A stretch of DNA of 64,000 bases from Oligoflexia bacterium (GCA_014378465.1 JACMNQ010000049.1:18679-82678); one strand, 5' to 3'; numbered from the stretch's first letter, positions 1-64,000 are shown. Numbers and translations: made by a program. The notes: generated from the letters alone by a model not told the origin.

Positions 1-1517
1 GGGATCGGGAGAATGTTGAGCACTCCCAGGCCGACCGACAGGATGGCCATCGTGCTCAGAAAAGCGATCAAGCCTCTTGAGATGGACTCGCCCGCGATCT
101 TTCCGATCAGGATCGGGCCGCCGAGAGTGGCCACTGAAACTTCACCGGTGAACATTTTGGTGATCGAAACGAAGTTTCTCCAGGAGAAGACGACCATGCG
201 CTCGGTCGCTTTGAACACCAGAGTGAAGGGATTGTAGATCCGCTCAATGAAAGTGACGGGCTCAGCCCAGGAGAGCATCGGAACCACTCCGATGGTGAAT
301 TGGACGGTCTTCTTGAGCAGGACGTCGCGAGTCTGGGTGCCCGTTGGGGTGAGAGAAGCCGTGGTGATCTTGCCATCTCGCTCCCAGCGCACTTCGACTT
401 TGCCGTCTTTTTCGCCTGCACGCTGAACCGCGTCCTTGAGTTCAAAGAAACTGTGGATGTCCTGCGTGCCGATGCCGACCAGGCGATCGCCCGGCTTGAT
501 GCCGGCTTTCTCAGCCGGAGATTGTGGGACCGGCTTGTCCACGAACAGTTCTGAGGAGTGCAAACCCAGGTCAGCCGCAACGGATTTTCCGACCGCAGGC
601 TTCGTGAAAGTGAAGTCCTTCTGTGCGGTGACGGTGCCGGTTTTGGCTTCCTTGAGTCCTTTGAATTCCTTGGAATCTTTCTGATCCTTGGAGGACTGGG
701 CCATGATCTTCGCCGTGCTGCCGGCTGGGAGCGCATTGTAGCGTTTTTCGAAGGACTCCCAGTCCTTGAGCGCGGTGCCGTTCAAGGAGAGCAGTTCATC
801 TCCCGTTTTCAAGCCGGCTTTGGCAGCGAGAGACTCGGGATTGGAAAGCCCGATCGCGGTGGAGCGAGCGGTGGGGATCAAGCCGTCGATTTCGCCGACA
901 TGAGTCGCCTCGCCATAGACGCTGTAGCCATCCTGAATGGTGGGAGTGACCGTGACGTGAGTTGGAGTCATGGTGCCGTCATGAATGACTGCGAAGTCGA
1001 TCTTCTGAGCCGGCTTGTCATTGACGACATTCATCACTTCTTCGAATTTTTTGACCGCCTTGCCATCGATGGCGACGATCTGATCACCGCTGCGGAGGCC
1101 GGACTGTTCTGCATGAGAACCCTGTACGACTCGACCCACGTAGCTCGAAAGCTGAGGTTCGCCGATCAGGAGAATCGCCATGAAGACGATGATGGCCCAG
1201 ATGAAATTGAAGAGAGGTCCACCGAAGAAGATGAAGAATCTCTTCCACGGCGCCTGGCGCGGGAGGGAGCGCTTGAGTTCCGCTTCCGTCAGTTTTGAAT
1301 CCGGCTCTTCACCCATGAGCTTGACGAAGCCGCCGAGCGGGATCGCGGAAATCTTCCATTCCGTTTCACCGATCTGCTTGCTCCAGATGCGGGGACCGAA
1401 GCCGATGGAGAAGACTTCAGCTTTCACTCCAAAGAGTTTGGCGAAAAGGAAATGCCCCATTTCGTGAACGATGACGAGAGGACCCAGGACAGCGAGAAAG
1501 CCGAGAATGGAAAGCAA
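1..1517 (-). CDS. rseP: RIP/site-2 zinc metalloprotease RseP (partial, runs off the left edge)
   Basis: Minus-strand translation from a TTG start (GGAG upstream) reads LLSILGFLAVLGPLVIVHEMGHFLFAKLFGVKAEVFSIGFGPRIWSK, with the HExxH motif. The window edge encodes GVLNILPIP, the C-terminal motif region. Absent from the ORF track because of the TTG start and truncation. Confidence 0.9.
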   Translation of the reverse strand, partial: MLSILGFLAVLGPLVIVHEMGHFLFAKLFGVKAEVFSIGFGPRIWSKQIGETEWKISAIPLGGFVKLMGEEPDSKLTEAELKRSLPRQAPWKRFFIFFGGPLFNFIWAIIVFMAILLIGEPQLSSYVGRVVQGSHAEQSGLRSGDQIVAIDGKAVKKFEEVMNVVNDKPAQKIDFAVIHDGTMTPTHVTVTPTIQDGYSVYGEATHVGEIDGLIPTARSTAIGLSNPESLAAKAGLKTGDELLSLNGTALKDWESFEKRYNALPAGSTAKIMAQSSKDQKDSKEFKGLKEAKTGTVTAQKDFTFTKPAVGKSVAADLGLHSSELFVDKPVPQSPAEKAGIKPGDRLVGIGTQDIHSFFELKDAVQRAGEKDGKVEVRWERDGKITTASLTPTGTQTRDVLLKKTVQFTIGVVPMLSWAEPVTFIERIYNPFTLVFKATERMVVFSWRNFVSITKMFTGEVSVATLGGPILIGKIAGESISRGLIAFLSTMAILSVGLGVLNILPI

Positions 1518-1529
1518 GATGAATCTCCT

Positions 1530-2387
1530 TTACCCAAATATGCGAATGCAGGCGTACATGATGGGTGCACTCCATATTACACCATCAAAGCGGTCCAAAA
1601 AACCACCATGGCCTGGCAAAATCGAACCAGAATCTTTTTTGTTGAACGCTCGCTTGAGAAAGCTTTCCGCCAAATCTCCAACGGGTGCGGCGATGCCGAC
1701 GATGAGCGGGATCATGACCATCCCCGTCCAGGAGAGGGCTGAAAAGAAAATCAGTTTATAAATCAAGGTGACCAGGATGGCCAAAGCCAGGCCGCCCAGT
1801 GCACCCTCCTGAGTCTTCTTGGGGCTGATGAAAGGATAGAGCTTCTTTTTGCCCCACTTCTTCCCGGCAAAATATGCCCCGGTGTCCCCGAAGAAGACGA
1901 TCAGCAGGAAGAGAAGAGTCCAGTGCACTCCGTTATTCAAGTCACGCATGAGGACCAGGAAGAGCGGAAGAAAGCCCAGGTAGACGACTCCGAAAGTCGA
2001 ATACATGAGTTCCTGAAAATGAGTATTGAGGAAGTCACCATCATGGCGCTGGGCGGTAAAGAGAAAGTAACTGAAAAGGAGAAAGAAACAGATGAGAAAA
2101 AGTTCGTATTCAGCGCGTGGGATCCAGAAATTCACGAAAGCCAGCAGCCAGGTCAGCCCCATCAGGAGTCCGCGCTTTTCAAGACGGTCTGGAAGGGTGA
2201 ACGTCATCTCGACGAATTCATAGATCATCGCAACGGACATCACGGCGGCGAGCAGCGCCACGCCGATGCGTCCACCAGAGATGATGAGGATGATCAGAAC
2301 CACGGCGCCCGAGAGCCCGGTCTGCAACCTCCGAGTCAGTTCAGAAGCTGGGGCCTTGGCAGCAGTGGGTTCAGTCATGTCATCCAT
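1530..2387 (-). CDS. cdsA: Phosphatidate cytidylyltransferase
   Basis: 285 aa multi-TM protein with C-terminal SILPGHGGFLDRFDGVIWSAP signature; syntenic after uppS. Confidence 0.93.
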   Translation of the reverse strand: MDDMTEPTAAKAPASELTRRLQTGLSGAVVLIILIISGGRIGVALLAAVMSVAMIYEFVEMTFTLPDRLEKRGLLMGLTWLLAFVNFWIPRAEYELFLICFFLLFSYFLFTAQRHDGDFLNTHFQELMYSTFGVVYLGFLPLFLVLMRDLNNGVHWTLLFLLIVFFGDTGAYFAGKKWGKKKLYPFISPKKTQEGALGGLALAILVTLIYKLIFFSALSWTGMVMIPLIVGIAAPVGDLAESFLKRAFNKKDSGSILPGHGGFLDRFDGVIWSAPIMYACIRIFG

Positions 2388-3238
2388 CCTTTTTTTACAG
2401 GAGAAACGGCCAATTTTGCAGTCGCTTCAGGGGTAGGGACAGGCAGTGAGTGAGCCGACGTCAAGTTTGCTGCACCTGGCTTGGAGATCAGGGCAGTTGA
2501 AGTCGAGGTAGGGGCGGAGTTCACTCCACCGAATCGGCGGTGGCGTTGTGAATACTGCTCGATCGCGTTTCTCAAGTGGCTTGGAGCGAAGTCTGGCCAA
2601 CAGACATCAGCAAAGACGAACTCGGCGTAGGCGGCTTGCCAGAGCATGAAGTTGCTCACGCGAATCTCCCCACTTGTTCGAATCACGAGATCCACATCGG
2701 CGAGTTCACCCAGCTGGGAGGTCCAGAAGTACTGCTCGAGCATATCTTCGGTCAGGTCTTCAGGCCGATGTTTGCCCTCGACGCAGTCCCTGGCGAAAAG
2801 AGCGGTCGCACGCATGAGTTCTCGGCGCGATCCGTACGAGACGGCAAACGTGAGTTTGAGCCCGGTGTTTTTGGAGAGTCTTTCGAGCGCTGGGTCCAGC
2901 ACTCCGCGAACATCAGCACTCAGGCGTTCGATCTCGCCGATCACTCCGAGGCACACGTTCTGGGCCTGAAGCTCACGCTCTTCGCGGATCAGAAATTTCT
3001 TGAGGATCTTCCACAGAGTGTTGAGTTCCTGATCGGGGCGAGACCAGTTCTCCGTGGAGAAGGCGTACAAAGTGAGGGCTTTGACTCCGAGGCGGTTGGC
3101 TTCGCGGACGATTTCCCTGATCCGGGAGGCACCGCGGATATGCCCAAACACACGGGGATGGTGCCGCTTCTGGGCCCACCTTCCGTTGCCATCCATGATG
3201 ATGGCGATGTGCTTGGGTATTCGGGTTTGAACTGACAT
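2375..3238 (-). CDS. uppS: Isoprenyl transferase (undecaprenyl diphosphate synthase family)
   Basis: HIAIIMDGNGRWAQKR, FSTENWSRP and RTSGEIRVSNFMLWQAAYAE motifs. Confidence 0.95.
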   Translation of the reverse strand: MSVQTRIPKHIAIIMDGNGRWAQKRHHPRVFGHIRGASRIREIVREANRLGVKALTLYAFSTENWSRPDQELNTLWKILKKFLIREERELQAQNVCLGVIGEIERLSADVRGVLDPALERLSKNTGLKLTFAVSYGSRRELMRATALFARDCVEGKHRPEDLTEDMLEQYFWTSQLGELADVDLVIRTSGEIRVSNFMLWQAAYAEFVFADVCWPDFAPSHLRNAIEQYSQRHRRFGGVNSAPTSTSTALISKPGAANLTSAHSLPVPTPEATAKLAVSPVKKGWMT

Positions 3239-3254
3239 CAGCGTGTTTGACGAA

Positions 3255-3812
3255 CTAGATCGTCATGATCTCTTTTTCTTTGCCGGCAAGGACCTTGTCC
3301 ACTTCGGTGGTCTTTTCGTCAGTTTTCTTCTGGATGAGTTCCATGGCTTTCTTGGCATCATCTTCAGAGAGAGTTTTCGCTTTTTCTGCCTTCTTCACTT
3401 CCTCGTTGCCGTCGCGGCGTTGACCGCGCATGGCCACTTTGGTTTCTTCGCCCATCTTCTTCACGAGCTTGACCATTTCCTTGCGGCGATCTTCAGTCAT
3501 CATCGGCACGTTGATGCGGACCACTTTGCCGTCGTTCTGAGGAGTCAGACCGAGGTTGGCAGCCAGAATCGCTTTTTCAATCGCGCCGAGAAGAGTGGCT
3601 TCCCATGGATTGATCTGAATCGTCTTGGCATCAGGAGTGGTGACGTTTGCAACCTGGCTCAGAGGCACGGGGGAGCCGTAATAATCAACGTGAACGGTAT
3701 CGACCAGGGCAGTCGATGCGCGGCCAGTGCGGACCTTCGTGAGATCGGCCTTGAGAGCCTGAAGACTTTTGTCCATTTGCTGAGTCATGGTGTCGACAAT
3801 TGCTTTTGACAT
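3255..3812 (-). CDS. frr: Ribosome recycling factor
   Basis: 185 aa; KVRTGRAS, YYGSPVPLSQVAN, RKEMVK motifs. Confidence 0.96.
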   Translation of the reverse strand: MSKAIVDTMTQQMDKSLQALKADLTKVRTGRASTALVDTVHVDYYGSPVPLSQVANVTTPDAKTIQINPWEATLLGAIEKAILAANLGLTPQNDGKVVRINVPMMTEDRRKEMVKLVKKMGEETKVAMRGQRRDGNEEVKKAEKAKTLSEDDAKKAMELIQKKTDEKTTEVDKVLAGKEKEIMTI

Positions 3813-3852
3813 GCGGATGATCCTCCTTTGGATTTTCCAGTTACGATGAAAT

Positions 3853-4680
<828 letters not shown>

Positions 4681-4703
4681 TCAATCAGCGAGAAGTCGGA
4701 AGA

Positions 4704-5336
4704 TCAGTGAGCCGCTTCTTCTGAAGCTTTCTCAGTCTTCTGTCCTTCGCCGAGAGCGAAACGAGAGAAACGACGAATGGTGATGTTCTCACCCAAAGTC
4801 GCGATCAGCTCTTTGTTGAGCTGGTCAATCGTCTTGCTGGTGTCCTTGACGAAGATCTGATTGTAGAGACAATTGTCTTCGAAGAACTTGTTGATCTTGC
4901 CTTCAGCGATTTTTTCGAGAACCGCTGCGGGCTTGTTGGAAGCCTGCATCTGAGCGATGGCAATTTCCTTTTCCTTCGCGATGACTGCTGCAGGCACTTC
5001 GTCAGAGCGAACCCATTGTGGGCTTGCTGCAGCGATGTGCATGGAGACGTCACGGACGAAGTCACGGAACTGCTCGGTACGAGCCACGAAGTCAGTTTCA
5101 CAATTGACTTCAAGCAGAACGCCGACTCGACCTTCACCATGAATGTAGGAGGAGACGGAGCCTTCTTTGGTGGCGCGGCCCGCTTTTTTGGAAGCCGATG
5201 CGATGCCCTTCTTGCGAAGGTGATCGATCGCCTTTTCGAAGTCGCCCGCGGTTTCCGTAAGAGCTTTCTTACAGTCCATCATGCCGGCGCCGGTTTTTTC
5301 ACGAAGTTCTTTTACTGCAGCTGCTGTAATTTCCAT
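4704..5336 (-). CDS. tsf: Elongation factor Ts (short type)
   Basis: [30 protein letters not shown] motifs; 210 aa. Confidence 0.95.
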
Positions 5337-5348
5337 CGTTTGAATTCC

Positions 5349-6335
5349 TTACTTCTTTGCGGTTGGGGCTTTTTTCGCTTTTGCAGCAGCAGGAGCTTTG
5401 TCCGCTTTTGCCACAACAGCGCCTACTGCAGCTTTGATCGTCGTCGCTACGGAAGCGATCCCATCAGAAGCGGCGGCCGAAACACCGTCGGTGCCTTCAG
5501 CGCCTTCGACAGTGGCTTCTTCAGCGGCCAGGAGGTCAGCTTCGTCCACGCCCTGCAGATCGATGTCGCCTTCAAAACGGGAGACTTTCTTTTCGTTGTC
5601 TTCGTCTTTTGATGCGCTGTCGGCAACTTCCTGAGCACGGAGTTTTTCCTGGAAGGTTGCAGCACCTTCGATGCAGCTGTCTGCAATGAGGCGAGCAAAC
5701 AGACGAACGCTTCGGATCGCATCGTCGTTGCCAGGGATCACGTGAGTGATGTTGGATGGGTCACAGTTGGTGTCCACGACAGCGATGGTCGGAATGCCGA
5801 GCTTCTTCGCTTCGAGAATCGCGATGTGTTCTTTTTCGGTGTCGATGACGAAGATCGCGCCAGGGAGCTTCTTCATGTCTTCGATGCCGCCGAGAGACTG
5901 CTTGAGTTTCTCAAGGTCGCGGTTCATGCGGGATTGTTCTTTTTTAGGGGTTTCGTTCCAGGCTTCAGACTTCTGAAGCGCTTCGATCTTCTTGAGGCGA
6001 TCGATGGACGCTTTGACGGTCTGGTAGTTGGTCAGCATGCCACCCAACCAGCGGTTGGTGATGTAGTACATGCCGGCGCGCTTGGCTTCTTCTTCGATGA
6101 CTTCTTTGGCTTGCTTCTTGGTTCCGACGAACAGAACTTTTTTGCCTTCAGCGGCGATCTTCGCAGCGAAGGTGCAGGCGGTACGGGCTTGTTCAACGGT
6201 CTTCTGAAGATCGATGATGTAGATTCCGTTACGGGCGCCGAAAACATAAGGCTTCATTTTTGGATTCCAACGACGAGTCTGGTGACCGAAGTGGACGCCA
6301 GCTTCGAGAAGCTCACGCATGGTTACTTGAGGCAT
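5349..6335 (-). CDS. rpsB: 30S ribosomal protein S2 with long C-terminal extension
   Basis: [32 protein letters not shown] motifs; ~90 aa acidic then Ala/Lys-rich tail. Confidence 0.96.
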
Positions 6336-6816
6336 TGATTTGCTCCTGAGAACGAGTCAGTGATTGACCCGATTAAAGCGGAAGAGAGAAACGGCGCTGA
6401 CTTGGGAAAGTGAAACGCAGAAAACTCCTACTTACCGCGGTTATGGAAACTCGATGTAAGTTTCCCATCCACTCCGGAAACCGACTTTCTGGGTTGCTCA
6501 GACCAGTCGCTTTTCAGCTTCCGGCCTCAGTTACCTGCATGAGTCAGCACCACGTCACCCGAAGTGTGTTTGGTAGTAGGGAGGGTATTACCGGGATGAG
6601 AATGGAAGCGCAAGAGAGATTTGGGGTGAGGATTCGGGTGGTTGGAGAGTTTTTAATGCGCAGCGTTGCAAGCGTTCCGGTTCGTCTCTCTCTGGAATCG
6701 AGGCGGGGGTTGAGGCGATGGCCAAGCAGAAGGCTCGAAGGCAATCCAGCAGTCCATTGTTTCCCTGAGGATTCTTCAACAAGTTCTGACCCTGGCAGAG
6801 AAGTTAGCCGGTCGTG

Positions 6817-8610
6817 TCAAAGCTGCGCGCTCAGTCCGATGGTGTAGTAGCGACCTTCAAGTGGCGAGTCTTCGACCAGCTCGAGTTTTCGGTCCGTGAG
6901 ATTTTCGATGCCGCCGATCAGGTGCACATCTTTGATGAGCTGAACCTGGGCGTTCAGGTCAAAGTACGCATATCCGGGAAGGTTCTGGGTCACACCCAGG
7001 TACTTGCCTGAGAATCTCGCGGCAGGAGAAACTCCCCAGCGAGGTTGGTCTCCGGCTTCATGAAAATCGGCGGACAGGGCGTCTGAAAATTTCGGGAGGT
7101 ACTGAAACTGCTGCTGTGTGCTCTCGACGTTCGAATGAGTGAGGCTCAGACGGTTGTGGAGATCCAGCCAGCCCGTTGGGTGAACGTTGAGCGAGTGAAT
7201 CAGCGCCGAGACGGCTCCGCTGCCGCCGTTGCCGGTGCTCGAGATGTTGGTCGCGGCATCGTAAGTGTTGATCTTTGAGTTGCGTTTGGCCTGGACGTAG
7301 CCTTCGAGGCTCGAGCTCGCGAAGGCGTTCGAAGAGTCAATCCCCAGGGTCAGTGTGTAGACTTTTTCGGGCTGAAGCTCCGGGTTCCCGATGAACGTGA
7401 AGAAAGGAGTCCGGATGACGTAGTATCGATCATTCAAGGAGGGGAACTTCTTGTTGTAGCTCAAGCGTGCGAAGACTCCGGCTTTGCTGCCTTCCATCGG
7501 AGGGAGTTCTTTTCTCACTCCAAGCGTTCCCATGGGAGCGAAGCCTTTGCGACTGACGCCGACGACTTGGAACGAAGGCTCAATCAGAAGTTCATTCCAC
7601 ACGGTGCTTCGAGTGAGCTGGAAGTTGCCCAGGTACTCCTTGGGCGGCGAGATCTGAACTGAGTTCACGTCAACACTTCGGGCTCCTGCGCCGACTTTCC
7701 ACGCGTCGAAGAGGTAAACGGAGTCCGCACCCAGTTGCCTCACGTGAGTGCGAGTCGGGCGCACGGGATCATCCGAGCGCAGGTAAGTCGAGTCAAAGAA
7801 GACGCTGGTCTTGAGGAGGGAAGTGGATGAGAGCTGAGAATCCATCTGAAGGACGGGGATATAGCGAAGAGTGGTCTGCTGCGCACTCGCCCCGCTCCTG
7901 AAGGACTGAAGATTTTTTGCAGTCTGATCCGTGACGAGGATGTGGTACTTGCCGGAAATTTTGCCGCTGCCCCAGCGCCCGCTCAGGGATCCTGCAGGAC
8001 CCGTCACTTGATCAAAGCTGTTGCCCGCGACGATCGCGAACTGATCTTTGACTTTGGTTCCGGCTGAGAGCTGTCCAATGTGCGCAGTCGAATAGGTGCT
8101 CGTGATGCGTGAAAATTTTTCTGAAGTGGTCAGAGCCTGCTGAGTCCAGGGTACCAGGGTGAGGGATCCCGCGGTTCCGCGAGGATCAAAGGCGCCTTGC
8201 GAAGGCCCGATCTGATAGGAGAAACCCGACCAGATGTACTGAGGAAAGCTCGACAGATCAAAGCCGCCGCCTTGCGGCCCATTGAGTGGGATACCGAGAG
8301 TATTGACATCGGTTTCTTCAGAGCCCTGCCCCAGGCCGATGAAGCTCGAAATGTTTCCAGGCTTTCCGTTATTGATGAAGTGAAAGGGGATCTGATCTTT
8401 CAGATCCTGCGTGATTCCGCCGCTCCCGTTGGTGAGAGTGGTACCGCCTTGATTGGCCGGAACGACCGGATCATACTTGAAAGCGTCAGAAGGAGTGCCT
8501 TCTTTCACGATCGCCGGCAGTAACCATTCCTGAGTGAAGGCCAGGTGAGGAGTGCTCAAGGAGAGGAGGACAAAAGTGGCGATGCCATGAACCAGAAGCG
8601 AGTGAGTCAT
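6817..8610 (-). CDS. TonB-dependent outer membrane receptor (BtuB-like, probable corrinoid uptake)
   Basis: Signal peptide MTHSLLVHGIATFVLLSLSTPHLAF; beta-barrel ending NLTDRKLELVEDSPLEGRYYTIGLSAQL; GGAGG RBS before the ATG at 8610. The longer ORF start (8709) lies inside the riboswitch and is rejected. Confidence 0.85.
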   Translation of the reverse strand: MTHSLLVHGIATFVLLSLSTPHLAFTQEWLLPAIVKEGTPSDAFKYDPVVPANQGGTTLTNGSGGITQDLKDQIPFHFINNGKPGNISSFIGLGQGSEETDVNTLGIPLNGPQGGGFDLSSFPQYIWSGFSYQIGPSQGAFDPRGTAGSLTLVPWTQQALTTSEKFSRITSTYSTAHIGQLSAGTKVKDQFAIVAGNSFDQVTGPAGSLSGRWGSGKISGKYHILVTDQTAKNLQSFRSGASAQQTTLRYIPVLQMDSQLSSTSLLKTSVFFDSTYLRSDDPVRPTRTHVRQLGADSVYLFDAWKVGAGARSVDVNSVQISPPKEYLGNFQLTRSTVWNELLIEPSFQVVGVSRKGFAPMGTLGVRKELPPMEGSKAGVFARLSYNKKFPSLNDRYYVIRTPFFTFIGNPELQPEKVYTLTLGIDSSNAFASSSLEGYVQAKRNSKINTYDAATNISSTGNGGSGAVSALIHSLNVHPTGWLDLHNRLSLTHSNVESTQQQFQYLPKFSDALSADFHEAGDQPRWGVSPAARFSGKYLGVTQNLPGYAYFDLNAQVQLIKDVHLIGGIENLTDRKLELVEDSPLEGRYYTIGLSAQL

Positions 8611-8639
8611 TTTCAAGGAGAACCTCCGCGGGTCAGGTG

Positions 8640-8815
8640 GTGTCTCAAGGCGATCGCCCTGAAGCAGAAGTCTGATTGAGCAATCGGGCTTTGTTTCCCG
8701 AGATTTCAAACGTTCGGTTTGAAATCAGGGAGAAACTTACCGTTGCGGGACAGCTCCGGATTTTCACCGGATTCCCTCAGGCAGACGAGTTGTTTTGCAA
8801 AGGTGTTAGGTAATT
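8640..8815 (-). promoter_or_regulatory. Cobalamin (AdoCbl) riboswitch
   Basis: Minus strand reads GAGGGAATCCGGTGAAAATCCGGAGCTGTCCCGCAACGGTAAG (core 8736-8779), matching the cobalamin aptamer consensus; sits in the leader of the TonB-dependent receptor. Outer boundaries approximate. Confidence 0.92.
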
Positions 8816-8851
8816 CTTGAGGTACTGTCAAGGGGAGTTTAGAGTGGCAAC

Positions 8852-9652
8852 ATGAGGTTTTCGTTCCTGAAATCAGCTTCAACTTCACCTTGGCTCGCAG
8901 CACCTGCATCGCTTGCACTGGTCCTTCTCACCCTTGGAAATCCTGCGCTCGCTGCCTCGAAGTCCTTGCCTGACCTTCCGACTTATCTGGTCTTTGACGA
9001 ACCACAAGCTCTGAAACTTCCACTGATGCAGGCGGAACAGCGAGTCGTTGGAGAGCATGTCCGCGTGACGGGCGAGCCGATCTTCGTCGCCGTGATGAAA
9101 GATACGGGCGATGAAAGCATCGAGGACTACAGCAAGAAACTTTTCTCAAAATGGCGTACTCAATTTCAGGGACAGACCCAGCTGATTCTCATGGCGCTGG
9201 ATACGACTCATCACAAAGCGCGTGTGATGGTCAGTTTTGATCTCGAAGCGCAATTTCCCAGCTCCCGCACCGACGCGATCGTCAACGACTTCATCAAGCC
9301 TGAACTGACCGCCGGAAATGCGGACCGCGCCGTGGTTCTCGGAACTCTTGAGATCCTGCGAACCCTCGACAGTCCCATGATTGAAAATGGGGAAGCTCAG
9401 AAAATCTACTCGGCTGGCGGCTTCAGGGGTGATTGGCAGCCAGTGCAGCTCGAAGCGCAGCGGAGCTTCGGCATCTGGCTTCTGTTCGGAGCGTTTTTCA
9501 GTCTGGCCCTCATCCATCAGATTCTGGCGGCTGAGGCTCACTACACCAGTCGTGGGTGGATCCGGATCCCTCCCTGGAAGATCAACTTCAAGAAGAAACA
9601 GAAACTCGGGCAAGGCATCATGACCGGAGGGGGCGCAAGTGGCCGCTGGTAA
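8852..9652 (+). CDS. TPM domain (YgcG-type) secreted/membrane protein
   Basis: Signal peptide, then DLPTYLVFDEPQAL...EPIFVAVMKDTGDESIEDYSKKLFSKWR typical of TPM domains, plus a C-terminal TM segment. Confidence 0.7.
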   Translation: MRFSFLKSASTSPWLAAPASLALVLLTLGNPALAASKSLPDLPTYLVFDEPQALKLPLMQAEQRVVGEHVRVTGEPIFVAVMKDTGDESIEDYSKKLFSKWRTQFQGQTQLILMALDTTHHKARVMVSFDLEAQFPSSRTDAIVNDFIKPELTAGNADRAVVLGTLEILRTLDSPMIENGEAQKIYSAGGFRGDWQPVQLEAQRSFGIWLLFGAFFSLALIHQILAAEAHYTSRGWIRIPPWKINFKKKQKLGQGIMTGGGASGRW

Positions 9653-10019
9653 GAATTCACCCATCGTCAAGGCACTCACGATTGCAGAGCGAAAAACATC
9701 GGGAGAGATCCGAGTTCATCTTTCCAGGCGTCTCATCGAAAAAGATCCCCTTGGAAGAGGACTGGCTCTTTTCGACGAGTACAAGATGACTCAGACCGCA
9801 AATCGAAACGCCGTCCTGATCTATGTCAATCTACGCTGCCAAAGATTTGCGATCATCGCGGACGAAGGCATCCACCGCGCAGTGGGACAGATGTACTGGG
9901 AAGAGCTCGCGGTGAACCTGAAAGAGGATCTGCTCTCGACTTATTTTGAAAACGCGATCAGTCTGACGATTTTCACTCTCGGAGTGACGCTGCAGAAGTA
10001 CTTTCCGGTGGACGTGTGA
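9639..10019 (+). CDS. TPM domain protein
   Basis: IVKALTIAERKTSGEIRVHLSRR...NAVLIYVNLRCQRFAIIADEGIHRAVG is typical of the short TPM family. Confidence 0.75.
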   Translation: MAAGKNSPIVKALTIAERKTSGEIRVHLSRRLIEKDPLGRGLALFDEYKMTQTANRNAVLIYVNLRCQRFAIIADEGIHRAVGQMYWEELAVNLKEDLLSTYFENAISLTIFTLGVTLQKYFPVDV

Positions 10020-10510
10020 GCTTTCGTCTCAATCTCGGGATCACGCTGACCCTGGTGGGGCTTCTCGTTCTGAATCATTTCATCACGCCTTACATGTCGC
10101 TGGCGGCGATCTCGTATTCGCTTCTGGTGGCGGGACTCATCTTTCGGAAGGATCGAAAAGTTCATCCCATCCTGATGAGTTGCGGGATCGCAATGGATCT
10201 CACGATCGTGCTGGCTCTGCAGATTCAGAGAGACGCGGTGCAGACGGCCATGAAGTTTTCACTCTCGGCCCTTCAGCAGTTGCACATCGCCTGCTCCAGT
10301 GTGGCGACTGCGCTCTATATTCCGGTCGTGGTGCTGGGTATTCTGCTCCTGAGGTCCGCGCAACCCGATCCGAAGTCACCGTCACGGCCTGAACTCAAAA
10401 TGAAACGGCAAGTCTGGCGCTTCTGGCACCTGAGACTTGCCGTCACGGCTTTCATTTTCAGAAGTCTGGGTTTCCTTCTGATGTTCTCCATGTTGGAGAA
10501 AAGGACTTAG
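10016..10510 (+). CDS. Hypothetical multi-TM protein (DUF420-like topology)
   Basis: 164 aa with about four TM helices; overlaps the upstream TPM gene by 4 nt, suggesting an operon. Confidence 0.6.
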   Translation: MSFRLNLGITLTLVGLLVLNHFITPYMSLAAISYSLLVAGLIFRKDRKVHPILMSCGIAMDLTIVLALQIQRDAVQTAMKFSLSALQQLHIACSSVATALYIPVVVLGILLLRSAQPDPKSPSRPELKMKRQVWRFWHLRLAVTAFIFRSLGFLLMFSMLEKRT

Positions 10511-11976
10511 CGAGCGTTCGTCCACTTGCTCGCGAGACTGACGAAGCGGGCTCTTGAGTCCTGAAGCGCAGAAGAGTTCTTGAGCCCCAGGTCATCGCAG
10601 TGTGCCGCGCCCGCGATCAGATCAAACGCAAGGTTCGGATTGGTCGCGTTGCCGTTTTTCTGAGTGATGGACAGGTTGGACCACGGGTCATTGGCTCCGT
10701 TGGTGAAGTAGATGTTCTTCGTCTGGGCATTGAGCAGAGGCTGATAGAAGTTGCGATTGGTGGCAGCCGCATTGACTGGAGTCGTGATTCCGAACACGCG
10801 CTTGCACATGGTGTTGTGGTAATTGAGATCAATTTTTGAGGAGCGGACGGATTCTTTCGGATCATGAAATGCAGTCTGATAATAGCCGTACTCATTGCAG
10901 ATCAGGTAAGTCCACTGGCGCAGTCCCACTCCAGAGGAGTAGTCGGAAGCTTTGGTGCTCAACATGGCTTGAGGTGTGTCCTGCAGCGGAGTCATCCCGA
11001 AGTCCGCAAAAAGCTGTCTACCCACCTGAGCGTAGGCTTTGACTGGATCGCTTGCTCCCTGAATCGCGTCACAGAGTTGATCGCGGTGATCGTACTGAAT
11101 CGCGATGGCGCCCATATCCGCCACGACATAGAGAAAATCGACGGTGTCGATGATTTCCTTGCCGCCGAAGAGCGTTTTCATCGCCAGAGCTTTCTGCGGA
11201 TCCTGCATCGCGGCTTCGACCGATGAAGTCACCTGCTGCATGACTTTCGCACAGTCAGGTCCGGCGACTTTGAAAACATGATGATCATATTCTTCAAAGT
11301 TCGCCCTGGCGAGAACAGGGGCCGATGAGGCCAGGGAGCCTGCGATCAGGTTGGGGAACTTGAGGCGGTAATAAGCGGAGAGCGCGCCAGGGTAGGATCC
11401 ACCGATCGATACCCATTTGCCCTTGAGGTTCAACTTCTGCATCGTGAAGGTCTGAAAAGTTGCCAGATCCTTCAGTGCGTTGGAAGTCGTCAGATACTTC
11501 ATGTTCGCAGTCGTCATTTCAGGGAAAGGCTGGCTCTTGCCGAAATAACGGTGTTCGAGAGCCACCACCGTCGCGCCCAATTTCTGGGCATGCTGGCTGG
11601 TCGCGCCGCCGAGATCTCCGGCGCTGCACTCGGCTTCACCGCAGATGAAGTAAAGAACCGGGGAGTTTTCTCCGTGGGAGTAAGTGGTGCTGATCCAGTA
11701 ACGCTGTTTGAAAGTCCGGGTGTCGCTGGCATCGTCCGGATTGATCCGTTGATCGAAAGCTCCGGCTTGAGCGGCGACTGCAGGAGCTGCGGGGATGACC
11801 GAAGGATCACTCATGCGGCGAGGATCACCGAAGGGAGATTTTTTGGCGGCAGCAGCAGCGAGTCTTTTCAGGTACTGCTGGTAGTAGTATTCTTTTGGAT
11901 CCGCGTGAGCGCTTTGAAGCGAGGCCGAAAAGATGGCGAGCGTTGCAAGAGTGGCAGTAAAAACCTGAAATTTCAT
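10507..11976 (-). CDS. Secreted serine peptidase, S28 (prolyl carboxypeptidase) family
   Basis: Signal peptide; WISTTYSHGENSPVLYFICGEAE; nucleophile motif GGSYPGALSAYYRLKFP; FTNGANDPW near the C-terminus. Confidence 0.85.
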   Translation of the reverse strand: MKFQVFTATLATLAIFSASLQSAHADPKEYYYQQYLKRLAAAAAKKSPFGDPRRMSDPSVIPAAPAVAAQAGAFDQRINPDDASDTRTFKQRYWISTTYSHGENSPVLYFICGEAECSAGDLGGATSQHAQKLGATVVALEHRYFGKSQPFPEMTTANMKYLTTSNALKDLATFQTFTMQKLNLKGKWVSIGGSYPGALSAYYRLKFPNLIAGSLASSAPVLARANFEEYDHHVFKVAGPDCAKVMQQVTSSVEAAMQDPQKALAMKTLFGGKEIIDTVDFLYVVADMGAIAIQYDHRDQLCDAIQGASDPVKAYAQVGRQLFADFGMTPLQDTPQAMLSTKASDYSSGVGLRQWTYLICNEYGYYQTAFHDPKESVRSSKIDLNYHNTMCKRVFGITTPVNAAATNRNFYQPLLNAQTKNIYFTNGANDPWSNLSITQKNGNATNPNLAFDLIAGAAHCDDLGLKNSSALQDSRARFVSLASKWTNAR

Positions 11977-12122
11977 TGGATAAGTCCCCCGTTACTGGAG
12001 GAAAATCAATAGCTCGGCCGGTATCTCATGTCAAACTGGACAGGCGATGAAGTTTGGAACTTCAGAAGCGTAAAAGAAGTGAATGGTTCAGGTATGTGAA
12101 ATGGGTCTGCACTCTGGAGGAT

Positions 12123-13229
12123 TCATCGAATCCTCTCTGATCTGAGCAAGCCATACCTCTGTCCGACATGAGGCCACACTTCGAGCAAGGTGATGAGCAC
12201 TGCCGCGAGGATGGGACCCATGAAGATTCCGAGAATCCCGAACATGCCGAGGCCACCGAAAATGGCGACAAGGCTGACGAGAGGGTGCATTTCACTTTTT
12301 CCTTTCAACACCATGGGTCTGACGAAATTATCCACGACGCCGGTGATTATGCCGAGAATCGCCATGATGACCACTTTGCTCATCGCGCCCTGAATGTAGA
12401 GGTACATGGCCCCGGCGATCCAGACAGGGGCGCTGCCGAGAATCGGGATCCAGGCAAAAATGAAAGTGGCCCCTGCCGCAAGGAATGCAACGGGCACGTC
12501 CAGAATGAGAAAGGATGCGAACATGAGGACTGCCTGCGCAGCCGCCGCAGCCAGCGTGGCCCAGATCGTGGAGACGGCAGTGCTGCTGAAAGTGGTGGCG
12601 ACTCTGGATCTCACTTCTGAATCCAGGGGGAGTCTGTCACGTGTCCAGCTGAGAAATCGTTTGCCGTCGAGAAGCAGAAAGAAGCAGGAGAGAAATCCCA
12701 GAGCGAGCTGAAGAAAGAGCGCAGGCAGATTGGCGGCGATCCCCACAAGTCCGGCGCTGAGCAGCTTGCCCGCGGTCTGAATCCCTGCTCGTGCCTGTTT
12801 ATCGAAATTCTCGGGACTTCCGATGAGGGTCTGGACGGGGCCCCACTGACCCACCCGGTCGACAAGGGATTGGAAGGACAGGTTCTCATTGCTGGCCAAG
12901 GTCTGTCCGAGAGCGATTGCCTGGCGAACAGCGACGGTAAGAAAAAGCCCGAGCGGGATGATGACCAGAAGAAGAATTCCCAAAGTGACGACCGTTGCAC
13001 TCAATTTGGGTCGGTGAGTGCGGTGTTCGAGTTTTTTGAAGAGCGTGTAGGAGAGCATGGCGAGGATGCCTCCCGTCACCACCGCAAGGAGGTAGGGGAG
13101 AACCATCCGAGTCGTGATGACGAAAGCGACCCCGAGCAAAACCAGAAAAGTCACGAGGGTGGTTCGACCGGGAGCCGAAGTTTTGGGAGCTTCTGGAGAG
13201 TAGGTCATTGGAGCAAGGTTCTGTCGCAT
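12123..13229 (-). CDS. AI-2E family transporter (PerM/YdiK-like)
   Basis: 368 aa multi-TM; LAAGATFIFAWIPILGSAPVW and DNFVRPMVLKGKSEMHPLVSLVAIFGGLGMFGILGIFMGPI. Confidence 0.9.
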   Translation of the reverse strand: MRQNLAPMTYSPEAPKTSAPGRTTLVTFLVLLGVAFVITTRMVLPYLLAVVTGGILAMLSYTLFKKLEHRTHRPKLSATVVTLGILLLVIIPLGLFLTVAVRQAIALGQTLASNENLSFQSLVDRVGQWGPVQTLIGSPENFDKQARAGIQTAGKLLSAGLVGIAANLPALFLQLALGFLSCFFLLLDGKRFLSWTRDRLPLDSEVRSRVATTFSSTAVSTIWATLAAAAAQAVLMFASFLILDVPVAFLAAGATFIFAWIPILGSAPVWIAGAMYLYIQGAMSKVVIMAILGIITGVVDNFVRPMVLKGKSEMHPLVSLVAIFGGLGMFGILGIFMGPILAAVLITLLEVWPHVGQRYGLLRSERIR

Positions 13230-13842
13230 TCAGCGGAGCGATGCAAGAACCGCAGCTTTTTTTTAAACGGGCCGGGTCACTCGGGTTTGACACAGAGCGC
13301 TCGCAGCCGATCCTGATGCAAAACAAGTTGAAAGACTCCCAGAGCGGACTGAAAATAGGAATAGTGATTTTTATACTGGGGATCACTGGCGTGTCCATCC
13401 AGATCACGGCGTTGTCATCGTCGTCCCAACTGTTCAGTCCGGAAGAGTCCACGGACTCGAGATACCAGAGCGCCTCTCCGGTCGTCTTGAGGCTCGAATC
13501 TGAATCATCCTGAATGCATCCGAGGCTCAATGCGATTTTCGCGGAGAAGGGCAGGCGAGTGCGATCATTGAAACGAGCGCCAGTCCATTGCCGCGTAAGG
13601 CTCGCAAATCAGCGTGGTTGAAAACCAGATCTCCACGAATCCGGGATTCAGACCGACTTTCATCGAGCTGTTCATGCAGATGCCTTCGCTGTGAAGGTAG
13701 CGGAAGCTGGCATCCGCGAAAAATGCCGAAGACGTCAACAGGAGCAAGTTAACTGAATTGACCGGGCTTTCAGCGAAAATTTTCGTGCTTCGGCAGATTT
13801 TACGCGAAGGTGAACATCCCAAATGCGATCTAGAGAGTGAAA

Positions 13843-13933
13843 TGGAGGAGAGAGAGGGATTCGAACCCTCGTTACGCTATTAACGTAAACACGCTTTCCA
13901 AGCGTGCGCCTTCAACCACTCGGCCATCTCTCC
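13843..13933 (-). tRNA. tRNA-Ser(GGA)
   Basis: Minus strand GGAGAGATGGCCGAGTGGTTGAAGGCGCACGCTTGGAAAGCGTG...GGGTTCGAATCCCTCTCTCTCCTCCA; long variable arm, anticodon GGA. Confidence 0.95.
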
Positions 13934-14129
13934 CCGAAACGATCAAACAAGTTGATGATTTAATCGTTTGGAATACGTATCAAACGTCGGTTGCTTTGGG
14001 AAGCAACTCGTTGAAAGGATTTGAGCGATAACATAACGCGGCGCGAATCAACAGCCGGGAACCTGGACTCTACAGGGTTCCTCAGATTCTCGAAGCGCAC
14101 GGTGCAGCATCGAAGTCAGGAGTGAACTC

Positions 14130-14402
14130 TCAGGCAGAGCGAAATTCAGCGTGAAGATCGCTCGAGCCGGTGCCGATGGCCTCGATGAGAAGACCGCGAC
14201 CGGATTTCAGCTGAAGCGAGTCACCTTCGTGGATGATGAGATCCCGGCCATCGCCTGGCTGTGTGACCCAGATCGTGCCTTTGCTGCAGACGGGATGAAT
14301 CGCATTCCTGTTTTCAGTCAGATCGTCAAAACGGCAGAACTCCCCGTTTGAGAGGGAAATTTTTTTTGAGTTTTCGAGAGAGTATCCCCGTGCGTTTGCC
14401 AT
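14130..14402 (-). CDS. DUF2917-like small protein
   Basis: 90 aa; GTIWVTQPGDGRDLIIHEGDSLQLKSGRGLLIEAIG pattern. Confidence 0.6.
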   Translation of the reverse strand: MANARGYSLENSKKISLSNGEFCRFDDLTENRNAIHPVCSKGTIWVTQPGDGRDLIIHEGDSLQLKSGRGLLIEAIGTGSSDLHAEFRSA

Positions 14403-14479
14403 GACTCGAGCTTACCAGAAAATCAGACGCAGAAGTTCAAAGCTGACTTTCATTTTCCGCAGCTGCACGCCTGTGCCGA

Positions 14480-16363
14480 TCACTTGCTGAGATATTCGCA
14501 GGACATGTACGCGAAACTCGTCGCGGGGACCACATCAGTCGCCGTTTTTCTCAGGACGTCCGCTGCGGGCGTATTTTTTCCGAGATCTTCAGCGAGCACC
14601 TGAGCGGTGATTCCCCAGGATTGGATCTTCTGCTGAGCCTGAAGTGAAAGCTGGCCAAAGACCACTATGGATGTGGGGGCCTTTGAGTGGCTTGCCTTCA
14701 GGCCATCAAAAGCGTTCTTGAAATCAGCGAAGTAGAGCTGGTTGGCCTCGGTCTTCGGAGGACTGTTTTCCGAGAACGTCGCGGACTTGCCCAATTCTTT
14801 CGAAAAATCGTTCGAAAACACTTCGAGAGCATGACCCGCTGCTTCGATGAGCACGACGGTCGGAGGCTGCTGATCGTCGAAACCCTGCAGTTCCTTGAGC
14901 ATCGCCTTGAGTTTGGCGCGATCTGAAAAGCTGGCAACCACGACGCGAAGTTTGCTTTCAGGATGCTTGATTTTTGGTCGCGTCTGAAAGGAACGGTCAA
15001 GACTGAGGGGAGCGGACGCGGGTCTGCGGTTCTGATAGGCGCAGCGAAGTTTGGTTCTGATCTCTTCTCCACGTTCCTTCAGGTTTGAGAGCGCTGGTTT
15101 CTCAATGTAATCCGATGCCCCGAAGTTGAGCGCCTTCATCGCAAGATCCGCATTTTCACGGGCGACCGACGTGATCATGACCACGGCCGGATGATTTGCG
15201 GTGAAGTTTTTCTGCAGATACTCAACGCCGGTCTGCTCGGGCATGTGAATGTCGAGGGTCACGACGTCAATCTGATGTTCCTTGATCATCTTGGCGGCCT
15301 CGAGTCCATTGCCGGCGGTGGCAACGATTTCGAAGCCGTCCTCTTTTTTCAGGATCTGCTTGAGAAGTGTCAGGATGCTCGGAGAGTCGTCCACGCAGAG
15401 GACGCGCAGGATCTGCTGAGGCTCTGGAGTCGGGTTGGATTTCACTTCGCGCGCACTCGTGCCGGAAGTCGGCATCTGAAGAACTTTCGCCGTGGTCACT
15501 CCCGCAGCCACAGGGATGGCCCTGGTGTAGATCGAAGGTCCGTGAGTGGTGACGGGGAGATTCAATCCGCTGAGGGATTCGGAGATCCCGACGAAGAAGT
15601 ACCCTTGAGGCCCGAGGTGAGAAAGCAGCTGGTTTGAGATGGATTTGACCTGTTCGGGGGTGAAGTAGATGAAGACATTTCTGCAGAAGATCACGTCAAA
15701 TGCGCCCTGACCGCCGGGGATGTTCAATAGATTCTTCATTTCAAAGCGGCAGTGCTTCTTGAGTTCTTTTTTCACTTTGACGAACTCTTCGATATCTCCG
15801 GTGCCTCTAACCCAGTGGTCGGCCAGATAGGTCATCGGAACTTCCTTGATCTCCCGGCGGTGGTAGACGCCGTTCGCGGCGATCGCGACCGATTCAGGAT
15901 CCACGTCACTACCGACAATTTCAAAGCTCACGTCCGGGGCCATGCGGGCCAGGTGATGATTGAGGAACATGGCGAGGGAGTAAACCTCCTGCCCACGGCT
16001 GCAGGCTGCGGACCAGATTCGGATCTTTCGATCTCCTCGACCGCGCACAAGTTGAATGAGGCTCTGAAGAGCTTTCTTTTCAAGGTACTCGAAGTGCGAA
16101 AACTCGCGAAAAAAGTAAGTGTGATGCGTCGTCAGCAGAGAGATCAGGGCTGAAGTTTCAGTCTTGGGATCCGCTCTCAATTGAGTGAGGTATTCTTCAA
16201 AGGTATGAATTCCAAGTTCAGCCATGCGCCGCTTGAGGCGAGTTTCGACCATCACGCTCTGGCGCTCACCCAGCTGCACTCCCGTGTGACGCGAAACGAG
16301 CTTGGATACTTCCTGGATTGCGTCGTTCTGATACTGGACTTGAGAGCGAGCTGAGTTCGACAT
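14480..16363 (-). CDS. Fused chemotaxis protein: CheR methyltransferase + CheB-type receiver + degenerate CheB effector domain
   Basis: N-terminal CheR (FFREFSHFEYL, RIWSAACSRGQEVYSLAM, DVIFCRNVFIYF); REC (RVLCVDDSPSIL, VTLDIHMPEQTG, MITS, EKP); C-terminus aligns by eye with CheB methylesterase. Confidence 0.88.
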   Translation of the reverse strand: MSNSARSQVQYQNDAIQEVSKLVSRHTGVQLGERQSVMVETRLKRRMAELGIHTFEEYLTQLRADPKTETSALISLLTTHHTYFFREFSHFEYLEKKALQSLIQLVRGRGDRKIRIWSAACSRGQEVYSLAMFLNHHLARMAPDVSFEIVGSDVDPESVAIAANGVYHRREIKEVPMTYLADHWVRGTGDIEEFVKVKKELKKHCRFEMKNLLNIPGGQGAFDVIFCRNVFIYFTPEQVKSISNQLLSHLGPQGYFFVGISESLSGLNLPVTTHGPSIYTRAIPVAAGVTTAKVLQMPTSGTSAREVKSNPTPEPQQILRVLCVDDSPSILTLLKQILKKEDGFEIVATAGNGLEAAKMIKEHQIDVVTLDIHMPEQTGVEYLQKNFTANHPAVVMITSVARENADLAMKALNFGASDYIEKPALSNLKERGEEIRTKLRCAYQNRRPASAPLSLDRSFQTRPKIKHPESKLRVVVASFSDRAKLKAMLKELQGFDDQQPPTVVLIEAAGHALEVFSNDFSKELGKSATFSENSPPKTEANQLYFADFKNAFDGLKASHSKAPTSIVVFGQLSLQAQQKIQSWGITAQVLAEDLGKNTPAADVLRKTATDVVPATSFAYMSCEYLSK

Positions 16364-16377
16364 GCTTAAACCCCCGG

Positions 16378-16872
16378 CTATGCTGATTTTTTGGGAAGTG
16401 TTTTATTGAGTGCTGCCTGGTCTTCAGAGCTCAGACATCTGGCGATGTCGAGAAGCAGGATCAGGCGATCGTCTTTTTTCACGACGCCCGTGATGTAGTC
16501 GGAACTTTTTGAACTCTGAATTTCCGGTTTTGGTGCGATGTCAGTGGCATTCGGCGCGAGCACGGAATTGATCGAATCGACGACCACTCCCAGTGAGAGC
16601 GGCGAGAGGTCACAGATGATGACCGCAGTCTCGGAGCCGGCCTGGGGTTTGATATTGAATTTCTGCCTGAGATCGAGCACCGAGATCACCTGGCCGCGAA
16701 GATTCATGATCCCCAGAAAGTAAGGCGGAGTGAAGGGGATGGGAGTGATGTCCGGGACGGCAATCACTTCTCGCACGGCGAGAAGCGGGATGGCGTAATC
16801 CTCCTGTCCCAGACAAAAACTCAAGTAACGTTCAAGCGAACTCTTCTGAATCGGGCTGTTGTCGTCGCTCAT
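16378..16872 (-). CDS. cheW: CheW chemotaxis coupling protein (paralogue 1)
   Basis: [57 protein letters not shown]. Confidence 0.93.
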   Translation of the reverse strand: MSDDNSPIQKSSLERYLSFCLGQEDYAIPLLAVREVIAVPDITPIPFTPPYFLGIMNLRGQVISVLDLRQKFNIKPQAGSETAVIICDLSPLSLGVVVDSINSVLAPNATDIAPKPEIQSSKSSDYITGVVKKDDRLILLLDIARCLSSEDQAALNKTLPKKSA

Positions 16873-17182
16873 TTTGCGTACTCCCTCAGGTCGTGATGAA
16901 ACTTTCTACTCAACTTCTCGGGTTTAGTTTCAGCTTGCTTGAGCCTAAACAGGCTAACTGTCGCATGAATTTTTCTGGATAGCTCGGAGACCGGGCAGGA
17001 GAGTCGGCAGTTTGGCGGTGGAGCCGACTTTGTCCTCGAAACCCGAGTTATCCCCAATTTGATTGGGGATAAGTGCATAAGTTCTTCAGTCCAATCCCTC
17101 TGCAGCCAACTCAAAAGGAAAGGGCCGCCCCTGGACTCCAACCTACTGAGGGAGGAGATGAGGACGACCCGGTCGAGATCGA

Positions 17183-18958
17183 TCAGACGTCTTCAAACCT
17201 TGAGTCGTCTTCAGATGGAATGTAGTCGGAACCTACCGCTTTCTTCATGTGAGAATTTGATGCTGATCTCTTTGGGAGTGCAACCACATTACTTGGGTGA
17301 GACGCGGCCTTCTTCTTCGCAGACGTCTTTGCTGGGGCGTGGCTGGTATGCTGAATGGCCAACTGGACCGGGGCACCTTCATGCTTGCCGGTGACCGTGG
17401 CAGTGAGCTCCATGACGACGTCCTTGAGAGTTTCAGCCTGGCCTGAGAGCTGCTCAGACGCCGCTGCAGATTCCTGAGACACAGTCGTGTTCTGCTGAGT
17501 GACCTGGTCGAGCTGCGCCATGGCTTTGTTGATTTCCTGAACACCCTGAGCCTGTTCCTGAGACGCAGTCGCGATCTCGCCGACCATCTGGTTCACTTCT
17601 TCGACGCTGGTCAGAATTTCGTCCAGCACTTCGCCGCATCGTTTTGCAGTCTGGGTGCCGACTTCGACCTTCTGCTTGCCAATGACCACGAGTCCTTCGA
17701 CTTTGGCCTTGGTATTGCTCACGATGCCTTCGACCTTATGAATGCTGCTGTCAAGCATGGCACTGATCTCTTTGGCAGCGTTGCCGCTCATCTGGGCAAG
17801 GTTGCCGACTTCTTCAGCGACGACCGCAAAGCCCTTGCCATGTTCTCCAGCTCTTGCCGCTTCGACAGAAGCGTTGAAGGAGAGAAGCTTCGTCTGAAAC
17901 ACGATGTCATTGATGACTTTGGTCTTGTTGCCGATCTCAGCGATGACTTTCACGATCTCAGCCATTTCATGGTTGCTCGACTCGATCTGCTTCATGATCT
18001 GGGTGTTGCTCTGATTGATATCCTCAATCGACTGGATCATGTCACCGACCGCGGTCTTGCCTTTGACCGCAGTGAGGCGGCTGGTCTCAGAAGAGTTTTG
18101 TGATTTCTTCGCGTTCTCAGAGTTCTTGTTGACCATGGCGGAGACTTCTTCAAGAGACGCGACGGTTTCCTGCAGAGCGGCAGCCTGCTGGGTAGCGCTC
18201 TCACTGAGTTCCGTGCTGGCTCCTGCGATCTGGCGAGAAGCAGAAGCGACTTGATTTGCGCCGTCTGCGAGTTGAGTGGAAATCAGGGTCAGGCCTTTTG
18301 AAAGATTTGCAGAGATGAAATATCCAAGGAGAAGGGCGAAAGCGAAACCTGCACCGATCAAACCCATGCTCAGGTAGTTGGCAAAGGTGGCAGATTTTTC
18401 AGCAAGGGCAGTCCACTTGGCGGCTTCATCGGATTGAAAGGAGATGACCTCCGTCAGCTGTTTGGTCATGATCTTGGAAAGTGGACGGAATTTTTCATTC
18501 ATCATTCTTGAGAAAGTGGCTCGGTTTTCGGCTTTGCCAGTGCTCATCAGCTTTTCAATATTGGCAACAAGGGGTCTGAATTCATTCATGGTTTTCTGAA
18601 TTGCTTCATACTTTTCTTTTTCACCGTCGGCGAATCCACCCTGGTTGTATTTCTTTTCGGCGTCCGCGTAGGCTTCGAAGCCGGCATCGATTTGATCGGC
18701 AATTTCCTTCATTTCCTGGGGAGAGTTGTCGGGGAACCCATATCGATTGACGCCCACTCGAGTTTCGTAGAATGCGGCTCTCATTCTTGCCAGCCAGCGT
18801 GTGTTCGGCAGGTTCTCATTGGCGACGTGTTTGTATTTGAACACAACGTCATTCATCGAGAATCGGTTGATTGCTCCCACGACGGGAAGGCAGCAAGCGA
18901 CTGCAACGAAGGCACTGATCATTTTCACTTTGAGACTGAAGTTGTTCATCATGGTCAT
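17183..18958 (-). CDS. Methyl-accepting chemotaxis protein
   Basis: Two TM segments, periplasmic 4-helix region, signalling hairpin [40 protein letters not shown]. Confidence 0.94.
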
Positions 18959-18966
18959 TTCCTCGT

Positions 18967-19494
18967 TTAAGCTGATTTTTTCTGAACGGTTTTGTTAAGT
19001 GCTGCCTGGTCTTCAGAGCTCAGACATCTGGCGATGTCGAGGAGAAGAATCAGGCGATCGTCTTTTTTGACGACGCCCGTGACATAGTCTGAGCTTTTTG
19101 AACTTTGGATTTCTGGCTTCGGGGCGACGTCAGCCGGGTTAGGCGCCAGGACTGAGTTGATCGAGTCCACGACCACTCCCAGTGAGAGCGGTGAGAGATC
19201 GCAGATGATCACTGCTGTCTCGGACGAAGCCTGAGGTTTGATGTTGAATTTCTGCCTGAGGTCGAGCACCGAAATCACCTGGCCGCGCAGATTCATGATC
19301 CCGAGAAAATAAGGAGGTGTGAAAGGGATCGGAGTCACCTCTGGAACAGCAATAACTTCTCTCACCGCCAGAAGCGGAATGGCGTAGTCTTCCTGTCCCA
19401 GCGAGAAGCTGAGATAGCGGTCCAGCGACGCGGTTGCTGTGGAGTGGGGGTCCAGGGTTTTCAAAGCTGGCTTTTCCGGTGCTGCAGTATCCAT
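18967..19494 (-). CDS. cheW: CheW chemotaxis coupling protein (paralogue 2)
   Basis: Near-identical to the 16378-16872 product over almost the full length. Confidence 0.93.
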
Positions 19495-19653
19495 GCAGTT
19501 CTATTCGGCTTCGGGTCCAGAAACTGTAGAACCTGAGGATTTTGTGACAAAATGATCATAAGGATCAGATGAGGTGACGCGTCAAAAGGCTGGCGGAGTT
19601 TTCCGCAAGAGACAGATCTTTCATTCGTCTGCGATCCGATCTATTTAACAGAT

Positions 19654-20856
19654 GTGAAAAAAGCCTATCTTCTCCCGATCTTCCTGATTGTTGCCATCGA
19701 TGTTCTGGGTCTCACGATCATCATCCCGTTCCTTCCTTTTTACGCGCAGAGGTTCGGCGCGAGTCCTTTTCAAGTGGGTTCCCTGATCACGACCTTCTCC
19801 TTCTTTCAGCTGATCTCCGGCCCGATCCTTGGATTTTATTCGGATAAGGTGGGGCGCCGCCCCATGCTCCTGGTGAGCCAGATCGGGACCTTGATCGGCT
19901 TTGTGGTCCTGGCTCGCGCGAGTGCGCTCTGGATGCTCTACCTTTCCCGGTTTCTTGACGGCAGTACCGCGGGAAATATTTCAGTCGCTCAAGCCTATAT
20001 CTCGGATGTGACTGAACCCAAGGACCGCGCCAAGGCTTTTGGAATCATCGGCGTGGCCTTCGGCCTGGGCTTTCTCATCGGTCCGGCGATCTCGGGCTTT
20101 CTCGCCAAGTATGGAGTTCAGTACCCGGCCTACGCCGCATGTTTTCTTTCAGCGACGAGCATCCTGGCGACCTGGTTTTTTCTCCCTGAAGTTCCCCCGC
20201 ATCCCGATGATGCACTTGCTGACGGTTCCGTGCCGGAGCGCCGCCGTGGCTTCTGGCAGTGGGGTCATTACAAGAAGTACTTCGAGGACAAACAGCTCGC
20301 CAACATCCTCTTTCAGTTTCTGGCGTTCGCGTTCGGCTTTTCGACTTTCTTCTCGGGCTTCGCGCTTTTTGCGGAACGGACCTACACTCGACACGGCATC
20401 CCTTTCGGTGTGGCGGAAGTGGGATATCTTTTTGCCTACACCGGCTTCATCGGGTTGATTCTCCAGGGTGGATTCATCGGAAAACTCGTGGCTCGTTTCG
20501 GCGAAGAAAAGCTGATCATCTTTGGATTTGCCTGCGCCGCGGCCGGCTACGCTTTTCTCGGTTTCACCACCGGAGTGATCGGACTCATCATTGCAGCGAC
20601 CATCGCATCAACCGGAACCAGTATGCTGCGCCCTGGCTTGACGAGTTTGGTCTCAAGACGCACCTCACGTAAAGAGCAGGGAAGCATCCTCGGCCTCACG
20701 CAATCCATCACGTCTGTGGCTCAGATCATCGCTCCATTGATTGCAGGCGCTTTGATTCAGTTTGGCTTTTTGACGGGCTGGGCGCTTTCTGCAGCCTTCT
20801 TCTGTTTTGTGGGCCTTGTCATGATCTGCCGGTTGCGTACGCCCCAGACTGCGTGA
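19654..20856 (+). CDS. MFS transporter (TetA-like efflux type)
   Basis: GFYSDKVGRRPMLL (MFS motif A); 12-TM pattern; 400 aa. Confidence 0.9.
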   Translation: MKKAYLLPIFLIVAIDVLGLTIIIPFLPFYAQRFGASPFQVGSLITTFSFFQLISGPILGFYSDKVGRRPMLLVSQIGTLIGFVVLARASALWMLYLSRFLDGSTAGNISVAQAYISDVTEPKDRAKAFGIIGVAFGLGFLIGPAISGFLAKYGVQYPAYAACFLSATSILATWFFLPEVPPHPDDALADGSVPERRRGFWQWGHYKKYFEDKQLANILFQFLAFAFGFSTFFSGFALFAERTYTRHGIPFGVAEVGYLFAYTGFIGLILQGGFIGKLVARFGEEKLIIFGFACAAAGYAFLGFTTGVIGLIIAATIASTGTSMLRPGLTSLVSRRTSRKEQGSILGLTQSITSVAQIIAPLIAGALIQFGFLTGWALSAAFFCFVGLVMICRLRTPQTA

Positions 20857-20897
20857 ATAATGGGGAAGAAGTTTAAAAACCGAAAGAGGATATTTCG

Positions 20898-21176
20898 ATG
20901 AAAAATCAATGGCAAGCATGGATTCACGTGAAATGGAAAGCGGGCGCTCCCTCAACTGCATGGGAAAGCTGGAAAACCAGCTCTGCGATTCGTGGTGTGT
21001 GGTCAACGACCGGACAGTGGGATTGCTCCATCTGGCTGGACGTCAAGACTCCGGATGAACTCGAAGATTTCGTATGGAAACAGATCCGTGGCAACCAGTG
21101 GGTCGAGCAGACTGAAACCACCTGGGCCAAACAATGGTTTGAAGCAGGTTCAAGTTCTCAGCACAAGTCTGCCTGA
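20898..21176 (+). CDS. Hypothetical protein, possible Lrp/AsnC ligand-binding-like fold
   Basis: 92 aa; AWIHVKWKAGAPSTAWESWKTSSAIRGVWSTTGQWDCSIWLDVKTPDELEDFVWKQI. Confidence 0.5.
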   Translation: MKNQWQAWIHVKWKAGAPSTAWESWKTSSAIRGVWSTTGQWDCSIWLDVKTPDELEDFVWKQIRGNQWVEQTETTWAKQWFEAGSSSQHKSA

Positions 21177-21275
21177 GTTCCACTTTTCCAGAATTGAATG
21201 AAGGCCGGGTGATTCGTCATCTGGCCTTTTCATTTGGTCCCCATTGAGCTCGTCGTTTCAGTTTATCGTTTCAGT

Positions 21276-22571
21276 TTATCGTTTCAATTTGTCCTGGAAC
21301 TCATACTTGCGGAGCGTGTCGATGGCCGCGCGGAAGCCGCTCTTGACGATTTCGGCGAGCTTCTTCGGGGAGAGACTGAAGTGTTCGCCGAAGAACATGT
21401 GCGCATCGCCCGCGAGCGGATGAATGTAGATCGTATCCACATCCATGCGGTGATGGAGTTCAGCTTCCATGATTTCACAGATGCGCTTGCGGTGCTCGTC
21501 GCCCACGCCCTGCTGCTTGCAGTAGCGGGACACGGCCAGGATGGCGTTGCGTTCGACCTGTTTGCTGTGAATGTGATTGTTGATCTTCTGTTCGATGAGC
21601 AGGTAGATCGACTGGATCAAAATCGCCGGGAGTCCGTGCTCCGTGAGGGAACCGATCTCTTTCTGAAAGTGATAGGGCTGATGAGTGTAACTCGCGATCA
21701 CGAGATCAGCGCCAGCGTCGACTGCAACGTGTGTGGAGAGCGTGTCCCGAATTTCACCGTCGATGTAATAGATCAGTTTGTTGTTCTGATTCTTGATCGG
21801 GTAGGGCGCATAGATGAAAGGCAGAGCCGTGCTCGCGGCGCACGCATCCGAGATTGCGACGTCGTTGTCATACTGACAGGTCAGATCGAAGGCCGGCGGC
21901 TGATAGTTGTATTTGCCGAATACGACTTTTCGAGAATGATTGAGCTGCGTGGCGACAATGAAGAGATCGGCCATGTAGTCCTGGAACTTGTTCGAAGGCA
22001 GGACCTCTTCGCGCATGAACTGCTCAACGCCCGCGGTGGAGAAAATTCCGGTCGTCTTCAGCCACTTGAACTGAAGGATGGATTCCCAGTTGCCCTGCAC
22101 GAGTCCGTTGAAAATGTTCTTGAAGAGCGCAAGCTGACTCATCTGTTCCTTGGCGAGACCCGGTCTCAGCCTGAACATCTTCTGATAGGTCAGGGTCGGA
22201 AGAATTTTTGGAACCGCATCGATCGGATCTGTCGGCTTGCGGCCGAGGAAGGAGTTGAAAATGTTCTCCAGCGAGTACCCCGCCGCGAGGTAAGTCGAGA
22301 TGATCGAGCCTGCGCTTGAACCGACGTAAGTGGAGATTTCCATCGGATCGGGGGTCCGGATGCTGCCTGGGGTAGGGGCAATGCCGCCTAAAAACTTGAA
22401 ACCTTGCTCTTGGAGAGCAAGGGCAACACCCAAGTGAAATGCTCCGGCTTTAGTGGCTCCCCCACTGCAAACAAAGGCGATTTTCTGTTTGTGAGGGATC
22501 TGGATCCGGTCCGCCGGCTGTTTGCGCCGCATTCCTATACCCGCTGAGTCGCCCGTTGATGCCATATTCAT
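21276..22571 (-). CDS. Patatin-like phospholipase
   Basis: VCSGGATKAGAFHLGVALAL oxyanion region; GSSAGSIISTYLAAGY nucleophile motif. Confidence 0.88.
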   Translation of the reverse strand: MNMASTGDSAGIGMRRKQPADRIQIPHKQKIAFVCSGGATKAGAFHLGVALALQEQGFKFLGGIAPTPGSIRTPDPMEISTYVGSSAGSIISTYLAAGYSLENIFNSFLGRKPTDPIDAVPKILPTLTYQKMFRLRPGLAKEQMSQLALFKNIFNGLVQGNWESILQFKWLKTTGIFSTAGVEQFMREEVLPSNKFQDYMADLFIVATQLNHSRKVVFGKYNYQPPAFDLTCQYDNDVAISDACAASTALPFIYAPYPIKNQNNKLIYYIDGEIRDTLSTHVAVDAGADLVIASYTHQPYHFQKEIGSLTEHGLPAILIQSIYLLIEQKINNHIHSKQVERNAILAVSRYCKQQGVGDEHRKRICEIMEAELHHRMDVDTIYIHPLAGDAHMFFGEHFSLSPKKLAEIVKSGFRAAIDTLRKYEFQDKLKR

Positions 22572-22613
22572 GAGATTACTTGAATTTAGAATTTATGGAA
22601 ATACAATAGACCT

Positions 22614-23030
22614 ATGCAGGACCGTCATACGATAGGTGGGGAGTGGATCCCCCTCATGGATTATGCGATGAAAAAAGGTGTCAGTCTTTCGACACTGCGT
22701 CGTCATATCAAGACCAATAAAGTTCAATACAAGGTGGAAGATGGACGCTACCTTTTGTTCGTGACGGAGAGTTTCAAGAAAGGTGACCTGCCTCCGGCCG
22801 GGAATATTCGTGAAGAGGCTTTGCGAAATGACAACCATCAGTCATCATCAGGAGAAGTAAGGAATTTAAAAAATCCGAACACTTCAAATGACGCGTCATC
22901 GGCAGCCCTGACTCAAAAGGTCCGCAAACTCGAAACCGAGTTGCACAGAGCGCAGGAAGAGATCGCGGAAATGAAGATGCTCATCGCACTCTATGAAGAA
23001 AAAATTTCGGGCCCGCGCTTCAACAACTGA
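22614..23030 (+). CDS. Hypothetical protein with HTH-like N-terminus and C-terminal coiled coil
   Basis: WIPLMDYAMKKGVSLSTLRRHIKTNKVQYKVEDGRYLLF resembles MerR/excisionase-type HTH; C-terminal heptad pattern. Confidence 0.5.
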   Translation: MQDRHTIGGEWIPLMDYAMKKGVSLSTLRRHIKTNKVQYKVEDGRYLLFVTESFKKGDLPPAGNIREEALRNDNHQSSSGEVRNLKNPNTSNDASSAALTQKVRKLETELHRAQEEIAEMKMLIALYEEKISGPRFNN

Positions 23031-24579
23031 TCCCTGCTTCAAGCCCTTCCTTCTGTTCATTGGCGTTATCGTCAGTGCGTCCTTCAGTCTGGCCACGGTT
23101 CCGAAACTGGCCCAGGCCAATCCGGAACTCGATCGCCAATATTCACTCGAGACGGTGGGAGTCCTGCGCTCCTGGGACAACGTCGATGGCCTTTTCGCGG
23201 ATTACGTCACCACGGCTTACAAGGATTTCTTCGCCCGTCAGAGCCGTTTCAAGCTTCAGGACCTCACCAAAGCGGACGTGATTCTGGCCAAATCCAAAAT
23301 CCCGTACAACAAGCTCATCGATGACACTGAAGTGCTCTCGCAAGTCGCCAGATCCATGCATTCGGAAAGCATCATCCGCACGAAGATCTACAAAGAAGGT
23401 CCTCGCTACCGTTTCGTCGTCGACTGGCTTCACGCCCCCCAGATCCAGATGCTGGCGACGGATACTTTCACGCTCGAAGAGTCCACTGATTCAGGGATCA
23501 CCGAATTCAGAGGAGCCCTCGAGAAGTCCCTGCTCCGCATGATCGGGCAGTTGCCCTTTCAAGCCAACGTCACCGGACGTGATCAGGATTCCGTCACCGT
23601 GAACATCGGTGCGAGTTCCCAGCTCAAAAAAGGGGACACGCTCATCACGGCCACTCTCGAAGAAGTGCGCCGCCATCCCCTCCTGCACACGATCGTCGAG
23701 TGGCGACTGGTCCGCACGGGACGCGTGATCGTCGATGAAGTTGATGAGTCCATCGCCTTCTGTAAAGTCAAAGAAGAAGAGTATGGCCGCCAGATCGCGC
23801 GTTTTCAGAAAGTCGTTCAGATCATTCCGACTTCGGATGCGTCCGTGCCCGCTTCTCCCGACACGGATGAGCTCGCCCGGCAGCGGGCTTTCGCCGAACC
23901 CCCTCGCCTGGGCTGGATCTCTCCCGGACTCTGGATCGGTGGCCTGTCTCGTCAGTCGAGTTCTCTGAACGGTACCAAGGGAAAGACCGGTGGAGGCTTT
24001 CTTTTCGGAGTGAAGGGCGAAGGCCAGCTCTGGTTTGATCGCCAGTGGTTTGGAGAACTGAGTCTCAAGTATGGGTCCGCAGGCTACTCGCACAAGGACA
24101 TCGTCACGAACGTCGAGTCGGGTGACGGTTCGGCTTCGGTCACCCAGTTCAAGATCGATACGGGTTACACCTACCACCTGACTCCCGACTTCTTCGGGCC
24201 CAAGGCCTGGGCCAAGGTCGGTTACGAATCCACTTCTTACAACTTCACGCTTTCTCCGAGTGAGGGCACGAGCCCGACTTCATTCACTGGACTCTTTCTT
24301 TCCATCGGGGGCGATCTGCCGCTCCGAGGTGAGTATGGAGCGCTTCTCAATCTCGATTTCGGGATTCTGGGTTCGGGCAATGAATCTGGACGCTTCAACG
24401 GCGCCTCGAGCGGCGCCAGCTCCGTGGACTTTTTCGTGGGCGGGTACTACCGGATGAATCGTCGCTTTGACATCAAAGTCGGACTGGATTTCATGGGTCA
24501 GAACATCGACTTCAACAATGGCGCGACGATGACGCATAAAGTAATCGCAATCGGTCCAAGCGCTCTGTTTTATTTTTGA
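22993..24579 (+). CDS. Predicted outer membrane beta-barrel protein
   Basis: Signal-like N-terminus; C-terminal half of alternating amphipathic strands ending in aromatic ...HKVIAIGPSALFYF. Confidence 0.65.
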   Translation: MKKKFRARASTTDPCFKPFLLFIGVIVSASFSLATVPKLAQANPELDRQYSLETVGVLRSWDNVDGLFADYVTTAYKDFFARQSRFKLQDLTKADVILAKSKIPYNKLIDDTEVLSQVARSMHSESIIRTKIYKEGPRYRFVVDWLHAPQIQMLATDTFTLEESTDSGITEFRGALEKSLLRMIGQLPFQANVTGRDQDSVTVNIGASSQLKKGDTLITATLEEVRRHPLLHTIVEWRLVRTGRVIVDEVDESIAFCKVKEEEYGRQIARFQKVVQIIPTSDASVPASPDTDELARQRAFAEPPRLGWISPGLWIGGLSRQSSSLNGTKGKTGGGFLFGVKGEGQLWFDRQWFGELSLKYGSAGYSHKDIVTNVESGDGSASVTQFKIDTGYTYHLTPDFFGPKAWAKVGYESTSYNFTLSPSEGTSPTSFTGLFLSIGGDLPLRGEYGALLNLDFGILGSGNESGRFNGASSGASSVDFFVGGYYRMNRRFDIKVGLDFMGQNIDFNNGATMTHKVIAIGPSALFYF

Positions 24580-24634
24580 CCCAGGCGCCCCAACTCCTCA
24601 AGAAGCGCTGGCCGAGTCTCGCCGGATTGGGTAA

Positions 24635-26896
<2,262 letters not shown>

Positions 26897-26900
<4 letters not shown>

Positions 26901-27328
26901 TTCTGGCCTGGGCGTCTCTTGATTTTTCCGGATTCGAGATCTTTCATGAGTTTGTCCCAGCGGTCGCGGTAGGAAATGTACTTGGACTGAAGTCCATCGA
27001 TGCGAAAGGCAAGAGCCCGCGTCGGCTTGGCCGAAAGCTGAAGGGCGGTCATCGTCTGGTCGAGCTGTTTGCGTCGCTCGGTCGGAGGGATCTTGTCCAC
27101 TCCTGCAATATAAGAAGCGTAGAGATTGTTGAGCTGCTCAATCAAGGGCTCAGCTCTTTCGGCGAGTGCGTGCAGTCGATCACCTTCGACGCTTTGCACG
27201 ACTTCAGGAACATAATTCGCTTTGCTCTCACGACGCGCCTTTTCCTTGGAGGATTCTGCGCCTTCCTCCTGCTCGCGTTCGCGCTCCCGTTCATCCATCC
27301 GTTCCCATGCTGTTTTTTCTTTCGCCAT
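26897..27328 (-). CDS. Hypothetical charged/coiled-coil protein
   Basis: MAKEKTAWERMDEREREREQEEG... to ...KIKRRPGQK; start at 27328 chosen because the longer ORF is antisense to radA. Confidence 0.6.
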
Positions 27329-27364
27329 GCCTTCTATGGTATCAAAAAAGGCAGCGAGGACCGT

Positions 27365-28837
27365 ATGAAAATAAAGACCCAGTACTCCTGTCAGAATTGC
27401 GGCCACAACAGCGCCAAATGGCTGGGCCGGTGCCCGAGTTGCGAGGCCTGGAGCTCTTTCGTCGAAGAGACGATCGGCGCCGCCCCTGGTGTGAACGTTC
27501 AACAGGGGAGTCTGTCTGCAGTTCGGGATGAGTTTCGCGCGATCAAAAATTTGACAGGGGGCTCCCTCGAAAAGGAAGATTGGGTCCCGCTTGAAGATCC
27601 GGATGTCGCCGAAGGCGAAGCCCCGTCGCAGTCTCATCTCCGGAGACTTGATACCGGAATTGCAGAGCTGGACCGGACTCTGGGCGGAGGCCTCGTGCCT
27701 GACAGTTTCGTACTGATCGGTGGAGATCCCGGAATTGGCAAAAGCACGCTTCTTCTTCAGATGGCCAAAGGGCTCATTGAAAATCAGGAAGACCTGCGTC
27801 TGCTCTACGTGAGTGGCGAAGAATCCATTGATCAGATCCGGGGCCGCGCGCATCGACTGGGAGTGAAAGGGAAGGGCAAGATCTTTCTCGCCGCCGAAAC
27901 TCAGCTTGAGAAAGCATTCGCTTCGATTCAGGAACTGAAACCTCACGTCGTCATCATGGACAGCCTTCAGACTTTCTCCAGCGGTTATCTCACCTCGGCT
28001 CCCGGCAGCGTGAGCCAGGTGCGGGAGATCGCGGCACGCCTCATGACTCTGGCAAAATCCGCCGGAATCGCGGTTTTTCTCGTCGGTCACGTCACCAAGG
28101 ACGGAAGCATCGCCGGACCCAAGACCGTTGAGCACATGGTGGATACCGTTCTTTACTTTGAAGGCGAAGGCGGTCAGAGTTACCGCCTGCTTCGCACGGT
28201 GAAGAATCGCTTCGGCAGTTCTCGCGAACTGGGAGTATTCGAAATGGACGGCGAAGGGCTTCGAGAAGTGGCCAATCCGTCGAGTCTCTTTCTCAGTGAG
28301 AGAAAATCACCTGTGCCAGGAACTTCGATCGCCGCTTCACTCGAGGGTTCACGCCCGATACTTGTGGAGCTTCAGGCGCTGGTGGCTCCGACCGCTCTCG
28401 CGACTCCGCGAAGAACCTCGGTGGGGATGGATACTGCGCGAATTTCACTTCTTGCGGCGATTCTTGAACGCCACATGGGATTGTCCCTGGCGCAGCGGGA
28501 CCTCTTCTTCAATGTCGCAGGCGGACTGCGACTTTCGGAACCTGCGTGTGACCTTGCGGCTGCAGCGGCGATCTGGTCTTCACTCGAAGAGCGCGCTTTT
28601 CCTGCCGACTGGGTCTTCATCGGAGAACTCGCGCTGACCGGCGAGGCGAGACGGGTCTCGCAGACGGACACGCGAATCCTTGAAGCAAAGAAGCTCGGAT
28701 TCAAGACGGTCGTGCTGCCGGGCAATACCACAAAGGCGATTCTTGAAAGGGATTGGGGACTGAGACTTCTCCCGATCGCGCAGATCCGCGAATTGAGCAG
28801 TCTCTACCGGGAGACAGCCTCGTCAAAGAAGTCCTGA
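27365..28837 (+). CDS. radA: DNA repair protein RadA/Sms
   Basis: Zn finger CQNCGHNSAKWLGRCPSCEAW; Walker A GGDPGIGKSTLL; KNRFGSSRELGVFEM; LonC-like domain. Confidence 0.96.
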   Translation: MKIKTQYSCQNCGHNSAKWLGRCPSCEAWSSFVEETIGAAPGVNVQQGSLSAVRDEFRAIKNLTGGSLEKEDWVPLEDPDVAEGEAPSQSHLRRLDTGIAELDRTLGGGLVPDSFVLIGGDPGIGKSTLLLQMAKGLIENQEDLRLLYVSGEESIDQIRGRAHRLGVKGKGKIFLAAETQLEKAFASIQELKPHVVIMDSLQTFSSGYLTSAPGSVSQVREIAARLMTLAKSAGIAVFLVGHVTKDGSIAGPKTVEHMVDTVLYFEGEGGQSYRLLRTVKNRFGSSRELGVFEMDGEGLREVANPSSLFLSERKSPVPGTSIAASLEGSRPILVELQALVAPTALATPRRTSVGMDTARISLLAAILERHMGLSLAQRDLFFNVAGGLRLSEPACDLAAAAAIWSSLEERAFPADWVFIGELALTGEARRVSQTDTRILEAKKLGFKTVVLPGNTTKAILERDWGLRLLPIAQIRELSSLYRETASSKKS

Positions 28838-28844
28838 ATTCAGT

Positions 28845-29426
28845 TCAAATACCGCTGGCTGCTGAGCCACTTCGGGTGCCACCGCCATTGGACTGAGTCC
28901 GGAGTTCCTGATCGGGGTCGCCGCCTGCCGGAGCACCTGGGGTCGACGCTGGTTCTGCAGGTGCGGAAGCGGGTTCACGAAGGGGTTTCACTTTTAGCGG
29001 TTGAGCGACTGCGTCCACGGGAGCATTCAAACTTTTTTGCGCGAGTTGATTGGCAGCGACAGGAGTCTTTCGAATTTGCGAAACCTGCGCGCGAGTCGGG
29101 AGTTTGCGCGGGTGGCGAGATCTTGGGTCGAAAGGGGTCCCGTGAAAGGGATCATCGGCCGCTTGTGAAGCTGAGTTCACCGAGTGATGAGGGTGGTGCC
29201 CTGAGTTTCCGGCCTCAGCAGGTACCTCGGGAGTGACGTGGTGAGTGCGCCCATGATTGCCGGTGGGCTGTGAGGGGCCGCTCCCGCCTCCACCCCCGCC
29301 TCCACCTGAACCTCCATCCTCAGTTGCATTCTGCATTTCAGTGGCATGCGCCGAGAAACTGGAGAGTGCGAAGACTGCACTGAGGCAGAGAGCTGGAGTT
29401 AGGGAGCGAAGGATTTTTAAAGTCAT
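28845..29426 (-). CDS. Secreted low-complexity protein (poly-Gly, Pro/Ala-rich)
   Basis: Signal peptide MTLKILRSLTPALCLSAVFALSSFSAHA, then GGSGGGGGGGGSG tract; start at 29426. Confidence 0.5.
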   Translation of the reverse strand: MTLKILRSLTPALCLSAVFALSSFSAHATEMQNATEDGGSGGGGGGGGSGPSQPTGNHGRTHHVTPEVPAEAGNSGHHPHHSVNSASQAADDPFHGTPFDPRSRHPRKLPTRAQVSQIRKTPVAANQLAQKSLNAPVDAVAQPLKVKPLREPASAPAEPASTPGAPAGGDPDQELRTQSNGGGTRSGSAASGI

Positions 29427-29539
29427 GATTACCCCGTGAATGGAATGGACCTTCTCCAAGGATAAACAAGCCAGCCGACGGGAACAAGTGGGTCGTCTCG
29501 GACACAGGAGACGGGACATGAGGCACGACGGAAGCGAAT

Positions 29540-30340
29540 TCAGACGTTGAAGAAGTCCAGCGTGTAGCAATAAATTTCCTGTTCAGGAGATTTCTTCACC
29601 ACTTTTCTGAATTCTTCAATCGCATCGACGAGGATTTTTTTGATGGCGGGGATATCTTCGGCTCCCATGCTCACCACCGAGGTGTAGTGAAAGTCCTGAG
29701 GATCGAAATGATCCAGCGCCCGAACGGACTGAATTCTCCAGCTGGCGTGATGTCGGGAGATCCAGGACGAATCATTCTGCAGATACAGGGTGACCTGTCC
29801 GGTGCGGTAGAGCCCTTCGAAAAAATTCGCAAGGCCGGTCTCGACGAGAAATCCCAGGGCTTTGGTCACCTGACTCATGGAGAGTCTCAGGCGCTGCGCG
29901 ATTTTTTCCTTCGTCTGAAATCCGGGAATTGAAATGAGCAGGTGAATCGCGGAGTAGTACCACGCGCTGTAATAAGTGGCCTGACTTTCATTGGGCAAGA
30001 TCTTCTGATTCTTGAGTCGATTGCCGAGAGCCGTTCTCTCGAGAATCGTCTTTTTGATTCGGGCTTCGTAGCGCTTGCGAAGGGACTCGCTGCCGGCACG
30101 TGCCTGAGAGACGAGGAGGAGAAAGAAATCACCTTCGTCCTCCGAGTGAGCGAGGTACTGATTGATGCCGTCGGCCTGCTCGAGACTGAAATCGGCGGAG
30201 GCATTCAGGACCTGAGAGACGTAAGCCAGGTGACAGTGCAGTGCCTGCGCGACACGGGACTTTTCACCGCGACCTCGGTTCTCAATGACTTCACGGAGGT
30301 AGGCTTTGTAATCCCGGTATTCAAAGACGGATTTGAGCAT
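29540..30340 (-). CDS. TIGR02147 family protein (predicted regulator)
   Basis: VFEYRDYKAYLREVIENR...LSMSQVTKALGFLVETGL is typical of TIGR02147 proteins. Confidence 0.8.
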   Translation of the reverse strand: MLKSVFEYRDYKAYLREVIENRGRGEKSRVAQALHCHLAYVSQVLNASADFSLEQADGINQYLAHSEDEGDFFLLLVSQARAGSESLRKRYEARIKKTILERTALGNRLKNQKILPNESQATYYSAWYYSAIHLLISIPGFQTKEKIAQRLRLSMSQVTKALGFLVETGLANFFEGLYRTGQVTLYLQNDSSWISRHHASWRIQSVRALDHFDPQDFHYTSVVSMGAEDIPAIKKILVDAIEEFRKVVKKSPEQEIYCYTLDFFNV

Positions 30341-30511
30341 ACTTATTCATCGCACGGAGTGCTCTTAAGCTTAAGTAAAACTCAAATTCGAACGAGATAT
30401 TTAATTAATACATCCTATTTCCGAGCAGGGCGGTCGCTTATAACTCATTACAGAAGCGCTTTTAAACAAAGAGTGCAGACTCAATAATTATGGACTAAAA
30501 GGATCAGGAAT

Positions 30512-31510
30512 ATGAAAAAGCTCGTTTGTTTTTTAGGAACTGTCGGTCTCATCACGGCGTCTTCGGTTTTTGCCGCTGAAGAAGTGAACTTTCGCGCAGT
30601 CAATCCCGTACTGCAAAGCCTGGTCGACGCAGTGATTGCGGCCGATGAGACCGTCGATTTCGCGTATCCTAGATTTGATCCTGCCGCCTCAGACCTCAAG
30701 GCCGAAAAGCTGAAGTATGATCTGCAGGGCGCACTGAAGAACACACCGTGGCTCGCAGGCGGCAAAGCCGACATCGTCGCAACTTCGAGTTATGCCACTG
30801 ACCGCGCAGATGGCCACACCGGCATCAACGTCTCGATGTCCTCCACGCTGCGAACCAACGCTCTCGCCTTCATTCGTTACGCAGCTCTGATCGAATACAA
30901 GAAAGGGCTTCATTATAGCGATCCAAAATTCACCGGGCGCATTGATGGGCATCTCAAGCGGATGGCTGTCGCGAATTCCCTCAACGAAGTCTACGATCTT
31001 CTGCTCTCGGGGCAGGCACTCGCCAAGGAAATGATCGGCTGGGACATTCAAAAGGAAGTCGACTACCTCACCTGTCTCCGGCAGGGTGGCTGCATTTCGA
31101 GCGGAACGGTCGATCTTCCGAAAGAAATCGCTGATCAGATTCGGCGTATCGAGAATCGCAGAACCGCTTTGAAGGGTGCAGAGCAGATTCAGTTCAACAA
31201 AACCGAAGAGAATGGAAAAGTCAGGAGTTTCACCGTTATGAGTGCGGACATGGATCTGTTCCTCAGGAACAAGAAACACCTTCTAATCCAGCCCCTTCGA
31301 TCGACTATCGCCATGAGCGATGAGAGCGTTGCCGCAAGTGCCGCCATCTTCGCTCCGAAAACTTCCGCGGAACTGGATGACCTCAAGACGAAGCTTAACA
31401 ACCGACTTCTCGGCGCTCAGAACGGTGACCTCGACGAGAAAGAGAAGATCGAAAAGAGCTTCCGCGATGCACTCATCGAATACAGAAAAGTCATTCAAGG
31501 CGAATTTTGA
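30512..31510 (+). CDS. Secreted hypothetical protein
   Basis: Signal peptide MKKLVCFLGTVGLITASSVFAAE; 332 aa; immediately upstream of the metzincin-like gene. Confidence 0.65.
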   Translation: MKKLVCFLGTVGLITASSVFAAEEVNFRAVNPVLQSLVDAVIAADETVDFAYPRFDPAASDLKAEKLKYDLQGALKNTPWLAGGKADIVATSSYATDRADGHTGINVSMSSTLRTNALAFIRYAALIEYKKGLHYSDPKFTGRIDGHLKRMAVANSLNEVYDLLLSGQALAKEMIGWDIQKEVDYLTCLRQGGCISSGTVDLPKEIADQIRRIENRRTALKGAEQIQFNKTEENGKVRSFTVMSADMDLFLRNKKHLLIQPLRSTIAMSDESVAASAAIFAPKTSAELDDLKTKLNNRLLGAQNGDLDEKEKIEKSFRDALIEYRKVIQGEF

Positions 31511-31517
31511 GGAATTC

Positions 31518-32681
31518 ATGAAAAAAAATCTCAATGCAGCGCTGATCCTGTTCGGACTTCTGAATTCAGTTTCCACCTTTGCGGCCAGTGGTGGCGAAAG
31601 TCATGCGGGAGGAGCCGATGATTATCGCATTGTTCCAGCTTTTTTCAGGTCAGAGCGGCACGAGAAACCCATTGAAGCCTGTTACGTGATCGCTGAAGGA
31701 TTCGGTCTGGACGCAGCGGCGATTGAGCCGATGATCCGCGACTCCTTCAGCCAGTGGGCCAATTACATCAAGGTCAAGAAGCTGACCATCGTGCGCTACT
31801 CGAATTGGATCCAGACCCGGATGAATCTCCATGCGAACTGCACTGGAAATGAAAATCTGCGGTTCCTTTTCGGAGTTCAAAGCGAGGAAATCGCGCATTA
31901 TTCCTCTCAGTTCTCAAAACCCTTCGGCTTTGCGCAGTTGACGGGCGCCGGCTGGGACTGGGACGATAAACAGCCTGCAAAAGGATTCATCTGGATTGCT
32001 CCTCCAAACTCGGTCGATGCCGTTGCAAAAATTCCGAAGTGGGATCAGTCCACCCGGCCCGCTCTCCAGGGCCTGATCCTGCATGAGCTCGGACATGTTT
32101 TCGGTAATGGACACGTCGACGGCACCGTCATGACGGAGAAAATCGGGCAGTACCTGGAGAATGACACTTCGAACGCCCAGACCGCCAAGTATGTGAGTCT
32201 CTATTCCAAGATTGATGCGCAGATTGAACTCGTTCCGTGCATGGATTGTTACGCGTCCTACTCAGCCGCTGAAACGTTTGATCCCATTCAGCTCCCGGGT
32301 CGCGCGAGTTCCGATTGGGAATGGGCTTTTAAAATGCTGACTGGCAAGGATGCGGGTGCAAACATCCTCATTCGCTATGAGCGCATGGGTTCTCCGCAGG
32401 GGAGTGGGCGACTGACCGTGATGGATGAGTCCAGCAGTTTCAGTTTTCCGGTCGACATCTCCTGGGAAAATGGGGAACTCAAGCAGAGCACCCCGCTCTT
32501 CTCCGGACAGGGCGGAATGGATTTCTACTCCTGCGGAATTTCCTACACGGGACAGATCAAGTCCCTTTCGGGAGCCACTCTGCCGGTGATCGTGAATTAC
32601 AATATGGATGGTAAAAAGGCCGAAATCCTGGTTCCTGGAACAGGTTTCTACCTTCGTCCGATCTTCGTGTCGGCGGACTAG
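31518..32681 (+). CDS. Secreted metzincin-like zinc metalloprotease
   Basis: Signal peptide MKKNLNAALILFGLLNSVSTFAA; HELGHVFGNGH (HExxHxxGxxH) followed by VM Met-turn candidate; start at 31518. Confidence 0.75.
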   Translation: MKKNLNAALILFGLLNSVSTFAASGGESHAGGADDYRIVPAFFRSERHEKPIEACYVIAEGFGLDAAAIEPMIRDSFSQWANYIKVKKLTIVRYSNWIQTRMNLHANCTGNENLRFLFGVQSEEIAHYSSQFSKPFGFAQLTGAGWDWDDKQPAKGFIWIAPPNSVDAVAKIPKWDQSTRPALQGLILHELGHVFGNGHVDGTVMTEKIGQYLENDTSNAQTAKYVSLYSKIDAQIELVPCMDCYASYSAAETFDPIQLPGRASSDWEWAFKMLTGKDAGANILIRYERMGSPQGSGRLTVMDESSSFSFPVDISWENGELKQSTPLFSGQGGMDFYSCGISYTGQIKSLSGATLPVIVNYNMDGKKAEILVPGTGFYLRPIFVSAD

Positions 32682-32907
32682 AAGCGAGAACCTGCCGAGT
32701 GGCTTTGAGTCGCACCGCCCGACGGGTTTACGCATTTGAATCGTTTGTGCTAAATGGACGACATGAGCAACGAAAATGAAACTCGCAAGACGTCCACGAA
32801 CTCTCACTTGAGACTCGTTTCACTTCCTTGACCGGGGAAATTTGGAACAGGCACCAGCCCCTTCCATTTTCATTTCAGTCATCGTGAAGAGTACGGTCTG
32901 GCTGAGT

Positions 32908-34389
32908 TCATTTCAAATTCGCGCGAGCCACGGCTTTATGCCAACGCGCCATGTGCTCCTGACGCTGTTGAGGAGTGAAGGAAGGATCGAAGCTGCGGTC
33001 CTTCTTCCACGTTCGTTCGATGTCCGTGAGGTCCGTCCACATCCCGGCACCGAGTCCTGCCGCGAAGACCGCGCCGAGACTGGTGGATTCGAGGTACTTA
33101 GGACGAGAGAGGGTCACGCCGAGAATGTCCGCCTGAAACTGCATCAGCAGATCATTGCCTGACGCTCCGCCGTCGACGTTGAGCTGGGTGATCGGTTTTC
33201 CGAGGTCCTTCTGCATCGCGATCAGAATGTCGGCGATCTGAAAGCCGATCCCTTCGAGCACCGCGCGCGCGAGGTGTCCCTGATTGGTTCCCCGAGTGAG
33301 GCCGGTGAACATGCCGGTGGCATCAGGATTCCAGTGCGGAGCTCCGAGTCCGGTCAACGCTGGAACGAATGTCACGCCGTCAGAGTCGGGCACTGAAGCG
33401 GCAAGTGCTTCGATTTCTCCGGCCGATTGAATCATCTTGAGCCCGTCACGGACCCACTGCACGGCAGCCCCCGCGATGAAAGTGCTGCCTTCGAGAGCAT
33501 AAGTGTAATTGTCTTCAGAGAGTGCCCACGCGACGGTCGAAACCAGGCGATGGCGACTTTTGGCTGGAGTTCTGCCCGTATTCATCAGAAGAAATGCACC
33601 GGTCCCGTAAGTGCACTTGGCGCTGCCTTCTTTCACGCAGGCCTGGCCGAGAAGTGCGGACTGCTGATCGCCGAGCACACCGGTGATCGGAATGCCGTCG
33701 GGAAGCCCCGGAAAGCCGCGAGTCAGGGCGAAAGTGCCGGTGGATGGACGAATCTCGGGCCAGATGTCAATCGGTACGCCGAGGGCCGAATTGAGTTCCG
33801 GATCCCAGATGTGTTTCGTGAGGTGAAAGCCGAGAGTGCGCGAAGCATTGCTCGGTTCGGTGACATGCACGGTGTTTCCGGAAAGTCGCGCGATGAGGAA
33901 ACTGTCAATCGTTCCTGCGGCCAGGCGACCTTCCTTGTGTGCGGTTTTGACGTCGCCCCAGTTCTGGATGGCCCACGCGGCTTTCGTGCCTGAAAAGTAA
34001 GGATCGATCAGAAGACCCGTGCGCTCCTGGAAAAATGGTTCAGTCCCCTTCTCGCGGAGCTTCTCACACATCTCGGCAGTGCGACGGTCCTGCCAGACGA
34101 TGGCGTGCGCCAGAGGTTTGCCAGTGCTTCGGTCCCAGAAGCAGATCGTTTCTCTCTGGTTGGTGATGCCGATGCAGGCGATCTTTCTCGGATCCACGTG
34201 CTTGGTCACTTCTCGAACGGTCTGAAGCACGGTGGTCCAGATATCCTCAAGGTCATGCTCAACCCAGCCGGGCCTCGGGAAGTGCTGCTCAAAGTCGACG
34301 GAGGCTTCGGCGACCCGGTTGAGATCGCTGTCCATGAGGAGTGCCGTGGTTCCTGTCGTGCCCTGATCGATCGCGAGAATATAGTCCAT
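32908..34389 (-). CDS. glpK: Glycerol kinase
   Basis: DYILAIDQGTTGTTALLMD, GITNQRETICFWDRSTGKPLAHAIVWQDRRT, GGASGNDLLMQFQADILG. Confidence 0.96.
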   Translation of the reverse strand: MDYILAIDQGTTGTTALLMDSDLNRVAEASVDFEQHFPRPGWVEHDLEDIWTTVLQTVREVTKHVDPRKIACIGITNQRETICFWDRSTGKPLAHAIVWQDRRTAEMCEKLREKGTEPFFQERTGLLIDPYFSGTKAAWAIQNWGDVKTAHKEGRLAAGTIDSFLIARLSGNTVHVTEPSNASRTLGFHLTKHIWDPELNSALGVPIDIWPEIRPSTGTFALTRGFPGLPDGIPITGVLGDQQSALLGQACVKEGSAKCTYGTGAFLLMNTGRTPAKSRHRLVSTVAWALSEDNYTYALEGSTFIAGAAVQWVRDGLKMIQSAGEIEALAASVPDSDGVTFVPALTGLGAPHWNPDATGMFTGLTRGTNQGHLARAVLEGIGFQIADILIAMQKDLGKPITQLNVDGGASGNDLLMQFQADILGVTLSRPKYLESTSLGAVFAAGLGAGMWTDLTDIERTWKKDRSFDPSFTPQQRQEHMARWHKAVARANLK

Positions 34390-34497
34390 GGCTCCAAAAT
34401 AGTGCGCTTGTTCCAAAAACTCTAGGGTCATCATCGCAAACTGAAGGCAAATTTTGCCCTCTTGGGCAAACGCGCTGCGTATCCGATAGGAACCTTG

Positions 34498-35709
34498 ATG
34501 TCCGTAACCGCATTAAAAATGATCAAAGCGCTCAAATGGGGAGGAACGGGCCTGCTTGCAGGCCTGTTCACTCTGGGCCTTCATCATTGGAGCGTTCAGC
34601 TGACCGAATCGACTCAGTTTGAGAACGCACTGCGGTGGTCCACGCAGATTACGTCTCAGGCTGAAGGGCTTTTTCTCGCAGCAAGACAACGAGGCGAGAG
34701 GGATCCCGTGGGGATCGTCGTGAGTGCGCTGTCGCAGGGGAGTGAGCCTCGAGTGATGCGGGTCACGCGCTTCAATCCTTCGATGGGTCCCGTGGGATTT
34801 CATTCTCTTCCTGAAAAGAAAATTTTTGAATACGCGAAAATGCTCACTTCCGATGAGCAGAACGGGATCAGGATCGAAATCGAAGCTCGTCCGGCTCGTT
34901 ACCTGGGTGCCCGCACTTCGCTTCAGAACGACCTGCTCGTCCTTTTCACTTTTCTGCTGAACTTCATTTTCCTCCACTTCACGGTCAGTGCGACTCTTCC
35001 CGGAAAATGGTCAATCCGTGGGGAGCCGATTGATGACGCCGAAGAAATCGCAGTCGCGGTCCTTCAACTTCATCCGCAATCGCCGGCGGCCCAAACGCAA
35101 TCGCAACCGGATTCGGACTTCGTCAGGGAATGGATCCGCGAAGCCACGGTTCTCCTCTCCGGGCTGGGGGCTCGAGTCAGAGACCTCATCTCAGAAGCGA
35201 GAAATCTCACCGTCTCCGCATCAAAATCCAGGTCAACAGTCGATGACCTTCGCGGTCGAATTCATGGTCAGCTCAATCAGATCCGCGAGTCACGCGCTTC
35301 GGTGAAGCTCAGTGAACAACTGGCTCTGCAGAGTGAGACGCTCACTCTCAATCTCGTGATCGAAGCGGCGCGCCTGGGACCTGATGCTCAGAAGCTCGGC
35401 AGAATGTGCGAAGAACTGCACCTCCTGATCAAAAAGCTGAGAATCCAGAATCTGGGCAATGACACCCTGATCAGGAAGTCAGAAGTCGATTTTGAGCCAC
35501 TCGCGACGGATGCGGATGTCGCCTTTCACGCTTATGAAGAAATCTTTCAGGCGGCTGGCAAAATGGATGAACACATCCGAAAGACCACGGAAACCCTGCT
35601 TCGGCACGCGAAGCTGAACCAGAAACTCAATCAAAGCCTTCCGGCACTGCCCGCTTCTGCGGAAAAAGCGACCACACCTCCGCCATTTCGCAAGGACAGG
35701 GCCAGTTGA
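34498..35709 (+). CDS. Membrane protein with degenerate MCP-like signalling hairpin
   Basis: TM segments; SEQLALQSETLTLNLVIEAARLGPDAQKLGRMCEELHLLIKKLR resembles the MCP tip [20 protein letters not shown]. Confidence 0.55.
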   Translation: MSVTALKMIKALKWGGTGLLAGLFTLGLHHWSVQLTESTQFENALRWSTQITSQAEGLFLAARQRGERDPVGIVVSALSQGSEPRVMRVTRFNPSMGPVGFHSLPEKKIFEYAKMLTSDEQNGIRIEIEARPARYLGARTSLQNDLLVLFTFLLNFIFLHFTVSATLPGKWSIRGEPIDDAEEIAVAVLQLHPQSPAAQTQSQPDSDFVREWIREATVLLSGLGARVRDLISEARNLTVSASKSRSTVDDLRGRIHGQLNQIRESRASVKLSEQLALQSETLTLNLVIEAARLGPDAQKLGRMCEELHLLIKKLRIQNLGNDTLIRKSEVDFEPLATDADVAFHAYEEIFQAAGKMDEHIRKTTETLLRHAKLNQKLNQSLPALPASAEKATTPPPFRKDRAS

Positions 35710-35732
35710 CTCGGATTTCTGCAGTGGCCCGC

Positions 35733-36617
35733 TCAGGTTCGCTTCAAGGCCGCAGCGAGGAAGTGGTAGGCGGAGGTCGCCGCAAGCCTCGCGGTGCGGT
35801 CATCAATGTCGTGCTCAGGATTGAGTTCAAAGATTCCAAGAGAGATCACTTTGGGATTCTGACCTGCGAGAGTCATCATCCCGAGAAAATCTGAACCACT
35901 GAAGCCTTCTGACTGTGGCGCAGAGACGCCCGGGGCATATGCGGAAGCGGCAGCATCGAGATCGAGGCTCACCACGACGAAGTCGCAGCGGGAAGAGAGT
36001 GCGGTGAGGGCGGCTTGAAAGGCCGAGGCGGCTCTGCCATGGCGGAGGTCCTTCATTGCGATGACCTGAATTCCGTTGGCGTCAATGAAGTCCCAGAGTT
36101 CAGGCGCATTGCAGTGGGGCTGAATCCCGAATTCGATGAAATCCTCGGGATCAAGAACCCGCTCAGTGATGGCCAGGTAAAAAGGGGATCCGCTCGAAAT
36201 CAGGGGCGACGGTTTTCTGACGTCCAGATGTGCATCGACGTTGATGCAGCCCAGGCGGACGCCGGGTCCCAGGGCCTGACGAAGGCCCAGAAGCTGAGAA
36301 TGACCGTGATCATGACCTCCACCTACCACGACGCTGAGCGGGTGCGCTGTGTGGGATTGTGCGATCAAAAGGGCCGCTTTACGGTGATTTTCAGTGACCT
36401 CAGGACCGATGTCCGTGAGATCCCGATCCGCCACCAGAGCCTCAAGCACGCCATCACGGCCTTTGAATTTCTGAAAGATTCTTCGAAAAGCGGCAGGGCC
36501 TGCAGCGGCACCGACTCGTCCTCCGACATTCATGACTCCCTGATGATCTGGAATTCCGATCAGGCACCATTTGATTCGATTGATCATTTCACTTACACTT
36601 GATTTACCCATGGACAC
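35733..36617 (-). CDS. Ureohydrolase family (arginase/agmatinase/formimidoylglutamase-like)
   Basis: NVDAHLD, GGGHDHGHSQL and VVSLDLDAAASAYAPGVSAP metal-binding signatures. Confidence 0.85.
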   Translation of the reverse strand: MSMGKSSVSEMINRIKWCLIGIPDHQGVMNVGGRVGAAAGPAAFRRIFQKFKGRDGVLEALVADRDLTDIGPEVTENHRKAALLIAQSHTAHPLSVVVGGGHDHGHSQLLGLRQALGPGVRLGCINVDAHLDVRKPSPLISSGSPFYLAITERVLDPEDFIEFGIQPHCNAPELWDFIDANGIQVIAMKDLRHGRAASAFQAALTALSSRCDFVVVSLDLDAAASAYAPGVSAPQSEGFSGSDFLGMMTLAGQNPKVISLGIFELNPEHDIDDRTARLAATSAYHFLAAALKRT

Positions 36618-38307
36618 CTCTACCTCACCCAGTATCGACGATAAAAAGTGGTTCGTATATATCAGTGATCATCACGAAGGCCCGTACACGGTGACCGAAG
36701 TGAAGGAAAAGGTCGCTCACGGCAAGATTCCGGCCGATGGTTATGTCTGGTCAGAAGGGATGGCCGATTGGCAGCCGATGTCCGCAGTCGCCGCATTTGG
36801 CCCACCGCCTGCCGCTCCAGCACCGGCTCCCGCCCATCCGCAGGAACAGCGGGATGGACCCACTCTGACGACGACTCGGCTCGAAATGCCCAAAAAAAGC
36901 TCAGAGAAGACTCCAGAGAAGAAATCAGAAATTCCGGAACCGGACTATCAGCTTGAGTCAAAAGCGCAGACCCGGACCAACGTTTCTCCACCCATCACGC
37001 TGGTGGCGGCGAGCCGGGTTTCGGCGGCGCCTCAGGAAGCGGTCGCTCTGGAGCGTCCCAATGGTGGCCAGTTTCAGAAGCGCAGTGGCGCGCCCCAACC
37101 CGCAATCCAGAAAACTTCCGCCAGCAGCGGACTGAAAGCCCTTCTTGTCCTGATCATTCTGATCGCGGCAATGGTGGGTGCTGGCATGCAGGGGCTTCTT
37201 GATCCTGTGCTGAAAACTCCCGCCATGCAGGCTGCGACTCGCGCGGCCAGTGATTCTCTGCGTCCACTCGTGGCCAGGTTTCCGGCGCTCGCTCAATTTA
37301 TTTCGCCGATTCCCACGCTTGATGATGTGGCGCCTGAGGACTACGAGGAACTCAAGGCAGCAGCTTCACCCGGTCAGCCGACCCGGCTTGCAGTCGCAGT
37401 CTCCAGGGCCGATCTCATGGCGCCTCTATTTTACGTATCCGGTAATCTGCCGGATGGAGCTCAAGTGGATGTCTGGGTCGAAGGAGTTTCCGATACGCTT
37501 CTCAACCAGACTGCCTTCTCCGGACATGCGACTGCGAAAATGAATCAGAAGCTCGGCAAGACCGAAACCCTGCGCATGGCCGATGGGAAGCCGATTCCGC
37601 GAGGTCAGTACCTGCTCTTCGTGACCGAAGGAGATTCTCAACCGGACCCCGTCAAGCCCGTCATCAGCGCCCTTCCGAACTCGACCGTGCAAGTGCCGGC
37701 GACTCTGCAGTCCCAGCTGAAGGAGAAAAAACTCCTGACCAGGAAATCCTATTTTCTCGGTGGACCTCGCGATCAGACTTATGTCGCACGCCTCAAGGAA
37801 TTTCATGACCGGATCATGGCCAAATCCTCGAATGAGCGCGTCGAAGTCAAACAGTTCACTGCATTGTTGGAGAGTCAGATTGACGGATCCATCGCTACTT
37901 TTGACAAGCTGAGAAAAGGTCCGGCCAAGCCCACGAAGGCCCAGCTGGCGGCCAAGGCCAAGGCATGGGATGATTTCAATGTGAAGTGGGTGCAGGTTGA
38001 GGAACAGATCAATCAGGCCATGGCCAAGATCACGCCTGACGCCCTGACCAACGAGTACTTCTATGGTCCGCTTTACCAACTGACGCAGCAGACTGCTCAA
38101 GAGACCAATAAGATGCACGAGCTGCATCATGCATTTTTCAAGTCGACTCCAGACATGGCCTCCTTTGACATTCAACTGGGAGAAGTGACTTCTCAGGTCC
38201 GTGCCGCCCTTACCACTCTCAAGACCAAATTCGACGAAGTCGAGAAGCTGCCTGCCACTGCAAGCGGCCTTCCTCAGAAAATGCCCGCATTGGAGAAACA
38301 GCCATGA
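36610..38307 (+). CDS. GYF_2 domain membrane protein
   Basis: KKWFVYISDHHEGPYTVTEVKEKVAHGKIPADGYVWSEGMADWQPM; single central TM segment. Confidence 0.75.
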   Translation: MDTSTSPSIDDKKWFVYISDHHEGPYTVTEVKEKVAHGKIPADGYVWSEGMADWQPMSAVAAFGPPPAAPAPAPAHPQEQRDGPTLTTTRLEMPKKSSEKTPEKKSEIPEPDYQLESKAQTRTNVSPPITLVAASRVSAAPQEAVALERPNGGQFQKRSGAPQPAIQKTSASSGLKALLVLIILIAAMVGAGMQGLLDPVLKTPAMQAATRAASDSLRPLVARFPALAQFISPIPTLDDVAPEDYEELKAAASPGQPTRLAVAVSRADLMAPLFYVSGNLPDGAQVDVWVEGVSDTLLNQTAFSGHATAKMNQKLGKTETLRMADGKPIPRGQYLLFVTEGDSQPDPVKPVISALPNSTVQVPATLQSQLKEKKLLTRKSYFLGGPRDQTYVARLKEFHDRIMAKSSNERVEVKQFTALLESQIDGSIATFDKLRKGPAKPTKAQLAAKAKAWDDFNVKWVQVEEQINQAMAKITPDALTNEYFYGPLYQLTQQTAQETNKMHELHHAFFKSTPDMASFDIQLGEVTSQVRAALTTLKTKFDEVEKLPATASGLPQKMPALEKQP

Positions 38308-38711
38308 AGAACTCAGATCAAGGTGCAGAACGCCGTGGATCCAAACGCAGGCCTATTCTTGAATCATTTTCATTCTTTGTCTCCATTCCCAAGAAGGGCG
38401 GTCATCGTCTCATCGCTCATGATGTAAGTGATTCCGGCATGAGCTTTGATTTCGATATCGAAGGAGAAGGCACAGACGCCATGCCTGTCAAGAAAGGCGA
38501 GAGCTTTGACGTGCAGCTCTATCTCAATCAATCTCTCTACCTGCCGCTCGCTGTAACGGTAATTCGGGTCACTGATGTGCACGGAATCCGCAAGATCGGC
38601 TCCGAATTTAGTGACAAGCAAGGTGCTGGATTCAAAGCGCTTTTGTCATTTCTTGCCATGGTGGACAACATCTCTGAAGCTGTGGGTCTCACCACGGTCG
38701 AAAAAAAATAA
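38304..38711 (+). CDS. PilZ domain protein
   Basis: RRGSKRRP (RxxxR) and HDVSDSGMSFDF (DxSxxG). Confidence 0.8.
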   Translation: MKNSDQGAERRGSKRRPILESFSFFVSIPKKGGHRLIAHDVSDSGMSFDFDIEGEGTDAMPVKKGESFDVQLYLNQSLYLPLAVTVIRVTDVHGIRKIGSEFSDKQGAGFKALLSFLAMVDNISEAVGLTTVEKK

Positions 38712-38782
38712 GCGCTCGGCAAAATTTTACCGTTCAGGGCCTGCCCCTTGCTACCGAAGAGATCTTTGGGAGGGATTCAGAA

Positions 38783-39265
38783 ATGTCCCATAGCAGCGGA
38801 ACCAACGATAACAGCGGAATCAAACAAGTAGTCGACTTCACCGAGGCGAGAGCCGTGAAGATGGACGAAAAACGTCGCAAGACGGAACGAATTTTTTTCA
38901 AACACCTTCTGGGTGTTTATTGCGTCACTGGAAATACTCAGATGCGCCCGATCGAGCTGGTGGAAGTCAGCGAAGACGGTTGCTCATTTCAGATCCCATT
39001 CGACGGCAAGACTCCATGGCCGGCTGAGCACACTGAGATTCCGATTCGTCTGTACTTCAGCCAGGACACTTACATTCCCGTTCACATCAAAGTGCAGAAC
39101 TCACGTGATTGCATTGATGAAGGCAGCCGCTACACTCGCTTCGGCTGTGCAGTGGACGAAACCTTCGCCTCCTATCCCGCCTATCAGCAGTTCGTGCGCT
39201 TTCTGAAATCGTATTCAGAACACGCACACAAGGACAAAGGCGACGTCAGTATTTTCTATCTTTGA
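38783..39265 (+). CDS. PilZ-like domain protein
   Basis: KRRKTERIFFK (RxxxR) and VEVSEDGCSFQIP (ExSxxG variant). Confidence 0.65.
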   Translation: MSHSSGTNDNSGIKQVVDFTEARAVKMDEKRRKTERIFFKHLLGVYCVTGNTQMRPIELVEVSEDGCSFQIPFDGKTPWPAEHTEIPIRLYFSQDTYIPVHIKVQNSRDCIDEGSRYTRFGCAVDETFASYPAYQQFVRFLKSYSEHAHKDKGDVSIFYL

Positions 39266-39319
39266 GATTTCCGCTCGCTGAATCCCCTTCACAGGAATTC
39301 ATCCCAACCACACTGAATA

Positions 39320-39358
39320 GGCCCGAAGAGAACTCAATCTCTTCGGGCCTTTTTTTTC
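39320..39358 (+). terminator. Rho-independent terminator
   Basis: GGCCCGAAGAG-aactcaat-CTCTTCGGGCC followed by TTTTTTTT. Confidence 0.9.
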
Positions 39359-39364
39359 AGGATT

Positions 39365-41869
39365 TCAATGACCGTTCTGATTGTAACCGCTCATTCGGGC
39401 CAGCGCTATTCCGCCTGCGTCGTTGTGATTGCAACTCGCCAGTGAACCTTCGCCCTGATAGTAACCAAAATTCGGAGTATAAACGCATTCTTCTCCGGCT
39501 TCGCAGAGTCCGTTTCGGTTTCCAATAGAAGCACTCAGGTCTTCGATCGCCAATTTCATGAATGGCAATCCACCCGTGGCAGTAGTGTCGTACTGGGTTC
39601 CTTCAGTCCCTGTCGGGCAAGTGCCTCCGATGAGATAAGAATCATTTTGCGCGATCCCGTTTCGCGTCGTATTACGGAGGAGAAAATCTGAGGAGCCAAG
39701 AGCCCAGTCCCAGATCTGGCAAGTACTGCCTGTCAGACATGCTCCCGTCGAAGCGACAGCTTTTCCCCAGGTTCTCGAAAAATAATTGAAATACGTCCAA
39801 TCCGTAATTGACGTGAAGGCCTGAGTTCCCGAAGTATTGGAGGCATTGATCGTGTCCGACAGGACCGCTCCAACGATACTGCCTGTCACACCTGGGCCTG
39901 GATCAACGACTGAGCCACTCGGCGGAGGGGCAGCAGAAACTGCGCACACGCTCGAAACATTGGTCAAGCCAGTCATCGCGGCCGGAAGAGTGCAGTTGCT
40001 GGTCGTGTTGCCGTTCAGCAGAAGGCTACCTACGACTTTCACCAGTGCAGGAGGTACGGACGCAGTTCCCACTTCCAGGCCGTAGGTCGAATTGTTCAAA
40101 GATGCCACATTCGAAAGAGTCACGCCGCTGGAATCATTCAACAGTCGAAGACCGGATAGTCCATTTTTGTAAGCCAAAACTTGTTGATAGGTCGTTCCGG
40201 CATTGGTGAAGCTCTGATTGATTCCATAACTCCCATTGAAGGCAACAGTTGTTGCGGATACCGACCTGGCTGCAGCACCAATGGTGATGCCATTGTCGCC
40301 GTTATGAGTCGACAGGACCTGACTCAGTGAAGAGCTTGCGTAAAGAATACTGATCCCGTCTCCCGTGTTGTTTGAAGTGACAATGTTCTTGTACGACATG
40401 TTTCCGCCGGTTTTAGTGCCAAATTCAGCGATGCCGGCATGCCCGGTGAAACTTGGACCAAAACCATTGTTAATCACCTGAAAATCGGTCAGACGGTGGC
40501 CACCGGTGGCGTTCAAGAAAACTCCGATGCCCGCAGCGGAGGAGACTTTGACTTGCGTGAAATTGTTGTTTGCTCCGCCACTGATGTAAAGACCATTTCC
40601 AGCATTGGCGCCACACGCCGATCCAGTGGAGCCGATATTTTCAAATAACATATGAGTGAAAGTTGAATTATTGGTACCGATCACACTCATGCCCGTGCAG
40701 TTGGCATTTCTTACTTCGATATTTCGAAAAGTATCGTAATTGCCGTTCTGAAGCCAGATTCCTGCGTTGCCTCCGGGCCCCCCCTGGATAGTGTGATCCT
40801 TGGAGAAGAGGGTGTCAAAAAGGGTATACGAGGTCGAGTACATATCGATCAACTCCCGCCCGTTGTTGAAGGAGTTCATGTTGGTGAAACGACCAAATGA
40901 AGTCGTGTTTTCAGAGATCCCGTAATTACCTGCATCGGCCAGCGTCACACGGTCGAAGTTAGTTCCGAGTGCGAACAGGTGTTGAATGCAGGATTGCGCA
41001 CCGTACCTGATGTTGAGATTTTTCAGTCTCACGTAGTGGGCAGCCCTCAGGGCCACCACATAAAATGCGGTCGCGACGCCGCCACTCAAAGCCCACGTCG
41101 TAGGCTTGATTCCGTAGACGAAGGCATCAGACCCTTCAAGTGAGATAAATTTCTGACTGCCTACGGAAATCAAAACGGCCTGATCCGCAGACGTCGTCTT
41201 TCGAGTGCTGCTGTTTGAATTGATGGTATTGTCAGCCGTCAAAGTCACGCCCGGCAAAAAGACGATGGATATTTTGTCTGAATTGACGTTGTAGCCTTTG
41301 ACGGGAGCGCCTGGTGTGGTGGCTGCGACATAGACGGTTCGGGCTGATGAAAGAGTCTGAGTGGCAGCAGTAGCGGAAGGTAAACTTCGGACTGGGTTCG
41401 ACCACCAGAGAGTGGGGTCTGTGCTCCCAGCTAAAACTCCTCGATCAAAAACACCCACGAGATTGAATTTCCAACCCGTGGCAGTCACCAGATCCGCCGC
41501 ACTTTTCGTACTCTTGAGAGTTCCCACGAAGGTAACGGGCTGGATCGAAGCGTCACAGCTCCAATCGAAGGCATCCAATTGATCGGACATCGTCAGTCCG
41601 TCACAACTTGTCCGAGACATAACCGTGACCCTCTTCTGCGATCCGCCGTGTTCACAGTCTGTTTCCGTTCCGCTGCAGGACATGGCAGGGGCGCTCTTGA
41701 TATAGTAATCATTCCAGTCAGCGGCGATGCTGTAACGGGGTTGCACTGTGCCCAGTGAAACCTGCGCAGTTGCACTGTTCAGCTTCACAGTCGACTGCTG
41801 TTGCTGATTCATGGCGAGTTGACAGCCGGTGAGAGCTGAAGCGCTTAAAACGAGAAAGATAATTTTCAT
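39365..41869 (-). CDS. Secreted lipoprotein with right-handed parallel beta-helix repeats (paralogue A)
   Basis: Lipobox LSASALTGC; many NNTGDGISI / NNGxGI-type repeats; C-terminal GLCEAGEECVYTPNFGYYQGEG. Confidence 0.8.
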   Translation of the reverse strand: MKIIFLVLSASALTGCQLAMNQQQQSTVKLNSATAQVSLGTVQPRYSIAADWNDYYIKSAPAMSCSGTETDCEHGGSQKRVTVMSRTSCDGLTMSDQLDAFDWSCDASIQPVTFVGTLKSTKSAADLVTATGWKFNLVGVFDRGVLAGSTDPTLWWSNPVRSLPSATAATQTLSSARTVYVAATTPGAPVKGYNVNSDKISIVFLPGVTLTADNTINSNSSTRKTTSADQAVLISVGSQKFISLEGSDAFVYGIKPTTWALSGGVATAFYVVALRAAHYVRLKNLNIRYGAQSCIQHLFALGTNFDRVTLADAGNYGISENTTSFGRFTNMNSFNNGRELIDMYSTSYTLFDTLFSKDHTIQGGPGGNAGIWLQNGNYDTFRNIEVRNANCTGMSVIGTNNSTFTHMLFENIGSTGSACGANAGNGLYISGGANNNFTQVKVSSAAGIGVFLNATGGHRLTDFQVINNGFGPSFTGHAGIAEFGTKTGGNMSYKNIVTSNNTGDGISILYASSSLSQVLSTHNGDNGITIGAAARSVSATTVAFNGSYGINQSFTNAGTTYQQVLAYKNGLSGLRLLNDSSGVTLSNVASLNNSTYGLEVGTASVPPALVKVVGSLLLNGNTTSNCTLPAAMTGLTNVSSVCAVSAAPPPSGSVVDPGPGVTGSIVGAVLSDTINASNTSGTQAFTSITDWTYFNYFSRTWGKAVASTGACLTGSTCQIWDWALGSSDFLLRNTTRNGIAQNDSYLIGGTCPTGTEGTQYDTTATGGLPFMKLAIEDLSASIGNRNGLCEAGEECVYTPNFGYYQGEGSLASCNHNDAGGIALARMSGYNQNGH

Positions 41870-42095
41870 AGACACTCCACGTACGTTCCGCATGAGGCCA
41901 ATATCAGGACAACATACTGAGGATAAGTGAAGATTTTCGTGTTTGGAATGAGTCATCTCGGACACAGGCGCGAGCCGCGTTGACTCGTAAAAAGACGACA
42001 CCGAGAAGGGGGTTGGGATTTATGAGATGGGTCCGAGATGAATATCAGAAAGCCAACAGGCGAAAAAAACAGCGATTTCATCCTACGCCATTTTT

Positions 42096-42299
42096 GTGAC
42101 TAAACTGACTATGAAGCGTCTGATTCGCCTGCTTGGAGGCAATTCAGGAACACGCTTCAGTCAGGCCCCAAAGCGGGGCCGCCGAGTGCAGTATGATCCT
42201 GTAGTTTTTCTGCCGCACGTCAAAGCCATCTGGTTTTTGATGGGGCAGCCCTGCGCCCCTGAAGCTGGAGATGATCTGAGGGCGAGGCGATTGGCTTGA
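42096..42299 (+). pseudogene. Transposase remnant (integrase-core family N-terminal fragment)
   Basis: KRGRRVQYDPVVFLPHVKAIWFLMGQPC resembles ...RYdpevv..L..IW..mdqPCGKRL in such transposases; C-terminus missing. Confidence 0.4.
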
Positions 42300-42341
42300 A
42301 ATGCAGGAACTTATGTCCTTGTGCTACAAGGGGCCAATAGT

Positions 42342-42476
42342 ATGGGAAAAATAAGAAAAAAGTTCGACTTTGAATTTAAGCAGGCGCTCGTTCATCAAAT
42401 CCGCACGGGCCTATTCATTGCTATTTTGAAGGGGCCAAGTCAGTCGCGGGTACTCAACTTGGCTGGAGGTGAGTGA
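42342..42476 (+). pseudogene. IS3-type OrfA transposase remnant
   Basis: MGKIRKKFDFEFKQALVHQIRTGLFIAILKGPSQSRVLNLAGGE*; N-terminus resembles IS3 OrfA HTH; 44 aa so absent from the ORF track. Confidence 0.45.
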
Positions 42477-42479
42477 GGC

Positions 42480-44969
42480 TCAGTGGCCGTTCACGGAGAA
42501 TCCGTTCATCACGATGTTGAGAAGGCCACCGTTATCCTTGTAGATGCAGTTTGAGAGTGTTCCTTCGCCTTGATAATAGCCGAAATTTGGCGTGTAGATG
42601 CACACCTCTCCCGCCTCGCAGAGTCCATTGTGATTGCCAGCTGCCGCAGTCACGTCTTCAATCGCATTGCGCAGAAAGGTGGTAGTAGAAGCGAAGTTCG
42701 AGTCATTCCGAGTACCGTACGTCTGAGCCGGACAGGTCGAGTTTGTGAGGAAAGATTCGTTCTGCGCAGCCGCGTCCCCAGAGGTGTTTCTGAAAAGGGT
42801 ATCTGAGGCCTTGAGTGCCCAGTCGTACATTTGGCAGTTTTCTCCCGTAATGCATGCAGAAGCGAGTGGGTTCAGGCGTCCCCACACCTTTGCGACCGGT
42901 GTGGCACTGCTCCAGTCGGTCAAGGAAGCGTAGGCCTGAGTGGTCGAAGTCGCTTCGATCATGCTCGCAGTGATGTTGATGGGTCCTCTGATCGTGGCCG
43001 TCGAAGTTGCACTCGGAGTGCAATTCACATCGGCGACTCCGCTCATCACAGCGGGTGCTGGCAGAGCGCATGCCCCGCCAGTATTGCTGCCGACCAGCAG
43101 ATTTCCGACGAGTTTGACCTTGGCTACACCACTGGCAGTCGGTGTACCGACTAAAATTCCGGCACCTCCATTGTTCTGAGAAACGATCTGAGAAAGGGTG
43201 GCACCCAGGGATTCGTCGTTCAGATAGATTCCGGACAGCGTATTTTTGTAGGCGAGAATATCGTGGTAAACCGTTCCTGCATCCTTGAAGTTTTCATTGA
43301 TGCCATAAGCCCCGTTGAAAGCGACGGTAGCTGCAGTGACTGATTTTGCAGCCGCATTGATGGTGACTCCTGAGGTTCCGTTGTGAGTGGCCAGAATCTG
43401 ACTCAGGATCGAGCCCGTGTTGCCGATCGAAAGGCCCTCAAGTCCATTGTTGCTGGCGATCACGTTCTGGTAGGTCACCACTCCCGAAGTTCCGCCCGTT
43501 TCACGAATGCCCGCGCGGCCCGTGAAGGCCGATGAGGTCCCATTGTTGATCACCTGAATGTTCTTGAAAAGTGTGGTCCCTGCCTGATTGACGCGAACGC
43601 CGCTCCCGCTGTTGGAATGGATCTGCATATTGCTGAATACGTTATTGGAACCATAGCGGTAATAAAGGCCTGTTCCTCCCTCCGCGGTACAGGTGACCGC
43701 CCCTCCAGAACCTGAAGTAGTCAGCTTGATCTGGTCAAAAGTGGAATTGGAGGTCGACTTGACGGTCATCCCGGCGCAGCTTGAGCTGTTCACTTCAATA
43801 TTCCTGAAGATGCACGAGACGCACCCGCCGATCCAGATCCCGGCATTGTAATCCGCTTGCCCCCCGTTGGGAGTGTTGCGCGAATACAGCCATTGAGCAT
43901 TGAGGTTACTTGGACTGTTGAAGTCCACCAATTCATAACCGTTGTCCATTCCATTGATATGATCAAAGGTCGGATAAGAACTGACATTTTCAACCAGTCC
44001 GTAGGTCGGATTGTCGGTTATATTCATGCGACTCAGGGTGTAACCGAGCGAATTGCTGTTCTGCATGCCCCAACCTGCGGACTTCCGCAGATTCAGATTT
44101 TTCAAACGCATGTAGTTGGCGGACTTGAACATGATCATGCGATCGACCAGGCTATTGCCGTCCAGGGTCCATCCGCTTACGGGTTTTACGCCGAATTCCC
44201 ATGAGTTCGAGCCCTCTACGGAATTGAAGTTCTGCGTGCCTACGGAAATCATCACTTTGGTGTTCGGTGCGGTGGCTTTGTAGGTTCCATTATTGGTATT
44301 TATCGTCGCAGTGCCGGTAAGAGTCACCCCTGGGAGGAAGGCGATTGAAATTTTGTCCGCATTGATGTTGTAGCCTTGTGTCACTTGATTGGTTGCGGCC
44401 ACGTAGAGCGTTCCTGCAGTCGAGAGAATCACCGGGGTCGCTGTTGAATCCGGAAGTGACTGAACTGGGTTTGTCCACCAAACCAGACTTGGAGTCGAAG
44501 CCATCAAGTCGCCTCCGTCGTTTATTTTCACTGAGTTTTTCGCCCACTCGGATGCAGGCGTCACCAGGTCAGCCAGGCTTTTTTCAGGCTTGAGGCTGCC
44601 CTTGAAAATCACTTTTCCAGCAGAGCTGTCGCAAGCCCAGTTGAAGGCGTCCAGAGCATCCGTGAGAACGAGAGTCGAAGCACATTGATCTCGACCCGTG
44701 ATTGCAACCTGTTTGAGTTCACCTCCGTGTTTGCAGTTGTTCTCGGTGCCGAGGCATGCAGAAGTGACTGAATTCGAGACATAGAAGTCATTCCACTGGG
44801 GGGCGCTGGCGTAGAGGGGAAGTACTTCACCCAGAGTGATTGTTTTCTTTTGAATGACCGATGCTGATCGATTCAGGGCAAGCTGGCAGCCAGTCGTGAG
44901 CATGCCACTCAGGCCCATGATGAATGCGATTGAAGAAGACCTTCCGATTTTCAAGCTTTGATTTTTCAT
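42480..44969 (-). CDS. Secreted lipoprotein with right-handed parallel beta-helix repeats (paralogue B)
   Basis: Lipobox LSGMLTTGC; collinear with paralogue A over the full length; same GLCEAGEVCIYTPNFGYYQGEG ending. Confidence 0.8.
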   Translation of the reverse strand: MKNQSLKIGRSSSIAFIMGLSGMLTTGCQLALNRSASVIQKKTITLGEVLPLYASAPQWNDFYVSNSVTSACLGTENNCKHGGELKQVAITGRDQCASTLVLTDALDAFNWACDSSAGKVIFKGSLKPEKSLADLVTPASEWAKNSVKINDGGDLMASTPSLVWWTNPVQSLPDSTATPVILSTAGTLYVAATNQVTQGYNINADKISIAFLPGVTLTGTATINTNNGTYKATAPNTKVMISVGTQNFNSVEGSNSWEFGVKPVSGWTLDGNSLVDRMIMFKSANYMRLKNLNLRKSAGWGMQNSNSLGYTLSRMNITDNPTYGLVENVSSYPTFDHINGMDNGYELVDFNSPSNLNAQWLYSRNTPNGGQADYNAGIWIGGCVSCIFRNIEVNSSSCAGMTVKSTSNSTFDQIKLTTSGSGGAVTCTAEGGTGLYYRYGSNNVFSNMQIHSNSGSGVRVNQAGTTLFKNIQVINNGTSSAFTGRAGIRETGGTSGVVTYQNVIASNNGLEGLSIGNTGSILSQILATHNGTSGVTINAAAKSVTAATVAFNGAYGINENFKDAGTVYHDILAYKNTLSGIYLNDESLGATLSQIVSQNNGGAGILVGTPTASGVAKVKLVGNLLVGSNTGGACALPAPAVMSGVADVNCTPSATSTATIRGPINITASMIEATSTTQAYASLTDWSSATPVAKVWGRLNPLASACITGENCQMYDWALKASDTLFRNTSGDAAAQNESFLTNSTCPAQTYGTRNDSNFASTTTFLRNAIEDVTAAAGNHNGLCEAGEVCIYTPNFGYYQGEGTLSNCIYKDNGGLLNIVMNGFSVNGH

Positions 44970-45128
44970 AATGAACCTCAGCATACGTACAGCGTGTCGA
45001 GTTCAAGTATGAGGGAGGCATGGTCTGAAGCCAATGTGTCATCGCCGACAGGCCCTCGCAGGAAGACTTGTGATCGAAAGATCACAGGTTTTCAGTGGAG
45101 CAGCTGGTTAATTCGTTCTGATGGGGAA

Positions 45129-45350
45129 TCAGAGGTTCATATAGAGGGCGGCGTTCTCACCGGTGGGAAGGGGGGTGCCTGGACCCGTGATTCCAGGCCT
45201 GCGGTTAGTTCGCGACGGAGCTCCTCTCATCTGCCAGGGAGAAGTCTCAGTGACTCCGACAAAAGGCAGAATGAGCAGAATGAAAAGGGAGAGAGTGAGA
45301 ATCCGAGGAATGAAGTGAGCAGCCTTTTTCAGGGTCAAAGTCTGAGACAT
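45129..45350 (-). CDS. Small exported hypothetical protein
   Basis: 73 aa with one strongly hydrophobic segment (ILTLSLFILLILPFVG) near the N-terminus. Confidence 0.4.
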   Translation of the reverse strand: MSQTLTLKKAAHFIPRILTLSLFILLILPFVGVTETSPWQMRGAPSRTNRRPGITGPGTPLPTGENAALYMNL

Positions 45351-45428
45351 TGAGTAGCCCTCCGTAGCTGATGAAAGTCTATCGGGAGAATCAAAGGCTT
45401 TGCAAGGGGTGTCAAAGGGCTGACGAAA

Positions 45429-45671
45429 TCAGCCGGTCCTGGTCTTTTTGGTGGAGTTGAGCTGCGGAATGGCAGCGTCCTGCTTCAGCCAGAGCGAAAG
45501 GAGAGTGCCGGCTTTGTCTGGATTCTTGTAAACCAGGTCCGTGATCTGCTCCTTGAGTGTTTCAAGCTCCGCAACGGTGACTTTGCGGAGCATTGAATCT
45601 TTCGGACTTTTTGATCCGGGGGACGTCGGGGCGCGGTTGTTACCGGAATTTCTGTGTGATGAATCAGGCAT
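45429..45671 (-). CDS. Small hypothetical protein with FliF C-terminal-tail-like motif
   Basis: TVAELETLKEQITDLVYKNPDKAGTLLSLWLKQD. Confidence 0.45.
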   Translation of the reverse strand: MPDSSHRNSGNNRAPTSPGSKSPKDSMLRKVTVAELETLKEQITDLVYKNPDKAGTLLSLWLKQDAAIPQLNSTKKTRTG

Positions 45672-45897
45672 TGGAGTTCATCGAAGGGCGGCTGAGGTCA
45701 ATTGCGGCTTCGAGAGCGGCAGCATTGAGGTCGCCGTTCAGTTCTTCTGGACTGATGGAACCCACGAAAACCTCGTCATTGATCATGGAGAAGGCAAACC
45801 AGCGGTCGCCCATCTTCTGATAGAGGACTTCGACGCTTCCGCTCTGGAGGTCGGTTACGGTGGCTGCTACTTTTTTGGAATTGTTATTCTGGCTCAT
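45664..45897 (-). CDS. Small hypothetical protein
   Basis: 77 aa; overlaps the start of the preceding small ORF by 8 nt, suggesting translational coupling. Confidence 0.5.
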   Translation of the reverse strand: MSQNNNSKKVAATVTDLQSGSVEVLYQKMGDRWFAFSMINDEVFVGSISPEELNGDLNAAALEAAIDLSRPSMNSNA

Positions 45898-46043
45898 GAT
45901 CGATTCCTTCCGTGGATCGTTGTTGATGCGTCTGTTTCATACAGCGCTTACATTGAACCTATCGACGGGCTGGAAAGGATCTTAACGGAGAAAATCATGC
46001 CGGGTCTCAAGCGGCAAATGTTGCCGCGAAGCCGCTGCAAGCG

Positions 46044-46574
46044 TCACTGAACGACGATGACACCTTGAACGGTCGGAAGGAAGACATCCTTGAAAGCGAA
46101 GGAACCCGTTTGAGAAAAGCCTGCGCTATGCACTTTGTTTGAGCTCGGACGTTCGGGGTTGAACGGGGCACCCGCATTGAAGCCGGAAGTTCCCTGAGGA
46201 ACGAGTTGATGCCTCAGGTGGGTGTCGAGAAAATAGAAGAGTACGAAAGTATCGACCGGTACGGTGCAAGTCAGGGCCGCAGGTGGATAAACGACGGATT
46301 GACCGGTGGATTCCGTGCAACCGCAGATGTGTTGAAGAGATCCATCATGAACGGCGATCTGAGCGACGCCCGGACGGCACGCCGTCGCGGAAGTGTTCGG
46401 CAGGGCCTGGCTGGGATCTTTTTCTCCGCAGCCGCCCAGAGAAATGAACGAAATCACGAGCGCACTCAAGGCGATCAGGGTAGAAGGAAAAAGTGTCAGT
46501 GAACGTTGGCTTCGCACGAGCTGAAATACACCATAGGCTCGTCGGATTGACCAGTCTGAAAGAGGATCCTTCAT
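46044..46574 (-). CDS. Hypothetical lipoprotein
   Basis: Hydrophobic stretch with lipobox-like ISLGGC; start uncertain because the ORF start overlaps the divergent HD-domain start. Confidence 0.5.
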   Translation of the reverse strand: MKDPLSDWSIRRAYGVFQLVRSQRSLTLFPSTLIALSALVISFISLGGCGEKDPSQALPNTSATACRPGVAQIAVHDGSLQHICGCTESTGQSVVYPPAALTCTVPVDTFVLFYFLDTHLRHQLVPQGTSGFNAGAPFNPERPSSNKVHSAGFSQTGSFAFKDVFLPTVQGVIVVQ

Positions 46575-47229
46575 GTTGGCCCAGTGGGAAAGACGCTTCG
46601 AAGAAAAGTTGATTCAAAATGGACTTGCCGAGGGGGTCAGTGATCCTGCCCATGACATCGCTCATTTCAAACGCGTGGTGACGGCAGCCAAAGCCCTCTG
46701 CCTTGAAGAAAAGGCCAAGCCTGAAGTCGTGGTGCCTGCGGCCTGGCTTCACGATTTCGTCAACGTCCCGAAGAACGATCCTCGCAGATCCCAGGCTTCA
46801 AGAATTTCAGCAGCGGCCGCGATCGAGTATCTGGCGTCTGAAGGCTATCCCGCCGAATTTCATGCGGAGATCGCTCACGCGATTGAAGCGCACAGTTTCA
46901 GCGCCAAAATCGAACCACGGACGCTGGAGGCCAGAATCGTCCAGGACGCGGACCGGCTGGACGGCCTGGGTGCCATCGGGATCGCGCGGTGTTTTGCGGT
47001 AGCCGGCATGCTGCAGCGCCGAATCTACGATCCTGAGGATCCTTTCGGGACGGGAGAACGCCCGATGGATGACCTTGTCAATACGATTGACCACTTCTAC
47101 GTGAAGCTTTTCAAAGTGGCTGAAGTCCTCACGACCTCCGCCGGAAGGCTCGAAGGCAAGCGCCGCGCTGAGTATATGCGCCTGTTTTTAAAGGAATTAG
47201 GCCGCGAAATCGGCGCCCCGACCCCCTGA
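46573..47229 (+). CDS. HD domain phosphohydrolase
   Basis: HDIAHFKRVV, AAWLHDFVN, EAHSF, VQDADRLDGLGAIGIARCF. Confidence 0.88.
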   Translation: MLAQWERRFEEKLIQNGLAEGVSDPAHDIAHFKRVVTAAKALCLEEKAKPEVVVPAAWLHDFVNVPKNDPRRSQASRISAAAAIEYLASEGYPAEFHAEIAHAIEAHSFSAKIEPRTLEARIVQDADRLDGLGAIGIARCFAVAGMLQRRIYDPEDPFGTGERPMDDLVNTIDHFYVKLFKVAEVLTTSAGRLEGKRRAEYMRLFLKELGREIGAPTP

Positions 47230-47309
47230 CCCGGATTTTGTTCTTATTCCTGACGCGACACTTGCAGACCTCCCACGATTGAGGTATCCAGTGGGCACCT
47301 TTATAGTAT

Positions 47310-47386
47310 GGACTCGTAGCTCAGTTGGATAGAGCGTTAGACTACGGATCTAAAGGTCGCAGGTTCGACTCCTGCCGGGTCCACCA
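47310..47386 (+). tRNA. tRNA-Arg(ACG)
   Basis: GGACTCGTAGCTCAGTTGGATAGAGCGTTAGACTACGGATCTAAAGGTCGCAGGTTCGACTCCTGCCGGGTCCACCA; full cloverleaf with encoded CCA. Confidence 0.97.
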
Positions 47387-47393
47387 TTTAAAT

Positions 47394-47443
47394 TAGGTAA
47401 TAAAAAAGGCTGCCTCTTCGGAGGTGGCCTTTTTTATTACCTA
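47394..47443 (+). terminator. Large bidirectional hairpin terminator after tRNA-Arg
   Basis: Perfect 17-bp arms TAGGTAATAAAAAAGGC / GCCTTTTTTATTACCTA, with inner CCTC-TTCG-GAGG. Confidence 0.9.
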
Positions 47444-47604
47444 GATCTGAGTCGTGTTCAGCAGGAGGAGAAGCGAATGAGCGGCCGCGGAGGAATCTAC
47501 AGTGGAGATTTCGACGAGGAGAGACAGACAGGAGGTCTGGCTCAGCGAGTGAGGTGAGGCTACGCAGAGAGCGAGCTTGATGCGAGAGAAAGAAGTAGCC
47601 GACG

Positions 47605-47624
47605 CCTGCCGGGTCCACCATTTT
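47605..47624 (+). repeat. tRNA-Arg 3' end direct repeat (candidate att copy 2)
   Basis: CCTGCCGGGTCCACCATTTT, identical to the tRNA 3' end through CCATTT. Confidence 0.85.
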
Positions 47625-47628
47625 GAAG

Positions 47629-47670
47629 AAACAGCCGTTTCGGACAATATCCGGAATGGCTGTTTTATTT
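47629..47670 (+). terminator. Terminator following att copy 2
   Basis: AACAGCCgtTTCGGAcaatatCCGGAAtGGCTGTT then TTTATTT. Confidence 0.75.
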
Positions 47671-47714
47671 CATATTGAAGCGTTAGCCCGTGTAAAACCG
47701 GGTTAGAGAGTAGG

Positions 47715-47921
47715 CGATTCATTACCACCTCGCGGGGTGAAATTATTCAGAAGGACGACCTTGATTCAATTTTAGATGCTGGCCGAATTCGCGGTGCGCT
47801 CTCCCCTCACATGAGTTAGATTACGAACGAGGTTTACGAAACTTTCTTTACCCAGGTTGTCGAAAACATTACGGCTTGGAAAGAGGATCGAAACTATAAA
47901 AATGCACGGGAGCTAAAATGA
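47715..47921 (+). pseudogene. 2-hydroxyacid dehydrogenase C-terminal remnant with in-frame stop and internal deletion
   Basis: One frame reads RFITTSRGEIIQKDDLDSILDAGRIRGALSPHMS*ITNEVYETFFTQVVENITAWKEDRNYKNARELK*. Confidence 0.7.
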
Positions 47922-48544
47922 CAGAGTTCGCTGCTTTTCAAACCCTCTCACCCACAATTCTCGCGGACGTGTTGAACCGAGACCAGGTGATGGACATCGG
48001 TATTCGCCCTTTATGGGAAGGCATGCCGAGGATTGCTGGTCCTGCCTTTACGGTTCGATGCGGGCCTGGCGATAATCTCATGTTACATGCGGCAATCTAT
48101 AGAGCACCTCCTGGAACAATTATCGTTGTCGAATCCGCTGACAATAACTACGCCGTCGCTGGTGGAAATGTCTGTGCAGTCGCTCAGAAGCGAGGGATTG
48201 TCGGGTTCGTCATTGATGGGGTCATTCGTGACCTTGCTGAAGCACGAGAAAATCGATTTCCCGTTTTTGCTCGTGGAGTAGTGCCGATCCCTGGTGGAAA
48301 AGATGTCATCGACATACTGAACGATCGCCCTGTCCGCTGTGGCGGCGTGCAGGTCTCTCCTGGCGATACAGTCATAGCCGATGAAGAGGGAATCGTTGTG
48401 GTGCCATCGAGTCGCCAAGCCCAAGTTTTAAAGTCTGCCCAGGAACGAGCGCTGAAGGACGCGGCGACCGGGTTGGAAGCCTGGGAAGCCACTCATCGTA
48501 AACGCATTGAAGAGATTCTCCGGGCAAAGGGTTTCGCCGGGTGA
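47918..48544 (+). CDS. RraA / 4-hydroxy-4-methyl-2-oxoglutarate aldolase-like family protein
   Basis: AGPAFTVRCGPGDNLMLHAAIYRAPPGTIIVVES...GGNVCAVAQKRGIVGFVIDGVIRD; start overlaps the upstream remnant's stop (ATGA). Confidence 0.85.
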   Translation: MTEFAAFQTLSPTILADVLNRDQVMDIGIRPLWEGMPRIAGPAFTVRCGPGDNLMLHAAIYRAPPGTIIVVESADNNYAVAGGNVCAVAQKRGIVGFVIDGVIRDLAEARENRFPVFARGVVPIPGGKDVIDILNDRPVRCGGVQVSPGDTVIADEEGIVVVPSSRQAQVLKSAQERALKDAATGLEAWEATHRKRIEEILRAKGFAG

Positions 48545-48674
48545 GCGTTGTGCCGGTTCTCCAGGAGTACCGTGAAATGTTCTCCAGAAATGCTTGAGTC
48601 TCATGCGACCGCCAAGTCCCGGACTTCACTGTAGTTGAAGTACCGCTCGTGGAGAACAAAGTTTCGATAATCGG

Positions 48675-48698
48675 CTGCCAAGGTTCACCATTTTAAAG
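48675..48698 (+). repeat. Degenerate tRNA-Arg 3' end copy
   Basis: TTCGATAATCGG-CTGCCAAGGTTCACCATTTTAAAG; shares the ACCATTTTAAAG flank with the copy at 51110. Confidence 0.5.
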
Positions 48699-48780
48699 CG
48701 ACAAAGCCTCACTCGCAAGAGTGGGTCCAAACCGAAACTTTTAGTCAGGTATATTCAGGATCGTTTGATGGTCTTGTTTC

Positions 48781-48910
48781 TTAGGATTCCCAACCCCGTG
48801 CTTCAGTCGTCAGGAAGTCGAGGAAAGCTCGCACTCGAGGGGCAAGGAATCGTCGACTGGGAATCACTGCATAGATGAAACCGAACGGCTCGATGTCCAC
48901 ACGTCTGAAA
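48781..48910 (-). pseudogene. LysR-family regulator C-terminal remnant
   Basis: Minus strand: RVDIEPFGFIYAVIPSRRFLAPRVRAFLDFLTTEARGWES*, typical LTTR C-terminus; no N-terminal part present. Confidence 0.7.
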
Positions 48911-49037
48911 ACAGTAAATTATAAAGTTCGAACCTCACCGTGCCGGGTGTCCATTCGACCGGAGTAATAAATATTCTTTCGCCATTATTTCAATGACTTC
49001 TACGACGCCAGTTCCATAAGTGCAGTTCGAAGGTCGT

Positions 49038-49055
49038 CCTGCCGGGTCCACCATT
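49038..49055 (+). repeat. tRNA-Arg 3' end direct repeat (candidate att copy)
   Basis: CCTGCCGGGTCCACCATT, preceded by GCAGTTCGAAGGTCGT. Confidence 0.85.
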
Positions 49056-49073
49056 ATTTTATTGGTAATAAAT

Positions 49074-49110
49074 AAGCCGGAAGCAGAGATGCTCTCCGGC
49101 TTTTTTTATT
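49074..49110 (+). terminator. Terminator following the 49038 att copy
   Basis: AAGCCGGAagcagagatgctcTCCGGCTT followed by a T-run. Confidence 0.85.
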
Positions 49111-49151
49111 GTTGGGGAGGAATTTGCAGCCCTGTTAGGGATTAAGGTGTT

Positions 49152-49204
49152 ACATGCTAACAACATGCTAATAGACATGTTGTTAGCATGTTGTTAGCAT
49201 GTTG
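49152..49204. repeat. 16-bp inverted repeat plus overlapping direct repeat upstream of the AlbA_2 gene
   Basis: ACATGCTAACAACATG (49152-49167), spacer CTAATAGA, CATGTTGTTAGCATGT (49176-49191), further copy at 49187-49202. Confidence 0.95.
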
Positions 49205-49206
49205 AT

Positions 49207-50904
49207 ATGACAGAGGGTGAACTTAAAGAAATCGTCTCAGCCTTACGGGATATTGGAACTGACCATGCTGATGTTGAAGCAAAAGCCTGTAAAGTAGGCT
49301 TTCCTAAACGACTTTGGGAAACGCTCTCAGCTTTCGCTAACACCGCAAACGGTGGAATAATTATACTTGGTCTTGACGAGGAGGACAATTTTTCAATCTG
49401 TGGCGTAAAAGAGCCCAGAAAAGTATTGCAGGACTTTGCAAGTCTTTGCGATCAAATGGAGCCGCCAATCCGTGCCCAAATCCACCCTTATAAGTTAGAA
49501 GGGAAGACAGTCATAGTTGCTGAAATCCCAGAAGTTGAGCGCGATTACAAGCCTTGTTACTATAAGGGCTCAGGTCAGACTAACGGGGCTTTTATTCGTG
49601 TAAGCGATGGAGATCGGCGTCTCACATCTTACGAAATCCAACTTTTTATGGCCTCTCGTGGCCAACCTAGAAATGATGAAGAACCAGTAGAAGAAGCAGC
49701 TATTAATGATCTTGATAAAGCACTTGTTAAGCAGTTAGTCGCGATTGTGAAACGCAAGAGCAGGAACCTGGCTTCGAGTACTGATTTGAAAGTGCTTAGG
49801 GCAATTCATGTGGTGACCGATTACAAAAAACGAACTGTTCCAACTATTGCTGGGATATTGGCTCTAGGCAAAGATCCACAACAGTTTTTTCCTGCACTAA
49901 GTCTACATTTCGTAGTCTATCCCGAAAAACAAGTTGGCGTCCCAGGTCCCCAAGGCGAGCGCTTTCTGGACAACAGAAAGTTTGAGGGCTCCATAGCAAG
50001 TATCTTAGACCAGGCTCTAGCTGCGCTCAGTCAGCATATGATCAGGAAAACACTTGTCAGAGGAGCGGATAGAGAAGACGTTTGGCAGTATCCGGAAACG
50101 GCTTTGCGTGAAGTAATAGTGAACGCTCTCGTGCATAGAGATCTCAGTAGTGCAGCCAGGGGAACACCTGTACAGATACATATGTTTCCAGACCGACTTA
50201 CAGTCAGAAATCCAGGTGGGTTGTTCGGGCCAGTGACGATTGAGTCACTTGGAGTAAGTGGCACATCTGCCGCGCGTAATGCAACTTTGATGCGTCTACT
50301 GGAAGAAGCACCGGCACCTGGAGGCGCCGCCCCGATCTGCGAAAACCGTGGTTCCGGCATAGGTGCGATGATCAGTGCATTAACAAGAGCGGGAATGGAG
50401 CCTCCTGCCTTTGATGACAAGATTGCTTCTTTTACTGTTACTTTTCCAAATGCGTCCTTACTGAATGATGAAACTCTATCGTGGTTGGAGCAGATACGCA
50501 TAAAAAACCTGACTGATACTCAGCGTATGGGGCTGGCTCTACTTCACCATGGTAACGCTCTGGATAATTCTAAATACCGTCAAATAACAGGATTAGATAG
50601 CCGCGTAGCCACCCGAGAACTAGGTGAGTTGGTAAAGTATAAGTTGATCGAGCAAATAGGTACACGCCGATGGGCTACCTACCGACTCACATCAGGTAGC
50701 TCCCAAAGGCGTGATCGTCGATCGGAGATTATTTTGACTCTCAAGCGGAGGGGCGAGCTTTCTAGAAGTGACATTGCAAGAGAGTTGAACTTTACAGATA
50801 TGGTAACGAGGCACTGGCTTTCAAAGTTGCGAAAGGAGGGCCAAATTGAGCTTTTAGGGCCTGCTCGCTCGCCATCGGCGCGTTACCGAATAAAGAAGAA
50901 GTGA
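49207..50904 (+). CDS. AlbA_2 (Schlafen) - HATPase_c_4 - winged-helix protein
   Basis: ADVEAKACKVGFPKRLWETLSAFANTANGGIIILGLDEE (AlbA_2); YPETALREVIVNALVHRDLS...FPDRLTVRNPGGLFG...NRGSGIGAMI (HATPase_c_4); C-terminal HTH. Confidence 0.88.
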   Translation: MTEGELKEIVSALRDIGTDHADVEAKACKVGFPKRLWETLSAFANTANGGIIILGLDEEDNFSICGVKEPRKVLQDFASLCDQMEPPIRAQIHPYKLEGKTVIVAEIPEVERDYKPCYYKGSGQTNGAFIRVSDGDRRLTSYEIQLFMASRGQPRNDEEPVEEAAINDLDKALVKQLVAIVKRKSRNLASSTDLKVLRAIHVVTDYKKRTVPTIAGILALGKDPQQFFPALSLHFVVYPEKQVGVPGPQGERFLDNRKFEGSIASILDQALAALSQHMIRKTLVRGADREDVWQYPETALREVIVNALVHRDLSSAARGTPVQIHMFPDRLTVRNPGGLFGPVTIESLGVSGTSAARNATLMRLLEEAPAPGGAAPICENRGSGIGAMISALTRAGMEPPAFDDKIASFTVTFPNASLLNDETLSWLEQIRIKNLTDTQRMGLALLHHGNALDNSKYRQITGLDSRVATRELGELVKYKLIEQIGTRRWATYRLTSGSSQRRDRRSEIILTLKRRGELSRSDIARELNFTDMVTRHWLSKLRKEGQIELLGPARSPSARYRIKKK

Positions 50905-50925
50905 TTTAAAGGGAGCTGATGGCAG

Positions 50926-50964
50926 ACATGCTAACAGCTTGCTAGGTGCATGTTGTTAGCATGT
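50926..50964. repeat. Downstream copies of the same repeat
   Basis: ACATGCTAACA (50926-50936) and CATGTTGTTAGCATGT (50949-50964), the latter identical to the upstream 16-mer. Confidence 0.95.
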
Positions 50965-51109
50965 CACTAGCAATTTCTAGTTGCATCTGAATCGATGGAG
51001 TTCGAATGTTGCCTGCGCCGGTCTTCAGTAGCGATAAACTTAAACAGCGCAGCTCAGTAATTTCATGAGCTTGGAGCATTGGCCATCATAATAGCAGTTC
51101 GAAAGTCCT

Positions 51110-51129
51110 CCTGCCGGGTCCACCATTTT
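51110..51129 (+). repeat. tRNA-Arg 3' end direct repeat (distal candidate att copy)
   Basis: CCTGCCGGGTCCACCATTTT, preceded by GCAGTTCGAAAGTCCT and followed by a hairpin plus T-rich run. Confidence 0.85.
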
Positions 51130-51273
51130 AAAGTAAGAAGAAGCCTGAGTCGAAAGACCTGGGCTCTTTTCTTTTCGGGCCCTGGAGTCGCAGTGCAGTA
51201 CTTCAGGCATCAAAGCCGCCCTCGAGAACCTTGCTCTTTCAAGGTTTGAAAAAAAAGTTCTTCGATTTTTGAG

Positions 51274-52089
51274 TCAATGACTCACGTTGAAAGAAGTGAA
51301 GGTGACCCGAGTCGTGTCGCCGACTGGATTCCCTGTATTGGGTGCTGAATGATAAGCTCCGACCTTGAAATACATGGGGGTTCCAGTCCACGAAGTATCA
51401 GGAGTGAAGTTTCGCGTGACACCGTTCACCGTCGTGGTCAGAGTATTGCCCGAATAAACCAGCGAGTAAGTGATCGTATCGTTGAGTCCGACGTTACCGA
51501 TCAAAGAAGTGCGCTGAGCTATCCCGCTTGTGAGAGTTGTATACAGGGAGAGTGCGATATCCCGCTGAGCCGGACGATAGATTAAAAGGGCAAAGGCGAC
51601 GCTTTGGTTATGGATTTGCCCGATGGTCGCTTCACTTGCATTGACGGCAACCGACTGAACTGAGCAAGAAGCCCCCAGAGTGCCGCCGATGGCGCTATTC
51701 CAATCGTTGTTGGTGTCGGCCCCGAGGCCGGTGTAAATCTCTCTTAACTCCGAGCGTGTATGATCGGAGCCACTGCCCGGCGTAGTGACGGCACCATTGG
51801 AGGGAGCGCTGAACACCAATTTTCCCGCTCCGTCTGCATAAAAGAAATCATCCACGAATTCCGAGGTGAGTTGGGAAGATATAAGAGTCGTTGCCGGAAA
51901 TTGAATGCCCCCTGTTCCTCCCGTTCCACCGAAAGAGTCCACCGGCAAGGTCAGCTTCCAACCCGCAAGACTGAAAAACCGAGAGGGCGGATTACGCACC
52001 GGACCCGAAGATGGGACCTCGCTTTGACCACAGGAATTTAAAACGAATGGCGCCAAGGCTACGATGACGATGCAGAGCGATGATCGCAT
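51274..52089 (-). CDS. Polysaccharide lyase family 7 (alginate lyase-like) lipoprotein
   Basis: Lipobox VLNSC; WKLTLPVDS, RSELREI, QIHNQ, YFKVGAYHS motifs of PL7. Confidence 0.85.
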   Translation of the reverse strand: MRSSLCIVIVALAPFVLNSCGQSEVPSSGPVRNPPSRFFSLAGWKLTLPVDSFGGTGGTGGIQFPATTLISSQLTSEFVDDFFYADGAGKLVFSAPSNGAVTTPGSGSDHTRSELREIYTGLGADTNNDWNSAIGGTLGASCSVQSVAVNASEATIGQIHNQSVAFALLIYRPAQRDIALSLYTTLTSGIAQRTSLIGNVGLNDTITYSLVYSGNTLTTTVNGVTRNFTPDTSWTGTPMYFKVGAYHSAPNTGNPVGDTTRVTFTSFNVSH

Positions 52090-52298
52090 ACTTTATGAGG
52101 ATAACAGGGCTAACAAGGGATAGTAATGATTTTCAGCGAACTGCATTAGAATAGTTGAAATTCCGGTAGAAGTGACTGTTGACTCGGAGAGCAAGTAAAA
52201 CGCTCTGCATTCAATGTTTCCGACAAGCCATGCAGCCGACAGTGAGTTAAAGCGTAAGACGGTTCCTTCAGTTTTTGAAAAGCGGAGGTTTTCTGACT

Positions 52299-54392
52299 AT
52301 GTGCCCTCTAAAAAACTATTTTCAGTTTCTCCTGATTTTTTCTTTGATTTGTGCACGGAGTGCACTGGCAGATGTCACTTCGGAACAACTTACTGTTCTC
52401 CCGGAAGTCGTGGTCTCCGGCCGAGATGAGAGCCTGGTAGGCATTGCAGGTTCAGCGACTGAAGGAACCGTTGGCGCGGCGGAACTTCAGGGGCGCCCGA
52501 TTGCTCGTTCGAGTGAAATTCTTGAGACCGTTCCGGGATTGATCATCACTCAGCATTCAGGGGCAGGTAAAGCCAACCAATACTATCTGAGAGGATTCAA
52601 TCTGGATCACGGCACTGATCTCGCGGGCTATGTCAACGGTGTGCCGATCAATCTTCCTACCCATGCTCACGGTCAGGGTTACCTTGATCTGAACTGGTTG
52701 ATTCCAGAGCTGGTCAAAGGAGTGTCCTATCAAAAAGGCGTATATTATGCGGATCAGGGAGATTTCTCCAACGCAGGGTCTTTGAACGTCGACTCTGTCT
52801 CCACGTTGCCCGAAAATCTTGCAGTCGCGCAAGTCGGGGGCCTTGGTTATGAGAGGGGACTTTTTGCAGGCTCAACTCCGGTGGCTGCAGGAAGTTTACT
52901 TTACGCCTTTGAAGCACAACATGACGATGGGGCCTGGCAGGTCGCCAACAACTACAGAAGATTGAATGGTGTCGTGCGATATGGCCTCGGCGATGACCAG
53001 AAGGGGTTCAGTCTGTCCGCTCAGGGATACCACGGTGCATGGTTCGCCACGGACCAGATCCCTCAGCGAGCGATTGATGCAGGACTCAGCCGTTTCTCCA
53101 CCTTTGATCCTTCGTCAGGCGGCAAGACAGGCCGATACGGCCTCTCTGGAGATTGGCACCGCCGGGATCAGGATTCGGCTTCCAAAGTGGTCGTTTACCT
53201 CACGCAGTACAATCTCGATCTCTACTCGAATTTCACTTATTTTCTCAATCAGGTCACCGGCGATCAGATAGATCAGAAGGACTCACGCGTTTATACTGGA
53301 GTCAGAGCTGAACACACCGTTTACGGTAAACTCTTTGAACGAGACATGGAGAATACGTTCGGACTCCAGGTGCGGCAGGACTGGATCGGCGCGACGCTCA
53401 ATGACACCCAGAACCGCAACCTCGTCTCGCACGTGCGAACCGACCACGTCGCCGAACTCAATGTGTCGCCCTGGTTTCAGCACAAGCTTCAGTGGAGCAG
53501 CTGGTTCCGGACGGTCGAAGGCGTGAGAGGGGATCTTTACGATTTTCATGTGGCCAGCGATATTGCCCCTGATTCCGGCCAAAAGTTCACGGGCACTCTC
53601 AACCCGAAACTTTCCCTCATTTTAGGACCGTGGGACAAGACTGAGTTCTATCTGTCAGGCGGCACTGGTTTCAGAACCAATGATGCACGAGGGATCTTTG
53701 CAGTCGCATCTCCCGTGCAAGGCGAGCCGTCACGTCAGCTCCCGGCCATCGTGCATACGAGAGGTGCTGAGGTGGGAGTTCGATCCAGTCGATTGCCAGG
53801 ATTGAATACGACCCTTTCATTCTGGGTTCTTGGGAGCGAGTCGGATACTTTCTTCAGTGGAGACTCAGGCAGTGTTGTCGACGCGGACCGTGCTGGTCGC
53901 CGGTACGGGGTTGAATGGACGAACTATTTTACCCCCCGTCCCTGGTTGACGTTCGATGCAGATTTCGCGTACTCGACCTCTCGATTCGTGGATGACGATC
54001 CAAAAGGCGTGGGAAAATACATTCCTGAAGCCATCACCAGCGTGATTTCGGGGGCCGTTGCCGTTCACGACGTGCCAGGAGCGGAGCGGGTTTTCGGTGC
54101 CTTGCGAATGCGGCAGTTCGGTCCGCGCCCTCTGATTGAGGACAACAGTCAGAAGTCGGCGCCGTCGACGGTCTTCAATATTGAAGCAGGCTATCATCTG
54201 AGCAAGGCGTGGACTGCATCGCTGCAGGTTTTGAATTTATTCAACTCAAGTTATCGCGAAAATGAGTACTACTATTCCTCACGCCTCAAGGGCGAAGCAG
54301 CAGGCCCGGACGAACAGGGCGGCACCAATGACCATATGGTTCATTCGGGGGAACCCAGGAGCCTTCGTGCGACACTGGTCGCGAAATTCTGA
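52299..54392 (+). CDS. TonB-dependent receptor
   Basis: Signal peptide; plug TSEQLTVLPEVVVSGRDES...ILETVPGLIITQHSGAGKANQYYLRGFNLDHGTDL; barrel ending SLRATLVAKF. Confidence 0.93.
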   Translation: MCPLKNYFQFLLIFSLICARSALADVTSEQLTVLPEVVVSGRDESLVGIAGSATEGTVGAAELQGRPIARSSEILETVPGLIITQHSGAGKANQYYLRGFNLDHGTDLAGYVNGVPINLPTHAHGQGYLDLNWLIPELVKGVSYQKGVYYADQGDFSNAGSLNVDSVSTLPENLAVAQVGGLGYERGLFAGSTPVAAGSLLYAFEAQHDDGAWQVANNYRRLNGVVRYGLGDDQKGFSLSAQGYHGAWFATDQIPQRAIDAGLSRFSTFDPSSGGKTGRYGLSGDWHRRDQDSASKVVVYLTQYNLDLYSNFTYFLNQVTGDQIDQKDSRVYTGVRAEHTVYGKLFERDMENTFGLQVRQDWIGATLNDTQNRNLVSHVRTDHVAELNVSPWFQHKLQWSSWFRTVEGVRGDLYDFHVASDIAPDSGQKFTGTLNPKLSLILGPWDKTEFYLSGGTGFRTNDARGIFAVASPVQGEPSRQLPAIVHTRGAEVGVRSSRLPGLNTTLSFWVLGSESDTFFSGDSGSVVDADRAGRRYGVEWTNYFTPRPWLTFDADFAYSTSRFVDDDPKGVGKYIPEAITSVISGAVAVHDVPGAERVFGALRMRQFGPRPLIEDNSQKSAPSTVFNIEAGYHLSKAWTASLQVLNLFNSSYRENEYYYSSRLKGEAAGPDEQGGTNDHMVHSGEPRSLRATLVAKF

Positions 54393-54976
54393 TGATGGGG
54401 ATCAAAGGTCTACCCTTCGCCACCAGTGTCCTTCTGCATGGGGTTCTCGCCGCACTACTTTGGATGACACTCAGACCTTTTACAGTTCAAAGGGTGACTC
54501 CCAAGACCGTTTACGCAGAAATCGAAAAAGATCGGCCCCCCGGGGCTCAACCGATGTCAGCGAAAAGACCTCTTCACCAGGTTCGACGACAGAGCCCCGT
54601 CCAAGCCCACGAAAGGGCGTCAAATTCAACGCCGGGTGGACCCGTTGCAACTCCCCTGGGATCTCGACATTCCGAAGGAGATTCAGGACGCACGACCTCG
54701 TTTGCGGCGGAACTGAGAGCGGCTCTGGATCACTGCAAGGAGTACCCGGCTTTGGCCAAAGCGCGCAAGCAATCGGGTAGAGTTGGCGTGGGCTTTACTG
54801 TGAAGAAGAACGGTCAAATCATCAACGCCCACGTCGTCAGTCCCTGCGTCTTCGACAAGCTCAACGAAGCCGCGATTCAGACAGTGACTCGATTGGGAAA
54901 TTTCAAACCAGTTCCTGACTCCGTTTCAATGAATGACTGGAATGTCGTGGTGCCGATTGAGTTCAAGTTGCAGTGA
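54392..54976 (+). CDS. TonB family energy transducer
   Basis: N-terminal TM; Pro/charged linker; C-terminal GRVGVGFTVKKNGQIINAHVVSPC...LNEAAIQTVTRLGNFKPVP. Confidence 0.88.
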   Translation: MMGIKGLPFATSVLLHGVLAALLWMTLRPFTVQRVTPKTVYAEIEKDRPPGAQPMSAKRPLHQVRRQSPVQAHERASNSTPGGPVATPLGSRHSEGDSGRTTSFAAELRAALDHCKEYPALAKARKQSGRVGVGFTVKKNGQIINAHVVSPCVFDKLNEAAIQTVTRLGNFKPVPDSVSMNDWNVVVPIEFKLQ

Positions 54977-55865
54977 TACCGGATCCACCCTCCACAGGCT
55001 GCAGTTCCACATTCTCCACCTGAATGGGGCAACCCAAAATCCGCTCCCCGTGTTCAGCAAACCAGGCAACATCATCCGTCGTGGCATAGCGCCGCGTCCC
55101 TTCAGATTGACCGCGGCTCAAACGGCGATCCATCTCGCCGTGTCTCCGGAGCCAGTCTTCAAGACGATGAGCAATGATTTCACCTTGAGAGATCACTTCA
55201 ATTTCAGGCGGAGTCACTTGTCGGATCAGCGAGTAAAGTAGGGGATAGTGAGTGCAGGCAAGCAGGATACGTTTGGGAACGTCAGGACCCTTGAAGAGCG
55301 GATCCAAATAGTGCCGGACGAAATGCTCCGTCCCGACACCCGAAAGTTCTCCCGCTTCTATGAGAGGCACCCAGAGAGGGCAAGCCTGCTGAATGAGATT
55401 CAGGCCAGGTGCGAGTTTGGCTGCTTCGATCGCGTAGGAGTTCGAAAGCACGGTGCCCCGGGTGGCCAGCACCGCAACCGAGCCTCCCGTGAGATCCGGG
55501 CGCCGATGAGCGGGTAAAGTCGCGGGAGGAATTCCCACCAGTGCTTCAACCGAGGGCCTGATCACGCCCAGGACTCGGCGATCCGGCCAGCGAGCCGGCA
55601 GATCCAGCTGCTGAATGTTTTTCAGAGCCTTTGCTGAAGCCGTATTGCACGCCAGCACTACAAGCTCACAGCCCTGTTCAAAGAGCCACTCCACAGACTC
55701 CCGGGTGAACTTGTGAACGACCTCCATACTGCGCGCGCCATAGGGGCTGCGGGCACTGTCCCCCAGATAGAGGTAATCATACTCGGGCATGCGCTCGAGC
55801 AACGACTTGAAAATGGTGAGCCCGCCAAAGCCTGAATCAAATACGCCAATCATCTTGAGCTCCAT
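54963..55865 (-). CDS. murI: Glutamate racemase
   Basis: IGVFDSGFGGLTIFKSL, LACNTASAKAL, LACTHYPLL. Confidence 0.95.
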   Translation of the reverse strand: MELKMIGVFDSGFGGLTIFKSLLERMPEYDYLYLGDSARSPYGARSMEVVHKFTRESVEWLFEQGCELVVLACNTASAKALKNIQQLDLPARWPDRRVLGVIRPSVEALVGIPPATLPAHRRPDLTGGSVAVLATRGTVLSNSYAIEAAKLAPGLNLIQQACPLWVPLIEAGELSGVGTEHFVRHYLDPLFKGPDVPKRILLACTHYPLLYSLIRQVTPPEIEVISQGEIIAHRLEDWLRRHGEMDRRLSRGQSEGTRRYATTDDVAWFAEHGERILGCPIQVENVELQPVEGGSGITAT

Positions 55866-55901
55866 CGTAAATGGAAATCACAGCTTCACTCCACATCAAT
55901 C

Positions 55902-56112
55902 TCAGCAAGACCGATTTATTTCCGCTCGTGCTTCGCGTGTCAGGTGGCTGTCGAAATACTTCTCGGATTCGATGTCGCTTCCCGGCGGAACACTGGTGTT
56001 CACGATCCTCAAGCCAGTCGAGGATGATCAGCAGTCTTTTTCGCGCGGAGTTACAGTTAAATGTGGCAATCTTCAGGATTCCAGAATTCGTACGGCGCAG
56101 CCCCGTGATCAT
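55902..56112 (-). pseudogene. Exonuclease III (Xth) remnant
   Basis: Minus strand LKIATFNCNSARKRLLIILDWLE (Xth N-terminus) then, in a shifted frame, LRIVNTSVPPGSDIESEKYF (Xth interior); middle and C-terminus missing. Confidence 0.65.
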
Positions 56113-56176
56113 CCGCCTTCAATCGGGAAGCGACCGACAGCGGGATCACAGTCCAGTGCCGGTCACTTTCTCATGA

Positions 56177-56632
56177 TCAGTATCTCGACTTCATCGCCTG
56201 TGCGATGTCTTCAGCCTTGGCGGACATCGTGATCTGGAAGTCTTTACCGGGAACTTTACCTTCGGCAATGAGCTCGGCGCCGAGTTCATCGGCATACGCC
56301 TGCTGTTCCGCCTTTGAAGTGCAGACCATCATGTCGGCATCACCGTTGGTGTGTTCGACCATCAGAAGCCAGCCGAGGGTCACAGGCGACTTCTTGCCGG
56401 CGCTCTTGGCAACAGCCTTCTTCGCCGGGGCAGCTTTTTTAGCCACTTTTTTAGAAGCGGTTTTTTTTGCAGAAGCTTTGGCAGCTTTCTTGGGAGCCGT
56501 TTTCATGGCAGGAGCCTTTTTTACTGCCGTTTTCTTTGTTGCCGTTTTCTTTGCGACGATTTTTTTTGCGGTGGCTTTTTTGGCTGGTTTCTTTTTCACA
56601 AGGGGTCCTTCCGGGGTTCGGTTCATGGGCAC
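56177..56632 (-). CDS. Histone H1-like Lys/Ala-rich protein with C-terminal globular domain
   Basis: KKPAKKATAKKIVAKKTATKKTAVKKAP... repeats, then SPVTLGWLLMVEHTNGDADMMVC.... Confidence 0.75.
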   Translation of the reverse strand: MPMNRTPEGPLVKKKPAKKATAKKIVAKKTATKKTAVKKAPAMKTAPKKAAKASAKKTASKKVAKKAAPAKKAVAKSAGKKSPVTLGWLLMVEHTNGDADMMVCTSKAEQQAYADELGAELIAEGKVPGKDFQITMSAKAEDIAQAMKSRY

Positions 56633-56733
56633 TTCTGATTGATTTTGATCAGGATGCCCACGGTTTAACCATCTTGAGGCAGAGTGTCAACACCGAGGTC
56701 GTGTCTCAGTCAAATCGCGCCGGAATCCGCTCT

Positions 56734-57231
56734 TCATCCTCGGGCAGCGAGCAAACGTTCGTCATCCTGACGTTGGATCAGATCTGACCGGATGACGTCA
56801 GAAGTCTTTGCGAGAGTATCTCGAAAACCTGCATAGGCACCCAGTGCTGCGAATGCACCATGAGTGGAAACCTCGGCGCCGAACAGGGGCCAGTAGCCAA
56901 ACAGGGTTTGAGTCCTTGGAATCGCTCCCAGAATCGCCAGAGGTGCCATCGAGAATGCGACCGTTCGCGCATAGACGAGAGCAGGAGTTTCACTTTCCGA
57001 TCGCGACGCAAGTATTCCCGCTGCTCCGAAAAGGACGAGCGCAGCCTTGTTGAAAATATTCAACGGAAAGATTCCCAGAAACTGACCGTAACTCGCGTCA
57101 ACTTTCAAAGGAGGTAGTTCCGCTTCCTCTGCAGTTCGCGAAAGGGCAGGAATGAACGCCGCCAGGCCAAGCGCGAGCATCGTACTTCCACCGATTTGTG
57201 CAAAGCGTTTTGGAGACATGGTTTGACTCAC
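56734..57231 (-). CDS. DUF4383-like membrane protein
   Basis: 165 aa, about four TM; PLNIFNKAALVLFGAAGILASRS and FGYWPLFGAEVSTHGAFAALGAYAGF. Confidence 0.65.
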   Translation of the reverse strand: MSQTMSPKRFAQIGGSTMLALGLAAFIPALSRTAEEAELPPLKVDASYGQFLGIFPLNIFNKAALVLFGAAGILASRSESETPALVYARTVAFSMAPLAILGAIPRTQTLFGYWPLFGAEVSTHGAFAALGAYAGFRDTLAKTSDVIRSDLIQRQDDERLLAARG

Positions 57232-57571
57232 TTTCAGTTCATGCAGGGATCGCCCATTCCAGTGTGCAAATCAGAAACCACTCAGAATCGACGAGAACGA
57301 GGGCGATTGAAGGCTCACCCTCTGGGTGAAGAGAAATGCCAGTGTGCAGTGATCATCGCGATGTCACAAGCTGATTTGCCGGTCGCTTTTGAGATTGCTC
57401 CCGGTGCTCTTTGACGAAGTGCTCCTTTTTGACCATCCCCTGCAGAGGGGACCTGTCACGCACTTTCGGGAGAGAGTGCGTGACAGGCGTTCAGCCGCTG
57501 GCCTGAGTCTGTCAGAAAAATGCCGGCTTCACTCCATCAAGTTTGCAGCCTGAACAGTCGATGAGTCCAGA

Positions 57572-60286
57572 ATGGCAACAAGCTCCGCATCTTTCAGATC
57601 ATTTTATCGACATTCTGTCGGTTCCGAGCTGGCCCTGAAACTCAAATCAGGGGTGCTGTCCCATTTCGCTTTGATCTTTCTCGTTTTGATTTTAACTCCT
57701 CTCGCCCATGAGCATGGCAGAGTGGCCATTCCACTTGCGGCCGGAATCGTGTTTCTCAATCTGCTCAGACTCAGGCTGGTGCGCAGTTACCGTGCTGCAA
57801 ATTCTCAGGCCTGGCACTTTCAGTTCAGCTTTCTCCTCTGCAGTGTCGCCTCACTCTGGGGTGCTCTCAGCTTCTTCACACTGAATCACTATCCAGTCGA
57901 AAGCTTTCCGGTTCTGACCCTTCTGATCGTGATTTCAGCAAGTGCGACGAGTGCGAACGTCGCTTTGGGCTGCAGTCCCCGCAACGCGCGGGCCTATTCC
58001 GGCATTCTATTGGGCTCGACTATTCTGGGACTCATCCTGCTGGGAACTCATGAAACCCGAACCATCGCTCTTCTCACTGCCTGCGCCCTCACGTACACCT
58101 GGACGCAGTCCCTGATCCAGGCTCGAGACTTCAAGGTCGCACGAATGAATGATTTCGAATTGAACTCCTCTCGGATCGAGAGAGAAGCGCAGCGCCGACT
58201 TCTCGAAGAAGTCCTCGATGGACTGGAAGACTCCGTTGTTCTGAAAGACCTTCAGGGAAAGTACCTGATGGTCAATCGCGCGACGAAACGCATGACCGGA
58301 TTTTCTCAGGAAATCATCGGAAAGCACGTTCGCGATTTCGCGCCAGGTCCGGTTGCCGAGAAAGTGGAACGAATGGACCGTGTCGTAGTGGAGAGTGGAC
58401 AGTCCACTTCTGACGAAGTCACGCTCCAGACTCAGAATGGTGAGCTTCACCTGCTTCGATCCATCTATCCCCATAGGGATGCAGGTGGAAAGATCACGGG
58501 GATCGTCGGCGTCAATCGGGACATCACGCAAATGAAGACTTCTCAGTCACAGATGGCAGCCGAAAGTCGACGACTGGTCGCCATCATCGAGACCCAGCGT
58601 GAAATCGCCTCAACAGGGCTGGATGTTGCGCGCGTCAATCACGCGATCGTCGAAAGGGTCAGGGATCTGACTCACTCGGACGGTGCGATCATTGAACAGG
58701 TGGATGGAGACGAGCTCTATTACAGGGACGCGAGCGGTCCCGTTGCCAAGTTGATCGGTTTGCGGCTCAAAATCCAGGGAAGCTTTTCCGGTCTCTGTCT
58801 GAAATTGGAAGAAACTTTGATCTGCGGAGACACCGAGGCAGATCCTCGAGTCAATCAGGAGGCCTGCCGAAAGACCAATATCCGATCCATGATCGTGGTT
58901 CCTCTGAAACATCAGGGAAAGACTTTCGGAGTGCTCAAGTCCTACTCCTCCAGAGCCAACGCGTTTTCCGAGGCTGAAGTCAGCACGCTTCGGCTCATGG
59001 CAGGCCTGCTCTCCGTATCGATGGGTCAGGCCGCGGACTTTGAAGCAAAAAAGGAAACCATCGAAGCCCTGCTGAACGCCGAAAAAAATCTGATCATCGC
59101 TCGTGAGCAGGCCGAGCAATCAGCCAGAATCAAGTCAGAGTTCCTGGCCAACATGTCGCATGAGATCAGAACACCGATCAACGGAGTCATCGGCATGGCC
59201 GGATTGATCCTGGACACGCGATTGGATCAGGAACAACAAAGTTATGCCAACACCATTCGAAGCTCCGCGGATGCACTCCTCAGTCTCGTGAATGATATCC
59301 TGGATTTTTCAAAGGTCGAAGCGGGCAAGATTGAGCTGGAGATCATTGATTTTGATTTGGGACTTCTGATTCAGGATATCGAAAAGACACTCAGTTTCGC
59401 GGCCAACGGCAAGGGCCTGAGGCTCATGCAGTCCGTGTCACCCGAGATGCGCTCAAAATTTCTGCGTGGAGATCCGACGCGCATTCGACAGATTCTCACC
59501 AACCTCGTGAACAATGCGATCAAGTTCACTCAGAGTGGCAGTGTCACCCTTGCAGTCACGTGGGATTCCGACATCGGCGGATCCCAGGGCGTGAGATTCG
59601 AAGTCACGGACACCGGCATCGGAATCAGTCTGAAGCATCAGAACAAACTCTTCACTCCCTTCACCCAGGCTGACTCCTCCACCACGCGTCGCTTCGGAGG
59701 AACAGGTCTTGGCCTCTCCATCTGCAAACAGCTCGTGACCGTTTTGGGTGGGACCATCGGGGTCAGAAGCTCTGAAGGACTGGGCACCACCTTCTGGTTC
59801 GTGCTTCCGCTTGAAGCAGGCACCGCACCTCAGCCGGTCTCAACATTGAGTTCCAACCCCGCGGCGTCGCTGCGCCACCTGAGGAATCGTCCAGTGAGGA
59901 TTCTGCTTGCCGAAGACAATTCGGTGAACCAGCTGATCGCCGTCAAGATGCTGGAGAAGTACGGCTTTCGCGTCGATGCAGTGGCAAACGGGAAGGAAGC
60001 GGTAGACGCTCTCATGACCGTCCCTTATGACCTCGTCCTGATGGATTGTCAGATGCCTGAGATGGATGGCTACGAAGCCACCCGGACCATTCGAAATTCG
60101 GGGGCACCTTCCGTCGGCTCGATTCCGACCATCGCCATGACGGCGAATGCGATGATCGGCGACCGCGAAAAATGTATGGCGGCCGGAATGTCTGATTATG
60201 TTTCCAAGCCCGTCAAAGCCGCCGAACTTGTCGCAGCAATTGAGCGAAATCTTCAGAGCGCGCCCATCCCGCCAATTGTCGCCTGA
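57572..60286 (+). CDS. Hybrid sensor histidine kinase (TM-PAS-GAF-HisKA-HATPase-REC)
   Basis: [60 protein letters not shown]. Confidence 0.95.
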
Positions 60287-60326
60287 AGTGGACTTCCTGT
60301 TTCAATGAGCCCTGCTCGAGCCGCCG

Positions 60327-61025
60327 TCAGGCGAGGTCAAAAAGGAGCACTTCAGTGTTTTCGCGAGCCACGAAATTGAGAGCTCCCGTTTCACTGATCG
60401 CTGCACCATCTCCTGCCATCAGGCTTTCTCCGTTCAGGTCCAGAGCGCCTTTGATGACCTGAACCCAGGCGTGCCGACCCGGAGCCAGCTGATGATCCAC
60501 TTCCTTGCCTTCATCGAGAAGTCCGGAATACAATTTCGCATTCTGATGAATCGTGACGGAGCCGTCCTCTCCCGTCGGTGAAACGATGAGTTTGAGCCGA
60601 TTTTTCTTCTCTTCGGCCGTGAATTTCTTCTCTTCATAGCTGGGTTGATCTCCTTCCTTTGCCGGGGTGATCCAGATCTGAAGCAGGTGCAGGGGCTTGT
60701 CCTTCGAATGATTGAATTCACTGTGCTGGACGCCTTTGCCCGCGCTCATGCGCTGGATATCGCCCGGCCGGATGACGGAGCCCGTGCCCATGCTGTCCTT
60801 GTGCTCAAGCTCACCTTCGACCATGTAGGTGATGATTTCCATATCGCGGTGGCCATGCTTTCCGAAGCCCTGTCCGGGCTGAACCCGGTCATCGTTGATC
60901 ACGAGCAGATCGCGGAAGCCGTTGAATTTCGGGTCATGGTAATTGGCGAAGGAAAACGTATGGTAGCTCTCGAGCCAGCCGTGCTGCGCATGTCCTCGAT
61001 CATTTGATCTTCTGATGTTGATCAT
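60327..61025 (-). CDS. Pirin family protein
   Basis: RSNDRGHAQHGWLESYHTFSFANYHDPKFNGFRDLLVINDDRVQPGQGFGKHGHRDMEI. Confidence 0.94.
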   Translation of the reverse strand: MINIRRSNDRGHAQHGWLESYHTFSFANYHDPKFNGFRDLLVINDDRVQPGQGFGKHGHRDMEIITYMVEGELEHKDSMGTGSVIRPGDIQRMSAGKGVQHSEFNHSKDKPLHLLQIWITPAKEGDQPSYEEKKFTAEEKKNRLKLIVSPTGEDGSVTIHQNAKLYSGLLDEGKEVDHQLAPGRHAWVQVIKGALDLNGESLMAGDGAAISETGALNFVARENTEVLLFDLA

Positions 61026-61387
61026 TTGTTCTGTCTCCTTGAAGGGGGTGTTCTGATTCCTTGAAACTGCGCCCAGATTCAATTTTCCATAAGATAACAA
61101 TACGCGAACATTTTTCCTAAAAATTGGATAATTTTCAAATAATTGATCTTGATGATATTTTGTTACTTTTCAGAGTGATGCAGGTGGGCCGTTTCAGCGA
61201 GGGTTGACCACTCGAAGTCTCAAGATCACTCGGAATCTCACGCGCGGTCTTGAGTTTACAGGTTACGTTCAGCGCACAGGTCAGGATAGCGTGAAAAGCG
61301 AAAAAAACGAGCCTGTTGCCATTGATCAATGGTTTGGCCCCCAGAATATTTATGTCGGAGGAATAATCGCCGTCATCAAGCTACCTG

Positions 61388-61918
61388 TCAAGCCGCTCGC
61401 TTCATGGCCTCTCCTGGATAACTGAGCTTCTCGGATTTCACTCTTGCCCATGAAGGAAGCTGGTGCGGGACTGCGCGAGTCTTGGTCATGATGTCGAAAA
61501 CCGGGAGCCCTCTCGCGACCATCGCGTCCGCGATGAGCCGCCTATGGCATCTCCAGGGAACAGCCTCCGCGCACATCACGACTACCCTCTTCTTCTTATC
61601 CAACAGAATCAGACGCTCTAAGGACTCTTTGAACGGGTCCTTTTCCATGTAATCGGCGTAACCTCGGAATGCGGCGACCTGCCATCCCAGATTCACGGAA
61701 TTTTTCAGCGCCGTTCTTCTTCCTCCCAAATCAGGAAAATGGAGGTACCGAATTCCGTGTTTTTTCAGAAAACGCCTGAGGCGGTCGCTATTGAATTGCG
61801 GGAATCGGTTTGATCCAGGAAAGCGTCTCACATCAACGAGAATTTGGATCTGATGTGCTTCAAGCAAATGCAGGAATTCCTCCTTGGTTCTCATTGAATG
61901 TCCGATCGTGAAAAACAC
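61388..61918 (-). CDS. DUF488 family protein
   Basis: FTIGHSMRTKEEFLHLLEAHQIQILVDVRRFPGSNRFPQF; CAEAVPWRCHRRLIAD. Confidence 0.92.
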   Translation of the reverse strand: MFFTIGHSMRTKEEFLHLLEAHQIQILVDVRRFPGSNRFPQFNSDRLRRFLKKHGIRYLHFPDLGGRRTALKNSVNLGWQVAAFRGYADYMEKDPFKESLERLILLDKKKRVVVMCAEAVPWRCHRRLIADAMVARGLPVFDIMTKTRAVPHQLPSWARVKSEKLSYPGEAMKRAA

Positions 61919-62061
61919 ACCTCATCCGGTGCAATTAAACGTCCAATTGATCAAGTGCATTTGGTGAAATAAAGGCCCGAGACCTTGCTTGCCTGCTCGA
62001 AGTCAAAGTGAGTGAACACCTCAAGTCCATCTATGTTGACCATCGGCCAAGCCACCGTACT

Positions 62062-62628
62062 TTATTTCAATCCTCCCGCGCTTTTCAAGATGATGGAAAA
62101 TTCAGCTTCACTGACGGGCTGAATCGAAAGACGCCGGCCCTTTCTCAGAAGTGCCATCCCGTTAAGCTCCTTGATGCTTTTGATTTCCTCTAGAGTGAGT
62201 GGATGTTTCAAATGCCCGAGGTAGCCGACTTCTGCACAAAACCAGACAGGGTGGTCGTGACTGGCCCTTGGATCGTATTGTTCGCCCCTTTGGTCCAGAG
62301 CGCTCGGGTCCGCTTGATTTGGTTTTACGACGTATCCGACACCGAAAACACCGGGCGACTCCACATTTGAGTGATAAAATAGAAATTGATCACCGGACTT
62401 CATCCCGGTCATCATGAAATTACGAGCCTGATAATTTCTAATGCCAGTCCAAAGCGTCTTTTTATCGCGCGCGAACTGTTCAATCGAATAACATGAAGGT
62501 TTTGATTTGATCAGCCAAAAGCCAATTGTTCCGTCGTCCTGAGTCGCGGACTTTGATTTCTCACTGTTCTTTGCAGCTCTGCTCATTCCTAAGACTCTAC
62601 TTTCCGTATTCGCCATATCAATACCCAC
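62062..62628 (-). CDS. EVE domain protein
   Basis: GFWLIKSKPSCYSIEQFARDKKTLWTGIRNYQARNFMMTGMKSGDQFLFYHSN; start may be internal. Confidence 0.92.
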   Translation of the reverse strand: MGIDMANTESRVLGMSRAAKNSEKSKSATQDDGTIGFWLIKSKPSCYSIEQFARDKKTLWTGIRNYQARNFMMTGMKSGDQFLFYHSNVESPGVFGVGYVVKPNQADPSALDQRGEQYDPRASHDHPVWFCAEVGYLGHLKHPLTLEEIKSIKELNGMALLRKGRRLSIQPVSEAEFSIILKSAGGLK

Positions 62629-62760
62629 CGAATCAATTTTGGCATTTCAGTGCGACGCGAAAACCGCGCGGTGTGGCGTTTGCACTCTAAAGCGGGAGTT
62701 GAAATATTAAATGGTTGATTGAGAGCGCCGTTTGCATTTACGCAGGCGAAAGGTGATTTT

Positions 62761-63324
62761 ATGGGACCCGTCATGAAGGCGATAGACAAAGTTGAGGAAC
62801 TCATCGGCCATAGCCCTCATCCGGCCATCGTCGCCATCCCGATTGGAGCGTGGCTAACCAGCACGATTGCAGACGGGTTTGCGATCGCAACGAAAAAGAC
62901 CGCTTATGATGACGCTGCTCGCATCAGTATGGCCGTAGGTCTCGTCGGCGCGGTGGGGGCAATAGTTACTGGCTTACATGATTATGGTTACATTCCGAAA
63001 GCTCGAGAACCGAGCCAGAGTATCGCAACCCGACATGGGTGGGGAAATGCCGTCGCAACCTCTCTCTTCCTGATCAGCTTTGTACTCAGGGTGCGAGCCT
63101 CCCAAGCGAAACAAAGTCCCTCGATCTTTTCGCGCATGCTTGCGTTAGCAGGTTCGGGAACTGTGGCTTATACGGGATGGCTCGGAGGCAAGCTCGTCGA
63201 GGAACAGGGTGAAGGGGTTAAACCGATTATTCAGCAGCAAAACGAAGTTGAAAATGTGAGAAAGCGAATTCTTTCAGAAGATCATTCAGGTCCGGTCCAC
63301 ATGCAAACTGAAAAATCAGGTTGA
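62761..63324 (+). CDS. DUF2231 family membrane protein
   Basis: GHSPHPAIVAIPIGAWLTSTIADGFA; TGLHDYGYI; start at 62761. Confidence 0.8.
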   Translation: MGPVMKAIDKVEELIGHSPHPAIVAIPIGAWLTSTIADGFAIATKKTAYDDAARISMAVGLVGAVGAIVTGLHDYGYIPKAREPSQSIATRHGWGNAVATSLFLISFVLRVRASQAKQSPSIFSRMLALAGSGTVAYTGWLGGKLVEEQGEGVKPIIQQQNEVENVRKRILSEDHSGPVHMQTEKSG

Positions 63325-63589
63325 GCCTGACCCCGGCTGATGACCTTTTGCAATTGTGACAGTTCATTTTCCTGAAACTGCCGATTCTCGTGCAGCCATG
63401 TATTGTCCAGAGGCGAGGGATTCGGAAGAGAAATATGCCGTGCGTAAAGCAGGGTGTGCATGGCCACCCACCTCAAGCTGAAATACTTCGAAAACAGCGT
63501 AATATACGCATGATTTTGAGAAGGACGTCTTGATCGATTGGAAAAGAACCGTGACAGCCAGCGACTGCGGAGGTAGCAATGCATAGAAG

Positions 63590-64000
63590 ATGAAAAAAGA
63601 CTTCTGGCTCAAGCGATGGGCTCAATCAGAAATTGGCTGGCATCAGACTGAAGTCGAGCCCGCGCTGATTCAATGGGCGTCGGGTCGGCGGCCAGGACGC
63701 ATCCTGGTTCCCTTCTGTGGCAAAAGCCTGGACCTGATCTGGCTGAAGTCCCAAGGTCACGAAGTCATCGGAGTCGAGCTGAGTGAGTTGGCCCTGAAGA
63801 AATTCTTTTCGGAAAATGCGATCGCGAGCGCTCAAAGCTCTGAAGGCCGATTCACGGTCCATCGCGCCGATGGACTCACGCTTTTCAACGGAGATTTCTT
63901 CGATCTGACTCCGGAGCAGCTCGGTTCCGTCGATGCAGTCTACGACCGGGCAGCATTGATCGCTCAGCCTCCTGAAATGCGAAATCGATATGCGCTGAAA
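63590..64000 (+). CDS. Thiopurine S-methyltransferase family protein (partial, runs off the right edge)
   Basis: DFWLKRWAQSEIGWHQTEVEPALIQW, RILVPFCGKSLDLIWLKSQGHEVIGVELSELAL, VDAVYDRAALIALP-like DRAALIAQPPEMR. Confidence 0.9.
   Translation, partial: MKKDFWLKRWAQSEIGWHQTEVEPALIQWASGRRPGRILVPFCGKSLDLIWLKSQGHEVIGVELSELALKKFFSENAIASAQSSEGRFTVHRADGLTLFNGDFFDLTPEQLGSVDAVYDRAALIAQPPEMRNRYALK

What the first reader, a model, noticed from the sequence alone, without database searches (positions are those of the whole stretch)
47310..51129. Array of tRNA-Arg 3'-end copies delimiting small cargo segments, with no visible integrase
The intact tRNA-Arg(ACG) ends CCTGCCGGGTCCACCATTT. Near-exact copies of at least 17 bp occur at 47605, 49038 and 51110, with degenerate copies near 48675 and 48941. 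The 49038 and 51110 copies also share an upstream GCAGTTCGAA(G/A)GTC(G/C)TC block, which looks like the tRNA T-arm with an internal deletion. Site-specific recombination at tRNA 3' ends is well established for islands and phages. Here, repeated partial tRNAs separate units of about 0.2, 1.4 and 2.1 kb that lack any recombinase, suggesting serial insertion of tiny non-autonomous units (compare tycheposon/tRNA-island logic) mobilised in trans.
Basis: partly seen in the sequence, partly recalled or inferred. Interest (0 to 1): 0.8.

Follow-up and report, generated by a model that had tools for sequence, protein, structure and literature searches.

The report
tRNA-tailed structured RNA element
Just after a tRNA gene sits a small folded-RNA element that ends in a copy of that tRNA's tail and starts with a sequence complementary to it; relatives follow many different tRNA genes across a whole bacterial phylum, each fitted to its own tRNA, which makes a little-understood E. 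coli curiosity (RtT RNA) look like one example of a much wider kind.

Summary
The repeats are real: three extra copies of the tRNA-Arg(ACG) 3' end at 47605, 49038 and 51110. The two degenerate copies are no better than chance. The reading changes for the first segment. Window 47448-47620 is a structured-RNA unit, not cargo. Covariance models built from it find relatives in at least 99 of 369 genomes of the phylum (Bdellovibrionota), nearly always just downstream of a tRNA or tmRNA gene. Many end in an exact 19-22 nt copy of that particular tRNA's 3' end, beginning in the T-loop, and begin with an antisense copy of the same sequence. 45 of 46 base pairs covary. Cores at different tRNAs of one genome can be about 90% identical while both arms fit their own tRNA. 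At tRNA-Gln in Bdellovibrio-like genomes, unit plus tail is precisely present or absent. The closest known kind is E. coli RtT RNA, with the same architecture but an unalignable core; Rfam's RtT model does not match. The copies at 49038 and 51110 are a separate matter: a 41-bp direct repeat around a recently acquired AlbA_2/HATPase gene, plausibly a small island at the same hot spot. How units acquire arms matching a new tRNA, and what the RNA does, remain open.

The parts
47310..47386 (+). Intact tRNA-Arg(ACG); its 3' end is the template of all copies
   Evidence: ARAGORN, Rfam tRNA 70.2 bits
47394..47443 (+). Long hairpin with T-run (tRNA terminator) between tRNA and unit
   Evidence: inverted repeat I2, 91% complementary; sequence
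47448..47620 (+). RtT-like structured RNA unit (tRNA-tailed element)
   Evidence: models R1/R2, 176 and 155 bits (the unit is in the training set); covariation over 108 related units
47461..47467 (+). 5' arm GCAGGAG, antisense to tRNA-Arg 47369-47375 (CTCCTGC) and, less one pair, to the unit's own tail; weaker than in many relatives
   Evidence: sequence; arm analysis (for this unit the whole-arm duplex is no better than with foreign tails)
47492..47512 (+). Core hairpin with AGT loop (approximate bounds)
47523..47543 (+). Core hairpin with conserved AGGA loop
47558..47600 (+). Third core helix, GGCTAC (47558-47563) with GTAGCC (47595-47600)
47605..47623 (+). Sense copy of the tRNA-Arg 3' end (unit tail with CCA; 19 of 19)
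47628..47666 (+). Terminator-like hairpin after the tail
47918..48544 (+). RraA-like gene between first and second tail copies
   Evidence: Pfam PF03737, 3e-41
49015..49055 (+). 41-bp direct repeat, left copy, contains the tRNA 3' copy at 49038
49152..49202 (.). Inverted repeats (ACATGCTAACAACATGC) before the AlbA_2 gene; similar set at 50926-50972
49207..50904 (+). SLFN_AlbA_2 + HATPase_c_4 gene, absent from the 96 other genomes searched at E 1e-40, low GC
51087..51127 (+). 41-bp direct repeat, right copy, contains the tRNA 3' copy at 51110

Best explanation
The array is composite. Its first segment (47387-47623) is one member of a phylum-wide family of about 170-nt structured RNA elements that occupy the 3' side of tRNA and tmRNA genes. 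Each element has a 5' arm antisense to the host tRNA's 3' end, a covarying multi-hairpin core, and a tail that copies the host tRNA's last ~20 nt from the T-loop on. The arms pair with each other into a minihelix that ends like a tRNA acceptor/T-arm. The architecture is that of E. coli RtT RNA. SHOWN by sequence: the fold, the tRNA-specific tails, the antisense arms, the one-strand bias of core wobble pairs, presence/absence at a precise site, similarity of cores within a genome across different tRNAs. INFERRED: the unit is transcribed on the tRNA strand, by read-through or its own promoter, and its 3' end is trimmed by the tRNA maturation machinery; cores spread between tRNA genes within a genome and their arms become matched to the new tRNA at DNA level. 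NOT KNOWN: the enzyme and the cellular role (regulator of tRNA maturation or charging, or a selfish element); a role as an RNA tied to tRNA supply is my first guess, by analogy with RtT. The copies at 49038 and 51110 bound a separately acquired AlbA_2 gene, probably a small island at the same tRNA hot spot.
For: R1, built from the window unit and two units of a relative at tRNA-Arg, finds units in 32 of 58 relatives; R2 in 99 of 369 genomes of the phylum with only 7 candidates scored per genome. 78 of 102 units have a same-strand tRNA upstream (70 within 350 bp; 15 amino-acid types), 6 more a tmRNA; 39 carry an exact 16-22 nt copy of the adjacent tRNA's 3' end. Antisense arms fit their own tRNA better than others: mean -23.5 vs -17.0 kcal/mol. 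91.3% of cells paired vs 61.6% shuffled, 45 of 46 pairs with double changes. Core wobble G-U 135 vs A-C 30. Cores: same genome, different tRNA 0.609 vs same tRNA, other genome 0.560. Among similar-core pairs of one genome, arm pairs changed on both sides 45 times vs 9 on one side. Full and empty sites at tRNA-Gln. E. coli RtT is the top R1 hit of its locus, through the outer helix plus GAGAAG; gammaproteobacterial RtT units have the same tails and, in part, arms. AlbA_2 gene unique to this genome among those searched.
Against: No expression data. An intrinsic terminator stands between tRNA and unit in the window, so read-through is not assured. The terminal helix shows no wobble bias (G-U 62, A-C 66), so its complementarity may come from copying rather than RNA selection. 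The window unit's own arm is one of the weaker ones (rank 15 of 32). Presence/absence could reflect deletion by recombination between the direct repeats instead of insertion. A tandem tmRNA-tailed array in the same genome has no tmRNA within 5.9 kb.
Confidence: 0.78

Rival explanations
1. Serial integrase-mediated insertion of tiny non-autonomous units (tycheposon or satellite logic); the repeats are att sites and the units are decayed or trans-mobilised islands.
For: tRNA 3' copies are typical att products; clean empty site; the AlbA_2 segment looks acquired; the flank after tRNA-Gln differs in nearly every genome of one genus, as at an island hot spot.
Against: Units carry a conserved covarying RNA and sit at 15 or more tRNA types with tails and antisense arms matched to each, which would require a new attP each time. 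No recombinase between the copies. No hit in phage, plasmid or viral collections.
Confidence: 0.15
2. Units are vertically inherited regulatory RNA genes, one ancestral copy per tRNA, with tails kept identical to the tRNA by gene conversion.
For: tRNA-Gln units recur in several genomes of one Bdellovibrio-like genus; some same-tRNA pairs are nearest neighbours (9 of 103).
Against: Patchy presence within genera; nearest neighbours lie far more often in the same genome at another tRNA (40 of 103); 91% identical cores at Trp and Ser in G028 with different arms.
Confidence: 0.2
3. Simple tandem duplication of the tRNA 3' half, with no RNA function.
For: In several loci the repeat extends past CCA into the flank (L073, L145, L148).
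Against: Duplication does not create a conserved core, an antisense arm, or covariation in 45 of 46 pairs.
Confidence: 0.03

Closest known systems
RtT RNA (rttR; tyrT repeats of E. coli; Rfam RF00391)
   Same: 3' of a tRNA gene; ends in a 19-20 nt copy of that tRNA's 3' end; 5' arm antisense to it followed by GAGAA(GC); hairpin-rich; tandem copies; several tRNA types in gammaproteobacteria (PMC4986893 reports RtT sRNAs next to tRNA-Asn and tRNA-Lys genes, detected on northern blots).
   Different: Core not alignable; Rfam RtT model gives no hit on these units while it gives 135 bits on E. coli; phylum-wide, up to 15 units per genome, tmRNA too; arms shown here to follow each tRNA.
Tycheposons, tRNA-targeting islands, phage satellites
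   Same: Duplicated tRNA 3' end; hot spot behind a tRNA; presence/absence.
   Different: No recombinase, no cargo in the unit; conserved RNA fold; many different tRNA targets with re-fitted arms.
REP/REPIN and other palindromic repeats
   Same: Short dispersed non-coding hairpin elements, many copies within a genome.
   Different: Bound to tRNA/tmRNA 3' ends, about 170 nt, multi-helix covarying fold, target-specific tails.

Membership tests
RtT RNA (RF00391) | Scores above the Rfam gathering score (45 bits) | tested here: not met
   No RF00391 hit in the window or unit loci even at loose E; E. coli control 135 bits
RtT RNA (RF00391) | Lies 3' of a tRNA gene and ends in a copy of its 3' end | tested here: met
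   Window; relatives:
RtT RNA (RF00391) | 5' arm antisense to the tRNA 3' end plus GAGAA motif | tested here: met
   Window GCAGGAG followed by GAGAAGCG, weak by duplex energy; relatives; gammaproteobacterial RtT
RtT RNA (RF00391) | Released as a stable RNA from a tRNA transcript | not testable with these tools
   No expression data
Tycheposon / tRNA-targeting island | Tyrosine recombinase in the element | tested here: not met
   Only RraA-like and AlbA_2 genes between the copies
Tycheposon / tRNA-targeting island | Direct repeats of the tRNA 3' end flank the segment | tested here: met
Tycheposon / tRNA-targeting island | Occupied and empty sites in relatives | tested here: inconclusive
   Clear for a relative's unit at tRNA-Gln, not shown for the window's own segments; insertion and deletion not distinguished

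The most novel reading that the evidence does not exclude
A gene-less mobile element of about 230 bp whose insertion is templated by its target. A conserved RNA core moves between tRNA and tmRNA genes within a genome, and on arrival both ends are rewritten, the tail as a sense copy and the 5' arm as an antisense copy of the new target's 3' end. The copied stretch starts at a fixed point in the T-loop. It is copied from DNA, since in a genome whose tRNA genes lack CCA the tails lack it too.
Probability: 0.3. Interest if true: 0.88.

Novelty: new variant of a known kind. Interest (0 to 1): 0.7.

Why it matters
RtT RNA has stood since the early work on E. coli tyrT as an oddity with no clear function. 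Finding the same architecture across another phylum, at many tRNA genes and at tmRNA, with arms that follow each tRNA, turns it into a general class. That makes two questions directly testable: how an element re-fits itself to each tRNA, and what RNAs with tRNA-like ends do to tRNA maturation, charging or stress responses. It also cautions that repeated tRNA 3' ends, usually read as att sites of islands, can instead belong to RNA genes.

Tried and rejected
Rfam scans of window and loci: no known family. CsrB/RsmZ-like sponge (AGGA loops): rejected because the loop is often ACGA, without GGA. Degenerate tRNA copies at 48675 and 48941: chance. A hidden second unit in 47623-51400: no model hit better than E 0.2 there. 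Phage, plasmid or viral carriers: none. The congener G001 has the tRNA without copies. A defence system for AlbA_2: only partial matches to PADLOC models, not pursued. Named relatives of the HD gene next to the tRNA gave only the phylum (Bdellovibrionales nearest); four named genomes, among them Bdellovibrio sp. qaytius and a Bacteriovorax, had no R2 hit. Literature searches for this family beyond RtT found nothing.

Full report
WHAT WAS CHECKED. ARAGORN places tRNA-Arg(ACG) at 47310-47386. CCTGCCGGGTCCACCATTT recurs at 47605 and 51110 exactly and at 49038 with one mismatch; the chance expectation in the window is 0.01. In the whole genome no further copy has fewer than three mismatches. The 49038 and 51110 copies share a 41-nt block (49015-49055, 51087-51127, 90%). 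The two degenerate copies are not above chance. Between the copies lie an RraA-like gene and an AlbA_2/HATPase gene and no recognisable recombinase.

THE TURN. In the relative G005 the same tRNA is followed by two copies of that genome's own, different tRNA 3' end at 229 and 242 bp spacing. The segments between align with window 47448-47620 and share covarying hairpins. A covariance model from these three sequences found units in 32 of 58 relatives, up to 13 per genome. They lie behind tRNAs of many kinds.

STATISTICS OF THE FAMILY. Of 102 units, 78 have a same-strand tRNA upstream, 70 of them within 350 bp; six more follow a tmRNA. Thirty-nine end in an exact copy (16-22 nt, mostly 21) of the adjacent tRNA's 3' end, mostly starting at the T-loop CGA or TCGA. 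The first bases of a unit are antisense to the same tRNA end: the duplex with their own tail is -23.5 kcal/mol on average against -17.0 with tails of other tRNA types; tRNA-Leu in L062, tRNA-Asn in L088 and tRNA-Val in L115 are nearly perfect. The window unit itself has one of the weaker arms (GCAGGAG against CTCCTGC) and ranks only 15 of 32 in that test. Over 108 distinct units 91.3% of base-pair cells are standard pairs (61.6% in shuffles, at most 42% when slid) and 45 of 46 pairs show changes on both sides. The alignment was fitted to the structure, which favours these numbers, but the first three-sequence alignment was not and already showed 15 double-changed pairs. In core stems wobble pairs read as G-U 135 times and as A-C 30 times, which points to RNA, or single-stranded DNA, of the tRNA strand; the terminal helix shows no such bias.

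SPREAD. With the improved model at least 99 of 369 genomes of the phylum, 62 of 182 genera, have units, a lower bound because only seven candidates per genome were scored. One 1.5-Mb genome, G342, has 15 units. Its tRNA genes lack CCA where this was checked, and its tails copy the gene and its flank, not mature CCA; the copying is therefore from DNA.

HOW IT SPREADS. Cores of units at different tRNAs in one genome are more alike (0.609) than cores at the same tRNA in different genomes (0.560) or at neither (0.532). Trp and Ser units of G028 have 91% identical cores but different arms, each fitted to its own tRNA. In 23 such close within-genome pairs arm base pairs changed on both sides 45 times and on one side 9 times; the list includes a few pairs from one and the same locus (L070/L097), which add only unchanged pairs, and one further pair set counted twice for the same reason. 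At tRNA-Gln of the g117 genus, G226 has leader, unit and 21-nt tail, followed by TTTCCATCATTAAGCA; in G236 and G233 that sequence follows the tRNA directly. This is a precise presence/absence site; whether by insertion, or by deletion between the repeats, is not settled. In g30 genomes the Leu(CAG) unit is present in G043, G050 and G052 and not found behind that tRNA in several congeners.

COMPARISON WITH RtT. E. coli tyrT is followed by GGGGAAGGAT-GAGAAGC, hairpins, and AATCCTTCCCCCACCACCA, the same plan. The model R1 finds this place as its best hit in the E. coli loci (E about 1e-3) through the outer helix and GAGAAG only. Rfam RtT hits in Chimaeribacter (Tyr, Lys) and Photobacterium (Ser) also carry exact tails, and the Tyr and Ser ones antisense arms. 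But RF00391 does not match the units studied here, so they are not filed as members of that family; they share its architecture. According to PMC4986893, RtT sRNAs were first found as RNAs released from tyrT and other tRNA transcripts, with a modulatory effect on the stringent response. The original E. coli repeat work (178-bp repeats with 19 bp of tRNA) is from my own knowledge.

THE REST OF THE ARRAY. No further unit is detectable in 47623-51400. The AlbA_2 gene is found in no other of the 97 genomes searched at E 1e-40, has GC of about 0.44-0.50 against 0.51-0.57 around, is bracketed by the 41-bp repeats and by inverted repeats, and has distant relatives on plasmids. It reads as an acquired segment at the same hot spot, plausibly a small island without its own integrase.

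IN THE SAME GENOME a second array (L308 5966-6660) carries tmRNA-like tails, followed by terminator-like hairpins, and a second core type next to an R2-type unit, but no tmRNA gene within 5.9 kb upstream.

WHAT IS INFERRED. Transcription, processing by tRNA enzymes, and function are not shown. The most cautious reading is an RtT-type RNA gene with a tRNA-like 3' end. The most novel reading is an element whose ends are templated by each target.

Noticed in passing
L308 5966-6660 (own genome, contig C69): Tandem array with tmRNA-like tails (CCGTCTCCACCA), an R2-type core between two copies of a second, different core type (84% identical to each other), with terminator-like hairpins between; no tmRNA gene within 5.9 kb upstream.
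   Followed up: partly
G342 loci L246-L274: About 15 units in a 1.5-Mb AT-rich genome whose tRNA genes lack encoded CCA; tails copy the gene's flank instead of CCA.
   Followed up: partly
L288-L306, downstream of tRNA-Gln: In a Bdellovibrio-like genus almost every genome has different DNA after tRNA-Gln, an island hot spot; a unit, where present, sits between the tRNA and the variable DNA.
   Followed up: partly
49152-49202 and 50926-50972: Operator-like inverted repeats (CATGCTAACAACATGC) on both sides of the AlbA_2/HATPase gene.
   Followed up: no
L024 1658-1773: TPP riboswitch-like element (52.4 bits, just under the cut-off) on the other strand close to a tRNA-Arg with a short 108-bp tail unit.
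   Followed up: no
L117, L082, L140, L141, L087, L146: A second subtype of core (GAGCAAGCCGGC, then GAAGCGAGCGAAAGG) in several genera, sometimes directly abutting the tRNA with no terminator between.
   Followed up: no
terminal helix of the family (alignment A2): The terminal helix shows equal numbers of G-U and A-C pairs, unlike the core, so its complementarity may be made by copying rather than by RNA selection.
   Followed up: no
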